A stretch of 64,000 nt of DNA from Erythrobacter sp. (lineage in GTDB: Bacteria > Pseudomonadota > Alphaproteobacteria > Sphingomonadales > Sphingomonadaceae), in NCBI GenBank assembly GCA_009993605.1, contig JAACTB010000009.1, forward strand, positions 1 through 64,000, read 5' to 3'. The first letter of the stretch is position 1. Each line of letters begins with the position of its first letter. The notes beneath the pieces are model-generated. The model saw nothing but the letters and a program-made list of their open reading frames with translations, was not told the DNA's origin and searched no databases. This document shows, piece after piece, positions 1-64,000 of this stretch. Made by a program: the position numbers and the translations under genes.

Positions 1-115
1 AATCGAAGCGCGCCTCGCCGGTCTTGCCCCGGCTCGCCACCCAGACGGGGACCACGCACAAAGTCACGAGAACCGCAATCGACGCGATCCATTCGACCGG
101 ACCCCAGCCTAGCAC
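1..115 (-). CDS. Partial small membrane protein (continues beyond the left edge)
   Basis: Minus-strand frame reads [39 protein letters not shown] with a TM-like stretch; possible GTG start overlapping the gatA stop. Confidence 0.4.
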
Positions 116-1593
116 CACCAGGCCTCCGGCTTCGCCGCGAACCCAGCACGCTGTTCGATCGCGAGGCCTGCGTTCAGCACGCCCTGTTCGTCGAAAGGCT
201 TGCCCACGATCTGGAGGCCCAGCGGCAGACCGTCCGAATTCAGACCAGCGGGCACGCTCATCGCCGGAAGCCCTGCGAGGCTGGCGGGCACGGCGAAGAC
301 GTCGTTCAGATACATCGTCAGCGGATCGTCGTTGAGCGATCCCAGCGGGAAGCTCGCCGTCGGCGTGGTGGGCGCGAGGATCGCGTCGCATTGCGACCAT
401 GCGTTCTCGAAATCCCTGGCGACAAGCGCGCGGACCTTCTGGGCCTGCGTGTAATAGGCGTCGTAGAAACCCGCGCTCAAAACATAGGTGCCGATCAGGA
501 TGCGGCGCTTGACCTCGTCTCCGAACCCGTCGGCGCGCGTGGCGGCGTACATGTCCTGCAGGCCCGCCCCATCCGGCAGGTCGCGCAGGCCGTAGCGAAC
601 GCCGTCATAACGAGCGAGATTGCTGGAGGCTTCGGCGGGCGCAATGATGTAATAGGCGGGCAGCGCGTATTTGGTGTGGGGCAGCGAAATATCGACGATC
701 TCGGCACCCGCATCGCGCAGCCATTCCTTGCCCTGCTCCCAGCTTGCGAGGATTTCCGCGTCGGTCCCGTCCATGCGATATTCGCGCGGAATGCCGATGC
801 GCTTGCCCTTGAGATCGGCATCGAGCGCGGCTTCCCAGTTCGGCACCTCCATATCGAGGCTGGTCGCATCCTTGGGATCGAAACCGGCCATCGCTTCGAG
901 CATGATGGCGCAGTCTTCGACGCTGCGCGCCATAGGCCCGGCCTGATCGAGGCTGCTGGCGAAAGCGACGACGCCCCAGCGGCTGCACCGGCCATAGGTC
1001 GGCTTGATGCCGGTAATGCCAGTAAAGGCGGCGGGCTGGCGGATCGAACCGCCGGTGTCGGTACCCGTGGCCGCCGGCGCAATGCGCGCAGCGACGGCTG
1101 CCGAAGAGCCACCGGAGGAGCCGCCGGGGCTCATCGCCGCGTTGGTGCCCGCCTTTTTCCAGGGCGAGGAGACATTGGCGAAATAGCTGGTCTCGTTCGA
1201 CGATCCCATCGCGAACTGGTCGAGATTGAGCTTGCCGAGCATCCCCGCGCCCGCGTCCCACAATTTCTGCGAGACCGTGCTTTCGTAGCGCGGAACGAAG
1301 CCTTCGAGGATGTGGCTGGCGGCAGTGGTCTGCACGCCATCGGTGCAGAACAGATCCTTCATGCCGATGGGCACGCCGCCCATTTTTCCCAAATCCTCGC
1401 CCTTGGCGCGTTTGGCATCGACAGAGTCGGCGGAGGCCAGCGCATGATCGGGCGTGGCGACGATGAAGGCGTTCAGCTCGCTCGCCTTCTCGACGGCGGC
1501 GTTGAACGCCTCGGCGGCTTCGCGTGCAGTGAAATCACCCTTGGCGATGCCGTCGCGCAGGGCCTTTACGCCCAGTTCGGTCAGGTCGGTCAT
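109..1593 (-). CDS. gatA: Asp-tRNA(Asn)/Glu-tRNA(Gln) amidotransferase subunit A
   Basis: Amidase signature [34 protein letters not shown]; adjacent to gatC. Confidence 0.97.
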
Positions 1594-1594
1594 A

Positions 1595-1897
1595 TTATTC
1601 GATCACCTTGGGCACGCCGAAGAAGCCGTGCTCGGCGGCGGGTGCGTTAGCCAGCACATCCTCGCGGCGGCCACCGGCGGTCTGGGGGATGGCGTCGACC
1701 TCGTCGTCGCGCAGGCGGAGCGTGTTGGGGATGACGGCCGTCATCGGCTCCACCCCGGTCACGTCGACCTCGCCCAATTGCTCCACCCAATCGAGGATGT
1801 TGTTGAGTTCGGGCACCATGTTGTCGAGCGCATCGCCGCCCATACGGATGCGCGCCAGGGAGGCGATCTTCGCCACTTCGTCTCGTGTAACCGACAT
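1595..1897 (-). CDS. gatC: Asp-tRNA(Asn)/Glu-tRNA(Gln) amidotransferase subunit C
   Basis: [19 protein letters not shown]... typical GatC; internal ATG chosen over the longer ORF. Confidence 0.95.
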
Positions 1898-1952
1898 GTG
1901 CGCCGCGTTAGCCGCGCGGCACCCTGCCTTCAAGACTTTCGACGCGCGCCGC

Positions 1953-2573
1953 TTATTGCGCGGGGGCCGGCGGGGGAGGCGGAGCGGCCCCCTGCTCGGC
2001 ACCGGGGGCGCCCGGGGCACCGGGCGCGCCGCCCTGCTGCATCTGGAGCGTCTGTTGCAGGGCCTGAAGCCGCTGTTCGAAATCCGCCGTGCTCATCGAT
2101 TCGATCAGCTCGACTTCGAAGATCAGCGGCGAATTGGGCGGGATCGGCGAACCGGGAGGCGGTTCGGCACCATAGCCCTGATCGCCGGGAATGGTCAGGC
2201 GATACGTGCCACCCGGCTGCATCTGCTGAACGCCTTCGGAAAAGGCCGGGAGCATCCGGTCGAGCGGCAGCGGCGTGCCTTCGGGGAAGATGCCCTGCAC
2301 CGGCAGCGGAATATCCTGCGATTCGTCGAACACCGTGCCATCGGGCAACGTGCCCTTGTAGCGGACGAAGACCACGTCGCTCGGCCCCGGCATCGCGCCC
2401 GAACCCGCGGTCAATTCCTCGAGATCGAGACCCTGCGGGATCGCCGCCCAGGCGAGCCCGGCCCCGAACACGATCGCGGCGAGAATGCCGAACCACAATT
2501 TGGTCAGCGAGCCCTTGGCGATGGGCTGGAGGGGAACGCGGGTGATCTCGGTCATGAAAACACTGTCCTGCAA
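1953..2573 (-). CDS. FKBP-type peptidyl-prolyl cis-trans isomerase with N-terminal membrane anchor and Ala/Pro-rich tail
   Basis: [18 protein letters not shown]...[19 protein letters not shown] motifs. Confidence 0.93.
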
Positions 2574-2626
2574 ATGGCCTGCAAACGGCCTGCAATGACC
2601 CCTAAACGGTTCGGGGCCCGATATGC

Positions 2627-2652
2627 AAAAGGGCGCGGATGGCTCCGCGCCC
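2627..2652 (-). terminator. Rho-independent terminator downstream of rpsU
   Basis: Perfect 9-bp stem GGGCGCGGA/TCCGCGCCC, 4-nt loop, followed by TTTT on the minus strand. Confidence 0.8.
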
Positions 2653-2684
2653 TCATGGCTTTTCTACGCTAGGCGCGCAACGGG

Positions 2685-2891
2685 TTACTTGATCCCGTCG
2701 CGTTCCATCCGCTTGCGCTCCATCTTGCGGGCGCGGCGCACGGCGGCGGCCTTTTCCCGGGCGCGCTTCTCGCTCGGCTTTTCGTAATGGCGGCGCAGCT
2801 TCATTTCGCGATACACACCCTCGCGCTGCAGCTTCTTCTTGAGCGCGCGCAGGGCCTGATCGACATTGTTATCGCGAACCATGATCTGCAT
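2685..2891 (-). CDS. rpsU: 30S ribosomal protein S21
   Basis: [56 protein letters not shown]. Confidence 0.96.
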
Positions 2892-3112
2892 AAAACTTCG
2901 ATACCTCGACTTACGGGCCAGAGCCCGCCATGCGGGGTTCGCCTCCTTGAAACGGTTTCGCCAGACTAACGAAAAACGCGCCGAATCCGTTCCGGATCGG
3001 CTCGACCGGCGCGCTGTTACGGATTCGCGAGCGAAAAGGCAAGCCGCTACATGCTCGAAAAGCCGCATCAGCCGGGATGACGGCTGTCCCGCTTGCCGCT
3101 AGGGAGGGCTCC

Positions 3113-3532
3113 ATGTCGACTGTCACTGCCTTTTCTCCCCTCGTCGCCTCGCTGCATGTCGCCATCGGCGGCGCGGTGGGCGCGGTTCTGCGCTACCAGA
3201 CCGGACGCGCGATGACCGCCTGGCTCGGCGCGCCCGCAATGTCGGTGTTCCCCTGGGCAACCCTGGCCGTGAACGCGCTCGGCAGCCTCTTGATGGGGAT
3301 GCTCGCGGGCTGGCTGGTGCGCCATGGGCAAGCTGGCAGCGAACAATTGCGCCTGCTGCTCGGCGTCGGCCTCTTGGGCGGCTTCACCACTTTCAGCGCC
3401 TTCAGCCTCGAAATGGTGCTGCTGATCGAGCGCGGGCAATTCGCCATCGCGGGGCTCTACGCGATCCTGTCCTTCGCGCTGGGGATCAGCGCGCTCCTGT
3501 TCGGGCTCGTCGTGATGAGGAATTTCGCATGA
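3113..3532 (+). CDS. crcB: CrcB/Fluc-family fluoride channel
   Basis: GGAVGAVLRY, PWATLAVNALGSLLMG, GLLGGFTTFSAFSLE. Confidence 0.93.
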   Translation: MSTVTAFSPLVASLHVAIGGAVGAVLRYQTGRAMTAWLGAPAMSVFPWATLAVNALGSLLMGMLAGWLVRHGQAGSEQLRLLLGVGLLGGFTTFSAFSLEMVLLIERGQFAIAGLYAILSFALGISALLFGLVVMRNFA

Positions 3533-4728
3533 GCGGGCAGGACAAGAAAAGCTCGGACGAGGTGCGCCAGTTCGTGGTCGCAGCCGATGACGACGGGATC
3601 CGGCTCGATCGCTGGTTCAAGCGGCACCTGACCCAGATCGGCTTCGCCACGGTCGGCAAATGGGCTCGCACCGGGCAGATCCGCGTCGACGGCAAGCGCG
3701 CCAAGCCCGACGACCGGCTCGTCACCGGGCAGCAAATCCGCGTGCCTCCGGGCGGCGAGACGGCGAACCGTCCGCCGCGCGAGCGCCGCCCGCTCGGCGC
3801 GGAGGAGCTTTCGCTGGCCGAGGACATGGTGGTGCTTGAGACCAAGGCCGCCATCGTCCTCAACAAGCCCCCCGGCCTCGCCACCCAGGGCGGCACCAAG
3901 ACGACGCGCCATGTCGACGGGTTGCTCGATGCCTATGCGGGCGAGGACGATCCGCGTCCGCGCCTCGTCCACCGGCTCGACAAGGATACCAGCGGCATTC
4001 TCCTGATCGCACGCACGCCCGGCAGCGCGGCGTTCTTTTCCAAGCGGTTTTCGGGGCGCAGCGCCAAGAAGGTCTATTGGGCTCTGGTGGTCGGCGTGCC
4101 CGACATCCGCGAAGGCACGATCGACGCCCCCCTCGCCAAGCAACCGGGCACGGGCGGCGAGAAGATGCATGTCGATCACGAAGGGGGCCAGCCTGCCAAG
4201 ACGCGCTATCGCGTGGTCGAGACGGCGGGCAAGAAAGCCGCCTGGCTCGAACTGGAGCCGCTGACCGGGCGCACCCACCAGCTGCGCGTCCATTGCGCGG
4301 CGATGGGCCATCCGATCGTGGGCGACGGAAAATATGGCGGGCAGGATGCCTTCCTCACCGGGTCGATCAGCCGCAAGATGCACCTACACGCGCGCCGCCT
4401 GATCATCGACGAGCCCGGCGGCGGAACGGTGGATGCGACCGCCGAGCTGCCCGAGCATTTCGCCGGCTCGATGGAGCAGCTGGGCTTCGATCTCTCGGCG
4501 AGCGATGCGGCTCCCTTGCGCGAGGATACGGTGCCCCGATCGCGCGAGGAGAAGAAACAGGCCGCGCGCCAGCACGCCAAGCAATATCGCAAGGCCCGGC
4601 GGGGCGAGCGCAAGACGCGCGTGACGTCCAAACCGGGCAAAACCGGAAAGGCCGCGACGAAGCCCGGCGGACGATCTGGCTCCAAACCCGCTTCCAAGCC
4701 TGCTTCCAGGCCGAAACCCAAGCGCTGA
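3529..4728 (+). CDS. RluC/RluA-family pseudouridine synthase with N-terminal S4 domain
   Basis: S4-like N-terminus; PRPRLVHRLDKDTSGILLIART catalytic motif; GRTHQLRVH. Confidence 0.93.
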   Translation: MSGQDKKSSDEVRQFVVAADDDGIRLDRWFKRHLTQIGFATVGKWARTGQIRVDGKRAKPDDRLVTGQQIRVPPGGETANRPPRERRPLGAEELSLAEDMVVLETKAAIVLNKPPGLATQGGTKTTRHVDGLLDAYAGEDDPRPRLVHRLDKDTSGILLIARTPGSAAFFSKRFSGRSAKKVYWALVVGVPDIREGTIDAPLAKQPGTGGEKMHVDHEGGQPAKTRYRVVETAGKKAAWLELEPLTGRTHQLRVHCAAMGHPIVGDGKYGGQDAFLTGSISRKMHLHARRLIIDEPGGGTVDATAELPEHFAGSMEQLGFDLSASDAAPLREDTVPRSREEKKQAARQHAKQYRKARRGERKTRVTSKPGKTGKAATKPGGRSGSKPASKPASRPKPKR

Positions 4729-5327
4729 TGCATCCCAATCCGCTCTTCCGCAGCGATGATCGCGCCGGGATGGCCGCTCTGGTCGATACGATCGGGTTCG
4801 GCATGATCTTCGCGCAGGCCCCGATCGGACCGCGCGTGGTCCACACGCCGCTCGTCATGGCGGGCGAGGATCGGGTGCGGTTCCACATCTCGCGCGCCAA
4901 TGCGCTGGCGGGCCATCTCGACGGGGCGAGCGCGCTGGCCGTCGTCAACGGGCCGGACGGCTATATCAGCCCGCGCTGGTACGCGGATCGCGATACCGTG
5001 CCGACCTGGGATTACGTCGCGCTGGAAATGGAAGGGCCGGTGCGCACGCTCGCGCACGATGAACTCGAGAGCTTCCTCAACGCGCTCATCGCTCGCTCCG
5101 AAGCGCGGCTCGAAGGCGAGCCGTGGCTGGCCGAGGAAACCAGCGCGGAGATCTGGACGCGATTGCTGCGCGGGATATGCGGTTTCGAAATGACCGTGAC
5201 CGAGTGGCGGCCCACCTACAAGCTGTCGCAAAAGAACAGCGAGGCCGACCGCGCGCGCATCGCCGACGGGCTGATGGCCGCGGGAAATCGCGCTTTGGCC
5301 GAGGTGATGGAGGCGGTCCCCGCATGA
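4728..5327 (+). CDS. PaiB-like FMN-binding protein
   Basis: MHPNPLFRSDD...DGYISPRWY...VPTWDYVALEMEG...YKLSQKNSEADR typical PaiB. Confidence 0.88.
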   Translation: MHPNPLFRSDDRAGMAALVDTIGFGMIFAQAPIGPRVVHTPLVMAGEDRVRFHISRANALAGHLDGASALAVVNGPDGYISPRWYADRDTVPTWDYVALEMEGPVRTLAHDELESFLNALIARSEARLEGEPWLAEETSAEIWTRLLRGICGFEMTVTEWRPTYKLSQKNSEADRARIADGLMAAGNRALAEVMEAVPA

Positions 5328-5989
5328 CGCGCGCTGCGACGACCTGCGTCATCTTCGATTGCGACGGGACGCTGGTGGATGGCCAGGCCTCGATCTGCAA
5401 GGCGATGGAGGCGGCTTTCGCAGGCGCCGCTCTTGCCGCGCCCAGCCGCAATGCGATCCGGCGGATCGTCGGCCTCAGCCTGCCCCAGGCCCTGCGCGAC
5501 CTGGCGCCCGATGCGAGCGACGACCAGCGCGCCATCGTGGTCGATTGCTACAAGACCGCCTTTCGCACCGCACGCACCGAAGGAAGGCTCCACGAACCGC
5601 TGTTCGACGGGATGGAGGACTTACTGCGCCGCCTTCACGGGCGCGGCATCACGCTCGGCGTGGCGACGGGAAAGAGCGACCGGGGCCTTTCCTCCTGCCT
5701 CAAAACGCATGGCATCGCGGACCTGTTCATTACGCTCCAGACCGCCGATCGCCATCCTTCCAAGCCCGATCCCACCATGCTGGAAGCCGCCCTGTTCGAA
5801 GCGGGCGCCACGGCGGACCAGGCCGTGATGGTGGGCGATACCAGTTTCGACATGGAGATGGCGCGCGCTGCGGGCGTGCGCGCGATCGGAGTGTCCTGGG
5901 GCTATCACGCGCCTGCCGAATTGCTGGAATACGGCGCCTGCGGAGTGGCCGATACGATGGCCGAGCTGGAGACGCTGATCGATGGCTGA
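5324..5989 (+). CDS. HAD-IA family hydrolase (phosphoglycolate phosphatase-like)
   Basis: VIFDCDGTLVDG, SKPDPTMLEAAL, VMVGDTSFDMEMARAAG. Confidence 0.92.
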   Translation: MTRAATTCVIFDCDGTLVDGQASICKAMEAAFAGAALAAPSRNAIRRIVGLSLPQALRDLAPDASDDQRAIVVDCYKTAFRTARTEGRLHEPLFDGMEDLLRRLHGRGITLGVATGKSDRGLSSCLKTHGIADLFITLQTADRHPSKPDPTMLEAALFEAGATADQAVMVGDTSFDMEMARAAGVRAIGVSWGYHAPAELLEYGACGVADTMAELETLIDG

Positions 5990-6206
5990 CGAGAAGGCTG
6001 GCCGCGATCCCGCGATCGGTCGCTATTATCTCATCCAGCTCCTGCGCCTCGCCTGTGCGGGCGTGGTGCTGATCGGCGGTATGATCATGACGGGCCGGAT
6101 CGCCGCACCCGAATGGCTCGGCGGGATCGTCCTGGTGGCGGGCGCGGTGGGGTTCTTCACGCTCCCCAACCGCCTCGCCCGCCGTTGGAGGACGCCCGAG
6201 ATATGA
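5982..6206 (+). CDS. Small two-helix membrane protein, unknown function
   Basis: 74-aa ORF with two hydrophobic segments, overlapping both neighbours in a compact operon. Confidence 0.75.
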   Translation: MADEKAGRDPAIGRYYLIQLLRLACAGVVLIGGMIMTGRIAAPEWLGGIVLVAGAVGFFTLPNRLARRWRTPEI

Positions 6207-6898
6207 AGCGGTTCTACAAGAACGTGACCGTCGCACCGCAGGATGGCGGCTATGCCGTCCTCCTCGACGGGCGGCCGATCCGGACGCAGGGTGGCGGCAA
6301 GCCGCAGATCGTACCGAGCGAGGCGTTGGCGCGGGCACTGGCAAAGGAATGGGCGGATCAGGGCGAGACCATCGACCCCGCCCGCTTCGTCGCGCGCGAT
6401 ATGGCCGATCACGCCATCGACACGATCGCGCCCGATCCGTCGGCGGTGGTGGAGAAGCTGCTCGCTTATGCCGAGACCGATACGCTGTGCTATCGCGCCG
6501 ATCCCGACGAGGCCTTCTGGCACCGCCAGCAAGAGGTGTGGGAGCCGCTGGTTCTCGCATTGGAGCAGCGCGAGGGCGTGCGGCTGGAACGGGTGTGCGG
6601 GATCGTCCATCGGCCGCTGAAACGCGAAACGCTGGACCGGTTGCGCGCCCTCCTCGCTGCGATGGATCCGTTCACGCTGGCCGCGCTGGAGAACCTGACC
6701 GGCCTCGCCGCCTCGCTCACCATCGGCCTCGCCGCGCTGCAGCCCGAGGCGGATGCGGACGCGCTGTGGGATGCCGCCAATCTCGAGGAGGATTGGCAGA
6801 TTGAACGCTGGGGCGAGGACGAGGAAGCCGCAGAACGCCGTGCCCATCGTCGCGACAGCTTCCTCGCGGCCCGCGATTTCGCCCGCGCGCTCGACTGA
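6203..6898 (+). CDS. ATP12-family F1-ATPase assembly chaperone
   Basis: MKRFYKNVTVAPQDGGYAVLLDGRPIRTQ...AKEWADQGETIDPARFVARDMADHAID. Confidence 0.92.
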   Translation: MKRFYKNVTVAPQDGGYAVLLDGRPIRTQGGGKPQIVPSEALARALAKEWADQGETIDPARFVARDMADHAIDTIAPDPSAVVEKLLAYAETDTLCYRADPDEAFWHRQQEVWEPLVLALEQREGVRLERVCGIVHRPLKRETLDRLRALLAAMDPFTLAALENLTGLAASLTIGLAALQPEADADALWDAANLEEDWQIERWGEDEEAAERRAHRRDSFLAARDFARALD

Positions 6899-6912
6899 TC
6901 GTCAACCGGCCG

Positions 6913-6942
6913 CTTGCCGATTACAATCTTGTAATTGGCAAG
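6913..6942. promoter_or_regulatory. 30-bp near-perfect palindrome, candidate operator
   Basis: CTTGCCGATTACAA-tc-TTGTAATTGGCAAG: 14-nt arms, one mismatch, 2-bp centre; no T-tract. Confidence 0.6.
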
Positions 6943-7007
6943 GCCGCGCCTCCTGAGCCTACTGCCCTGCCCTTTGTTGCGGACGATGGTCCGGGAAAGG
7001 GTTGCAG

Positions 7008-7607
7008 ATGCAAGTGGATGTCAGAAAGATTTTTGGCCCGTGGAAGGACGGCTATCTCCTCGATCGGCATATCGTTCACAGCGAATATCTCGGCGAAGAC
7101 GAAGACGGCAAACCGCAATTCGACAACACGCGTTCGGAAGCGGGCGAGGCGCTGTTCCAGCTGAAATACCGTTCGGACTGGTCGCAGGTCAAAATCATCG
7201 CCCAGGCGCTTTTCGACGACATCATTCCCAATCTTCCGAAGATCGATCTGATCGTGCCGGTCCCCGCGTCCACCGCCCGTACCCGCCAGCCGGTGGACGA
7301 GATCGCGGAGGCGCTGGGCCAGCTCGCAGGAGTTCCCGTGAGCACGACACTCGTGCAGGCGAAGCCGCCATCGGCGGATGCGAAGCCGCTCAAGAACCTC
7401 GTCACCAAGGAGGAAAAAGACGCCGCTTTGCAGGGGCGCTTCTCGATCGATGTCTCGGTGCCGGTTCCCAAGGACGCGACCGTCGTCGTGGTCGACGATC
7501 TGTTCGCCACCGGCGCGTCGATGGGGGCTATCTGCACCCTCTTGCAAACGCATCCGAAGGTGGCGAGTGTCTATGCCGTCGCCGTCACCAAGACAGGAAA
7601 AGCATGA
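7008..7607 (+). CDS. ComF-like type I phosphoribosyltransferase-fold protein
   Basis: IDLIVPVPASTARTRQPVDEIAEAL and PRPP-loop-like TVVVVDDLFATGASM. Confidence 0.8.
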   Translation: MQVDVRKIFGPWKDGYLLDRHIVHSEYLGEDEDGKPQFDNTRSEAGEALFQLKYRSDWSQVKIIAQALFDDIIPNLPKIDLIVPVPASTARTRQPVDEIAEALGQLAGVPVSTTLVQAKPPSADAKPLKNLVTKEEKDAALQGRFSIDVSVPVPKDATVVVVDDLFATGASMGAICTLLQTHPKVASVYAVAVTKTGKA

Positions 7608-8158
7608 CCACAGTCTTCATCGCCGGATCGATCGCGATCAAGCGCCTGCACGACAAGGTGCGGCAGCGGATCGACAGGGCGGTGACGGGCGGCCTGTCCG
7701 TCGTCGTCGGCGATGCCGACGGCGCGGATACGGCGATTCAGCAATATCTGATGATGCTCAATGCCGAAAATGTCACGGTCTATTGCAGCGGAGAGGAACC
7801 GCGCAATAATTTGGGTGAATGGACGGTCAACCGGGTATTTCCCAGCGCCGCGCCGGGCACGCGCACCTTCTTCACCGCCAAGGACATCGAAATGGCGCAG
7901 GACGCCGATTACGGGCTGATGATCTGGGACAGCAAGAGCACCGGCACGCTCAGCAACGTCATGGAATTGCTGGCGCAGGAGAAGAAATCCGTCGTCTTCG
8001 TCAACAAGGTCAAAAGCTTCGTCAACGTCGCGTCCGTCGCGGATCTGCACGATCTGCTGACGCATATGTCGGATCATGCGCGCCAGAAGGCGGAGACGAA
8101 GATCAAGCTTTCAAAGCGCGTGGCAGCGCTGGGGCAGATGCAGCCCTCGTTCCTCTGA
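7604..8158 (+). CDS. SLOG/DprA-like Rossmann-fold nucleotide-binding protein
   Basis: VFIAGSIAIKRLHDKVRQRIDRAV...VVVGDADGADTAIQQYL...DYGLMIWDSKSTGTLSNVMELL; 4-bp ATGA overlap with upstream gene. Confidence 0.72.
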   Translation: MTTVFIAGSIAIKRLHDKVRQRIDRAVTGGLSVVVGDADGADTAIQQYLMMLNAENVTVYCSGEEPRNNLGEWTVNRVFPSAAPGTRTFFTAKDIEMAQDADYGLMIWDSKSTGTLSNVMELLAQEKKSVVFVNKVKSFVNVASVADLHDLLTHMSDHARQKAETKIKLSKRVAALGQMQPSFL

Positions 8159-8206
8159 CAGGGTGCGCCGCCGGGTCACGCTGATCCGGCGCGCCGTCTC
8201 CGATTG

Positions 8207-8791
8207 CTAGCCCACCCAGGCCGCGACCTGACCGGCGACATCGTTCGCCGCCTGGTTCAGCGCCGAACCCACGCTCGCGACATCCGCGGTTACGCCCGGC
8301 ACGCGCGCTTCGAAGCGGCGTGTCTGCACGGCATTGCCCTGACCGGGGCGCACCGCATCGAACACCACCACAACGCTCTGGCTGCGCACGTCATAGCCGA
8401 ACTGGCGGAGCGTCCCCGTCAGGCGGTTTTCGGCGAGCACGCCGGGATCGTCGCCATCGATGACCAGCCGCCCGGTGCGGGTGCGGATGGTCTCGGCGAT
8501 CAGGCGACGCAATTGCCGCGCGGGCTTTTCGACCCACACTGCGTCCTCGAGATAGGCAATGCTGGTATCATCGACCTGGACGGGCACGCGGGTGTTGTCG
8601 AGCGCCGGGGCCGCTTCGAACTCCTGCATCACCAGCGCCTGCGCGGTCGAGCCGCCGATGGCGTTGCCGGCAGGCGCAGTCGCCGTGGGCGTCAGCGTCA
8701 ACAGGCTGTCGGGCACGTCGGGCCCGAAGCTGAGACAGCCGCCGAGCAGCAGGGCAGGTGCCAATCCTGCGAGAACACGGAACGATTTCAT
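8207..8791 (-). CDS. ABC-type transport auxiliary lipoprotein of a Mla/Pqi-like system
   Basis: Lipobox LLLGGC; last gene of the mlaEFD-like operon; DUF330/PqiC-like features. Confidence 0.8.
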   Translation of the reverse strand: MKSFRVLAGLAPALLLGGCLSFGPDVPDSLLTLTPTATAPAGNAIGGSTAQALVMQEFEAAPALDNTRVPVQVDDTSIAYLEDAVWVEKPARQLRRLIAETIRTRTGRLVIDGDDPGVLAENRLTGTLRQFGYDVRSQSVVVVFDAVRPGQGNAVQTRRFEARVPGVTADVASVGSALNQAANDVAGQVAAWVG

Positions 8792-8805
8792 CGCGGGACT
8801 TCCTC

Positions 8806-9753
8806 TCACGGCTTGTAATCGGGCAGCGGCTGGCTGGACAGCAGAGCGCCCGCCCCCTGCTCGTCGATCTTTTCGGTCACGTCGCGCAGCGCCTTGCTGG
8901 TCGCCCTGAGGTCGCGCAGCGTGGCTTCGGCGGCGGGCAGCGTGCTTTCGGTCAATTGGCGCGTGGCCGGGCGCGCTTCTTCGAGCGTCTGCTCGAGCGC
9001 CTTGGCGGCCCCGCTGGCAGAGGTCAGCGTGGCCCGCAATTGCGCCGCAATCGCTTCGCCTTCCTGATTGATAATCCGGTCGGTCGAGCGCGTCACGGTT
9101 TCGAACTCGTTCAGCGCCTCGCCCGCTTCGCGCAGGGTGACCTGCAATTCGGTCATGGTGCGTTCGATTTGCGGCGTCGCGCTGGCGAGGTCCGCGCTCA
9201 TCCGGTCGGTGTTGCGCAGGATGCCCGCGATCGAAGCCTGGTTGTCGTCCGACAGCAGCATGGTCAGCCGCTCAGTCAGCGTCGCCAGGCGTTCCAACAA
9301 CAGCGGTGCGTTGGCAAGGATTTCGCCGAAACCGCCTGCCTTGGGCGGGATCACCGGCACGCCTTCGGTGCAGGCGGTCGTCTCGCAGGTGATCGGCGGC
9401 TGGCCGCTGCGCGCGCCATCCAAGAGGATGGTGGACACGCCTGTAAAGCTGGACTGGATGGTGGCGGTTGTACCGACTAGGATCGGCGTATTGGGCTTCA
9501 CCTCGATCCGCACGCGCACAAATTCGGGGTCTTTCTCCCACAACACGATATCGCTCACCTGCCCCACCGGGACGCCGGTGAAGGAGACCTGCGATCCGGT
9601 GGCAAGGCCCGAGACCGAAGTCTTGAAAAAGATATCGTATTCGTCCCGATCCCCCTGGCCCAGACGCGCGAGCCAGATGACGAAGGCCGCCAGCGCGGCC
9701 AGAAGGACGAGGGTGACGACACCCACCCAGACGTGATTGGCACGCGTTTCCAT
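8806..9753 (-). CDS. MCE-domain substrate-binding protein (MlaD-like)
   Basis: N-terminal TM then SGLATGSQVSFTGVPVGQVSDI MCE motif. Confidence 0.92.
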   Translation of the reverse strand: METRANHVWVGVVTLVLLAALAAFVIWLARLGQGDRDEYDIFFKTSVSGLATGSQVSFTGVPVGQVSDIVLWEKDPEFVRVRIEVKPNTPILVGTTATIQSSFTGVSTILLDGARSGQPPITCETTACTEGVPVIPPKAGGFGEILANAPLLLERLATLTERLTMLLSDDNQASIAGILRNTDRMSADLASATPQIERTMTELQVTLREAGEALNEFETVTRSTDRIINQEGEAIAAQLRATLTSASGAAKALEQTLEEARPATRQLTESTLPAAEATLRDLRATSKALRDVTEKIDEQGAGALLSSQPLPDYKP

Positions 9754-9756
9754 TGC

Positions 9757-10671
9757 TCAGGTCTTATCCTTTTTGGGCCGCGGATTGTCCAACGCTTTGA
9801 TCGTCTGTGCCGCGATCGGCTGGTCCATGTGCTGGCGCAATTCGTCGAGCGCCTGCGCGGTCAGGGCAGCACGCCCCCGCGGACCGTTGAAATATTCCTG
9901 AATCCATTCGTGGTCCAGTTCCATCAGATTGGGAACCGTATCGACCGCGATGACCTTCTTGTCGGCCAGCACGGCGACCCGGTCGCAGATCTCGTGCAGA
10001 CTGTCGAGATCGTGCGTGATCAGGAAGACGGTGAGGCCGAGCGCCTTCTTCAGCTGCAGCGTAAGCTGATCGAACGCCGCCGCGCCGATCGGGTCGAGGC
10101 CGGCAGTTGGCTCGTCGAGAAACAGCAGCTCGGGATCGAGCGACAGCGCCCGCGCGAGGCCCGCGCGCTTCTTCATGCCGCCTGATAATTCGGACGGGAA
10201 TTTGTTCACTGCCTCTTCCGGCAGGCCCGACAGCAGCACCTTGTAGCGCGCGATATCGTGCATGAGTTCGGGCGAGAGGTCGGGATAGAATTGCTTCAAC
10301 GGGACTTCGACATTCTCGCCCACCGTCAGCGTCGAGAACAGCGCCCCGCCCTGGAAGAGGACGCCCCAGCGATCGCGAATGCCCAGCGCCTCGTCCGGAT
10401 CGGCATCGGTGATCGAGCGCCCGAAGACCTTGATCGATCCTTCGGTGGGCGGCTGCAAACCGATGATCGAGCGCATCAGCACCGATTTGCCGGTGCCCGA
10501 TCCGCCGACCACGCCGAGGATTTCGCCGCGCCTGACCTTGAGATCGAGCCCGTCATGGATGGTCTGTTCGCCGAAGCGGTTGACCAGCCCTTCGACCACG
10601 ATGGGATAGTCGCCGCGGAACCGCTCGTGCCGGCCGACCCGTTCGTTCTGGGTTTCAGCGTTTTCGGCCAT
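9757..10671 (-). CDS. MlaF-like ABC transporter ATP-binding protein
   Basis: Walker A GGSGTGKSVLMRSIIG, signature LSGGMKKRAGLARALSLDPELLFLDEPTAGLDP. Confidence 0.95.
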   Translation of the reverse strand: MAENAETQNERVGRHERFRGDYPIVVEGLVNRFGEQTIHDGLDLKVRRGEILGVVGGSGTGKSVLMRSIIGLQPPTEGSIKVFGRSITDADPDEALGIRDRWGVLFQGGALFSTLTVGENVEVPLKQFYPDLSPELMHDIARYKVLLSGLPEEAVNKFPSELSGGMKKRAGLARALSLDPELLFLDEPTAGLDPIGAAAFDQLTLQLKKALGLTVFLITHDLDSLHEICDRVAVLADKKVIAVDTVPNLMELDHEWIQEYFNGPRGRAALTAQALDELRQHMDQPIAAQTIKALDNPRPKKDKT

Positions 10672-11783
10672 CACGCCCACCCCACACGGGTGAAGAAGAC
10701 GGCGAAGAAGGCGTCGAGCACGATCACCGCGAAGATGCCGGTGACCACCGCCATGGTGGTGCGCGAACCGACCTGTTCGGAATCGCCTTCCACTTGCATC
10801 CCGTTATAGCAGCCCGCCAGCGCGACGATCAGGCCGAACACCGGCGCCTTGATGAGGCCCACATAGAGATCGTAGGGAGGCACGACCTCCTGGATACGCT
10901 GAAGGAAATTCCAGAACGGAATGCCCAGCATCAGGTCCGACACCGCCGCCCCGCCGATGATCGCCATCACCGAGGCGTAGAAGCCCAGCAGCGGCATCAT
11001 CAGGATCGCGGCGAGGATGCGCGGGATCACCAGCGCCTCCATCGGCGCGATGCCGATCGTGCGCATCGCATCGACCTCTTCGGTCAGCTTCATCGTGCCC
11101 AATTGCGCCGCGAAGGCCGAGCCCGAGCGGCCCGCGACCATGATCGCGGTCATCAACACGCCCAGTTCGCGCAAAGTGATGCGGCCGACGAGGTTCACCG
11201 TCAGCGTCTCCGCGCCGAATTGCTGCAACTGGACCGCGCCCTGCTGGGCGATCACGATGCCGATCAGGAAGCTCATCAGGCCGACGATGGGCAGCGCCTT
11301 GACGCCGACCAGTTCGAGCTGGCGCACCAGCGCCTTGCCCCGGAAACGGCTGGGATGGCGGATCACGCTGCCTGCGGCGAGGATCAGCGCGCCGAGAAAT
11401 CCAATGACGCCGCGGGTGCCGTGCCGCGCACCGTAAATCTTTTGCGACCAGCTGTGGAAGATGCGCTGGCCCAGCGGCTCGCGCGGGGCGCTGGTTTCGG
11501 CATCGCTTTCCATGCCGCAGACCGCGTCCATCAGGCGCTGCGCACGCTCGCTCGCGCCGGTGATTTCGGCATCGTGCTCCCGCGCTAGATCGCAGGCGAT
11601 CCAGGCGCCGACCGTATCGATCTCGGAAACGTCGCTCAGATCGATCCGCGCGACAGGGCCTTCGACGGCATAGATCCCATCCTCGATTTGGGCGACGGAC
11701 GAGATGAGATAGGGCCCGGAAAGCGCAAGCACCCGGCCACCATCGTCCCTGTCATCGATCGAGAATTCGGCCACCCGGTCCAT
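10671..11783 (-). CDS. MlaE-like ABC permease with N-terminal STAS-like domain
   Basis: [50 protein letters not shown]-terminus [19 protein letters not shown]. Confidence 0.93.
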
Positions 11784-11877
11784 ATCCTCGCGCCTATGCG
11801 GCGAAAATGGCGGCTTGCCAAGGGTTTCGCTGCATCTGCTCCATCTCGGTACGCCACCGGACACCGAGCCGTTACCC

Positions 11878-11997
11878 GTCGCGCGGGGCGCTGGCGTTCC
11901 CTGTGTTGCCAGTCGCGCGGGGCGCTGGCGTTCCCTGTGTTGCCAGTCGCGCGGGGCGCTGGCGTTCCCTGTGTTGCCAGTCGCGCGGGGCGCTGGC
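11878..11997. repeat. 34-bp tandem repeat, about 3.5 copies, between divergent mlaE-like gene and valS
   Basis: Unit GTCGCGCGGGGCGCTGGCGTTCCCTGTGTTGCCA at 11878, 11912, 11946 plus 18-bp partial at 11980, identical by eye. Confidence 0.97.
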
Positions 11998-12010
11998 AAA
12001 GGCTCCGCCC

Positions 12011-14722
12011 ATGAGCACCGCGACGAACACCCCGACCAGCACCGAACTTTCGAAGACCTTCGATCCTGCCGAAATCGAGGCGCGCTGGTACGCGCATTGG
12101 GAGGAGAACGGGCTGTTCCGCCCCGAACGGCCCGACGCCAAAGCCTATACGATCGTCAATCCGCCGCCCAATGTCACCGGCTCGCTCCATATCGGCCACG
12201 CGCTCGACAACACGTTGCAGGACATCGTGATCCGCTACGAGCGGCTGCGCGGCAAGGATGCCTTGTGGGTGGTCGGCACCGACCATGCCGGGATCGCGAC
12301 CCAGATGGTGGTCGAGCGCCAGCTCGAAGCGGCGGGCGACAAGCGCACCAATTATGCGCGCGACGATTTCGTCGCCAAGGTGTGGGAGTGGAAGGAAGAG
12401 AGCGGCGGCACAATTACTCGCCAGCTCCGCCGCCTTGGCTGTTCGATGGACTGGAGCCGCGAACAGTTCACCATGGACGAGCATTTCAGCCGCGCCGTGA
12501 TGCGCACCTTCGTGCAGCTGCACAAGGACGGGCTGATCTACCGCGACAAGCGGTTGGTCAACTGGGATCCCAAGCTCAAGACTGCTATCTCGGACCTCGA
12601 AGTCGAGACGCGCGAGGTTCAGGGCCATTTCTGGCGCCTGCGCTATCCGTTGGAGGACGGCGTCACGCTGGCCGATGGGCGCGACTATATCGAGGTTGCG
12701 ACGACGCGGCCCGAAACCCTGCTCGCCGATATGGCGGTGGCGGTGCATCCTTCGGACAAACGCTATGCGAGCGTGGTCGGAAAACATGTCGTCCTCCCGA
12801 TCACGGGACGCCGCGTTCCCATCGTGGCGGACGAGCATGCCGATCCCGAACTGGGTTCCGGCGCGGTCAAGATCACGCCCGGCCACGATTTCAACGATTT
12901 CGAGGTTGGCCGGCGCGCAGGGATCGCGGCGGGCGACATGCTCAACATGTTCGATGCGGATGCGCATGTCTGTCAGACGTCGGACGGTATGGTGCCCGAC
13001 GACCTCGTCGGCCTCGAACGCTTCGTGGCGCGCGACGCGGTGGTGGCGCGGATGAAGGAACTCGGCCTCCTCATCCCCCACGTCACCGAAAAGGATGGCG
13101 AGCGTACCGAACACGATGCCGAGCCGCGCACCATCCAGCAGCCCTTCGGCGATCGCGGCGGCGTGCCGATCGAACCCTGGCTGACCGACCAGTGGTATGT
13201 CGATGCCGAGACTCTGGCGAAGGATCCGATCGAGGCGGTGAAGTCCGGCGCGGTCGAGATCGTCCCGAAAAGCTGGGAGAAGACCTTCTTCAACTGGATG
13301 GAGAACATCCAGCCGTGGTGCGTCAGCCGCCAGCTGTGGTGGGGGCACCGCATTCCGGCGTGGTACGACGCCGACGGCCAGGTCTTCGTCGCCGAAACCG
13401 AGGAAGAGGCGCAGGCGATGGCTGGCGATGGCGTCAAGCTGACCCGCGACGAGGACGTCCTCGACACCTGGTTCAGCTCCGCCCTGTGGCCCTTCGCCAC
13501 GCTCGGCTGGCCGGAAGAGAGCGACCTGCTCGCCAAGCACTACCCCAATTCCCTGCTCGTTTCGGGCTTCGACATCCTGTTCTTCTGGGATGCGCGAATG
13601 ATGATGATGGGGCGCTATCTGACCGGAGAAAATCCGTGGCCGCGCCTCTATCTCCACGGGCTGGTGCGCGCCGCCGATGGCGCCAAGATGTCGAAATCCA
13701 AGGGCAACGTCGTCGATCCGCTCGGCCTGATCGAGCGCTACGGCGCCGATGCGCTGCGCTTCTTCATGGCGGCGATGGAAAGCCAGGGCCGCGACATCAA
13801 GATGGATGACAAGCGGGTCGAAGGATACCGCAACTTCGCCACCAAATTATGGAACGCGACCCGCTTCTGTCAGGCGAACGGCATCGGCGCGAGCGAGACG
13901 ATCGCCGCGCCCCAGGCCACTCTTGCCGTCAACAAATGGATCGTCGGCGAAGTCGTCGAAACCCGCGACACGCTCGACAAGGCGCTGGCGGAACTGCGCT
14001 TCGATGCGGCGGCGAACACGATCTACCACTTCGTGTGGGACCGGTTCTGCGACTGGTATCTGGAACTGATCAAGGGCCAGATCGACGACGAGACCCGCGC
14101 AGTCGCCGGGTGGGCGCTCGATCAGATTCTGGTGATGCTGCACCCCTTCATGCCCTTCATCACGGAAGAATTGTGGTCGAAGCAGGGGAGCCGCGCCGAT
14201 TACCCGCTGATCACCGCGAAATGGCCCGAACCCGGGGCCGAGGTGGACAACGAAGCTAAGGCGGAGGTCGATTGGCTGATCGCGCTCACCAGCGCGGTGC
14301 GCACGGCCAAGAACGAGCTCGGCATCGCGCCGGGTGCCAAGCTTGAGGCCTATTGCCCCGCCCCGTCCGCGCTCGCGCGCAAGGTCGCGGAAGAAAACGC
14401 CTCGTCGATCGAGCGCCTCGCGCGCCTTACGCCGATCCATTTCGCCGAAGCGCCCGCGGGCGCGGCGATGCAGATCGGCGCGGGGGAGGATGCGTTCGTC
14501 ATCCCGCTCGAAGGGGTGATCGATATCGACGCGGAAAAGGCCCGCCTCGCCAAGGCGCTCGACGCTTCGCGCAAGGAAGCGAAATCGCTCGAAGGTCGCC
14601 TCGGCAACGCCAATTTCGTCGAACGCGCCAAACCCGAGGCGGTCGAGAAGGCGCGCGGCGATCTCGCGCATCACACGGCCGAGGTCGAGCGGTTGGAAGC
14701 GGCGCTGGCCCGCTTGGGCTAA
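12011..14722 (+). CDS. valS: Valyl-tRNA synthetase
   Basis: [15 protein letters not shown] (HIGH), [12 protein letters not shown] (KMSKS). Confidence 0.97.
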
Positions 14723-14749
14723 CGTCCTGATGCAGATGCCCGGATTCCC

Positions 14750-15484
14750 ATGCCCCTGACGCTCGCCACCCAGGCTCCCGGCGAGGCGGAGATCTTCGCC
14801 TCGGTCCAGGGCGAGGGGCCGAGCGCGGGCGCGCCGGTTGCTTTCCTGCGCCTGTCGCGCTGCAACCTCGCCTGCGTATGGTGCGACACGGCCTATACCT
14901 GGCATTTCGAAGGCGACGAGCGCCCGCATCGCGGCGACACGACCTTCGAGCGCAAAGCCAACCAGCTGACGCTGGATGAAAAGGACGTGGCGGAGCGCAT
15001 CGCGGCGCTGGGGCAGAAACGCCTCGTCATCACCGGGGGCGAGCCGCTGTTGCAGGGGCCCGCGCTTGCCAGGATGCTCGATCACCTGCCCGATATCGCG
15101 GTCGAGATCGAGACCAACGGCACCACCAAGGCGCCGCCCCGGCTGGACGTGCGGATCGATCAGTTCAACGTCAGCCCCAAGCTCGCGCATAGCGGCAATC
15201 CGGCGGACCTCGCCCTGATCGCGGAACGGCTCGACGCCTATGCCACGGATTCGCGTGCGGTTTTCAAATTCGTCGTCGCGAGCGAAGAGGATGTCAGCGA
15301 AGCCGCCGCCCTCGTCCGCCGCCACGCCATTCCGCCTGCGCGCGTGTTCCTGATGCCCGAAGGCACCGACAGCGCCACCCTGCGCGCCCGCGAGGCGTGG
15401 CTGGTGCCGCTATGCCTCGAACACGGCTTCCGCCTCAGCGACCGGCTGCACATCCACCTCTTCGGCGATACGCGGGGGACGTAG
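14750..15484 (+). CDS. queE: 7-carboxy-7-deazaguanine synthase
   Basis: Radical SAM CNLACVWCDTAYTWHFEGD; EIFASVQGEGPSAGAPVAFLRL; ITGGEPLLQ. Confidence 0.93.
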   Translation: MPLTLATQAPGEAEIFASVQGEGPSAGAPVAFLRLSRCNLACVWCDTAYTWHFEGDERPHRGDTTFERKANQLTLDEKDVAERIAALGQKRLVITGGEPLLQGPALARMLDHLPDIAVEIETNGTTKAPPRLDVRIDQFNVSPKLAHSGNPADLALIAERLDAYATDSRAVFKFVVASEEDVSEAAALVRRHAIPPARVFLMPEGTDSATLRAREAWLVPLCLEHGFRLSDRLHIHLFGDTRGT

Positions 15485-15509
15485 CTTTTTCCGCACGCCT
15501 GCGGCGTGT

Positions 15510-15776
15510 GATATCCTCGCGCCTGCGGCGCTTACTCTTGCGAACCGGCCTCCGCCGGTTCGTCCTCGGTACTGTTCCTCCCTTCGGTCGGGCACCTGCG
15601 GGCGCGCAGTCGCGCTTGCGGTCCGCTGGTCGCGGACCGGTTCATTCCCACCTTCAGGCTTGATCGCGGAGCTCGGGCCGCAGGCCCGCAAGGGCGACCG
15701 CCCGCCCGCAGCGCCGCAGGCGCGAGGATAGGCACCCGCGGAGGCGGGTGCACAAACAAGAAACCGCGAGGATATC
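15510..15776. repeat. Nested inverted-repeat (palindrome-rich) intergenic element between convergent genes
   Basis: Perfect 20-bp arms 15512-15531/15711-15730; 12-bp arms 15510-15521/15765-15776; inner hairpins 15541-15562, 15619-15639, and 15732-15751 on the right flank. Confidence 0.9.
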
Positions 15777-15806
15777 GCTAGCGCGGACGCGCTTGCGGAA
15801 GACGCA

Positions 15807-17651
15807 TCAGCTATTATTCCGCCAGCGCGCGACGATGCGTTCGACCTGGTCTTCTTCCCCGCCCGCCTGACTCCAGAGTTCGATGAAACTGGGATCGTCC
15901 GATGCGGGGCGCTTGGCCTCTTCCAGCGTGTCGAAGGCGACCCGGATCGGGATCGCCACGCCCTCGCCACAGATTATGCATTCGCGGTTGCGCAGCGCCG
16001 GGATCGAATCGAGGAAACCGCGCGCGCCTTCGGGCATGGCGGCCTTCACGAAAGCCTGGTCGCGCTCGTTGTTGAGGCGCATCGAGATGATGGTGCCGCA
16101 TTGCGACAGCACGCCTTCGGCCAGATCGCTCGGCCGCTGTGTGACGAGGCCGAGTGACACGCCGTATTTGCGGCCTTCCTTGGCGATGCGGCTGAGGATC
16201 TTGCCGACCGAACTCGCCTCGGCGTTTTTCTCGCTCGGAACGTAGCGGTGGGCTTCCTCGCAGACGAGGAGGATCGGGCGCGTCTTCTCCTCGCGGCCCC
16301 AGATCGCGAAGTCGAACACCAGGCGGCTTAGCACGGCGACCACGGTGGCGGTGACATCCGACGGGACGCCCGAGACGTCGATGATCGAGATCGGCTTGCC
16401 CCCACCGGGCAGGCGGAACAGCCTGGAAATGAAATCCTTCATCGTGTCCGCGACGAGCATGCCGGAGAACATGAACTGGTAGCGCGGATCGGCCTTGATC
16501 TCGTCGAGCTTGTTCTTGATCCGCATATAGGGCGCCGAATTGGTCGCCTTGTCGAGCTTGCCCATCGCGTCCTGCAAGGCGGCGCCGAGATCGGAGAGCA
16601 GATAGGGAACCGGGGAATCGACGGTGATCTTGCTGAGCTGGCTGGCAAGCCGGCTCTTCTGCCGGGCGGCAAGCAGGCATTTGGCGAGGATGTCGGCATC
16701 GACCTGCCGCGCGCTTCCCTCGCTGGTCAGGAACACCTCGCAATGCTCCTCGAAATTCATGATCCAGTACGGCATCTGCAAATTGGAGACATCGAGGATC
16801 TGACCCGTATCGCGAAAGGCCGCCGAATATTCGCCATGGGGATCGATCATGACGATATGGCCTTCGGGCGCTGCCTGACAGATGCGGTGAAGGATCAGCG
16901 CGGCGCTCGTCGATTTGCCCGTCCCGGTCGATCCGAGCAGGGCGAAATGCTTGCCCAGCAGCGCATCGACATAGAGACCTGCGCGGATATCCTTGGTCGG
17001 ATAGACGGTGCCGATCTGGATCGAACTGCGCCCGTCGCTGGCATAGACTTGGCGCAGGTCCTGCGTGGTGGCGGGATAGATCATCGCGCCCGGCACGGGA
17101 TAGCGCGTGACGCCGCGCCGGAACCCGTGGAGCTTGCCGGTGAGCTTCTCCTCCTTGCCCTCGCCGAGAAAATCGATGTTGGCGACGATGGAACCGGCGG
17201 CGCGGCGATCCTGGCGCTGGTCGCGCACGCTGGCGAGGAGCCAGCTATTGCCGACCTGGATCTTGATTTGGCTGCCGACTTGTCCGGTCATGGCGATCGA
17301 GGGGTCGGGATCGTCGATGCATTCGGTGAGGCGCTGGGTATCGATGGCGATCCGCGATCCCGCCCCGGCGACTTCGAGCACCACGCCGATCGGTAGCGCG
17401 GCGTTTTCGCTGGAATCCGGCGCGGATGGCTGGTCGGAGGCATCGGGGTTCTCGGACGCTTCCGGCTCGGCCCTGTTATCGGGTGCCCGCTGGGCCGTTT
17501 CGATCGCCGGGCGCGGTGGCTGTTTTTCGGCATCGACCTGGCGCAGACGATCGCGCAGCGGGGCGGGGCGCGCGCGATTCCCGCGGTCCTCGAACTCCTC
17601 CATCAGCGACGGGTCGAACACCCGGAAATTGCCCCCACCCATATCCGTCAT
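15807..17651 (-). CDS. HerA-like hexameric ATPase (DUF87/FtsK-HerA superfamily)
   Basis: Walker A LLGSTGTGKSTSAALILHR; HIVMIDPHGEYSAAF; PILLVCEEAHRYVPSE; EGRKYGVSLGLVTQRPSDLAEGVLSQC. Confidence 0.9.
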   Translation of the reverse strand: MTDMGGGNFRVFDPSLMEEFEDRGNRARPAPLRDRLRQVDAEKQPPRPAIETAQRAPDNRAEPEASENPDASDQPSAPDSSENAALPIGVVLEVAGAGSRIAIDTQRLTECIDDPDPSIAMTGQVGSQIKIQVGNSWLLASVRDQRQDRRAAGSIVANIDFLGEGKEEKLTGKLHGFRRGVTRYPVPGAMIYPATTQDLRQVYASDGRSSIQIGTVYPTKDIRAGLYVDALLGKHFALLGSTGTGKSTSAALILHRICQAAPEGHIVMIDPHGEYSAAFRDTGQILDVSNLQMPYWIMNFEEHCEVFLTSEGSARQVDADILAKCLLAARQKSRLASQLSKITVDSPVPYLLSDLGAALQDAMGKLDKATNSAPYMRIKNKLDEIKADPRYQFMFSGMLVADTMKDFISRLFRLPGGGKPISIIDVSGVPSDVTATVVAVLSRLVFDFAIWGREEKTRPILLVCEEAHRYVPSEKNAEASSVGKILSRIAKEGRKYGVSLGLVTQRPSDLAEGVLSQCGTIISMRLNNERDQAFVKAAMPEGARGFLDSIPALRNRECIICGEGVAIPIRVAFDTLEEAKRPASDDPSFIELWSQAGGEEDQVERIVARWRNNS

Positions 17652-17748
17652 TGCAGCTCGGCCCTTGCGTGCGTTCGATTGGAACGTTCGCTATGCGATG
17701 TAAGCGGTTAAGAACGGGTCAATATCCACAGGGCCGGATGGCTAAGGG

Positions 17749-18501
17749 TCAGATAAGGGCGAAGAAACGCCCGGCGGCCCAACCCATCCCGATCGACAGC
17801 ACCACCGCGAAAAGGCCATAGGCGAGGCCGTGGCGGTTGGCAGAATTCTCTACGAAGCGTTCGAACCCCACCTTGCGCACCGCCACCTCGGCCGTGGCCG
17901 AAGCGAGCACGCGCCCGCGCGAGATCGCGAAGGTTTCCGCGGTGTAGATCCCCGTCGTGACATTGGACGGCAGCTCGATCCGCGCCTGGTACAGCACCTC
18001 TTCGCTGATCCGCACGCCGCCGACCTGCTCGGTATAGAGGCCCTGGCGCGTCTTCAGGTCGACGAGGCCTGCGGCGAAGCGAGCCTGTTCGTCGGTGTCG
18101 ATCACGCCGCTGGGCGAAAGCTGGATATAGGACGTGCCGAATTCGTAAATGGCGGCGGTCTTTTCATCGACGATCTGTTCGATGGGGCGCGAGGATGCGA
18201 CCGCGAAGAAGCTGGGCGCGGAGCGGAAATCGGTCTGCTCCGCATTCAGCCAGACGCCCGCGATCCGCTCCTTCTCGCGCACGCGGATCGGTTCGGACGG
18301 GCCCTTGAGCACCACGACGATATCGTACCGCCCGCCCGCCTGCTGCGCGATCGGATCGATGATCGCACCGAAGAGGAGCAGTTCGGTCCCCGTGAACCCC
18401 TGACGGACCTGGACTTCGTGTTGCGAGACCTCAGGCACCAGCACAGGATCGCGCTGCCCCATGACGAGGACCGCGAAGAGGATGAGCAGCCAAGCCCTCA
18501 C
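17749..18501 (-). CDS. TIGR02186-type conserved membrane protein (GTG start)
   Basis: Signal/TM N-terminus, EVSQHEVQVRQGFTGTELLLFGAI, C-terminal TM; coupled to upstream TSUP gene. Confidence 0.8.
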   Translation of the reverse strand: MRAWLLILFAVLVMGQRDPVLVPEVSQHEVQVRQGFTGTELLLFGAIIDPIAQQAGGRYDIVVVLKGPSEPIRVREKERIAGVWLNAEQTDFRSAPSFFAVASSRPIEQIVDEKTAAIYEFGTSYIQLSPSGVIDTDEQARFAAGLVDLKTRQGLYTEQVGGVRISEEVLYQARIELPSNVTTGIYTAETFAISRGRVLASATAEVAVRKVGFERFVENSANRHGLAYGLFAVVLSIGMGWAAGRFFALI

Positions 18502-19406
18502 AGCATGTTCACGGTATAGATTTCGTCCGGCTGGACGAAGAGGCCGAAGAACATGCGCAGCGCAATGACGAGGACGATCACTGCGAGGACGATGCGCAGC
18601 TTTTCCGGCGCGAACCGCGCCGCGACCTGCGTGCCCATCTGCGCGCCGGTCACCGATCCGATCAGCAGCAGGCCGACAAGGACGATATCGACCGCCCGCG
18701 TCGTCAGCGAATGCATCATCGTCGTCACGACCGTGACGAACAGGATGTTGTAGAGGCTGGTGCCGACCACGACGTTGGCGCTCATCCCAAGAATATAGAG
18801 CATCGCGGGCACGAGGATGAAGCCGCCGCCAACGCCCATCAGCATGGTCAATATCCCCACGATCACGCCCAATAACAGCGGCGCGAGGGGCGAGATGTAG
18901 AGGCCCGAGCGATAGAAGCGCCAGCGGCCCGGCAGGGATGCGATCAGCGGATGATGGCGGCGGCGGCGCGGCGCGGTGGCGCCGGGATCGCCGCGGATCG
19001 CCTGCCACGCCTCGCGCGCCATCAGCGAGCCGATCGAGCCGAGCAGCACGACATAGAGCGCGTTGATCACCACGTCGATCTGGCCGATCGAGCGCAGAAA
19101 GCGGAACAGAAGGGATCCGATCCCCGCCCCGATGGCCCCGCCCGCCACCATCACCGCCCCCATGCGGTAATCCACCCCGTTGCGCTTCGAATGCGCTAGC
19201 ACGCCCGACACGCTCGCGCCGGTCACCTGGGTCGAGGCGGACGCGGCGGCAACGGTGGGCGGGACGCCGTAGAAAATCAGCAGCGGTGTCGTCAGGAAGC
19301 CTCCGCCGACCCCGAACAGGCCCGACAGGATCCCCGTCACCCCGCCCAGCAGCACGATCCACAGCCCGTTGACGGACAGGTTCGCGATGGGGAGGTAGAC
19401 GTCCAT
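18498..19406 (-). CDS. TSUP (TauE/SafE) family anion exporter
   Basis: GGVTGILSGLFGVGGGFLTTPLLIFYG; VGILTMLMGVGGGFILVPAMLYILG. Confidence 0.92.
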   Translation of the reverse strand: MDVYLPIANLSVNGLWIVLLGGVTGILSGLFGVGGGFLTTPLLIFYGVPPTVAAASASTQVTGASVSGVLAHSKRNGVDYRMGAVMVAGGAIGAGIGSLLFRFLRSIGQIDVVINALYVVLLGSIGSLMAREAWQAIRGDPGATAPRRRRHHPLIASLPGRWRFYRSGLYISPLAPLLLGVIVGILTMLMGVGGGFILVPAMLYILGMSANVVVGTSLYNILFVTVVTTMMHSLTTRAVDIVLVGLLLIGSVTGAQMGTQVAARFAPEKLRIVLAVIVLVIALRMFFGLFVQPDEIYTVNML

Positions 19407-19450
19407 CCTCCGCCTCTATCGCAGGCTTGGCGGGCTTTGAAGGGGCTCGC

Positions 19451-20590
19451 TCAAAATCCGGCAGAAAGCGTAAGGGCGGCACCCGATCCGGGCCGGGCAT
19501 CGCCGGCGATGCGGAACCGGTAATCGGCGGACAGGCGCGCAGGGCCGTCGGCCAGGCGCAGCGCGACACTGGCGCTCGGCCCGATATCGAGCCTCCCGGC
19601 GCCGCGCTGGACCCCGCCCCACGCCCCTGCGCCCAACGCGACGTCACCAAGATCGAACCGGGCCACTCTGCGCTCGGTGACGATCTGGCCATCCGCGAAG
19701 GCCGTGCCGGATTTCCCGCCCACGAAGCCCGCCTGCGCATAGCCTCGCGTGGTTATCCCAATTTCTGGATGCTCGGCGAAAAGACCGGCGGTCGCGAAGA
19801 CGGAGGGGCGCAGCAATGTCTCGCTCTGCGCCCCTTGCCCCCGACGCGTTACCCGCGCTTCGGCGTGCAAACGCACGGGCAGATCGGGATGCGGGCGTGC
19901 GCTGAGGCCGAGCGCCACGTCTTGCTGCCTCGGCCCGGCGATGGCAGCGGCGATCCGCCCGTACAGTTCAGGTCGTGCGCGGCTTTCGGGCGCGAGGGCA
20001 TAGCGCAGGATCGCGCCCGCCTGGCTCGCGCCGTAATTGGCGGACCCAGGGGCGGCCGATGGTGACGCGGCATCGGCGGAACGGACAAATACCCAGCCAT
20101 CGCCCGACAAACGGCCCTCGGTTGCGGGGCGAGAATACGGCGCGATCGGGCGGCTGGTCCCTTCGCCACTTATTTCGCGCGGTTCGTACGCGAAATTGGA
20201 CGCTTGGCGGACGAGAGGTGGCAATTCCGACATGGCAGCCAGCCACATGAGATGATGGCCCGGAATGTAGGCCGAACCGGACCGCTCTGGAGCGGTTCTT
20301 GCGGGCGATAGGACATGCGTGAATGCTGCCTGTCGTTCGCCGGTGAACATCCGGCCGCGAGAAGGCGCGGTGGGCGATCGCGCGACAGAAGTAGCGTTCG
20401 GTCCGGCGCCGATAGGGGATGCTGTCGCATTAGCGAGTCTCTCGCTCGTTCCGGTCAAAGGCGTATCGAACAAACCCGCAGGCACGGTTTCGAGCAACGG
20501 AGACCAGAATGCCGTGCGAAGGACGGTGTACCCTACGAGTAGCGAGACAATCGCCACCAGCGGCTGACCGCGTCTGGTCGTGGTCACCAT
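19451..20590 (-). CDS. NfrA C-terminal-like outer-membrane beta-barrel candidate
   Basis: N-terminal hydrophobic segment, C-terminal half with beta-strand-like alternation ending in F; 1-bp gap after NfrB-like gene. Confidence 0.5.
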   Translation of the reverse strand: MVTTTRRGQPLVAIVSLLVGYTVLRTAFWSPLLETVPAGLFDTPLTGTSERLANATASPIGAGPNATSVARSPTAPSRGRMFTGERQAAFTHVLSPARTAPERSGSAYIPGHHLMWLAAMSELPPLVRQASNFAYEPREISGEGTSRPIAPYSRPATEGRLSGDGWVFVRSADAASPSAAPGSANYGASQAGAILRYALAPESRARPELYGRIAAAIAGPRQQDVALGLSARPHPDLPVRLHAEARVTRRGQGAQSETLLRPSVFATAGLFAEHPEIGITTRGYAQAGFVGGKSGTAFADGQIVTERRVARFDLGDVALGAGAWGGVQRGAGRLDIGPSASVALRLADGPARLSADYRFRIAGDARPGSGAALTLSAGF

Positions 20591-20591
20591 G

Positions 20592-21983
20592 TCAGGCCGC
20601 CTCGTGCCCGTCGATCGCGGGGTGGTCGCGATGGTCCGTCTTCTCCCACACGATCGGCGCGCCCCTGAGAGTGCGCAGATAGGCGAACAACGCCCGCCGC
20701 CCGGCCAGGATCGCGATGGTGTTGGATACCGGAATGCGAGCCACGGCGAGTGCCGCCTCGCGCCAGCCGAATTCGCGGCCGGTGAAAAACGCCCGGACCG
20801 CAGCTCGCCAGAGAAGCGCGACGAAATTCAGAGCGACGAGCAGTTGGAGAAGGGGGCCGAGCCTGACCGGCTCGATCAGGCCGAACCCACGCGCCATCCA
20901 GCTCAACGCCATGGCGGCAAGCAGGCCGTAGGCGATGAACAGCAGCAGCGCCGCGAGCGGGCCGCGCCGGTCGCGCAGATCGAACCAGCGCCGCGCCGCG
21001 CCCTTGCCCCAGCCGATCCGGTCCCAGCCCTGCAAGGCGATCCCGTGCACCCAGCGGGTCTTCTGACGCACCGATTCGCCGATCCGGCCGGGGAAATAAG
21101 CCCGCGTCGCGATCAGCCGCCCTTCCATGGTCCGCATTCGCAGGAACCGCGTCCGCATTCCCATCATCGCGATATCGAGGCCAAATTCGTAATCCTCGGT
21201 CAGCGAATCAACTGCGAACGGTCCGCGCCCGTCGCGCAGAGCGGCGATATTCGACAGCGCATCGCGCCGCACCGCGCAGCCGACGCCCGCACCCGGAACG
21301 CCCGCCCCGAGCGCATCGCGCACGGTCATGGTCTTGGCATGCGCCTCGCAGAATTCGTCGACATAATGGCCCGCGACAAAGCGTGAGCCCGGCTTGGGCA
21401 GGGCCAGGACTGGCAATTGCACGAAGGCGGCATGGTCGATCGCGATATCGAACAGCTTGAGCGCAAGCGGATCGACCATATCCTCGGCATCGTGCAACAC
21501 CACCATGCGGAAGGTGCGACCCTTGATCGCTTCCTCGTCCTCGAGCGCCCGAAAGAGACAGTTGAGGCAGTCGGCCTTGGAGGTCGGCCCGAATTCGGAA
21601 TTGACGACCACGCGCACGCGTCGATCCTCTTTCTCCAGCGCCCGCGCGACGGCCAGCGTCTCGGGATCGTTGGCATAGCATCCGATAAGTATCGTGAGCT
21701 TGGGATCGGGCCAGACGGAGAGCGCGTGCCTGACCGTGGCGCCAATCACGCGCACCTCCTGCCAGCAGGGAATAAAGACCGCGGCGTCGCCGGAAAGCGT
21801 ATTGGCCGCGAGATCGCCAGCGTCGATGCGCCCGGTTCCCATGCGCCCCGTCAGGCGCAGCCAGAGATAGGCGATATCGACCGCGAATTCGTCCAGCGCT
21901 CCGATCAGGAAGAAGACGCCTGCGAACAGCAGCATCTCGTGCTGCACAGCCACGAAAAGCGCGCCGCCCTGCCATCCGGCCAT
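20592..21983 (-). CDS. NfrB-like family 2 glycosyltransferase, membrane-embedded
   Basis: LDEFAVDIAYLWLRL, VFIPCWQE, VVLHDAEDMVDP, EDYEFGLDIAMMG, QKTRWVHGIALQGWDR. Confidence 0.8.
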   Translation of the reverse strand: MAGWQGGALFVAVQHEMLLFAGVFFLIGALDEFAVDIAYLWLRLTGRMGTGRIDAGDLAANTLSGDAAVFIPCWQEVRVIGATVRHALSVWPDPKLTILIGCYANDPETLAVARALEKEDRRVRVVVNSEFGPTSKADCLNCLFRALEDEEAIKGRTFRMVVLHDAEDMVDPLALKLFDIAIDHAAFVQLPVLALPKPGSRFVAGHYVDEFCEAHAKTMTVRDALGAGVPGAGVGCAVRRDALSNIAALRDGRGPFAVDSLTEDYEFGLDIAMMGMRTRFLRMRTMEGRLIATRAYFPGRIGESVRQKTRWVHGIALQGWDRIGWGKGAARRWFDLRDRRGPLAALLLFIAYGLLAAMALSWMARGFGLIEPVRLGPLLQLLVALNFVALLWRAAVRAFFTGREFGWREAALAVARIPVSNTIAILAGRRALFAYLRTLRGAPIVWEKTDHRDHPAIDGHEAA

Positions 21984-22159
21984 CACATTGTCAGCATGTG
22001 CCCCACACGCCCCCATTCCTATCCGAAACGACTAATACGCATTTTGCGCAGGGGCAATGCGCGATCTGGGGAGAAATGGGGGACGGGATCGGTGACAAAC
22101 CGCCCTCGCCGTGTTTCAGGCGATGGCGGTCCGTCTATCGCGTGAGGTCCGGCGCGGGC

Positions 22160-22597
22160 TTACCAGCTACCGGTGTTCTCCATGCTTGCCCAAGGTTCCT
22201 GCGGCGGCAGATGGCCGTCTTGCAACAATTCGACCGAGATACCGTCCGGCGAGCGCACGAACGCCATATGCCCATCGCGCGGCGGGCGATTGATCGTGTG
22301 GCCCGCATCCATCAGCCGCTGGCAGGTGGCGTAGATATCCTCGACCCGATAAGCGAGATGCCCGAAATTGCGCCCCCCGGTATAGTCTTCCGGTGCGCTG
22401 CCGTCTTCGGGCGGCCAGTTGTATGTCAGTTCGACCTCGGCCACGCCCTCCTGGCCCTCCGCGGCGAGGAAGATCAGCGTGAAGCGCCCCTTCTCATTGT
22501 CGAACCGCCGCGTCTCCTTGACGCCGAACAGTTCGAAGAAGGCCAGGGTCGCGTCTGGATCGCTGACCCGGATCATGGTGTGGAGATATTTCGTCAT
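22160..22597 (-). CDS. gloA: Lactoylglutathione lyase (glyoxalase I)
   Basis: YLHTMIRVSDPDATLAFFELFG...GRNFGHLAYRVEDIYATC...VRSPDGISVELLQ. Confidence 0.9.
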   Translation of the reverse strand: MTKYLHTMIRVSDPDATLAFFELFGVKETRRFDNEKGRFTLIFLAAEGQEGVAEVELTYNWPPEDGSAPEDYTGGRNFGHLAYRVEDIYATCQRLMDAGHTINRPPRDGHMAFVRSPDGISVELLQDGHLPPQEPWASMENTGSW

Positions 22598-22650
22598 CGT
22601 CGGTCCCTTGATTATCTGACACGCCAGATGGGGCCGATGATGCGATAACG

Positions 22651-22683
22651 AAAGGGGCGGCCCGACCGGACCGCCCGCCTTTC
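22651..22683 (-). terminator. Putative terminator downstream of the TorF-like porin gene
   Basis: Minus strand AAAGGCGGGCGGTCCGGTCGGGCCGCCCCTTTCG; GC-rich stem then short T run. Confidence 0.5.
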
Positions 22684-22701
22684 TTCAACCCTGCGCCTGT
22701 C

Positions 22702-23469
22702 TCAGAAGCTTGCGCTCAAGGTCACCACGAAAGCGTCATCGACGAAATCATAAGCCCCCGGCGCGATGTCGCCTTCCGCACCGACATAGGCGGCGCTGAG
22801 CGTGAACGGTCCATAGACATTGGCCTCGGCCCCGATCGACCAGTCGAACGCGTCGCCGTCATTGGTGAAGGTGAGGAAACCGTCGGTATAGCCCAGATGC
22901 CCGGTCACGGTGACGGGCGTGTTGGGAATGCCCACCCCGATATCGCTGTAAACATACAGATTGTCCGTGCCGCCAAGCGAATCCTGTTCGGGCGCATAAG
23001 CGACGCCGACCGTGGTTTCCGCCGGCCCGAAAGTGAAGCCGAGCGAGGAATAGAATTCGACGTAATCGAAATCGCCGGGGCCGGCATCGGGGTAGAGATA
23101 GCCGATCACGCCGACATCGAGCGCGAGCCCTTCGCCGACATCCCCGCTCCAGCCGCCATAGACGTCGAGTTCGACATCGCCGTACCCGACCGTGTCGTCA
23201 TCCAGCGTCGATGCCCAGGTGCCGACATAGAACCCCGATTCGTGGGCAAGGTCCAGACCGCCCTGCACCGCCGGGTCGCCGCCCGACAGATCGACGCCGC
23301 GAAAGCGGTATTCGCTGGTCAGCGCGATATTGGCGGAAAAGGTGATCGGACCTTCGGTTTCCGCTTCGACCTCGTCGGCGGGATTGACGGTCTGCGCAGC
23401 CGCTGGGGCCGCAAAGGCGAGGCTCGCCAAAACAAAAACTGCGGCTGGGCCGCGAAAGGACGTGAGCAT
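22702..23469 (-). CDS. TorF-family putative porin
   Basis: Signal peptide; SANIALTSEYRFRGVDLSGGDPAVQGGLDLAHESGFYVGTW. Confidence 0.88.
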   Translation of the reverse strand: MLTSFRGPAAVFVLASLAFAAPAAAQTVNPADEVEAETEGPITFSANIALTSEYRFRGVDLSGGDPAVQGGLDLAHESGFYVGTWASTLDDDTVGYGDVELDVYGGWSGDVGEGLALDVGVIGYLYPDAGPGDFDYVEFYSSLGFTFGPAETTVGVAYAPEQDSLGGTDNLYVYSDIGVGIPNTPVTVTGHLGYTDGFLTFTNDGDAFDWSIGAEANVYGPFTLSAAYVGAEGDIAPGAYDFVDDAFVVTLSASF

Positions 23470-23727
23470 GACAGACTCCTCTGGTTGTCGCTTCGTCCCA
23501 CCTGCAATCCGCCGGGCCCCTTGTTATCGGATGGGGTCCTCGCTCGGATCGGCAAACTTGTTTCACGAAAACGGCGATAGGCGCAAGTTTCGATCCGCAC
23601 CTTTTCGCACTTGCAGCATAAGGCGTGGCAAATCGGCAACGGAGCGACCCGTTGCACGAGAGCGAACGCGGTTGCAGCCCTGTGCGGCCTCGCCTAGACG
23701 CCTTGCGCCGGGCGTCAGGCTCGCCAC

Positions 23728-24528
23728 ATGGCAGCCATGATCAAAGCCCTCAGCAAGATTTTCCGCTCCGACAAGGCCGCGCGCCCGCTCCCTTCGGTCC
23801 CCGAGGGCGAGCGCTATTACATCGTGGGCGACATCCACGGGCGCTGCGACCTGTTTGCCGCGCTGAAGAATGCGATCGAGCAGGACGAATTGGATTCAGA
23901 CGCGACAAGCACGGTCATCCTGCTCGGCGATCTGGTGGATCGCGGCCCCGACAGTGCGGGCGTGATCGCGCTGGCCCGCGAATGGCAGACCCGCCGTCCG
24001 ATGCGCTTCCTCGCGGGCAATCACGAGGAAATGTTCCTCGACAGTTTCGACGATCGCAAGGTGCTGCGCCATTTCGTCAAGCATGGCGGGCGCGAGACGA
24101 TTATGAGCTACGGCCTGACGCGCAGGCAATACGACGCGCTCGAACTCGACCAGTTGCAGGACGAGATGCGCGTTATCGTCCCGCAGGAACACCGGGATTT
24201 TCTGGCCGCTTTCGAAGACATGATCGTGATTGGCGACTACGTCTTCGTCCACGCCGGTATCGACCCCTCGCGCCCGATCGAGGATCAGTCCGCCAAGGAT
24301 CTGCGCTGGATACGCGAACGGTTCCTCAATACGGTCGGGCCGCTGAGCCATGTGGTCGTGCACGGGCACACGATCTTCGAGGATGTCGAGGATCAGGGGC
24401 ACCGGATCGGCATCGACACGGGCGCCTTCCGCACCGGGGTCTTGACCGCGCTCGTTCTCGAAGGCACCGAGCGCCGCTATATCCAGGCCATCGAGCGCGA
24501 CGGTAGGATCACCATCCAGCACGGGTAG
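23728..24528 (+). CDS. Metallophosphoesterase (serine/threonine phosphatase-like)
   Basis: YYIVGDIHGRCDL, LLGDLVDRGPDS, FLAGNHEEM, VVHGHT. Confidence 0.93.
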   Translation: MAAMIKALSKIFRSDKAARPLPSVPEGERYYIVGDIHGRCDLFAALKNAIEQDELDSDATSTVILLGDLVDRGPDSAGVIALAREWQTRRPMRFLAGNHEEMFLDSFDDRKVLRHFVKHGGRETIMSYGLTRRQYDALELDQLQDEMRVIVPQEHRDFLAAFEDMIVIGDYVFVHAGIDPSRPIEDQSAKDLRWIRERFLNTVGPLSHVVVHGHTIFEDVEDQGHRIGIDTGAFRTGVLTALVLEGTERRYIQAIERDGRITIQHG

Positions 24529-24534
24529 GACGAT

Positions 24535-25845
24535 ATGAAAATCGCAATGGTCGGATCGGGGTATGTCGGTCTGGTATCGGGAGCCTGCTTTGCGGACTTC
24601 GGCCACGAGGTGGTCTGCATCGACAAGGATCAGTCGAAGATCGACCGCCTGCATGACGGGATCATGCCGATCTACGAGCCCGGGCTCGATCAATTGGTGG
24701 CTAACAACGTCAAGTCCGGACGGCTGACCTTCACCACCGATCTGGCCGAGGGCATCGCTGGCGCGTCCGCGATCTTCATCGCGGTCGGCACGCCGAGCCG
24801 CCGGGGCGATGGCCACGCCGACCTCTCCTTCGTCTATGCCGTCGCCGAAGAGGTCGGGCAGAACCTGTCGAACGAGGCGGTGATCGTCACCAAATCGACC
24901 GTTCCGGTCGGCACCGGAGACGAGGTCGAACGCATCCTCAAGGACAGCGGAACCACCCACCGTTTCGCGGTCGTCTCCAATCCCGAATTCCTGCGCGAAG
25001 GGGCCGCGATCGGCGATTTCAAGCGCCCCGACCGGATCGTGATCGGTGCCGAGGACGAGTTCGGGCGCGAGGTAATGCGCGAGGTCTATCGCCCGCTCTT
25101 CCTCAACGAATCGCCGATCCTGTTCACCGGCCGCCGCACCAGCGAGCTCATCAAATACGCCGCCAACGCCTTCCTCGCGACCAAGATCACCTTCATCAAC
25201 GAGATGGCGGATCTGTGCGAAAAGGTCGGCGCCAACGTGCAGGATGTCTCTCGCGGGATCGGGATGGACAACCGCATCGGCTCGAAATTCCTCCATGCGG
25301 GTCCGGGCTATGGCGGTTCCTGCTTCCCCAAGGATACGCTCGCCTTGCTCAAGACGGCGGAGGATTACGACAGCCCGACGCGGATCGTGGAGGCCGTGGT
25401 CAAGGTCAATGAAAGCCGCAAGCGTGCCATGGGCCGCAAGGTGCTGGACGCCATCGGTGGGCATGATGGGGCGCGGGGCAAGAAGGTCGCGCTGCTCGGC
25501 CTGACCTTCAAGCCGAACACGGACGACATGCGCGATTCGCCCGCGATCGCGGTGGCGCAGACGCTGACCGATGCCGGTGTCGAGGTCGCGGCCTACGACC
25601 CGGAAGGGATGGACCTCGCCAAGCCGCTGATGCCCGACGTCACGATGTGTTCCGATCCCTATGAGGCGATCGAAAATGCCGACGCCATCGCCATCGTCAC
25701 CGAATGGGACGCCTTCCGCGCCCTCGATCTCTCCCGCGTGAAATCGCTCGCCAAGGCGCCGGTGATGGTGGACCTCAGAAACATCTACCGCCCCGACGAC
25801 ATGCGCGAGCGCGGCTTTTCCTATACCTCCATCGGGCGCGACTGA
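24535..25845 (+). CDS. ugd: UDP-glucose 6-dehydrogenase
   Basis: MKIAMVGSGYVGLVSGACFADFGH; GPGYGGSCFPKDTLALL. Confidence 0.96.
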   Translation: MKIAMVGSGYVGLVSGACFADFGHEVVCIDKDQSKIDRLHDGIMPIYEPGLDQLVANNVKSGRLTFTTDLAEGIAGASAIFIAVGTPSRRGDGHADLSFVYAVAEEVGQNLSNEAVIVTKSTVPVGTGDEVERILKDSGTTHRFAVVSNPEFLREGAAIGDFKRPDRIVIGAEDEFGREVMREVYRPLFLNESPILFTGRRTSELIKYAANAFLATKITFINEMADLCEKVGANVQDVSRGIGMDNRIGSKFLHAGPGYGGSCFPKDTLALLKTAEDYDSPTRIVEAVVKVNESRKRAMGRKVLDAIGGHDGARGKKVALLGLTFKPNTDDMRDSPAIAVAQTLTDAGVEVAAYDPEGMDLAKPLMPDVTMCSDPYEAIENADAIAIVTEWDAFRALDLSRVKSLAKAPVMVDLRNIYRPDDMRERGFSYTSIGRD

Positions 25846-25872
25846 ACGACGCCTGAAGGCCGCGAGCCGCGA

Positions 25873-27147
25873 TCAGTCGATCACGCGCCCGCGCACCATC
25901 ACCCAGTCGACGTCTTCCAGCACCGTCACATCGGCCAGCGGATCGCCGTCCACCGCGATGATGTCCGCCGAATAGCCGGGCGCCAGCCGCCCGATCTCGT
26001 TTTCCATCTCGAGAACGCGCGCCGCCATGGTTGTCGCGCTAGCCAGCGCTTCGCGATCGGTCATGCCCTGCGCCCGCATCAGAGCGAATTCGCCTGCGTT
26101 GCGCCCATGTTCGAACACGCCCGCATCGGTGCCGAAGGCGATCGGCACGCCCCAATTGCGCGCCTTGCCCATGAAGGTCTGCGCTACATCGGCGACCGCG
26201 CGGATCTTGTCCTCGACCACGGGGGTGTAGACGCCCTGCCCCAGCCGCTCGGTCACGCCCTTGAAGGCCATCAGCGTCGGGATCAGCACGGTGCCGTTCT
26301 TCACCATTTCGCGCGCGGCCGCCTCGTCGAGATAGGTGCCGTGCTCGATCGTATCGATGCCCGCCCGGCTCGCCGCCTCGATCCCGCGCGCGCCATGCGC
26401 ATGGGCCATCACCTTGAGGCCGAGCGAATGGGCGGTGTCGGCGATGCTTTTCATCTCGCTATCGGTGAAATGCGCCTCGAGGCCCCGTTCCTGCTGGCTG
26501 AGGACGCCGCCCGTCGCGGTGATCTTGATCGTGTCCGCCCCGTTCTGGCTGGCGCGCCTGACCTTGGCCGCGCATTCGACCGCGCCGGTGCAGCTGTAAC
26601 CGCTCGACAGGATCTCGTTGATCTCGGGCAGGAAGCCGGTGACGTCGCCATGCCCGCCGATAATGGCGAGCGGCGGTCCGGCGGCGATGATGCGGGGGCC
26701 TGCGATCAGGCCTTCCTCGGTCCCGCGGCGCAGCGAAAAGGCGGTCTGCTGCGCGCTCCCCGCCTCGCGCACGGTGGTGAACCCGGCCAGCGCGGTGAGG
26801 CGCGCATTCTTCGCGCCGACCACCACACCCCATTCGGCGGGCTCCACCGCTTCGCGCCAGAAATCGCCGCCGGGATCGCCCGTCAGATGGACATGCAGAT
26901 CGATCAGGCCCGGCAGGACCGTCTTGCCCGGCAATTGCACCAGCGTCGCGCCGTCGGCCCCGTCCTGCCACCCTTCCGCGATCGAGACGATGCGTCCGTC
27001 GGTCACGGTGATGGTCGAGCGGCCCAGCGGCGGTGCATCGGGCGCGACGATCACCCGCTCGGCCTGGATCACGGTGGTGTCGGCCAGAAGCGGGCTGGCC
27101 ATCATGGCGAGCGCGGCGGGTATCAGGCGGGTGATGGAATGGGTCAT
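25873..27147 (-). CDS. Secreted amidohydrolase family protein
   Basis: GKTVLPGLIDLHVHLTGD, VMAHAHGARGIEAASRAGIDTIEHGTYLD, AFGTDAGVF. Confidence 0.92.
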   Translation of the reverse strand: MTHSITRLIPAALAMMASPLLADTTVIQAERVIVAPDAPPLGRSTITVTDGRIVSIAEGWQDGADGATLVQLPGKTVLPGLIDLHVHLTGDPGGDFWREAVEPAEWGVVVGAKNARLTALAGFTTVREAGSAQQTAFSLRRGTEEGLIAGPRIIAAGPPLAIIGGHGDVTGFLPEINEILSSGYSCTGAVECAAKVRRASQNGADTIKITATGGVLSQQERGLEAHFTDSEMKSIADTAHSLGLKVMAHAHGARGIEAASRAGIDTIEHGTYLDEAAAREMVKNGTVLIPTLMAFKGVTERLGQGVYTPVVEDKIRAVADVAQTFMGKARNWGVPIAFGTDAGVFEHGRNAGEFALMRAQGMTDREALASATTMAARVLEMENEIGRLAPGYSADIIAVDGDPLADVTVLEDVDWVMVRGRVID

Positions 27148-27284
27148 GCGGTCTCTCCCTCGGCCTGCCCTTGTGCCGCGACAGGCGGTGCCGGACAAGC
27201 GCCGGTTTGCGCTGCGGGCCGGTATCGCTATGAAAGGCGGCAATGATTACAACGGAAACCGGACACAAGAGGATCGCCCCTTCG

Positions 27285-29339
27285 ATGAATCGCATTCTAC
27301 TTACCGCCAGCCTGTTCGCCAGCGCGTCGCTGATCGCCGGGGCCGCCAATGCCCGCCCGATGACGCCGGAAGACGTCGCCAAGCTCGAAAGCGTCGGCAC
27401 GATCGCCGTCTCGCCCGATGGGCGCCAGATCGCCTACACCACCGCCAGCCTGCCCGACGTGACCGAGGGCGAGGAGAACGGGACTACGCGGCAACAGCTC
27501 AAGCTTGCCACCGGCCCGGATGCGGCGCGCGCCTTTCTGCCCGACGATGTCAGCGTGGGCGGGGTGGAATTCTCTCCCGACGGGCGGATGATCAGCTTCC
27601 TGTGGACCAAGGATGGCGAGAAGCGCGCGGTCTGGGGCATTCCCACAGATGGCGGCGCGCAGCGCAAGCTGGCCGCCGTCGAAGGGGTCGGCGTGTCGAG
27701 CTATGCCTGGTCGCCCGATGGGTCGATGATCCACATGCTCACCGCCGCTGCCGAGGATACCGCGCGGACATCGCAGGACAAGGCCGGGTTCAACGCCGTG
27801 GTCTATGAGGAAGAGGCACGGCTCAATCGTATGTTCTCCGCCCGCGTGGGCGAGGAAATCGACGCGGAACCCCGCGCCGTCACCATCCCGGACTATGTCA
27901 GCGCCTTCCATGTCGCACCCGACGGGCGCATGGCCGTGGTCGAAAGCGCGCCGACCCCGCTGGTCGACGATTCCTACACCGCCAAGCGCGCGCATATCGT
28001 CGACCTCACCACCGGGCGGGTCGCGCGCGTGGTCGAAACGCCCGGCAAGCTCGGCGATATCGAGATTTCGCCCGACGGGCGCCAGCTGGCCATGATCGCC
28101 GCCGTCGATGCCAACGATCCGGCGGATACGACGCTGCATCTGGTCGATGTTTCGACCGGCCAGTTTCGTGCCCTCAATGCCGGTGCGCCCGAAGCGGCGG
28201 TGGATGCCGAATGGCTCGCCGACGGACGCCTCGCCGCGGTGATCCATACGGGCGCGCAATCGTCGCTACGCCTCTACAACAATGACGGCAGCGTCGCGGG
28301 CGAATATCCCGGCGGCGAACTGATCCTGACCTCCGTCGAGGCGAATGGCGGCACCATCGCGGTGCAGGCCAATGCCCCGCGCCATCCGACCGAATTGTTC
28401 ACCTGGGCCGATGGTGGCTTCACCCGCTGGACCACGCACAATCCCTGGCTAGCGGACATCGATTTCGGCAATCAGCGCACGATGACCTACACCGCGCGCG
28501 ACGGGCGGACGATCGAAGGCGTGCTGATCGAACCGGTCGGACGGGTGCCGCGCGGGGGAGCGCCTCTGATCCTCAACGTCCATGGCGGGCCGGAAGCGCA
28601 TGAGAGCAATGGCTGGCAGACCGCCTACAGCAAGCCCGGCCAGGTCGCCGCGGGTCAGGGATATGCCGTGTTCCTGCCCAATTATCGCGGCTCGACCGGA
28701 TACGGCACGGCCTTTTCCAAAGAGCATCAGATGGACGCCGCGGGCAAGGAATTCGACGATATCGTCGATGCCAAGCGCGCGTTGGTCGCCCAGGGAACCG
28801 CCGATGGCGACCGCACCGGGATCACCGGCGGCAGCTATGGCGGCTATGCCAGCGGCTGGGGCGCCACCTATTATTCCAGCGAATACGCCGCGAGCGTGAT
28901 GTTCGTCGGTATTTCCAACGTCATCTCGAAGTTCGGGACCACCGACATCCCGACCGAGGAATATCTGGTCCACGCGCGCGACTATATCTGGGACGACTGG
29001 ATGGACTCGCTCGCGCGCAGCCCGATCTATCACGTCGACAAGGCCAACACCCCGCTCCTGATCATGCATGGGGCGGAAGACCCGCGCGTCGCGCCGAGCC
29101 AGAGCTACGAGCTCTATCGTTCGATCAAGGTCAGAAAGCCCGACGTGCCCGTGCGCCTCGTGCTCTATCCGGGCGAAGGCCACGGCAATTCGCGCGCAGC
29201 GGCCCGTTACGATTACAATCTCCGGATGATGAAGTGGTTCGACACGTATCTCAAAACCGGCGATCGCGATGCCGAACTGCCCGATCCCCGGCCGATGCTG
29301 GCCGAAGGAACGATCGGCACCGGATCGAGCGACGACTGA
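27285..29339 (+). CDS. S9 family (prolyl oligopeptidase/acylaminoacyl peptidase) serine peptidase
   Basis: Signal peptide, WD-like repeats, GGSYGGYASGW nucleophile motif, HGAEDPRVAPSQ, GEGHGN. Confidence 0.94.
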   Translation: MNRILLTASLFASASLIAGAANARPMTPEDVAKLESVGTIAVSPDGRQIAYTTASLPDVTEGEENGTTRQQLKLATGPDAARAFLPDDVSVGGVEFSPDGRMISFLWTKDGEKRAVWGIPTDGGAQRKLAAVEGVGVSSYAWSPDGSMIHMLTAAAEDTARTSQDKAGFNAVVYEEEARLNRMFSARVGEEIDAEPRAVTIPDYVSAFHVAPDGRMAVVESAPTPLVDDSYTAKRAHIVDLTTGRVARVVETPGKLGDIEISPDGRQLAMIAAVDANDPADTTLHLVDVSTGQFRALNAGAPEAAVDAEWLADGRLAAVIHTGAQSSLRLYNNDGSVAGEYPGGELILTSVEANGGTIAVQANAPRHPTELFTWADGGFTRWTTHNPWLADIDFGNQRTMTYTARDGRTIEGVLIEPVGRVPRGGAPLILNVHGGPEAHESNGWQTAYSKPGQVAAGQGYAVFLPNYRGSTGYGTAFSKEHQMDAAGKEFDDIVDAKRALVAQGTADGDRTGITGGSYGGYASGWGATYYSSEYAASVMFVGISNVISKFGTTDIPTEEYLVHARDYIWDDWMDSLARSPIYHVDKANTPLLIMHGAEDPRVAPSQSYELYRSIKVRKPDVPVRLVLYPGEGHGNSRAAARYDYNLRMMKWFDTYLKTGDRDAELPDPRPMLAEGTIGTGSSDD

Positions 29340-29342
29340 CAC

Positions 29343-29371
29343 AAAAAGGGCGGCTCGCGGGCCGCCCTTTT
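29343..29371. terminator. Bidirectional rho-independent terminator between convergent genes
   Basis: AAAAGGGCGGC-tcgcgg-GCCGCCCTTTT, 11-bp stem flanked by A/T runs. Confidence 0.9.
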
Positions 29372-29392
29372 CCGTTTGGGGTCGTTCGAACC

Positions 29393-30286
29393 CTAGAACG
29401 TATAGCCGATCCCGATCGCGGCAAACCACTGGTCGGCATCGCCGCGGATCGCGGTGAAAGGCGTATCTTCCGCATCGCCCAGCAGGTGCGAATAGCCGCC
29501 GATCCCGATCAGCGAGACACCGCCATCGGCAAGGTTCCCGCCGAGATCGTAGGCGACGAGCAGGTTCGTGCCCACGCTTTCGAAGCCGCCTTCCGCCTGG
29601 AAACCGGGCAGGCGCGACCCGATCGGCAAAATCGGATTGTTGGGTGCGACCGAATAATAATAATCGGCATAATCGTCGTCGACATAGGTTGCGCTGGCAG
29701 ACAGCGAAACCGCGATCGCCTGGCTGAGCGGGGTGAAATACGCAACGCTCGGCGCGATCTTCATCCCGTCATGCGCGCCCGCCACGTCCCACAGCGCATC
29801 GACGTTGAAGCTCAGGCTGTCGTAGGGATTGAGCACCGCCGGGAAAGAAACGCCGACCGTGGGCCCGACCTCGATCGCCGTGTCGAGTTCGCCATAGGCG
29901 GCAACGACCGAATCCTCGATATCGTCGATATCGGTCCGGTCCGTGTTGATGCGGCCCGCGATACCGAGGGAGAAATTCGGTCCGCCCTCTTTTTCCATCG
30001 ACAGGAAATCGAGCGCCACGCCGGCCGGGCGCGGATTGATGTCGATCCCGCGATAGGACCCTTGCACGACGGGAAACACGAAGGTCACGTAATCGTCCGA
30101 CCCCGTATAGCTGGGCGCGTAGCCGAGGCCGACGCCGACGCTCAGATAATCGCCGTCGAAGATGGTCTGGTCCGGGCCTTCCGACGTAACGCCGGGTTCG
30201 CCCTGATCCTGCGCTGCGGCAGGGGCGGCAAAGGTGGCGGCGATGGCGAAAGCGGCCACGCCGGCGAAAAGCTTCGTAACTGTCAT
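29393..30286 (-). CDS. MipA/OmpV family outer membrane protein
   Basis: Signal peptide; DYLSVGVGLGYAPSYTGSDDYVTFVFPVVQGSYRG; ends GIGYTF. Confidence 0.88.
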   Translation of the reverse strand: MTVTKLFAGVAAFAIAATFAAPAAAQDQGEPGVTSEGPDQTIFDGDYLSVGVGLGYAPSYTGSDDYVTFVFPVVQGSYRGIDINPRPAGVALDFLSMEKEGGPNFSLGIAGRINTDRTDIDDIEDSVVAAYGELDTAIEVGPTVGVSFPAVLNPYDSLSFNVDALWDVAGAHDGMKIAPSVAYFTPLSQAIAVSLSASATYVDDDYADYYYSVAPNNPILPIGSRLPGFQAEGGFESVGTNLLVAYDLGGNLADGGVSLIGIGGYSHLLGDAEDTPFTAIRGDADQWFAAIGIGYTF

Positions 30287-30409
30287 GATCGATCCCTCGG
30301 TCTGTCTTGAGCGCGTAACGGGTTGCCGCGCGTTGCGTTCCTGCCTTTGCGAGGAATCGGGCGATCGAAAGATTGCCGCCGGACCCCGCTGCGCCTACCG
30401 GATCGGGCG

Positions 30410-31600
30410 ATGAGTGCTTCTCTTATCGATCTCGCTATCGTCGGCGGCGGATTGGCCGGTGGCCTGATCGCCCTCGCCGCGCATCGCGCGAACCCCACCA
30501 TGGAGATCGCGCTGGTCGAGGCGGGCGACGTCTTCGGAGGCAATCACCGCTGGAGCTGGTTCGACAGCGATCTGGGGCCGGAGGGCGACGCGCTGATGAG
30601 CGCTTTCCGGGCCAAGACATGGACGGGCGGGAACGAGGTCCGCTTCCCCAAACTCTCTCGCCATCTCTCCGCCGATTACCGCTCGCTCGACAGCCGGGAT
30701 TTCGACGCGGGTCTGCGCAGATTGTTGCCTCAAAGCGCTCTCCATCTCAATTCGCGCGCCCTGACGCTCGCCCCGGATCGAGTCACCATGGAGGACGGGC
30801 GATCGATCGCCGCGCGCTGCGTGATCGATTGCCGCGATCCGGCTCCCTCGCCTGACCTCACCGGAGGCTGGCAGGTCTTTCTCGGCCAGCATCGCCGGAT
30901 GGATGCGCCGCATGGGATCGAACGGCCCGTCATCATGGACGCGACGGTCGAACAGATCGGCGGCTACCGGTTCCTTTATCTCCTGCCCCTGTCCGATACC
31001 GAGCTGTTCCTCGAAGACACCTATTATCAGGACCGCGCCCGGCTGGACGCACCTGCCCTCAGGCAACGGATCGCCGATTATTGCGACCGTCATGGTTGGC
31101 AGGGCGAAATTCTGCATGAGGAAACCGGCCTGCTCCCGGTCATCACCGGGGGCGATTTCGCGAGCTATCGCGCCGCGCTCGAACGGGACGGCGTGGCGCT
31201 CGCCGGCGCGCGGGGCGGCTTCCTCCATCCGCTCACCAGCTACACCGTGCCGATCGCGGTCCGCAACGCGCTCGCCATTGCCGAGGGGGTGGGCCGCATG
31301 GACGGGGCGCAGCTCGCCGGTTTCCTCTCCGCGCGCGCCCGCGACCACTGGCGCGCGACGGGTTATTACCGCCTGCTCGGCAAGATGCTGTTCGATGCCG
31401 CCGAACCGCAGGAACGCTATCGCATTTTCGAACGTTTCTATGCGCTTCCCGAACCCCTGATCGAGCGGTTCTACGCCGCCCAATCCTCCCCGCTCGACAA
31501 GCTCCGTATCCTGTCGGGGAAACCGCCCGTCCCCGTCCGCAGCGCAGTGGCCGCCCTGCTTGGCAAAGGCGCCCCGCTCGTCCAAGGTGACAAATCATGA
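30410..31600 (+). CDS. crtY: Lycopene beta-cyclase
   Basis: LAIVGGGLAGGLIALAAH; GNHRWSWFDSDL; followed by crtI. Confidence 0.95.
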   Translation: MSASLIDLAIVGGGLAGGLIALAAHRANPTMEIALVEAGDVFGGNHRWSWFDSDLGPEGDALMSAFRAKTWTGGNEVRFPKLSRHLSADYRSLDSRDFDAGLRRLLPQSALHLNSRALTLAPDRVTMEDGRSIAARCVIDCRDPAPSPDLTGGWQVFLGQHRRMDAPHGIERPVIMDATVEQIGGYRFLYLLPLSDTELFLEDTYYQDRARLDAPALRQRIADYCDRHGWQGEILHEETGLLPVITGGDFASYRAALERDGVALAGARGGFLHPLTSYTVPIAVRNALAIAEGVGRMDGAQLAGFLSARARDHWRATGYYRLLGKMLFDAAEPQERYRIFERFYALPEPLIERFYAAQSSPLDKLRILSGKPPVPVRSAVAALLGKGAPLVQGDKS

Positions 31601-33132
31601 ACGCCCCCACCATCGAAACCGCCCGCCCCCCCTCTCCCGTCACCCCCACCGGCAAGACCGCCTGCGTCGTCGGCGCAGGCTTCGGCGGACTTGCGCTGGC
31701 GATCCGCCTGCAATCGGCGGGGATCGCCACCACCGTGATCGAGGGGCGGGACAAGCCGGGTGGCCGCGCTTACGTGTGGGAGCGCGAGGGCTTCACCTTC
31801 GACGGCGGGCCGACCGTCATCACCGATCCCGACTGCCTGCGCGAGCTCTGGGCGCTGTCAGGCCACGACATGGCCGAGGACATCGAGCTCGTGCCCGTCA
31901 TGCCGTTCTATCGCCTGCAATGGCCGGACGGGACGCTGTTCGATTATTCGAACGACGAGGACAATCTGTTCGACGAGATCGCCAAGATCAATCCCGCCGA
32001 CGTTGCCGGATATCAGCGCTTCCTCGAGTACAGCGCGGGCGTGTACGAGGAAGGCTACGTCAAGCTGGGCCATGTCCCCTTCCTCGATTTCAAATCCATG
32101 CTGAAGGCCGCGCCCGCGCTCGCGAAGAAGCAGGCGTGGCGCAGCGTCTATTCGATGGTCTCGCATTTCATCGAGGACGAGAAGCTGCGCGAAGCATTCA
32201 GCTTCCACACGCTGCTGGTCGGCGGCAATCCGATGAAGACCAGCGCGATCTACGCCCTGATCCACAAGCTGGAAAAAGATGGCGGCGTGTGGTGGGCCAA
32301 GGGCGGCACCAACAAATTGATCGCTGCGATGGTGACGCATTTCGAGCGTCTGGGCGGAATCGTGAGGCTGGACGATCCGGTCGAGCGCATCCACACGCTC
32401 GGCACCCGCGCGACCGAGGTCGAGACCAGATCGGGCTTCAAGCAGCGCTTCGACGCGGTCGCCAGCAATGCCGATATCATGCACAGCTACAAGGACCTGC
32501 TCGGCCAGTCCAAGCGCGGCGCGGATTACGCCAAGAGCCTGTCGCGCAAGAGCTTTTCGCCCAGTCTCTTCGTGGTCCATTTCGGCCTCGAAGGCGCCTG
32601 GCCGGGCATCCCGCACCACATGATCCTGTTCGGCCCACGCTATAAGGGGCTGCTCGACGATATCTACGGCGGCGGCGTGCTGCCGGCGGATTTCTCGATC
32701 TACCTCCACCACCCGAGCGTGACCGACCCGGCCATGGCGCCCGAGGGCATGAGCACCTTCTACGCACTGGTTCCGGTCGCCCATATGGGCAAGCTGGCGG
32801 TCGATTGGGAGGAAATGGGCAAGCAACTGGAGAAGCGCGTGCTGGACGAGCTCGGACGGCGTCTGATCCCCGACATTCACGACCGGATCGTGACCAAGTT
32901 CCACTACACCCCCAAGGATTTCGCCACCGACTTGAACGCCCATGTCGGCAGCGCGTTCAGCCTCGAACCCGTCCTGACGCAAAGCGCCTGGTTCCGGGGC
33001 CACAACCGTGACGACGTGATCGACAATTTCTACCTCGTCGGCGCAGGCACCCATCCCGGCGCGGGCATTCCCGGCGTGGTTGGCAGCGCCAAAGCGACGG
33101 CGGGGCTGATGGTAGAGGATCTCGTAGGATGA
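31597..33132 (+). CDS. crtI: Phytoene desaturase
   Basis: ACVVGAGFGGLALAIRLQSAG; GRAYVWEREGFTFDGGPTVITDP; C-terminal FYLVGAGTHPGAGIPGVVGSAKATAGLM. Confidence 0.97.
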   Translation: MNAPTIETARPPSPVTPTGKTACVVGAGFGGLALAIRLQSAGIATTVIEGRDKPGGRAYVWEREGFTFDGGPTVITDPDCLRELWALSGHDMAEDIELVPVMPFYRLQWPDGTLFDYSNDEDNLFDEIAKINPADVAGYQRFLEYSAGVYEEGYVKLGHVPFLDFKSMLKAAPALAKKQAWRSVYSMVSHFIEDEKLREAFSFHTLLVGGNPMKTSAIYALIHKLEKDGGVWWAKGGTNKLIAAMVTHFERLGGIVRLDDPVERIHTLGTRATEVETRSGFKQRFDAVASNADIMHSYKDLLGQSKRGADYAKSLSRKSFSPSLFVVHFGLEGAWPGIPHHMILFGPRYKGLLDDIYGGGVLPADFSIYLHHPSVTDPAMAPEGMSTFYALVPVAHMGKLAVDWEEMGKQLEKRVLDELGRRLIPDIHDRIVTKFHYTPKDFATDLNAHVGSAFSLEPVLTQSAWFRGHNRDDVIDNFYLVGAGTHPGAGIPGVVGSAKATAGLMVEDLVG

Positions 33133-33716
33133 CCCTCAACCGCCTCGCCATTTATTGCGGCTCCGCAACGCCATCCGATCCGCGCTATATCGAACTTGCG
33201 CGCGATGTCGGCGCCTCGCTGGCGCAGCGCGGCATCGGGGTCGTCTATGGCGGCGGCAGATTGGGATTGATGGGCGCGGTCGCGAAGGGCGCGCTCGATC
33301 ATGGGGGCGAGGTGATCGGTGTTATCCCCGAAGCGCTCGCCAATTCCGAAGTCGCCAACCACGATTGCACCGAACTCCACACGGTCGGCGGCATGCACGA
33401 GCGCAAGCAGACATTCACCGATCTCAGCGACGGGTTCATAACGATCCCCGGCGGCGTCGGGACGATGGACGAATTGTGGGAAGCGGTGAGCTGGGCGCAA
33501 TTGGGCTATCACACCAAGCCGGTCGGCCTGCTAAATGCCTTCGGTTTCTACGACCATCTGATCGCCTTCAACCGCCACATGGCGGAGGTCGGCTTCGTGC
33601 GGCCTGCGCATCAGGGGATCATCCTTGCCGCCGACACGTTAGGGACGTTGCTCGACCAAATGGAAAGCTACGAGCCCCACACGCCGATCTTCAACATGAA
33701 GGCCTCCGACCTCTGA
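33129..33716 (+). CDS. LOG family (TIGR00730) Rossmann protein, cytokinin riboside 5'-monophosphate phosphoribohydrolase-like
   Basis: IAIYCGS, GVVYGGGRLGLMG, MHERKQTF, ITIPGGVGTMDELWEAVSWAQLG (PGGxGTxxE). Confidence 0.95.
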   Translation: MTLNRLAIYCGSATPSDPRYIELARDVGASLAQRGIGVVYGGGRLGLMGAVAKGALDHGGEVIGVIPEALANSEVANHDCTELHTVGGMHERKQTFTDLSDGFITIPGGVGTMDELWEAVSWAQLGYHTKPVGLLNAFGFYDHLIAFNRHMAEVGFVRPAHQGIILAADTLGTLLDQMESYEPHTPIFNMKASDL

Positions 33717-33748
33717 GCACCGAGCGTCCTCTCGTCTCCTCGCGTTAT

Positions 33749-34735
33749 ATGCGGGACACCCCCGTCCAGGCGGGCGGGGGGCGCGATCGCGCGTCCATGG
33801 TGGCCCAGGCCAGGCAGGCGATAGAGGAAGGCTCGCAAAGCTTCGCCGCCGCATCCAAGCTGTTCGACCAGAAAACGCGCGAACGCGCCTGGCTGCTCTA
33901 CGCCTGGTGCCGCCGCTGCGACGATATCGCCGACAATCAGGACAAGGGCGGCCCGCTGGGCGATCAGGGCGACCTCAAAAGCGCGGAAGATCGCGTGCAG
34001 GGCATCCGCGTCCTCACCCGCCGCGCCTTTGCCGAACAGCCCACGGCCGATCCGGCCTTCGATGGTTTCGGTCTGGTCGCCGACGAGTGCAATCTGACGC
34101 CGGACATGGCGAACGATGTGATCTCGGGCTTCGCGCTGGATGCGACCGGCTGGGCGCCGGCGAACGAGCGCGACATGCTGCGATATTGCTATCACGTGGC
34201 GGGCGCCGTCGGGGTGATGATGGCGAAGGTGATGGACGTGCCCGACGATGACGGCGACACGCTCGACCGGGCCTGCGACCTCGGCCTCGCCTTCCAGATG
34301 GCGAATATCGCGCGCGACATCGTCGAAGATGCCGATGCCGGGCGCTGCTATCTCCCTGCCGAATGGCTGGCGGAAAAGGGTTGGGAACAGGGCGACCACG
34401 CGTTGCCGGAAAACCGCTTCGAACTCGCCAGCCTGATGCCGCGCCTGATCGCTCTGATGGAAAAGCACGAGGCAGCGGCGCGCCTCGGCGCGAAGCAATT
34501 GCGGTTCCGCCAACGCTGGGCGGTACTGGCGGCGGCGAATATCTACGGCGCGATCGGGCGCAAGGTGCTGGATCGCGGGCAATTGGCCTGGGACCGCCGC
34601 GTCGTGGTGCCGGGTTACGAGAAAGCGTGGCATGTTCTTGCCGCGTTGGGTCAGGCGATCGCCAACCGCCCCGAAGGGCCGGACGAGCCGATTATCTGGA
34701 CCCGCCACGATTATCGCCCCGTCGCGGGCTGGTAG
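33749..34735 (+). CDS. crtB: Phytoene synthase
   Basis: LLYAWCRRCDDIADNQ; LGLAFQMANIARDIVEDADAGRCYLP. Confidence 0.95.
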   Translation: MRDTPVQAGGGRDRASMVAQARQAIEEGSQSFAAASKLFDQKTRERAWLLYAWCRRCDDIADNQDKGGPLGDQGDLKSAEDRVQGIRVLTRRAFAEQPTADPAFDGFGLVADECNLTPDMANDVISGFALDATGWAPANERDMLRYCYHVAGAVGVMMAKVMDVPDDDGDTLDRACDLGLAFQMANIARDIVEDADAGRCYLPAEWLAEKGWEQGDHALPENRFELASLMPRLIALMEKHEAAARLGAKQLRFRQRWAVLAAANIYGAIGRKVLDRGQLAWDRRVVVPGYEKAWHVLAALGQAIANRPEGPDEPIIWTRHDYRPVAGW

Positions 34736-34783
34736 GTCGCCAGAAGAGTTGGCTTTTGTCCCCATGCGGGCTAGCCGAACGGC

Positions 34784-36649
34784 ATGATCCAAAAGCTTCT
34801 GATCGCCAATCGCGGCGAGATCGCCTGCCGTATTATCCGCACCGCGCGGGACATGGGTATCGCCACCGTTGCGGTCTATTCCGATGCCGATGCAAAGGCG
34901 TTGCATGTCCGTAGCGCCGACGAAGCCGTACATATCGGCCCCTCGCCCGCTGCCGAGAGCTATCTGGTCGGCGAAAAGATCATCGCTGCGGCGAAGGATA
35001 CCGGGGCGCAGGCGATCCATCCGGGTTACGGCTTTCTGAGCGAGAACGCCGGTTTCGCTCAGGCCGTGATCGATGCGGGACTGATCTGGGTCGGCCCGAA
35101 ACCGTCGAGCATCGAGGCGATGGGCCTGAAGGACGCGGCCAAGAAGCTGATGCGCGAAGCGGGCGTTCCCGTCACGCCGGGCTATGACGGCGAGGATCAG
35201 AGCCCCGAGCGGTTGAAGAAAGAGGCCGACGCGATCGGCTATCCGGTGTTGATCAAGGCGGTCGCTGGCGGCGGCGGCAAGGGAATGCGCAAGGTCGACG
35301 ATGCGGCGCAGTTCGAAGAAATGCTGCAAAGCTGCAAGCGTGAGGCCAAGGCCAGCTTCTCGAACGACGAAGTGCTGCTCGAAAAGTGGATCACCTCGCC
35401 CCGCCATATCGAAGTGCAGGTGTTCGGCGATTCCCACGGAAATGTCGTCCACCTTTTCGAACGCGATTGCTCGCTGCAACGCCGCCACCAGAAGGTGATC
35501 GAGGAAGCCCCCGCCCCCGGCATGGACGAGGAAACCCGCGAAGAGCTTTGCGCCGCCGCCGTGCGCGCCGCCAAGGCAGTCGATTACGAAGGCGCGGGCA
35601 CGATCGAATTCATCGCCGACGCGAGCGAAGGCCTGCGCGCGGACCGAATCTTCTTCATGGAAATGAACACGCGTCTTCAGGTCGAACACCCGGTGACCGA
35701 GGAGATTACCGGCGTCGATCTGGTCGAATGGCAGCTGCGCGTGGCGAGCGGCGAGCCGATCCCGATGGCGCAGGACGAATTGGCGATCCACGGCCACGCG
35801 ATCGAAGCGCGGCTTTACGCAGAAGATCCCTCAAGCGGTTTCCTGCCCAGCACCGGCCCGCTCGACTGGCTCGACCTCGGCGTGGAAGGCCGCATCGAGA
35901 CGGGCGTCGAGGAAGGCGACGAGATTTCGCCTCATTACGATCCGATGATTGCCAAGCTGATCGCCTGGGGCGAAGATCGCGACGACGCCATCGACACTCT
36001 TGTCGAAATGGCCGAGACCGCCGAGGTCTGGCCGGTGCGGACGAATGCGGCCTTCATCGCCAACGCCTTGTCCGACAATGATTTCATCGCCGAACGCCTC
36101 GACACCGGCTTCATCGCCGACAAGGGCGACGCGCTTATCCCCTCCGGCGAACCCGACGATGCCGTGCTGCGCGGGGCTGCCCGCATCGCGATGGTGGCGA
36201 ATGACGACCAGCCCGAGGAGCTTGCGGGCTTTCGCCTTAACCGTGCGCCGCGCCATGCGGTCGCGCTATTCCATCGCGGCAAAACGCATCTCGTCGAACT
36301 GGACGACACGCCGTTCGAGCCTTCGCTCACGGGTTTCGCCGAAGGCGGGCGCATCGTGGTCTTCGACAACGGTCAGGCTTTCGGGTTCGAAACCGAAACG
36401 CGCGGGTCCGGCGCCGCTTCCGCCGCCGATGGTGCGATCCTCGCGCCGATGCCGGGCAAGGTCATCGCGGTCGACGTCAAGGAGGGCGACAGCGTCACCG
36501 CCGGTCAGCGTCTGATGGTGCTCGAAGCGATGAAAATGGAGCACGCGATGACAGCGCCGTTCGATGGTACCGTCACAGAACTCAATGCCAGCGAAGGCGG
36601 GCAGGTCCAGGTCGAAGCGGTGCTGGCGGTGGTAGAGCCCGAAAGCTGA
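34784..36649 (+). CDS. Biotin-dependent acyl-CoA carboxylase alpha subunit (methylcrotonyl/propionyl-type; biotin carboxylase + BCCP)
   Basis: IANRGEIACRIIRTARDMGI; GGGGKGM; EMNTRLQVEHPVTE; VLEAMKMEHAM. Confidence 0.93.
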   Translation: MIQKLLIANRGEIACRIIRTARDMGIATVAVYSDADAKALHVRSADEAVHIGPSPAAESYLVGEKIIAAAKDTGAQAIHPGYGFLSENAGFAQAVIDAGLIWVGPKPSSIEAMGLKDAAKKLMREAGVPVTPGYDGEDQSPERLKKEADAIGYPVLIKAVAGGGGKGMRKVDDAAQFEEMLQSCKREAKASFSNDEVLLEKWITSPRHIEVQVFGDSHGNVVHLFERDCSLQRRHQKVIEEAPAPGMDEETREELCAAAVRAAKAVDYEGAGTIEFIADASEGLRADRIFFMEMNTRLQVEHPVTEEITGVDLVEWQLRVASGEPIPMAQDELAIHGHAIEARLYAEDPSSGFLPSTGPLDWLDLGVEGRIETGVEEGDEISPHYDPMIAKLIAWGEDRDDAIDTLVEMAETAEVWPVRTNAAFIANALSDNDFIAERLDTGFIADKGDALIPSGEPDDAVLRGAARIAMVANDDQPEELAGFRLNRAPRHAVALFHRGKTHLVELDDTPFEPSLTGFAEGGRIVVFDNGQAFGFETETRGSGAASAADGAILAPMPGKVIAVDVKEGDSVTAGQRLMVLEAMKMEHAMTAPFDGTVTELNASEGGQVQVEAVLAVVEPES

Positions 36650-36669
36650 GGCAGCCAGCGAGCGGCGCG

Positions 36670-37935
36670 TTACCGTGCTTGTGGCCGCGGCTCGCCGAAC
36701 AATTCGCCCTTTTCGCTGAACAGGACGAAGACCAGGCTCAGCACGGCGGTGATCAGCAGCGCTGTCGCGAGCGGGCGCGCGGTCCCGTCGTATAGGAAGC
36801 CGATCAACGCCCCCAGCCCCGCACCGGTCGTCAAGCGCAGGAAGCTTTGCGCCGAACTGGCGGCGCCCGCGATGTGCTTGAACGGCTCCATCGCGATCGA
36901 CCCGAAATTGGCGCCGATAAAGCCGAGTAGAGCCATGTTCGCGGCCATCAGCGGGACGAAGGTCCACAGGCTCTCGTCCGGCTGGTTGGCGAACCACAAT
37001 TGCGCGCCCGCAACCGCGATGAAGATGAACAGGGCGGCATGGCTTACCCGCCGCGCGCCGAATTTCTCGACGATGCGGCTGTTCGACCAGTTCGCGATCG
37101 ACATCGCGCCCGCGCACATCGCGAAGATCAGCGGGAAGAGATCGCCCGCATTGAAGGCTTCGCCGATCAATTGCTGCGAGGAGTTGATGAAGCCGAACAG
37201 GCCGCCGAATACCAGCGCACTGCCCAGCGTGTAACCGATCGTCTCGCGCAGCGTCACCGAATGGCGCATGTTTCGCACGATCACCGGCAGGCGGATAGGC
37301 ACCCGGTCATCCTCGTGTAGCGTCTCCGGCAGGCTGGTATAGACCCAGATCGCCATCACGACGCCCGCCGCGGCCATGGCTGCGAAAATCCAGCGCCAGT
37401 TTCCGGCGATCTCCAGAATGCCCTGACCTATCGTAGGCGCGATCGCGGGCACGATCAGGAAGATGACGAAGATCAGGCTCATCATCCGCGCCATCTTGTC
37501 GCCGCCCACGCGGTCGCGAATGATGGCGGGCGGAAGGGCGATGATCGCCGCTGCACCGAAACCCTGTATCGCGCGCAGAACGACCAGCGTCGTGAAATCG
37601 GTCGCCAGCGAACAGGCGATCGACAGCGCGATATAGACCCCGAGGCCGACGAACAGCACCGGGCGGCGCCCATAGCGGTCGGCAAAGCTACCCGGAACCA
37701 GCGCTCCGATGCCCGCACAGATCAGATAGGCCCCGACGATGAACTGGCGGCTGTTCCCTTCCGCGCCAAGCGCGTTCGCCAGATTGTCCAGCGCGGGGAG
37801 GATGGAATCGATCCCGAAGGCGTTCAGCGCCATTAAAAGCGCCATCATCCAAATGAGCGAACGCTCGCTGATATGGGGTCGCTTGGCCGCCTCTGCCCTC
37901 GGGCGCTCGCCGGGCGCTAACTGTTCCGTTCGCAT
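36670..37935 (-). CDS. Bcr/CflA-type MFS drug transporter
   Basis: FGIDSILPALDNLANALG; PGSFADRYGRRPVLFVGL; LPETL. Confidence 0.9.
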   Translation of the reverse strand: MRTEQLAPGERPRAEAAKRPHISERSLIWMMALLMALNAFGIDSILPALDNLANALGAEGNSRQFIVGAYLICAGIGALVPGSFADRYGRRPVLFVGLGVYIALSIACSLATDFTTLVVLRAIQGFGAAAIIALPPAIIRDRVGGDKMARMMSLIFVIFLIVPAIAPTIGQGILEIAGNWRWIFAAMAAAGVVMAIWVYTSLPETLHEDDRVPIRLPVIVRNMRHSVTLRETIGYTLGSALVFGGLFGFINSSQQLIGEAFNAGDLFPLIFAMCAGAMSIANWSNSRIVEKFGARRVSHAALFIFIAVAGAQLWFANQPDESLWTFVPLMAANMALLGFIGANFGSIAMEPFKHIAGAASSAQSFLRLTTGAGLGALIGFLYDGTARPLATALLITAVLSLVFVLFSEKGELFGEPRPQAR

Positions 37936-38000
37936 CTGCACAAAGCGTCAGGTGGCGCGGAAGGTTCCGATTTGCAACCGGGCTCGCTATCTATTCCTGC

Positions 38001-39164
38001 ATGGTCGGTTGCGGTTCTGACAATCACTATGATGGCACGGGCGGCGGCGCCGAAGACAGCACCGGCGCAGTCGATATAGGCCTGCGCAAGATCATTCATG
38101 TCGACATGGACGCCTTCTTCGCCAGCGTCGAACAACGCGACCATCCCGAACTGCGCGGGCGCCCGGTCGCGGTCGGCGGGTCGAGCGGGCGCGGCGTGGT
38201 GGCCGCCGCCAGTTACGAAGCGCGCAAGTTCGGTGTGAAGAGCGCCATGCCCAGCGTCACCGCCAAGCGGCTGTGCCCCGATCTCGTCTTCTGCAAGAGC
38301 CGGTTCGAGGTCTATCGCGAAGTCTCGCAGCAGATCCGCGCGATCTTCCACCACCACACCGACCTCGTCGAACCCTTGAGCCTCGACGAAGCCTATCTCG
38401 ACGTCACGGAGGATCGGCTGGGGATCGGGACCGCGACGCGTATCGCGCAGATGATCCGCCAGGAAATCCGCGCCAAGACCCAGCTGACCGCCAGCGCCGG
38501 GGTCAGCTACAACAAATTTCTCGCCAAGCTCGCCAGCGACCAGAACAAGCCGGATGGGATCTGCGTGATCAGGCCGGGCATGGGCGCGGAGTTCGTCCAG
38601 TCGCTTCCGATCCGCCGGTTTCACGGAGTCGGCCCGCGCGCAGAGGAGAAGATGCAGCGGCTCGGCATCGCGACAGGGGCCGATCTGGCTGCGAAGGACA
38701 TGGCATGGCTGACGGCGAATTTCGGCAGCTTCGGCGAATATCTTTATCGCGCGGCGCGGGGCATCGACCTGAGGCCGGTCCGGTCCAGCCGTACGCGCAA
38801 ATCGGTGGGGGGAGAGCGCACCTTCCACCAGGATCAGCACGCGCCCGACGAATTGCGAGAGACCCTGGAGCGGATCGTCGACATCGTGTGGGAGCGGATC
38901 GAGCGAGCCCAGGCGCGCGGCCGCACCGTCACTTTGAAGCTCAAATACAACGACTTCACGCTCAACACGCGGGCGAAATCGGTCGGCCATCTGGTCCGCG
39001 ACAAGGCGGAATTCGCCACTATCGGGCGCGAATTGCTGGAAAGCGAATTGCCGCTCCCACGTCCGATTCGGCTGATGGGCCTGACCCTGTCGTCGTTGGA
39101 GGGAGTCGAAAAAGGATCACGGCGCGAGAAGGCGGCGCGCGCCGCGCAGTTGTCGCTGCTCTAA
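38001..39164 (+). CDS. dinB: DNA polymerase IV (Y-family)
   Basis: IIHVDMDAFFASVEQRDHPELRGRPVAVGG; EPLSLDEAYLDVT; SAGVSYNKFLAKLASDQNKPDG. Confidence 0.96.
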   Translation: MVGCGSDNHYDGTGGGAEDSTGAVDIGLRKIIHVDMDAFFASVEQRDHPELRGRPVAVGGSSGRGVVAAASYEARKFGVKSAMPSVTAKRLCPDLVFCKSRFEVYREVSQQIRAIFHHHTDLVEPLSLDEAYLDVTEDRLGIGTATRIAQMIRQEIRAKTQLTASAGVSYNKFLAKLASDQNKPDGICVIRPGMGAEFVQSLPIRRFHGVGPRAEEKMQRLGIATGADLAAKDMAWLTANFGSFGEYLYRAARGIDLRPVRSSRTRKSVGGERTFHQDQHAPDELRETLERIVDIVWERIERAQARGRTVTLKLKYNDFTLNTRAKSVGHLVRDKAEFATIGRELLESELPLPRPIRLMGLTLSSLEGVEKGSRREKAARAAQLSLL

Positions 39165-39168
39165 TCGC

Positions 39169-39642
39169 TCAGGCGCCGCGGACCATGTTGCGCGGATCCT
39201 GGAAGAAGCGCAGCCGGGCAGCGGTGTGGGGGCTCAAGGGCTCGGGCAGGGAATGGGTCGGGAAGAAGCGCGCTTCCACCACCTCGCGTCGATCGGGGCG
39301 CGGCACGTCATGCGTCACGCAGGTGACGACATACGCGGTGTGCGGCGATCCCGAAATCTCCTCCTCGAACTGCCCGACGAGGAAGACGCCATCGCATTCG
39401 CAACCCGTCTCCTCTTTTAATTCGCGGCCCGCCGCATCTTCGGGTGTTTCCCCTTTCCTGATCCCGCCGCCGGGAAAATACCAGGCGCGCGGCCCGTAGC
39501 TGTGGCGGACGAGGAGGATGCGCCCGTCGAGGTCGCGTGCGATCATCGACACGCCTTCCAGCGGCGTCTTGCGCCAACGTCGCCACCGGTCCCGCATCTT
39601 GTGCGCGATCCGCAGAAAACGCCGCTGCAGCGCTCCGGGCAT
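39169..39642 (-). CDS. NUDIX hydrolase
   Basis: Nudix box GGGIRKGETPEDAAGRELKEETGCE. Confidence 0.93.
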   Translation of the reverse strand: MPGALQRRFLRIAHKMRDRWRRWRKTPLEGVSMIARDLDGRILLVRHSYGPRAWYFPGGGIRKGETPEDAAGRELKEETGCECDGVFLVGQFEEEISGSPHTAYVVTCVTHDVPRPDRREVVEARFFPTHSLPEPLSPHTAARLRFFQDPRNMVRGA

Positions 39643-40259
39643 CAGGTGAACACCGTAACCGGTTGTTGCGCAGCCCCGAACAAGCGCGCAATCGGCAGGT
39701 CGCTTTCCCCTGCAAGCGCGGCATCGAGCACCGCCCGCTTGTCGTCCCCCCGCGCGACGACGACGATCTCCTCGCTGGCGAGAAGCGCGGGCAAGGTCAG
39801 GCTGATGCGGTCGAACGGCGCTTCGGGTGGGAGCGGATCGGGCGTTAGCCGCGAGATGGAGCGCTGCTCGTCGATCCGGGGATCGGTATTGGGAAACAGC
39901 GAAGCGGTGTGCCCGTCCGCGCCCATCCCGATCCAGGCCAAGGCGAAACGCGGTACCTGCTCCATGATGGTGAGCGTGGCGACTTCGGCCCCGACCCGCT
40001 CGAACTGATGGCGCAATTTGCCGGTATTGCTGGCCGGATGATCCTCCGGCACGATCCGGTCGTCGTTCGGCCAGACGACCAGCCGGTCCCACGGGAGATC
40101 GCGGTCGATCAAATGCGCGATTATAGGAAAGGGCGTCGATCCGCCCGGAACGGTGATCGCCACCGGCCCTTCGTTCTCGAACGCCCTTTCCAATCTTTCG
40201 GCCAGCCACTCGGCGATGGCCTCGTCGGTTTTTCCGTTACGGATTCGGCGCTCGATCAT
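39642..40259 (-). CDS. pgl: 6-phosphogluconolactonase
   Basis: AITVPGGSTPFPI, WPNDDRIVPEDHPASN, GMGADGHTASLFPNT. Confidence 0.9.
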   Translation of the reverse strand: MIERRIRNGKTDEAIAEWLAERLERAFENEGPVAITVPGGSTPFPIIAHLIDRDLPWDRLVVWPNDDRIVPEDHPASNTGKLRHQFERVGAEVATLTIMEQVPRFALAWIGMGADGHTASLFPNTDPRIDEQRSISRLTPDPLPPEAPFDRISLTLPALLASEEIVVVARGDDKRAVLDAALAGESDLPIARLFGAAQQPVTVFT

Positions 40260-40307
40260 CGCCAAGCGGTAGGCTTGTTCCGATGCCGCGCCAACCCGTC
40301 TCGACAC

Positions 40308-40769
40308 TTATTTCGATGTTTGGTTGAGAAACCAGATGCGTTCTTCGCACTGGTCGGCCCAATCGTCGACGATCCCGCTGGTGGCGTTGTCGCCCGCTTC
40401 CTCGGCCGCTTCCTTCACCTCTTTCAGGCGCTTGTGCAGCAGCTTGTTGCCATCGCGCAGCTCGATGACCATCGCATCGGGCGTGATCGTCACATCGTCC
40501 TGATCTTCGATCCGCGTATGCTTGGCGACCGAGCCGATCGAGGTCAGGGTGTATTCGTCGTTCTTGCGCACGCGCTCCCCGATATCGTCCACCGTGCCGA
40601 GCAATTGCGCGGCCTGTTCGTCGAACAGAAGGTGCAGGTCGCGGAAGCGCGGACCAGCGATATGCCAGTGGAAGTTCTTGGTCTTGAGATAGAGCGCCAG
40701 CGTGTCGGCAAGAGCGCCATTGAGAGCGGTGACGAGAGCGGTTTTCGAATTGCTGCCCAGTTCGGCCAT
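40308..40769 (-). CDS. dps: Dps-family DNA-binding ferritin-like protein
   Basis: LKTKNFHWHIAGPRFRDLHLLFDEQ ferroxidase motif. Confidence 0.94.
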   Translation of the reverse strand: MAELGSNSKTALVTALNGALADTLALYLKTKNFHWHIAGPRFRDLHLLFDEQAAQLLGTVDDIGERVRKNDEYTLTSIGSVAKHTRIEDQDDVTITPDAMVIELRDGNKLLHKRLKEVKEAAEEAGDNATSGIVDDWADQCEERIWFLNQTSK

Positions 40770-40872
40770 AGATTCCTCGGTTCGTTTTCGTGTTTCGATG
40801 TTCAACCGGATAACGAGCGATCGGACGGCTTGTTTCAGCCGCTTTGCACATCGTGGTGATCGATCGGGTCGA

Positions 40873-41442
40873 TCACGCGAGGATGCCCCTGGCGGTCAGG
40901 CCGATCACCACTCCACCGATCAGCACGACGATCCCCAGTCCGAGCCGCACGGCTCTCAACGGCAGGCGTTCAAGACCGTTGGCGAGCGACCATCCCATGA
41001 CGATCGCGATGGCGCCGCCCAACGCTCCCCCCAACCCGGTCAGCAGCACCGCTCCGCTATTCGCCGCCAGAGCGAAGATCACGAAGCGCGGGCCGTCCGA
41101 CACCTGACGCGCCAGCAAAACCAGCGCGATCGCGCCGAGCGAGCGGGTCGGCTCCAGCAGGCGCTTCTCGCGATTGGGCCACAGCAATTCGACGCCGGCC
41201 AGGCCAAGCGCGAAGGCGACCAGCATGGTCTCTGCCGCGTCCGATATCATCGCATCGACGACGCCGCCCGCCCACGCGGCCAAGGCTCCTGTTGCCAGAG
41301 CGCAGGCGATGCCGGTCACTAACAGCGGCAGACCACCGCGCGAGCCATTCGCAGCGCGCAAACGGGCGATCAAGAGCTGGTCCCTCCCCCCGATCGCGGT
41401 GAGAAAGGCCAGCACCAGGGCGATGAAGAAACTTCCGCTCAT
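40873..41442 (-). CDS. Divergent TMEM165/GDT1 (UPF0016)-like membrane protein
   Basis: Six hydrophobic segments; AIGGRDQLLIARL at the position of the ExGDKTQLA motif. Confidence 0.55.
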   Translation of the reverse strand: MSGSFFIALVLAFLTAIGGRDQLLIARLRAANGSRGGLPLLVTGIACALATGALAAWAGGVVDAMISDAAETMLVAFALGLAGVELLWPNREKRLLEPTRSLGAIALVLLARQVSDGPRFVIFALAANSGAVLLTGLGGALGGAIAIVMGWSLANGLERLPLRAVRLGLGIVVLIGGVVIGLTARGILA

Positions 41443-41497
41443 GCCCAGGCCTATGGCGCACAAGGCAGGGTAATGCGAGACAGCGATGATGTCGAAG

Positions 41498-41571
41498 TGG
41501 AGCGGGTAGCGAGAATCGAACTCGCGCGTCCAGCATGGGAAGCTGGCAGGCTACCATTACATCATACCCGC
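41498..41571 (-). tRNA. tRNA-Gly(CCC), CCA encoded
   Basis: Cloverleaf: GCGGGTA...TACCCGC-T-CCA; anticodon arm CCAGC-TTCCCAT-GCTGG; T-arm GTTCGATTC. Confidence 0.96.
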
Positions 41572-41741
41572 GTACCGCCGCCCTTTGCCGTGCGGGATTG
41601 GTCGCGTCAATCGGCATCGAGAGGTCGAGCGCATCGATGATGGCCCGAATGACGGAACGGGCGCGCCCGGCAGGCTTTGACAGGGGGAGAGCTTGATTTC
41701 GCGCCGCCGTCCGGCAAGAGCGCGACCCAGAGGAGAATATA

Positions 41742-43253
41742 ATGCGTCATATCGATCACGTCATTTCCGGCCACAGCGGTGGCCCAGACGGCAGTGGCGG
41801 CGGCGGCCGCACTCACAAGGTCTGGAACCCGTCCACGGGCGAAGTCCAGGCCGAGGTGCCGCTTGGCGATGCCGCTCTGCTCGCCAAGGCTGTCGAGACG
41901 GCGAAGAAAGTCCAGCCCGAATGGGCCGCGACCAATCCCCAACGCCGCGCGCGTGTGATGTTCGAATTCAAACGGTTGGTCGAAGAGAACAAGCAGGCGC
42001 TCGCCGAACTGCTGTCGAGCGAACACGGCAAGGTAGTCGACGACGCGCATGGCGACGTGCAGCGCGGGCTCGAAGTGATCGAATACGCGTGCGGCATCCC
42101 GCAGGCGCTGAAGGGCGAATACACACAAGGCGCGGGGCCCGGGATCGACGTCTATTCGATGCGCCAGCCGCTCGGCATCGGGGCGGGCATCACGCCGTTC
42201 AACTTCCCGGCCATGATCCCGATGTGGATGTTCGGCATGGCGATCGCGGCGGGCAACGCCTTCATCCTGAAGCCCAGCGAGCGCGATCCGAGCGTGCCCG
42301 TTCGCCTCGCCGAACTGTTCGTGGAAGCGGGCGCGCCGGAAGGCCTCTTACAGGTCGTGCATGGCGACAAGGAAATGGTCGACGCCATCATCGACCATCA
42401 GGATATCGCCGCGATCAGCTTCGTCGGATCGAGCGACATCGCGCAATATATCTACTCGCGCGGTACGGCGAACGGCAAGCGCGTCCAGGCTTTCGGCGGC
42501 GCCAAGAACCACGGCATCGTCATGCCCGACGCCGATCTCGATCAGGTGGTGAACGATCTGGCCGGTGCAGCCTTCGGCTCGGCTGGCGAACGCTGCATGG
42601 CGCTGCCGGTCGTGGTTCCGGTGGGCGAGGATACCGCCGATCGCCTGCGCGAAAAGCTCATCCCCGCGATCAACGCCCTGCGTGTCGGCGTCTCGACCGA
42701 CACGGACGCGCATTACGGCCCCGTCGTCACGCCCGAACACAAGCAACGCATCGAACAATGGATCGACACCGCCGAGAAGGAAGGCGCCGAGGTCGTGATC
42801 GATGGGCGCGGCTTCTCTTTGCAGGGGCATGAGGACGGCTTCTTCGTCGGCCCGACCCTGCTCGACCGAGTGACGACCAAGATGGAAAGCTACAAGGAAG
42901 AGATTTTCGGTCCCGTGCTCCAGATCGTGCGCGCCAAGGATTTCGAGGAAGCGGTCAAGCTGCCCAGTGAACACCAATACGGCAACGGTGTAGCCATCTT
43001 CACGCGCAACGGCCACGCCGCGCGCGAATTCGCGCACCGGGTCAATGTCGGCATGGTCGGCATCAACGTGCCGATCCCCGTGCCCGTCAGCTATCACAGC
43101 TTCGGCGGCTGGAAGCGTTCCGGCTTCGGCGATATCGACCAATACGGGCAGGAAGGCCTGCGGTTCTGGACCAAGACCAAGAAGGTGACTCAGCGCTGGC
43201 CGGATGGCGGCGGTGACGGGTCGAACGCCTTCGTCATCCCGACGATGGGATGA
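41742..43253 (+). CDS. mmsA: CoA-acylating methylmalonate-semialdehyde dehydrogenase
   Basis: ALDH fold; ITPFNFPAMIPMWMFGMAI; FGSAGERCMALPVVVPVG; KSFGGWKRSGFGD-type C-terminus. Confidence 0.95.
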   Translation: MRHIDHVISGHSGGPDGSGGGGRTHKVWNPSTGEVQAEVPLGDAALLAKAVETAKKVQPEWAATNPQRRARVMFEFKRLVEENKQALAELLSSEHGKVVDDAHGDVQRGLEVIEYACGIPQALKGEYTQGAGPGIDVYSMRQPLGIGAGITPFNFPAMIPMWMFGMAIAAGNAFILKPSERDPSVPVRLAELFVEAGAPEGLLQVVHGDKEMVDAIIDHQDIAAISFVGSSDIAQYIYSRGTANGKRVQAFGGAKNHGIVMPDADLDQVVNDLAGAAFGSAGERCMALPVVVPVGEDTADRLREKLIPAINALRVGVSTDTDAHYGPVVTPEHKQRIEQWIDTAEKEGAEVVIDGRGFSLQGHEDGFFVGPTLLDRVTTKMESYKEEIFGPVLQIVRAKDFEEAVKLPSEHQYGNGVAIFTRNGHAAREFAHRVNVGMVGINVPIPVPVSYHSFGGWKRSGFGDIDQYGQEGLRFWTKTKKVTQRWPDGGGDGSNAFVIPTMG

Positions 43254-43579
43254 TGGCGATGCGCAATCCTTCTCTTCTCGGCGCCGCTGCGCCCCTCGCT
43301 TTGGCTCTGGCGGGATGCGCAGCGACGCAGTCGGGCGGTCCGATCGAGGACCGCGAGGCGGGCGTCGCCAATGGCGGCGAATGCACCACCGAAAGCACTC
43401 AGCGTTTCATCGGTCAGACCGCGTCGTCCGAAACCGGCGCGGCCATTCTCACGGCGACGAAATCGCGCACGCTGCGCTGGGGCCCGCCGGACAGCATGTT
43501 CACCATGGATTACCGCCCGGACCGGGTCACCGTGATGTACGACGCCCAATTGCGGATCACGGAAATCCGCTGCGGCTGA
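43250..43579 (+). CDS. I78-type peptidase inhibitor-like lipoprotein
   Basis: Lipobox LALAGC; FIGQTASSETGAAIL...TMDYRPDRVTVMYDAQLRITEIRCG matches I78 pattern. Confidence 0.82.
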   Translation: MMAMRNPSLLGAAAPLALALAGCAATQSGGPIEDREAGVANGGECTTESTQRFIGQTASSETGAAILTATKSRTLRWGPPDSMFTMDYRPDRVTVMYDAQLRITEIRCG

Positions 43580-43630
43580 GCACGGCTCCGCCCCTTCCCA
43601 CCGACAATCTCCCCCGCTAGAGCCCCGCCC

Positions 43631-44776
43631 ATGACAGGACAATTCCAGCTTACTTCCGACCAGCTCGCGATCCAGGAAATGGCGCAGCGCTTCACCGCCG
43701 ACAACATCACGCCCCATGCCGGGGAGTGGGACCAGACCAGCCATTTCCCCATCGACGTGATCAAGCAGACCGCCGAACTCGGCTTCGGCGCGATTTATGT
43801 CAGCGAGGAATCGGGCGGGATCGGCCTCGGCCGCCTCGAAGCCGCGCTGATCATGGAGGCGATGGCCTATGGATGCCCCACGACCAGCGCCTTCATCTCG
43901 ATCCACAACATGGCTAGCTGGATGATCGACCAGTTCGGCGGCCAGCACGTGAAGGACAAGTATCTTCCCGACCTCGTCACGATGGACAAGGTCGCAAGCT
44001 ATGCCCTGACCGAACCGGGCAGCGGATCGGATGCGGCAGGCCTCAAGACCAGCGCGGTGCGGGATGGCGACCATTACATCCTCAACGGCACCAAGCAGTT
44101 CATCTCCGGCGCAGGCTATAACGACGTCTATGTCGCCATGGTCCGCACTGGCGAGCACAAGACGAAGGGCATCACCTGCCTGGTCATCGACAAGGACACG
44201 CCCGGCGTCAGCTTCGGCAAGCCGGAAAAGAAACTCGGCTGGAACGCCTCGCCCACTGCGCAGGTCATTTTCGAAGATGCGCGCGTCCCGGTCGAAAACC
44301 GTGTCGGCGACGAGGGCGAAGGCTTCCGCTTCGCGATGATGGGCCTCGATGGCGGTCGCCTCAACATCGGCGCCTGCTCGCTGGGCGGGGCGCAACGCTG
44401 TCTCGACGAAGCGGTCAAATACACCAGGGAACGCCAGCAATTCGGCCAGCAGATCGCCGAATTCCAGAACACCCAGTTCATGCTCGCCGACATGGCGACC
44501 GAATTGGAGGCCTCGCGCGCCCTCCTCTACCTCGCCGCCGCCAAGGTGACCGACAACGCGCCCGACAAGTCGCGCTTTTCCGCCATGGCCAAGCGCCTCG
44601 CCACCGACAATGGCAGCAAGATCGTCAACGATGCGCTGCAATTGTTCGGCGGCTACGGCTATCTCAAGGAATACCCGATCGAACGCTTCTGGCGCGACCT
44701 GCGCGTGCATTCGATCCTGGAAGGCACCAATCAGGTCATGCGCATGATCGTGGGCCGGGACCTGCTACGGCAGTGA
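43631..44776 (+). CDS. Acyl-CoA dehydrogenase (isobutyryl-CoA dehydrogenase-like)
   Basis: YALTEPGSGSDAAGLKTSA; FGGYGYLKEYPIERFWRDLRVHSILEGTNQVMRMIVGRDLL; cluster context. Confidence 0.93.
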   Translation: MTGQFQLTSDQLAIQEMAQRFTADNITPHAGEWDQTSHFPIDVIKQTAELGFGAIYVSEESGGIGLGRLEAALIMEAMAYGCPTTSAFISIHNMASWMIDQFGGQHVKDKYLPDLVTMDKVASYALTEPGSGSDAAGLKTSAVRDGDHYILNGTKQFISGAGYNDVYVAMVRTGEHKTKGITCLVIDKDTPGVSFGKPEKKLGWNASPTAQVIFEDARVPVENRVGDEGEGFRFAMMGLDGGRLNIGACSLGGAQRCLDEAVKYTRERQQFGQQIAEFQNTQFMLADMATELEASRALLYLAAAKVTDNAPDKSRFSAMAKRLATDNGSKIVNDALQLFGGYGYLKEYPIERFWRDLRVHSILEGTNQVMRMIVGRDLLRQ

Positions 44777-45162
44777 TGGGTCTTAGGATGACCGCGCTGG
44801 TCGTGCCTGACTACGACGAGGCGATCGCGTTCTTCCGGGACGCGCTCGGCTTTCGTCTCCATCAGGATACCGATCTTGGTTCGGGCAAACGATGGGTAGT
44901 CATGTCGGGCCTGACGGGCGCCAAGCTGTTGCTCGCGCGCGCTGCGAATGACGAGCAAAGCAAAGCAATCGGCAATCAGACGGGCGGGCGCGTAGGCTGG
45001 TTTCTGGAAACCGACGATTTTGCCGCCGATCACGGGCGCATGGCCGCATACGGCGTAGACTTCACCGATGGACCGCGCGAGGAGGCCTATGGCACGGTCG
45101 CGGTCTTTACCGATCCCTGGGGCAACCGCTGGGACCTGATCGAACACAGGAAAGCAGCATGA
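44773..45162 (+). CDS. VOC/glyoxalase family protein
   Basis: MTALVVPDYDEAIAFFRDALGFRLHQDTDLGSGKRWVVM...DPWGNRWDLIEH. Confidence 0.88.
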   Translation: MMGLRMTALVVPDYDEAIAFFRDALGFRLHQDTDLGSGKRWVVMSGLTGAKLLLARAANDEQSKAIGNQTGGRVGWFLETDDFAADHGRMAAYGVDFTDGPREEAYGTVAVFTDPWGNRWDLIEHRKAA

Positions 45163-46211
45163 CCGACGAGGTCCTCATCCACACCCATGGCCGGGTCGGC
45201 CATATCTCCCTGAACCGTCCCAAGGCGCTCCACGCGCTGACGCTCGACATGTGCCACGCGATGAGCGCGGCTTTGTTCACATGGGCGGATGACGACCAGA
45301 TCGAGGCCGTGATCCTCGACCATGCCGAAGGGCGCGGGTTCTGTGCGGGCGGAGACATCAATCTCCTGCGGGAAAGCGCGCTGAACGATGGCGGCGAGAG
45401 TGGGCGTAAGTTCTTCCACGACGAATACCAGCTCAACCACCAGATGATGACCTATGACAAGCCGATCGTGGCTTTCATGGATGGCGTCACCATGGGCGGC
45501 GGGGTCGGCATTGCGCTGCCCTGCAAATACCGGGTTGCGACCGAGAACACGCGCTTCGCCATGCCGGAAACGGGCATTGGCCTGTTCCCCGATGTCGGCG
45601 GCGGCTGGCATCTCTCGCGGCTCGGCGGGCGGCTCGGCCAGTTTCTGGCGCTGACCGGCGCGCGGCTGGATGGGGCGGAGTGCTTGTGGGCGGGTCTCGC
45701 CACGCATTACCTGCCCAGCGAGATGATCGCGGAAGCCAAGGCGCGCATTGTCGACAAGCCGGGGCGGATTGCGGGCGTGCTCAGCGAGATGGTCGGCAGC
45801 CCGCCCAAGGCGCGGATCGAGGACAATGCCGACAAGATCGCGCGCCATTTCGCTTCCGACGAGTACGAAGACATCCTCGCCAGCCTTGAGGCGGCTGACA
45901 CCGACTGGGCGCAGAAGGAGCGCGACACGCTCGGCACCAAGAGTCCGCAGACCTGCAAGGTGGCGCTGCGCCAGTTGAAGGAAAGCGCCGCTCTCACCGA
46001 TTTCGCCGACAATCTGCGGATGGAATACCGCATCGCCAGCCGCGTTCTGGTTCGCCCCGATTTTGCCGAGGGCGTGCGCGCGGTCATCGTCGACAAGACC
46101 AACGATCCGAAATGGAACCCGCCCACGCCCGAGGAGGTGAGCGAGGAGCTGATCGACAGCATCTTCGCCCCGCTTCCCGAAGGCGAGGAGTGGACGCCGC
46201 TGAACCCCTAG
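45159..46211 (+). CDS. 3-hydroxyisobutyryl-CoA hydrolase/enoyl-CoA hydratase-like
   Basis: HISLNRPKALHALTLDM, GFCAGGDI, MPETGIGLFPDVGGGWHLSRLGG. Confidence 0.92.
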   Translation: MTDEVLIHTHGRVGHISLNRPKALHALTLDMCHAMSAALFTWADDDQIEAVILDHAEGRGFCAGGDINLLRESALNDGGESGRKFFHDEYQLNHQMMTYDKPIVAFMDGVTMGGGVGIALPCKYRVATENTRFAMPETGIGLFPDVGGGWHLSRLGGRLGQFLALTGARLDGAECLWAGLATHYLPSEMIAEAKARIVDKPGRIAGVLSEMVGSPPKARIEDNADKIARHFASDEYEDILASLEAADTDWAQKERDTLGTKSPQTCKVALRQLKESAALTDFADNLRMEYRIASRVLVRPDFAEGVRAVIVDKTNDPKWNPPTPEEVSEELIDSIFAPLPEGEEWTPLNP

Positions 46212-46214
46212 CTC

Positions 46215-46292
46215 CGTCATCCCCGCGCAGGCGGGGATCCAGCGCGACGGAGCGCCGACCTACCCTAGATTTCCGCCTGCGCGGGAATGACG
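46215..46292. repeat. REP/BIME-like composite palindromic element
   Basis: CGTCATCCCCGCGCAGGCGG ... CCGCCTGCGCGGGAATGACG inverted arms across the intergenic region. Confidence 0.85.
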
Positions 46293-46304
46293 AGAGGCAG
46301 AAAA

Positions 46305-47102
46305 ATGGCCGATTACGAAACCATCACCGTCGAAACCGATGCGCAGGGGAATAATGGCGTCACGCTGATAACGCTGAATCGCCCCAAGGCGCTGAATGCG
46401 CTGAACTCGCAGGTTCTCAGCGATCTGATCGAGGCCTTCGCCGCCTATCAGGCCGACGAGACGCAGCTGTGCGCCGTCCTGACCGGATCGGGCGAAAAGG
46501 CGTTCGCGGCGGGCGCGGACATCAAGGAGATGAGCGAGAAGGAAGCGGCCGACTTCTACCTCCAGGATTTCTTCGCACCCTGGACCAGCGAGATCGTGAA
46601 GAAGACCCGCAAGCCCTGGATCGCGGCGGTGAACGGCTTCGCCTTGGGCGGCGGATGTGAGCTCGCCATGATGGCCGATTTCATCATCGCCAGCGAAAAT
46701 GCGAAGTTCGGCCAGCCCGAGATCAATCTCGGCGTCGCACCGGGCATGGGCGGATCGCAGCGCCTGACCAAGGCGATCGGCAAGTCCAAGGCGATGGAAA
46801 TGTGCCTGACCGGCCGGATGATGGGCGCCGAGGAGGCCGAGCGCAGCAATCTGGTGGTGCGCGTTGTGCCGCATGATGAATTGCTGGCCGACGCGCTCAA
46901 AACCGCCGCCACCATCGCCAGCAAGCCGCCCATGGCCGCGATCGCCAACAAGGAAATGGTCAACGCCGCCTTCGAGACCTCGCTCGACCAGGGCCTGATC
47001 GTCGAACGCCGCATCTTCCAGATTCTCGCCGCAAGCGAAGACAAGAAGGAAGGCATGGCGGCCTTCGTCGAAAAGCGTGAGGGTGAGTGGAAGGGACGTT
47101 AA
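46305..47102 (+). CDS. Enoyl-CoA hydratase
   Basis: [45 protein letters not shown]. Confidence 0.94.
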
Positions 47103-47106
47103 CGTG

Positions 47107-47187
47107 CGTCATCCCAGCGGCAGCTGGAATGTGGTCCGGCGGCGTCCAAAATGAATGAGAGAGATCCCAGCTTTCGCTGGGACGACG
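47107..47187. repeat. REP/BIME-like composite palindromic element, second variant
   Basis: CGTCATCCCAGCGGCAGCTGG ... CCCAGCTTTCGCTGGGACGACG inverted arms. Confidence 0.82.
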
Positions 47188-47197
47188 GAGAGAAAAC

Positions 47198-48070
47198 ATG
47201 AAAATCGCCTTCATCGGCCTCGGCAATATGGGCGGCGGGATGGCTGCGAACCTCGTGAAGGCGGGGCATTCGGTGAACGCCTTCGACCTGAGCGCAGACG
47301 CGCTCGACGCTGCGAAGGCGAATGGCTGTACGCCCTTCACCGATGCGGGCGAGGCCTGTGCGGATGTCGATGCGGTCGTCACCATGCTGCCCAACGGCGA
47401 AATCGTGAAGTCGGTCTATGAGGGCAGCGTGATCGGCAACGCACCGGCAGGTGCGGTGCTGCTCGACTGTTCGACCATCGATGTCGCCACCGCGAAGGAG
47501 ACAATTGCTGCTGCCGAAAGCGCTGGCTACGCAATGGTCGATGCGCCCGTTTCCGGCGGCATCGCGGCGGCGAATGGCGGCACGCTCACCTTCATGGTCG
47601 GTGGCACCGAAGAAGCGTTTGAGCGGGCGAAACCGGTGCTCGAAGCCATGGGCAAGGCCGTGATCCACGCAGGCGATGCGGGCGCAGGGCAGACGGCGAA
47701 GATCTGCAACAACATGCTGCTCGCCATCACCATGATCGGAACGTCCGAAGCGATGAAGATGGCCGAGAAGCTGGGCCTCGATCCGCAGAAATTCTACGAG
47801 ATCTCGTCGCAGTCCTCGGGCTATAACTGGTCGCTCAACGCCTATACCCCGCTTCCCGGCGTGGGCGTCGAAAGCCCGGCGGACAAGGACTATCAGGGCG
47901 GCTTCGCGACCGCGCTGATGCTGAAGGATCTGCGCCTCGCGATGGAAGCCGCCGAAAATTCCGATGCCCCCGTGCCGCTGGGCGCGCGTGCCGCCTCGCT
48001 CTACGAGGATTTCGCAGGCGCGGGAAATGGCGGGCTCGATTTCTCGGCGATTATCAAGACCTATCGATAG
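47198..48070 (+). CDS. mmsB: 3-hydroxyisobutyrate dehydrogenase
   Basis: KIAFIGLGNMGGGMAANLVKAGH; MVDAPVSGGIAAANGGTLTFMVGG; GAGQTAKICNNMLL. Confidence 0.95.
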   Translation: MKIAFIGLGNMGGGMAANLVKAGHSVNAFDLSADALDAAKANGCTPFTDAGEACADVDAVVTMLPNGEIVKSVYEGSVIGNAPAGAVLLDCSTIDVATAKETIAAAESAGYAMVDAPVSGGIAAANGGTLTFMVGGTEEAFERAKPVLEAMGKAVIHAGDAGAGQTAKICNNMLLAITMIGTSEAMKMAEKLGLDPQKFYEISSQSSGYNWSLNAYTPLPGVGVESPADKDYQGGFATALMLKDLRLAMEAAENSDAPVPLGARAASLYEDFAGAGNGGLDFSAIIKTYR

Positions 48071-48788
48071 TCTCGACGATCCGGGCGAGCCAATCGCGCG
48101 GGGCGCGACGTCTGCCGATATCGGCGACGAATTCCTGCCCGCGCGCGACGCTTCTGAGCCGCTTGCCGGGCAGCCAGCGGTCCGCGCGATCGTGATAGCT
48201 CAATCCGCCCGGCTTGAGCCAGCCGGGCCGGTCCCATAGCGTCAGCGGACCTTCGGGGACCGTCAGGCGCAGCACATCGCAAGCGGTCCGCGCCACGCGC
48301 CCCGGCCCGCGATAGATCGTGTCGTTCTTCCCATGCATGGCGAGCGCGTGCGGATGGCCGAGCGCAATGAGATCGTCAGGTACGCCATCCGCCAGCGATA
48401 CGATTTCTTCGACCTTCAGATATCCGAAGATGCGATGATGCGATGCTTCGCCGTCCTTGCGGAACAGGCCGAAGAACACGAAGACGTCACCCAGCCCCAC
48501 CCCCTGATTGGCAAGATGGGTCTGCGCCGCGCCGACTTGGCCGAACAGGCAGGTGCCGTCGTCGAGAAACATCGGATCGTGATGGCACAAATCGTCCGGC
48601 CCGACCCTGCCCCGGCTCGCGCGCGAGGCATGGTCGCCCAATCCGAGATCGCGATAGCTGGTGCGCGAGGCTGCGCCCGCCGGGATCGGCAGGCTGAGCG
48701 GAATACCGCCGTTCGGGCCATCCACGATCGGCGAAGGCCCGCCGCCCGATCCGCTGTCGAACCCCTTGCGGCTGAAGACGATCCTCAT
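48054..48788 (-). CDS. Nmad3-like putative nucleotide-modification-associated protein
   Basis: MRIVFSRKGFDSGSGGGPSPIVDG...ISLSLPIPxx; YRDLGLGDH; HHDPMF; FGQVGAAQTHLANQGVGLGDVFVFFGLF; HRIFGYLKVEEI. Confidence 0.72.
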   Translation of the reverse strand: MRIVFSRKGFDSGSGGGPSPIVDGPNGGIPLSLPIPAGAASRTSYRDLGLGDHASRASRGRVGPDDLCHHDPMFLDDGTCLFGQVGAAQTHLANQGVGLGDVFVFFGLFRKDGEASHHRIFGYLKVEEIVSLADGVPDDLIALGHPHALAMHGKNDTIYRGPGRVARTACDVLRLTVPEGPLTLWDRPGWLKPGGLSYHDRADRWLPGKRLRSVARGQEFVADIGRRRAPRDWLARIVETIDRS

Positions 48789-48801
48789 GCCGCGCGGGAC
48801 G

Positions 48802-50436
48802 TCACCGACCGCCGACCTCGCTTCTGACGGCGCGGCCACTCGGCGCAAGCTCGCCTTCCCAGGCCAAGAGCGGCTTCCTCGCCGCCTGCGTTTCATCCAA
48901 GCGGCGACGCGGCGCGTAATGCGGCGCGCTCTTCATGCTTTCATCGCCCGCGATTGCGCGCTCCGCCACGCTGCGCAACGCCATGATGAACTGGTCGAGC
49001 GCGGCCTTGCTCTCAGTCTCGGTCGGTTCGACCAGCATGGCCCCGTGGACGACGAGCGGGAAATACATCGTCATCGGATGATAGCCCTCGTCGATCAGCG
49101 CCTTGGCCAGATCGAGCGTCGAGAGACCTTCGGCAAAGCCCTTATCGCCGAACAGCGCCTCGTGCATGCACGGCCCGCTATGCGCGAACGGCGCGTGCAG
49201 CAGGTCTTCAAGGCTGCGGAGCACGTAATTGGCGTTGAGCACGGCGTCTTCGGCAACCTGCCGCAGCCCGTCCGCCCCGTGGCTGAGGATGTAGGTCAGC
49301 GCGCGGGTGAACATGCCCATCTGGCCGTGGAAGGCGGTCATCCGCCCGAAGCTCTGCATCTTGCCGCCGAAATGCTCCTCGGAGAAGCTGTCGGCGTCTT
49401 CCTCCTCGACGAGATGCACCACCCCGTCCGCAGTGCGCGCGGTATAGGGCAGCGGCGCGTAGGGGCTGAGCGCTTCGGACAGTACGACCGGACCCGAGCC
49501 CGGCCCCCCGCCGCCATGGGGCGTCGAAAAGGTCTTGTGCAAATTGATATGCATCGCATCGACGCCGAGATCGCCGGGGCGCACCCGACCGACGATGGCG
49601 TTGAAATTCGCCCCGTCGCAATAGACGTAACCGCCCGCCGCATGGACCGCGTCAGAAATCGCCTTCATGTCCCGCTCGAACAGGCCGCAGGTGTTGGGAT
49701 TGGTGATCATGACGCCCGCAACATCTGGGCCGAGCCGCGCTTTCAACGCCTCTAGATCGACGCGGCCTTCGCTGGTCGCCGGGATATCCTCCACCCGATA
49801 GCCGGCGAAGGCGGCTGTCGCGGGATTGGTCCCGTGCGCGCTTTCCGGCACCAGGATGACCTCGCGCGCATCGCCCTTTGCCTCCAGCGCGGCGCGAATG
49901 CAGAGGATGCCGCACAATTCGCCATGCGCGCCCGCCTTGGGGCTCATCGCGACGCCGTGCATGCCGGTCAGCTTGATCAACCAGTGTGCCAGCTCGTTCA
50001 TGACCTCGAGCGCCCCGCGCACCGTATCGACCGGCTGCAAGGGATGCACATCGGCGAAGCCCGGCATCCGCGCGACTTTTTCGTTGAGGCGCGGATTGTG
50101 CTTCATCGTGCAGCTGCCGAGCGGGAAGAGCCCGAGATCGATGGCGTAATTCTGGCGGCTGAGCCGCGTATAATGGCGCACCGTTTCCGGCTCGGTCAGG
50201 CCGGGCAAGCCGATCGGTTCGGAGCGGGCGAGATCGCCGAGGCGGCTGGCCAGACGATCGGCGTCCGCCCCGGCAGCGAAATCGACGCCGGTCGTATCGG
50301 GGCCACCAATTTCGAAGATCAACGGCTCTTCCAGCATCAGCGCGCGATTGCCGGTGACCGTGTCGGGGCCGCTGACGGCGTTATGGCCTTCGACCGGAGT
50401 TCCGGGCTTCCAGCCGGACTTGTTGGGCGCGTTCAT
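48802..50436 (-). CDS. gcvPB: Glycine dehydrogenase (decarboxylating) subunit 2
   Basis: [56 protein letters not shown]. Confidence 0.97.
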
Positions 50437-51794
50437 GACAGGGCTCCTTCCAGAGCGGAGGCGAGCGTTTCGATATCCTCCTCGGTGGTGGTCTCGGTCA
50501 CGGCGACCAGCAATCCGTCCGCCAGCGCATCATTGCCGGGGAACAGCCGCCCGAGCGACACGCCCGCGAGGACGCCGTCATCGGCCAGTTTACGGACCAC
50601 TGCGCGGGCATCCTGACCGATGCGCACTGTGAATTCGTTGAAGAAGCTCTCGTTCAGCACGCTCACCCCCGGCACCTTGGCCAGACGATCGGCGGCGATG
50701 CAGGCGAGGCGGTGGTTTTCCGCCGCAAGGGCGCGCAGGCCTTTCTCGCCCAGCAGCGTCATATGCACGCTGAAGGCGAGCGCGCAGAGGCCGGAATTGG
50801 TGCAGATATTGCTCGTCGCCTTCTCGCGACGGATATGCTGTTCGCGGGTCGAAAGCGTGAGGACGAAGCCGCGCTTGCCCTCCGCATCCACCGTTTCGCC
50901 GCACAACCGACCCGGCATCTGGCGGACATGCTTGGGATCGCGCACGGCGAAGAGGCCGAGATACGGCCCGCCGAACTGGAGGCCGACGCCGATCGCCTGC
51001 CCTTCGCCCACGACGATGTCCGCGCCCTGCTCGCCCGGTGATTTCACCGCGCCCAGCGCCACCGGTTCGGTGTTGACGACGATCAGCAGCGCGCCCTTGT
51101 CGTGCGCCGCATCCGCGATCTCCTGGAGGTTTGGCAGGCGGCCGAGAATGTCGGGATATTGCACGACGACGCAGCTGGTCGTGTCGTCGATCCGCGCGAT
51201 CAGGCCCTGATTGTCGGGCGCGGATTGCAGGGCAGGCTCGGCCCCTGCGATCTCGTCCTCGGTGAATTTCGCCATGGTGCGTACAACCTCGGCGTAATGA
51301 GGGTGCAACGCGCCCGAAAGCACCACGCGATCGCGCTTGGTGATCCGCGCCGCCATGGCCACCGCTTCCCAGCAGGCGGTCGAGCCGTCATACATCGATG
51401 CGTTCGCCACCGCGCAGCCATAGAGGCGCGCGACCTGGCTCTGGAATTCGAACAGCATCTGCAGCGTGCCCTGCGCGATTTCCGGCTGGTAGGGCGTGTA
51501 GGCGGTCAGGAATTCGCCGCGCTGGATGATGTGATCGACGCTGGCCGGAACGTGATGGCGATAGGCCCCCGCGCCTAGGAAGAACGGCGCATCGCCGGCG
51601 GCGAGGTTCTTCTTCGACAGCCGCCGCATATGCTTTTCGACCGCCATTTCGCTGGCATGCATCGGCAGGCCTTCGATCGGGCCGCTGAGGCGCGCCTCTT
51701 CGGGAACGTCCACGAACAGATCGTCGATCGACTTGGCGCCGACTTTCTCGAGCATCGCGCCGCGATCGGCATCGGTCAGGGGTAGGTAGCGCAT
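50433..51794 (-). CDS. gcvPA: Glycine dehydrogenase (decarboxylating) subunit 1
   Basis: [57 protein letters not shown]. Confidence 0.97.
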
Positions 51795-51808
51795 GGTTAC
51801 TCCTAAGG

Positions 51809-51832
51809 CCCCCTCCCGCAGCTGGGAGGGGG
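51809..51832 (-). other. Strong GC-rich hairpin between gcvH and gcvPA
   Basis: CCCCCTCCC-gcagct-GGGAGGGGG, perfect 9-bp stem upstream of gcvPA RBS (AGGAG). Confidence 0.8.
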
Positions 51833-51839
51833 AGCAGAA

Positions 51840-52211
51840 TTACAGCCCGTCGCAGAAGCTCTTATAAGCGGCTTCGTCCATCAGACCGTCTAGCTCGCCC
51901 TTGTCGGCGATGGTCAGTTTGAAGAACCAGCCGTCGGTTTCCGGCGAGGAATTGACCAGAGCCGGATCCTCGTCGAGCGCCTGGTTCGCTTCGGTCACTT
52001 CGCCGGTGATGGGCGCATAGACATCGCTCGCCGCCTTGACGCTTTCGACCACGGCGGCATCCTTGCCCTTCGCGACCTGCGCACCCGTATCGGGCAGTTC
52101 GACGAAGACGATGTCGCCCAGCTGTTCCTGCGCGTAATCGGTGATCCCGACGGTTGCGGTATCTCCGTCGACATCGATCCATTCGTGTTCTTCGGTGAAA
52201 TAACGGGCCAT
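51840..52211 (-). CDS. gcvH: Glycine cleavage system H protein
   Basis: [58 protein letters not shown] lipoyl-lysine motif. Confidence 0.97.
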
Positions 52212-52214
52212 CGG

Positions 52215-53402
52215 TCAGTTTCCTCTGTGATAGCGATGGGGGACGAAGGGGAGCTTGGCGACCTTTGCGGGCAGACGCTTGTTACGAACCTCGACGGTGA
52301 GTTCGGTTCCCTCGCCCGCGTGATCGCTCATGACATAACCCATGGCGATCGGATGGCCGAGCGTTGGGGAGAAGCCGCCGCTGGTAACGCGACCGACCTG
52401 ATCCTCGCCGTGATAGACGATCGCGCCTTCGCGCGCGGGCAGGCGACCTTCGAGGACGAGGCCCACGCGCCTGTCGGCGCAGCCATCGGCCAGTTTCACC
52501 GCGCAGGCAGAGTGGCCCATCCACCCGCCGCTCTCGCGCCGCGTCTTCGTCAGCGCGAAGGTGAGGTCGGCGGTGACGGGATCGATTTCGGCAGTGAGGT
52601 CGTGGCCGTAAAGCGGTAGCCCCGCTTCGAGTCGCAGCGAATCGCGCGCGCCTAAACCTGCCGGGCGCACCTCGATCTCGGCGCACAGGCGATTGGCGAG
52701 CGATTCGACGAATTCCGCCGGAACCGAAATCTCGAACCCGTCCTCGCCGGTATAGCCCGCGCGGGTGATCCGCAGCGGCCATTCGCCGAACTGGTAGAGA
52801 GTGGATTGCATGAAGACGAGATCGTCGGGCACGCCGCGCATCACCCGGCCCAACGCCGTCGCCGCCTTGGGGCCCTGGAGTGCGATCAGCGCCTGTTCGT
52901 CCATGTGAGTGAGCGTGACCTCGTCGGACAGATGTTCGCGCAGATGGGCGATATCGTCCCACTTCATCGCGCCGTTGACGACGACGTAATAGGTCGGTTC
53001 GCCCCAATGGCCTTCCGTGCTTGCCTCTTCATCGCCCTCGATCCAGGGCGTGGCGTTGGTGACCATCAGATCGTCGAGAATGCCGCCCTCGTCATTGAGC
53101 AGCAGCGAATAGCGCACCCGGCCCGGCTTCAGCGAAGCGATCGCGCCCGGCAGCAGCTTTTCAAGCTCCGCAGCGGCATTCTCGCCCGTGACCATCAGCT
53201 GGCCCATATGGCTGACATCGAACAGGCCCGCCTGATCGCGCGTCCAGTCATGCTCGGCCACGATGCCGCCGCCCTGATCCTTGTTGTATTGGATCGGCAT
53301 ATCGTAGCCCGCGAAGGGCACCATGCGCGCGCCCTTCTGGCGGTGCCAGGCATCCAGCGGCAGGGTCTCGGTGGTTTCGGGCGTATCGCCGGTGTCGTCG
53401 CT
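52215..53402 (-). CDS. gcvT: Aminomethyltransferase (glycine cleavage T protein)
   Basis: VPFAGYDMPIQY; GLFDVSHMGQLMVTG; RAGYTGEDGFEI. Confidence 0.96.
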   Translation of the reverse strand, partial: SDDTGDTPETTETLPLDAWHRQKGARMVPFAGYDMPIQYNKDQGGGIVAEHDWTRDQAGLFDVSHMGQLMVTGENAAAELEKLLPGAIASLKPGRVRYSLLLNDEGGILDDLMVTNATPWIEGDEEASTEGHWGEPTYYVVVNGAMKWDDIAHLREHLSDEVTLTHMDEQALIALQGPKAATALGRVMRGVPDDLVFMQSTLYQFGEWPLRITRAGYTGEDGFEISVPAEFVESLANRLCAEIEVRPAGLGARDSLRLEAGLPLYGHDLTAEIDPVTADLTFALTKTRRESGGWMGHSACAVKLADGCADRRVGLVLEGRLPAREGAIVYHGEDQVGRVTSGGFSPTLGHPIAMGYVMSDHAGEGTELTVEVRNKRLPAKVAKLPFVPHRYHRGN

Positions 53403-53458
53403 CATATCAGGCCCCGCAAGCATGGTGGCGCCGAAAGCGGCGCAATCGAAATCCATGC

Positions 53459-53680
53459 CCCCTCTGTCGGGAAACCTGAGAGCTTAGCCGGCCGTTTCGG
53501 GGTTCCCGTAACGGTTGGCATTCCCCTTCGGTGGCTGCCAACGGTTCGCACCGCGAGCAACGCTTTCCAGAGTGTCGAGGGCCCGCGCGGTCCCTTTGCC
53601 TGAGAGTTTCCGGGGCGGTTGCTCCTTCGGCGCCGTGGGGCCAACCGAAACCGGCTTGCCCCGCGAGCTCTCCCGCGCGC
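53459..53680 (-). promoter_or_regulatory. Tandem (two-aptamer) glycine riboswitch upstream of gcvT
   Basis: Minus strand carries GGGAGAG...GCGCCGAAGGAGCAA...ACTCTCAGGCAAAGGGACC and a second CACCGAAGGGGAATGCC...GCTCTCAGGTTTCCCGACAGAGG module. Confidence 0.88.
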
Positions 53681-53789
53681 GCCCGCCACAGAATCGCTCC
53701 CATGGCAGACCGCTATCCGGTGGACGTTTCGCGCCCGCCGGTCAATCGGCAAACGGCAGGGATCGGCGCTTTTGCTCAGCTCCAGGGGC

Positions 53790-54703
53790 TTAGGCGTTGA
53801 GCCACAGGAGATAGAGCGCGGACAGGACGATCCATGCCCCGTCCAGCGTCTTTAGCCGCTTCGCCCCCAGCCAAAGAGCTACGGGCCGCGCCAGGAAGCC
53901 GCCCAGCATGGCGGCGGGTGCGGCGAGGAGGACCACCTCCCATTGGATCGTGCCCGCTTCGATATGCCACACGACCCCCGCGATCACGCTGATCGCCGAG
54001 ATGACGCAGGCCGCCCCGGTGCACAGCAGCACGGGATAGTGGCGGATGAAGAGATAGAGCGCGACGAGCTCGCCCACACCGACCGAAAACAGCGCCGTGA
54101 TCGGCCCGCCGACGAGGCCGATCGCGACGAGCACGAACAGATCGGCTTTTGCCAAGTGATCGCGTTCTTGCCGCCGCGCATTCACCGTCCAGGTCGCGAG
54201 AATGAGGGCGCTCCCGAGGAGAATCGAGAAGCCCTTATAGGCGAGCAGGACCGCGTGCTGGTCGAGGCTGGCGAGCCGCTGGGTCAGCAGCATTCCGGGG
54301 AGCGACAGCGCCAGAACGCACAGCACGACGAGCGCGAAATCCCGTGTCCTGACGCGTGCTTCGAGAATGCTCGGTTCCGGCTGGTGCAGCAGCCGGTCGG
54401 TCCAGCGCAGCGCCCCCATGCTCATCCCGAAGCTCTGGATCGCCATCGACACGCCGACCACCTGCAACGGCGAAAGCGCCATCACGTCGAGTTCGCGCAA
54501 GGCGTTGAAGACCGGCACGAACACCACGCCCCCGCCGGTCCCCGACGTGTTCGCGATGATCGCGCCTGTCAGCCCGACCGCGGGCAGGAACCACAGGCTG
54601 CCCAGCAAGGCGGGCGACACCGGGACCAGCAGCCACAGCGCGACGTAAGCGAAGAGCAGCGCCGCGCCGCCGATCAGGACGATGCGGCCCGGCGGCAGCG
54701 TGC

Positions 54704-54728
<25 letters not shown>
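53790..54728 (-). CDS. TSUP (TauE/SafE)-family permease
   Basis: [48 protein letters not shown]. Confidence 0.88.
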
Positions 54729-57301
<2,573 letters not shown>

Positions 57302-57308
57302 GGAAATA

Positions 57309-57836
57309 TCAGACCTGTTCGAGATCGCGCGCCAGCACGACGTCATCGTAAAGTGTGCCGCCGACATCGAAGCGGCGGGTGGCGATCTGGCGGAAGCCGT
57401 GCTTCGCATAGAAGCCGATCGCGCGGTGATTGTCGTCCTTCACGCCCAATAGCAGACGCGAATATCCCTCCGCCCCGGCGATGACGCTCGCCAGCAGCCG
57501 CGCTGCCGTATCACCGCCGTGGAAGCGGGAGAGAAGGTAGATTTTCTTGAGCTCGATATCGCCAGATTCTGCCGCCTCCAGCTCCGGCGCAACCAGCATC
57601 GCATAGCCGACCGGCGCGCCGTCGAGCTCCGCCAGCCAGGCGCGCGCTCCACCCCCCAACCGCTCGCGCAGGTGATCGACCGCGTGATGATGCGCGCAAT
57701 GCGCCACTAGCGCCTCCCCATCGATCATCCCGGCAAAGGTCTCGAGAAAGGTCGCATCGGCCACCAGCGAAAGGCGCGCCGCATCCGCCACACTCGCCTC
57801 GCGAATGGCGATATCATGTCGGGCGGTTTCGCTCAT
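57309..57836 (-). CDS. GNAT-family N-acetyltransferase
   Basis: [20 protein letters not shown]...[19 protein letters not shown]...[25 protein letters not shown]. Confidence 0.92.
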
Positions 57837-57846
57837 GCCGCTCCGA

Positions 57847-58893
57847 TCACGCCGCGATCGTGAAGGGTTCGAGCCCGGCCAGTTGCATATTTGCGTCGAT
57901 CTCCGGCACGGTGCGCGGCGTCACGCCTTCGACCGCGCGCGCCATCGCCGCGATATGATCGGGCGTCGATCCGCAGCAACCGCCCAGCGCGTTGATCCGC
58001 CTGTTTTCTGCCCAAAAGCGGGTCAGCGACGCGGTCGTCTCCGGCAGCTCGTCATATTCGCCCAGATCGTTGGGAAGGCCCGCATTGGGATAGGCCATCA
58101 GATAGGTGTCCGCGATATCGGACAGAAGCTGGACGTGCGTGCGCAACTGTTCCGCGCCGAAGCTGCAATTCAACCCGATCGTCAACGGCTTTGCGTGTCG
58201 CACCGTATACCAGAACGCCTCCACCGTATGGCCCGACAGATTGCGGCCCGACAGATCGGTCAGCGTCAGCGAGATCATCAGCGGAATGTCGGTATCGAGT
58301 TCGCGCTCCAGCTGCTTGACCGCCATGATCGCCGCCTTGCAATTCAGCGTGTCGAACACCGTTTCGACCAGGATGAAATCCGCCCCGCCCTCGATCAGCG
58401 CGGCGCATTGTTCGCGGTAGACATCGACGATGGTGTCGAAATCGACCTCGCGGAAACCGGGGTCCTCGACATCGGGGGAGAGAGACAGCGTCTTGTTGGT
58501 CGGCCCCACCGCGCCCGCGACGAAGCGCGGGATCCCGTCCTTCGCGCTGGCCTCGTCGACCGCCTCGCGGATGATGCGCGCGGCGGACACATTGATCTCG
58601 CGCACCAGCCCTTCGGCCCCGTAATCGGCCTGGCTGATGCGATTGGCGTTGAAGGTATTGGTCGCGAGGATATGCGCGCCCGCATCGATATAGCTGTCGC
58701 AGATCTTTCGGATGACCTGCGGCTGCGTCAGATTGACGAGGTCGTTATTGCCCTTCTGATCATGGTTCAGCCCGGTATCGCCCGCATAATCCTCGGGCGA
58801 GAGCTTTGCGCGCTGGATTTCGGTTCCGTAGGGGCCGTCCTTGATCAGGATGCGCGCCTTGGCGGCGGCGGCGAATTCTTCGCGTTTGGTCAT
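57847..58893 (-). CDS. metH: Homocysteine S-methyltransferase domain of split methionine synthase
   Basis: [54 protein letters not shown]. Confidence 0.94.
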
Positions 58894-59816
58894 GATGCGG
58901 CTTTCGGGCGCAGGCCGAGCATGTGGCAGATGGCGTAGCTCAGCTCGGCGCGGTTGAGAGTGTAGAAGTGGAACTGGCGCACCCCGCCTGCATAGAGGCG
59001 GCGGCAGAGTTCGGCGGCGATGGTGGCGCTGACGAGCTGGCGCGCCTCGGGCTTCTCGTCCAGGCCTTCGAACAGCCCCTCCATCCAGTGCGGGATCGCC
59101 GTGCCGCACAGGCCCGACATCTTCTGGACCGCGGCGAAGCTCATCACCGGCATGATGCCCGGCACGATCTCACCCTTGATCCCCGCCGCCGCGGCGCGGT
59201 CGCGGAAATCGAAGAAGCATTCCGGTTCGAAGAAGAACTGCGTGATCGCGCGGGTTGCCCCCGCATCGAACTTGGCATTGAGATTGTCGAGATCGGCCTG
59301 ACGATCCTTGGAATCGGGGTGCATCTCGGGATAGGCGGCGGCCGAAATCTCGAAATCTCCGACCTTCTTCAACCCCTTGATGAGATCGACCGCGTTCTCG
59401 TAACCGCCGGGATGCGGCGCATAGCCCGCATCGCTGTCGGGCGCATCGCCGCGCAGGGCGACGATGTGGCGAATGCCCTCTTCCCAGTAGTGGCGCGCCA
59501 CCGCATCGACCTCCTCGCGCGTCGCGGCGACGCAGGTGAGGTGGGCGGCGGCGGGAATCTGCGCCTCGTTCTGTATGCGCACGACCTGTTCGTGCGTGCG
59601 CTCGCGCGTCGAACCGCCCGCGCCATAGGTCACCGAGACGAAGCGCGGGTCGAGCGGCTTCAGCGTCTCGACGCTCTGCCACAGCGTCTCGCTCATCTTC
59701 TCGCTCTTGGGCGGGAAGAATTCGAAGCTGACCTCGATATCGCCGGCAAGGTCGGAGAACATCGGCGCTTCCAGGGCGCGCTGCGCCTCGCGCATCTGGT
59801 CGAGAGTCGGGCTCAT
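58890..59816 (-). CDS. metF: Methylenetetrahydrofolate reductase
   Basis: VSFEFFPPKSEKMSETLW; FVSVTYGAGGSTRERT; ALRGDAP; ITQFFFEPECFFDF. Confidence 0.96.
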   Translation of the reverse strand: MSPTLDQMREAQRALEAPMFSDLAGDIEVSFEFFPPKSEKMSETLWQSVETLKPLDPRFVSVTYGAGGSTRERTHEQVVRIQNEAQIPAAAHLTCVAATREEVDAVARHYWEEGIRHIVALRGDAPDSDAGYAPHPGGYENAVDLIKGLKKVGDFEISAAAYPEMHPDSKDRQADLDNLNAKFDAGATRAITQFFFEPECFFDFRDRAAAAGIKGEIVPGIMPVMSFAAVQKMSGLCGTAIPHWMEGLFEGLDEKPEARQLVSATIAAELCRRLYAGGVRQFHFYTLNRAELSYAICHMLGLRPKAAS

Positions 59817-60796
59817 GATGCCGCCGCCGTTCTGGCGGGCCGCTTGTCGGCCGCCGCGAGGGCTATCCATATCTTGACCACCAGGGTTCCTCCGTCGAGC
59901 GATAGGGGGGGCTGCTGCGCCAATCCGGCATCGGTGAGCAGCGTCTGCATCTGCGCATCGGAAAATCCGAGGCGGGCATGAGCGTGGCGCTCGCGCAATT
60001 CCTCGTGGCGATGGGCCGCGAAATCGACGATCGCCACTCTGCCGCCGGGCCTCAGGACCCGCGCAGCCTCGGCGATGGCGAGCGCTGGGTCTTGCGCGAA
60101 ATGCAGCACCTGATGAAACAGGACCGTGTCGAAGCTCGCATCGTTGAAGGGGAGCTGCGCGAAATCGCCCTGCACCAGTTCGACCCGCTCGGTCGGTAGA
60201 TGCTGCAGTTTGGCCCGCGCGACGCGCAGCATGGCGAGGCTCTTGTCGAGCGCGACGATCCGCTCGGCGGAGCGGGCGAATATCTCCGCCATCCGGCCCG
60301 TCCCGGTCCCGATATCGAGCAAGCGACCGAGCGGATAATCGTCCAGCGCCGCAGCCAGCGCATGTTCGACCTGCTCGTCCGAACTGTGCAGGCGGCGGAC
60401 CTCGTCCCAATCCTCGGCATGATCGGCGAAATAGGACGCCGCCTCTTTCTCGCGCGCGGTACGGATCTGCGCGAGCTGGCGCCGGTCCTGCTCGCACGCC
60501 GCGCCGAAATCGCGATCCTCGCCCTCGCAGGCCTGAAGCAGCTCTTCGACCCGTTCGCCGACCGCGTCGGACGCGTCGCCCCCGTGGCGCGCGCGCAAAA
60601 ACACCCAGCTTCCTTCCTTGCGCCGTTCGACCAGACCGGCGGCGCTCAGGATGCCGACATGGCGCGACACGCGTGGCTGGCTCTGGCCGAGGACCTGCGC
60701 GACCTCACCCACCGACAATTCCATCGAGCCGAGCAGGCGCATGATGCGAAGGCGTGTGCCGTCCGCCAAAGCCCGAAAGATCGCCTCGATATCCAT
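59813..60796 (-). CDS. sahR: ArsR-family regulator fused to SAM-dependent methyltransferase domain (SahR-like)
   Basis: N-terminal wHTH LADGTRLRIMRLLGSMELSVGEVAQVLGQSQPRVSRHVGIL; C-terminal LLDIGTGTGRMAEIF; upstream of metF-metH. Confidence 0.82.
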   Translation of the reverse strand: MDIEAIFRALADGTRLRIMRLLGSMELSVGEVAQVLGQSQPRVSRHVGILSAAGLVERRKEGSWVFLRARHGGDASDAVGERVEELLQACEGEDRDFGAACEQDRRQLAQIRTAREKEAASYFADHAEDWDEVRRLHSSDEQVEHALAAALDDYPLGRLLDIGTGTGRMAEIFARSAERIVALDKSLAMLRVARAKLQHLPTERVELVQGDFAQLPFNDASFDTVLFHQVLHFAQDPALAIAEAARVLRPGGRVAIVDFAAHRHEELRERHAHARLGFSDAQMQTLLTDAGLAQQPPLSLDGGTLVVKIWIALAAADKRPARTAAAS

Positions 60797-60804
60797 TGCC
60801 GACA

Positions 60805-60816
60805 ATATAAAGATAT
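60805..60816. promoter_or_regulatory. AT-rich dyad, candidate operator/promoter of the met cluster
   Basis: ATAT-AAAG-ATAT in a GC-rich context, 9 bp from the regulator ATG. Confidence 0.4.
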
Positions 60817-61049
60817 CTGCAAGTCTGTAAATCCGATTTCTAAGCGCGCTGACGCGTCGTGGTGAGGTCCCGCACACGCGACCCGAAATGCAGGAAAAAC
60901 CGAATGTTAACCACTGCCCGTCAAACCATTCCCATCTGTTCCGGGCGCGCCGGTTATCGCGCAGCCCCTTTTGACGCGGAGGCGCTGGTTTGCAGTTCGG
61001 GCCGAACTCCACGGGTTTCTCCCGCTTTCTACCGGGGGGCGGTTGAGCC

Positions 61050-62858
61050 ATGCCGGTGTCCGCCGCCCTGCGCTCCAATCTGCTGCGCTTCGTCGAAGAC
61101 CTCTTGGCGCATATGACCGTCGCGGAGAAACGCGGCCAGCTTCAAACCGAAAAACTGGCTTCGTTCGCCGACAGGCCCGACCGGGTCGAAGACACGCTCG
61201 TCGAGAAGCTGCGCGCCGGGCGCGTGGGCACGATCGTCGGGCCGCGCTCGCGCGAGGAAGCCCGGCAGTTGCAGCGCATTGCGGTCGAACAGACGCGGAT
61301 CGGCATTCCCCTCATCTTCGCTGCGCCGATCGACGAGGCGGCCTGGCCATCGCCCCTCGCCATGGCGGCGAGCTGGAGCCCCGAAGCGGTCGAGGCCGTC
61401 GCCCGGCGAGCGGCGATTGCGGCCAATGCGCAGGGCCTGACCTGGCTCGCGACGCCGCCCTTCCGCCTTGCAGGGGCGATCAGGGACCGTGGCTATTCGG
61501 GCGAGTCGCACTTTCTTGCGCGGTCGATACGCGATGCCGTGGTGCGTGGCTTGTCGGGAAGGGATTTGGGCATCGATCTGGCGTGCGAAGGCCATGCGCT
61601 GGCCTTGCTGCGGACCGATCCTCCCTCGCAATCCGATCCCCGCTTGACGTCGGAACGCGCGCCGTTCGCGACGGGCGACGTTTTCGCAGGCCGCGATTTT
61701 GCCGACTGGCATTCGGGCACCGACACGAATTCCGAGAAGCTCGACGATGCGGTGCGCCGTATCCTGCTTGCCAAGGCGCAGCTCGGCCTGTTCCGCGATC
61801 CCTATAATCGCCTCGATGGGCCGAAGCCCGCCTCAGCGGGGACGGACGACAAAGAGCGCATCGTTCTGGCCCGCAAGAGCATGGTCTTGCTGCGCAACGA
61901 AGGAAGCCCCCTCCCCCTCCCGGAACAGGCAGGAACGGTGCTGTGCGTGGATTGCGGCGACGGCCTCGCCGAGACCGTTTGCAGCGCGCTCGGCACGGCG
62001 GGCGTGTCGGCTCGCAAGCTTTCCGGCCTCGCCTTGCGGCAGGACGCAATCGACGCGCCGACCGCGCTTTTCGCTGCCGACGGGATGGCGATCGGGATCG
62101 CGTCCGACGCCGCCTCGCGCGCCGAGACGGTGTTGGTGTGCATCGGCGATGCCCTTTGCCTGGCCGGGCCTGGACTGCCGCGTCTGGGCGAAGCGGCAAG
62201 CGCCCTGCTCTCCGCACTCGTCCATGCCAACCGACGCTGCGTGCTGCTCGCCGCCACGGGGCGCCCGCTCGATCCCGCGTGCCTGCCCGAGCGGCTTGCC
62301 GGACATTTCCAGACCTGGCGACCGACCCGCGGCTTCTCCGAGGCGCTGGGCGAAATTCTGACCGGGAAAGCGGCACCGGTTGGAAGGCTGCCCTTGTCGC
62401 TTGGCCAATCGGGTGAGCCCCATGCCCACCCCTTCGGCCATGGGCTGAGCTATGGCGCGCTTCGGCAGACGGATCTTGCGCTCGAATTCGGCAGCGACCG
62501 GGTCTCCGCGCAGGTTACGCTGCATAATTCAAATTCCAACACCGTCACCGATACGCTCCAGCTCTATGTCCGCACCCCGGATGCGCCCGCGCTCGCTCTG
62601 CGCGGTATCCAGCCTGTCGAAGTTCCCGCCGACAGTACTCTGGATGTCCGCTTCGAACTGGGTGTCGAAGAGCTGGGCCAGGCGGGCGGTCTCGCATCCC
62701 ATCGCGTCGCCGCGGGTCGGCACGCGATATTCGTCGGACGCGATGCTTTAAACGGCCAGCGCGGCGAGATCGACATTCCGGCGGACCTCGCAAGGGCGAT
62801 GTCGGTACCCGCCGCGCTGCGCGATGAACCGGGCTCGGGAGCCAGCCGGAGCGCCTGA
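61050..62858 (+). CDS. Divergent GH3-family-like protein, probably lacking the canonical catalytic nucleophile region
   Basis: GH3-like N-terminus (MTVAEKRGQLQ...GTIV...IGIPLIFAAPID), AVRRILLAKAQLGLFRDPY, ARKSMVLLRNEGSPLPL, PFGHGLSYG, fibronectin-like C-terminus. Confidence 0.78.
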   Translation: MPVSAALRSNLLRFVEDLLAHMTVAEKRGQLQTEKLASFADRPDRVEDTLVEKLRAGRVGTIVGPRSREEARQLQRIAVEQTRIGIPLIFAAPIDEAAWPSPLAMAASWSPEAVEAVARRAAIAANAQGLTWLATPPFRLAGAIRDRGYSGESHFLARSIRDAVVRGLSGRDLGIDLACEGHALALLRTDPPSQSDPRLTSERAPFATGDVFAGRDFADWHSGTDTNSEKLDDAVRRILLAKAQLGLFRDPYNRLDGPKPASAGTDDKERIVLARKSMVLLRNEGSPLPLPEQAGTVLCVDCGDGLAETVCSALGTAGVSARKLSGLALRQDAIDAPTALFAADGMAIGIASDAASRAETVLVCIGDALCLAGPGLPRLGEAASALLSALVHANRRCVLLAATGRPLDPACLPERLAGHFQTWRPTRGFSEALGEILTGKAAPVGRLPLSLGQSGEPHAHPFGHGLSYGALRQTDLALEFGSDRVSAQVTLHNSNSNTVTDTLQLYVRTPDAPALALRGIQPVEVPADSTLDVRFELGVEELGQAGGLASHRVAAGRHAIFVGRDALNGQRGEIDIPADLARAMSVPAALRDEPGSGASRSA

Positions 62859-62878
62859 CCTATTCGTGGCGCTCAGTT

Positions 62879-64000
<1,122 letters not shown>

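What the first reader, a model, noticed from the sequence alone, without database searches (positions are those of the whole stretch)
7008..8158. Coupled ComF-like phosphoribosyltransferase + SLOG/DprA-like Rossmann gene pair: candidate two-gene nucleotide-metabolite module
Seen: the two genes overlap by 4 bp (ATGA at 7604-7607), are preceded by a ~110-bp intergenic gap and are flanked by unrelated housekeeping genes, so they read as an autonomous two-gene unit. The first carries ComF-like VPVPASTARTRQ and a PRPP-loop-like VVVVDDLFATGAS. The second has a DprA/SLOG-like GDADGADTAI motif. Knowledge: PRTases make or break N-glycosidic bonds on PRPP; the SLOG superfamily (DprA, LOG, YspA-type) binds nucleotides/nucleic acids, and some members occur in nucleotide-signalling conflict systems. 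Inference: the pair could synthesise/salvage and then sense or hydrolyse a modified nucleotide, or act in competence/DNA processing (ComF and DprA are both competence proteins).
Basis: partly seen in the sequence, partly recalled or inferred. Interest (0 to 1): 0.7.

Follow-up and report, generated by a model that had tools for sequence, protein, structure and literature searches.

The report
Compact phosphoribosyltransferase–SLOG toxin–antitoxin candidate
Two overlapping small genes form a mobile unit, probably a poison enzyme and its matching antidote that guards against phages or plasmid loss; it resembles two known defence systems but is a smaller, separate version that is common on plasmids and prophages and that the defence-gene catalogue searched here does not recognise as a pair.

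Summary
The pair is real at the stated coordinates: a PRTase (7008-7607) overlapping a SLOG-fold gene (7604-8158). It is not a competence or salvage operon. It is a mobile two-gene module. Of 80 species-level relatives, 64 keep an intact PRTase within 10 bp upstream of the SLOG gene; the SLOG genes are 54-78% identical to the window's and span several phyla. The module sits on conjugative plasmids, in prophages (including the P2 gpA-gpQ defence hotspot) and on integrated elements, and was found in 1 of 151 genomes of its own order. Congeners show the empty site. The PRTase matches defence toxins PsyrT and ShosT. The SLOG model's best PDB match is the antitoxin ShosA. In a separate clade the SLOG carries a C-terminal antitoxin-type HTH; those loci have a conserved ATACAA-N4-TTGTAT palindrome before the PRTase gene (17/25 exact, against 2/52 HTH-less loci, one of them the window). 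Best explanation: a toxin-first toxin-antitoxin/abortive-infection module of the PRTase + DprA-like class, in which the SLOG protein holds the PRTase toxin. It fails the membership tests of ShosTA and PsyrTA, so it is a new variant. Toxicity, neutralisation, trigger and chemistry are inferred, not shown.

The parts
6913..6942 (.). near-perfect palindrome CTTGCCGATTACAATCTTGTAATTGGCAAG with core TTACAATCTTGTAA (6921-6934), candidate operator; overlaps a -10-like TACAAT (6922-6927)
   Evidence: core shared with L036; related ATACAA-N4-TTGTAT palindrome upstream of 17/25 HTH-bearing relatives
7008..7607 (+). PRTase, predicted toxin; PRPP loop VVVVDDLFATGAS (residues 159-171)
   Evidence: D163, D164 and G169 invariant in 65 homologues
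7604..7607 (+). ATGA stop/start overlap coupling the two genes
7604..8158 (+). SLOG/DprA-fold protein, predicted antitoxin/sensor; motifs GDADGAD, PRNN, WDxKSTGTLSN
   Evidence: relatives fused to HTH antitoxin domains

Best explanation
The pair is a mobile toxin-antitoxin/abortive-infection module of the PRTase + DprA-like class. The upstream gene makes a PRPP-binding PRTase toxin with an intact active-site loop. The coupled downstream gene makes a SLOG-fold protein that binds and silences it. When an event such as phage infection (probably a nucleotide or DNA cue read by the SLOG fold) or loss of the genes removes the SLOG inhibition, the PRTase acts on nucleotide metabolism or DNA and stops growth. 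In many relatives the SLOG protein also carries a DNA-binding HTH and is predicted to repress the operon through an ATACAA-N4-TTGTAT operator. Shown here: the two folds, gene coupling, co-occurrence, mobility, the association of HTH with the operator, relation to PsyrT/ShosT and ShosA, empty site in congeners. Inferred: toxicity, neutralisation, trigger, target.
For: PADLOC PsyrT matches 33/34 PRTase homologues and ShosT 26/34. The SLOG model's best PDB hit is ShosA 8zva, E 1.4e-4, then DprA; profile comparison with ShosA gives E 1.8e-6. Fusions to antitoxin-type HTH domains: HTH_37 (1e-19) and 'addiction module antidote' dnstrm_HI1420 (6e-21). Operator palindrome in 17/25 HTH-bearing and 2/52 HTH-less loci, Fisher p about 3e-9, rows not independent. 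Erosion in 350 Pseudomonas genomes: antitoxin intact without intact toxin in 7, the reverse in 1. Located in the P2 prophage gpA-gpQ defence hotspot (hotspot defined in PMC9122126), other prophage, viral contigs, conjugative plasmids and an integrated element. Empty site in congeners. Precedents: RqlHI, where PRTase-loop mutation greatly reduces toxicity and the proteins interact (PMC4670107); DprA+PRTase in the same P2 hotspot protects against T7 and lambda (PMC9122126).
Against: No toxicity or phage data exist for this subfamily. The erosion asymmetry is not significant alone (7 vs 1, p = 0.07), and one Pseudomonas genome (G423) keeps the toxin without a SLOG gene. The SLOG protein is more conserved than the PRTase (92% of pairs), unlike many antitoxins. 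P0002 itself matches no antitoxin model, and the window's copy lacks the HTH. The neighbourhood survey had no control set.
Confidence: 0.8

Rival explanations
1. Two-component defence system that is not a classical toxin-antitoxin pair: the SLOG protein is a sensor (for ssDNA or a nucleotide signal, as the ThsA SLOG senses cADPR) that switches on an otherwise inactive PRTase effector; deletion of the SLOG would be harmless.
For: DprA and ThsA SLOG domains are among the PDB fold matches; Rousset et al. [quoted passage not shown] the SLOG is better conserved than the effector.
Against: HTH antitoxin fusions with an operator, and SLOG genes surviving without the PRTase more often than the reverse, fit a neutraliser better; RqlI and DprA homologues act as antitoxins.
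Confidence: 0.13
2. Nucleotide-metabolite module: the PRTase makes a nucleotide or base from PRPP, and the SLOG protein hydrolyses or senses it.
For: PRPP loop intact; SLOG fold related to LOG phosphoribohydrolases.
Against: No PGGxGTxxE LOG motif in P0002; distribution is that of a mobile, decaying cargo gene pair rather than metabolism (1/151 genomes of the order, plasmids, prophages).
Confidence: 0.04
3. Competence/DNA uptake pair (ComF + DprA).
For: Fold similarity to ComF and DprA.
Against: The genome has a separate DprA (C1:684376, E 2e-72) and a far better ComF match (C1:203955, 84 bits vs 27); presence is sporadic and mobile.
Confidence: 0.02

Closest known systems
ShosTA (PRTase toxin ShosT, DprA-like antitoxin ShosA; with the related DprA+PRTase system of P2-like phages)
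   Same: stand-alone PRTase next to a DprA-fold partner; both found in mobile elements, and this pair and a DprA+PRTase pair both use the P2 gpA-gpQ hotspot; best PDB fold match is ShosA
   Different: SLOG protein is 184 aa instead of about 300 and does not hit ShosA models; toxin gene first here, shosA first in L035; PRTase only partly matches the ShosT model and has its own N-terminal region
PsyrTA / RqlHI (RecQ-PRTase toxin, DprA-like antitoxin with HTH)
   Same: toxin gene first; PRTase domain is the best PADLOC match; C-terminal HTH on the antitoxin in many relatives
   Different: no RecQ helicase; antitoxin 184 aa without HTH in the window and about 280-290 aa with HTH elsewhere, against about 400 aa; does not hit the PsyrA model
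Retron type III PRTase effectors
   Same: PRTase used as a probable defence effector
   Different: no reverse transcriptase or ncRNA noticed in the regions inspected; partner is a SLOG protein
ComF / DprA competence proteins
   Same: folds
   Different: separate chromosomal homologues exist; mobile and sporadic distribution

Membership tests
ShosTA | partner is a ShosA-type DprA protein (PADLOC ShosA models) | tested here: not met
   P0002 gives no PADLOC hit at E<=1; true ShosA in L035 hits at 4e-103
ShosTA | PRTase matches ShosT model | tested here: inconclusive
   P0001 8e-9 over model positions 90-213/237; true ShosT in L035 2e-50
ShosTA | DprA-fold antitoxin | tested here: met
   best of 350,542 PDB chains is ShosA 8zva; profile E 1.8e-6
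ShosTA | toxic PRTase neutralised by partner; phage protection | not testable with these tools
   needs bench work
PsyrTA/RqlHI | RecQ-like helicase fused to PRTase | tested here: not met
   P0001 is 199 aa and covers only positions 537-685 of the 689-position model
PsyrTA/RqlHI | PRTase domain with intact PRPP loop | tested here: met
   D163, D164 and G169 invariant in 65 homologues
PsyrTA/RqlHI | DprA-like antitoxin with C-terminal HTH | tested here: inconclusive
   HTH absent in the window, present in 25 of 91 aligned relatives
Toxin-antitoxin module (general) | overlapping or adjacent two-gene unit on mobile elements with a candidate autoregulatory operator | tested here: met
   operator shown only as a conserved sequence, binding not tested
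Toxin-antitoxin module (general) | one protein toxic alone, the other neutralises it | not testable with these tools
   needs bench work
Competence ComF/DprA | the genome's ComF and DprA orthologues | tested here: not met
   better matches elsewhere in the genome

The most novel reading that the evidence does not exclude
A third, widespread and so far unnamed class of PRTase toxin-antitoxin/defence systems: a minimal PRTase with a minimal SLOG antitoxin that senses a nucleotide or DNA cue and, in HTH-fused forms, represses its own operon through a conserved operator.
Probability: 0.6. Interest if true: 0.65.

Novelty: new variant of a known kind. Interest (0 to 1): 0.55.

Why it matters
PRTase effectors recur in defence (ShosTA, PsyrTA, some retrons) but no held paper explains what they do. 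This roughly 1.15-kb version, with two proteins of about 200 aa predicted with high confidence, looks like the smallest natural setting in which to find the PRTase reaction and the cue read by a DprA-like fold. It is carried by clinical Klebsiella/Enterobacter plasmids, E. coli P2-like prophages and a gonococcal chromosome, and is annotated 'ComF family protein' plus 'hypothetical protein'. Its SLOG half has no model in the four family libraries searched, so scans with the PADLOC release used here would not recognise the pair.

Tried and rejected
Competence pair: rejected because separate ComF and DprA exist in the genome. Core housekeeping operon: rejected, found in 1/151 genomes of the order and congeners have the empty site. 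Direct family naming of P0002: no model in Pfam, NCBIfam, PADLOC or PHROGs. PDB sequence search with P0002 gave nothing credible. Phage collection search with P0002: no match, although IMG/VR viral contigs carry it. Erosion asymmetry as stand-alone proof: rejected as too weak (7 vs 1, p = 0.07). Palindrome as a general feature of the family: rejected, absent in 50 of 52 HTH-less loci. Neighbourhood defence scan: qualitative only, no control set. Literature: no held paper found describing a ComF/SLOG toxin-antitoxin pair; some key papers (Sberro 2013, Kimelman 2012, the 8zva report) are not held or were not found.

Full report
OBSERVATION. The two ORFs are exactly as described: PRTase 7008-7607, SLOG 7604-8158, sharing ATGA 7604-7607. 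The gap upstream is 109 bp. Downstream, a convergent lipoprotein gene ends 48 bp away.

WHAT THE PROTEINS ARE. P0001 hits Pribosyltran weakly (3.9e-5, below cut-off) and comF (1.9e-6, below cut-off). Its best specific hits are the PADLOC toxins PsyrT (5e-10) and ShosT (8e-9); over 34 homologues these match 33 and 26. AlphaFold2 gives pLDDT 92.0, and Foldseek ranks Helicobacter pylori ComF first, then many PRTases. The PRPP loop is intact: D163, D164 and G169 are invariant in 65 homologues. P0002 hits no family model. Its model (pLDDT 95.5) matches ShosA 8zva best of 350,542 PDB chains, then H. pylori DprA, LOG proteins and the ThsA SLOG domain. A profile comparison with a true ShosA gives E 1.8e-6 over the DprA core.

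CO-OCCURRENCE. A scan of 85,462 species genomes with a SLOG alignment found 389 relatives, of which the best 80 were kept. A PRTase gene or remnant was found at once by tblastn with P0001 in 76. In 64 it is intact and placed from a 4-bp overlap to a 10-bp gap. Hosts include alpha-, beta- and gamma-proteobacteria, Acidobacteriota, Myxococcota and single MAG contigs of Bacillota and Minisyncoccota; near-identical SLOG proteins occur in different orders. T and A pairwise identities correlate (r = 0.94 over 2080 pairs). On plasmids there are 101 SLOG and 63 PRTase records, with the two genes adjacent in the paired cases examined. Of 25 IMG/VR viral loci, 22 carry a PRTase next to the SLOG gene.

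MOBILITY. Only 1 of 151 genomes of the window's order holds P0002. In congeners the flanking genes (ATP12 chaperone and ABC-transporter lipoprotein) lie next to each other, 23 bp apart in one, or hold other single genes; in the window the pair sits between them. In E. coli the pair lies between portal gpQ and replication gpA of a P2-like prophage, the defence hotspot described in PMC9122126. It also occurs between a VgrG-like gene and ogr of another prophage, on an integrated element with trb genes and an ABC-three-component system, and on plasmids. Some loci have neighbouring genes resembling Hachiman, Lamassu or a SAVED protein; this survey had no control.

ANTITOXIN SIGNATURES. In a separate clade (24 of the 25 HTH rows lie in one supported set of 30) the SLOG protein is extended by an HTH: HTH_37 (1e-19), or in Agrobacterium the 'addiction module antidote' family (6e-21). 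Upstream of the PRTase in these loci lies ATACAA-N4-TTGTAT: exact in 17/25, within one mismatch in 20/25. It occurs in only 2/52 HTH-less loci, the window and its closest relative L036, with 2-bp spacing. Fisher p is about 3e-9, but the loci are related, so this overstates independence. The window's core lies in a 30-bp palindrome, 6913-6942, that no shuffle reached (0/60) and that overlaps a -10-like element. Because the window's SLOG has no HTH, what binds there is unknown.

EROSION. In 350 Pseudomonas genomes searched independently with each gene, both were intact in 15, the SLOG alone in 7, the PRTase alone in 1 and remnants only in 2. This fits a toxin lost before its antidote but is not significant alone (p = 0.07). 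Further PRTase remnants beside intact SLOG genes are, a set chosen by the SLOG gene and hence biased; in a relative from the window's own family (G172) the PRTase is split by an insertion.

MECHANISM. Precedent: in RqlHI the PRTase domain causes toxicity, mutation of its PRPP-pocket Asp removes most of it, and the DprA/HTH protein RqlI binds and restrains it (PMC4670107). DprA homologues are antitoxins in ShosTA and the syrTA/RqlHI systems, and a P2-encoded DprA+PRTase pair protects against T7 and lambda (PMC9122126). By analogy: SLOG holds PRTase; a trigger releases it; PRPP-dependent damage to nucleotide pools or DNA stops growth. Toxicity, binding, trigger and chemistry are inferred.

NOVELTY. 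It fails ShosTA (SLOG does not hit ShosA; order reversed) and PsyrTA (no RecQ), so it is filed as a new variant of the PRTase + DprA-like toxin-antitoxin kind.

Noticed in passing
window 6899-8206; L166, L169, L170, L172, L173: The gap between the ATP12 chaperone gene and the ABC-transporter lipoprotein gene holds different single-gene cargo in congeners (OmpA-like, PfpI-like, NUDIX-like and others): a small variable site.
   Followed up: partly
L028, L029, L030, L031: Related SLOG genes without an adjacent PRTase on Mesorhizobium, Sphingobium and cyanobacterial plasmids: orphan antitoxins, or a different function.
   Followed up: partly
L161:6016-8603: E. coli element with two tandem ComF-type genes before a SLOG-HTH gene.
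   Followed up: no
L034:4435-5546: Neisseria gonorrhoeae chromosome (filed as a plasmid record) carries the pair, unannotated in the gene table.
   Followed up: no
G423, locus L134: Pseudomonas genome with an intact PRTase and no SLOG gene downstream: tolerated toxin, inactive variant or different system.
   Followed up: partly
P0001 and P0002 homologues: The predicted antitoxin is more conserved than the predicted toxin (64% vs 57% mean identity), the reverse of many toxin-antitoxin pairs.
   Followed up: partly
L036:4100-5281: In the closest relative a GGDEF (diguanylate cyclase) gene sits between ATP12 and the pair.
   Followed up: no
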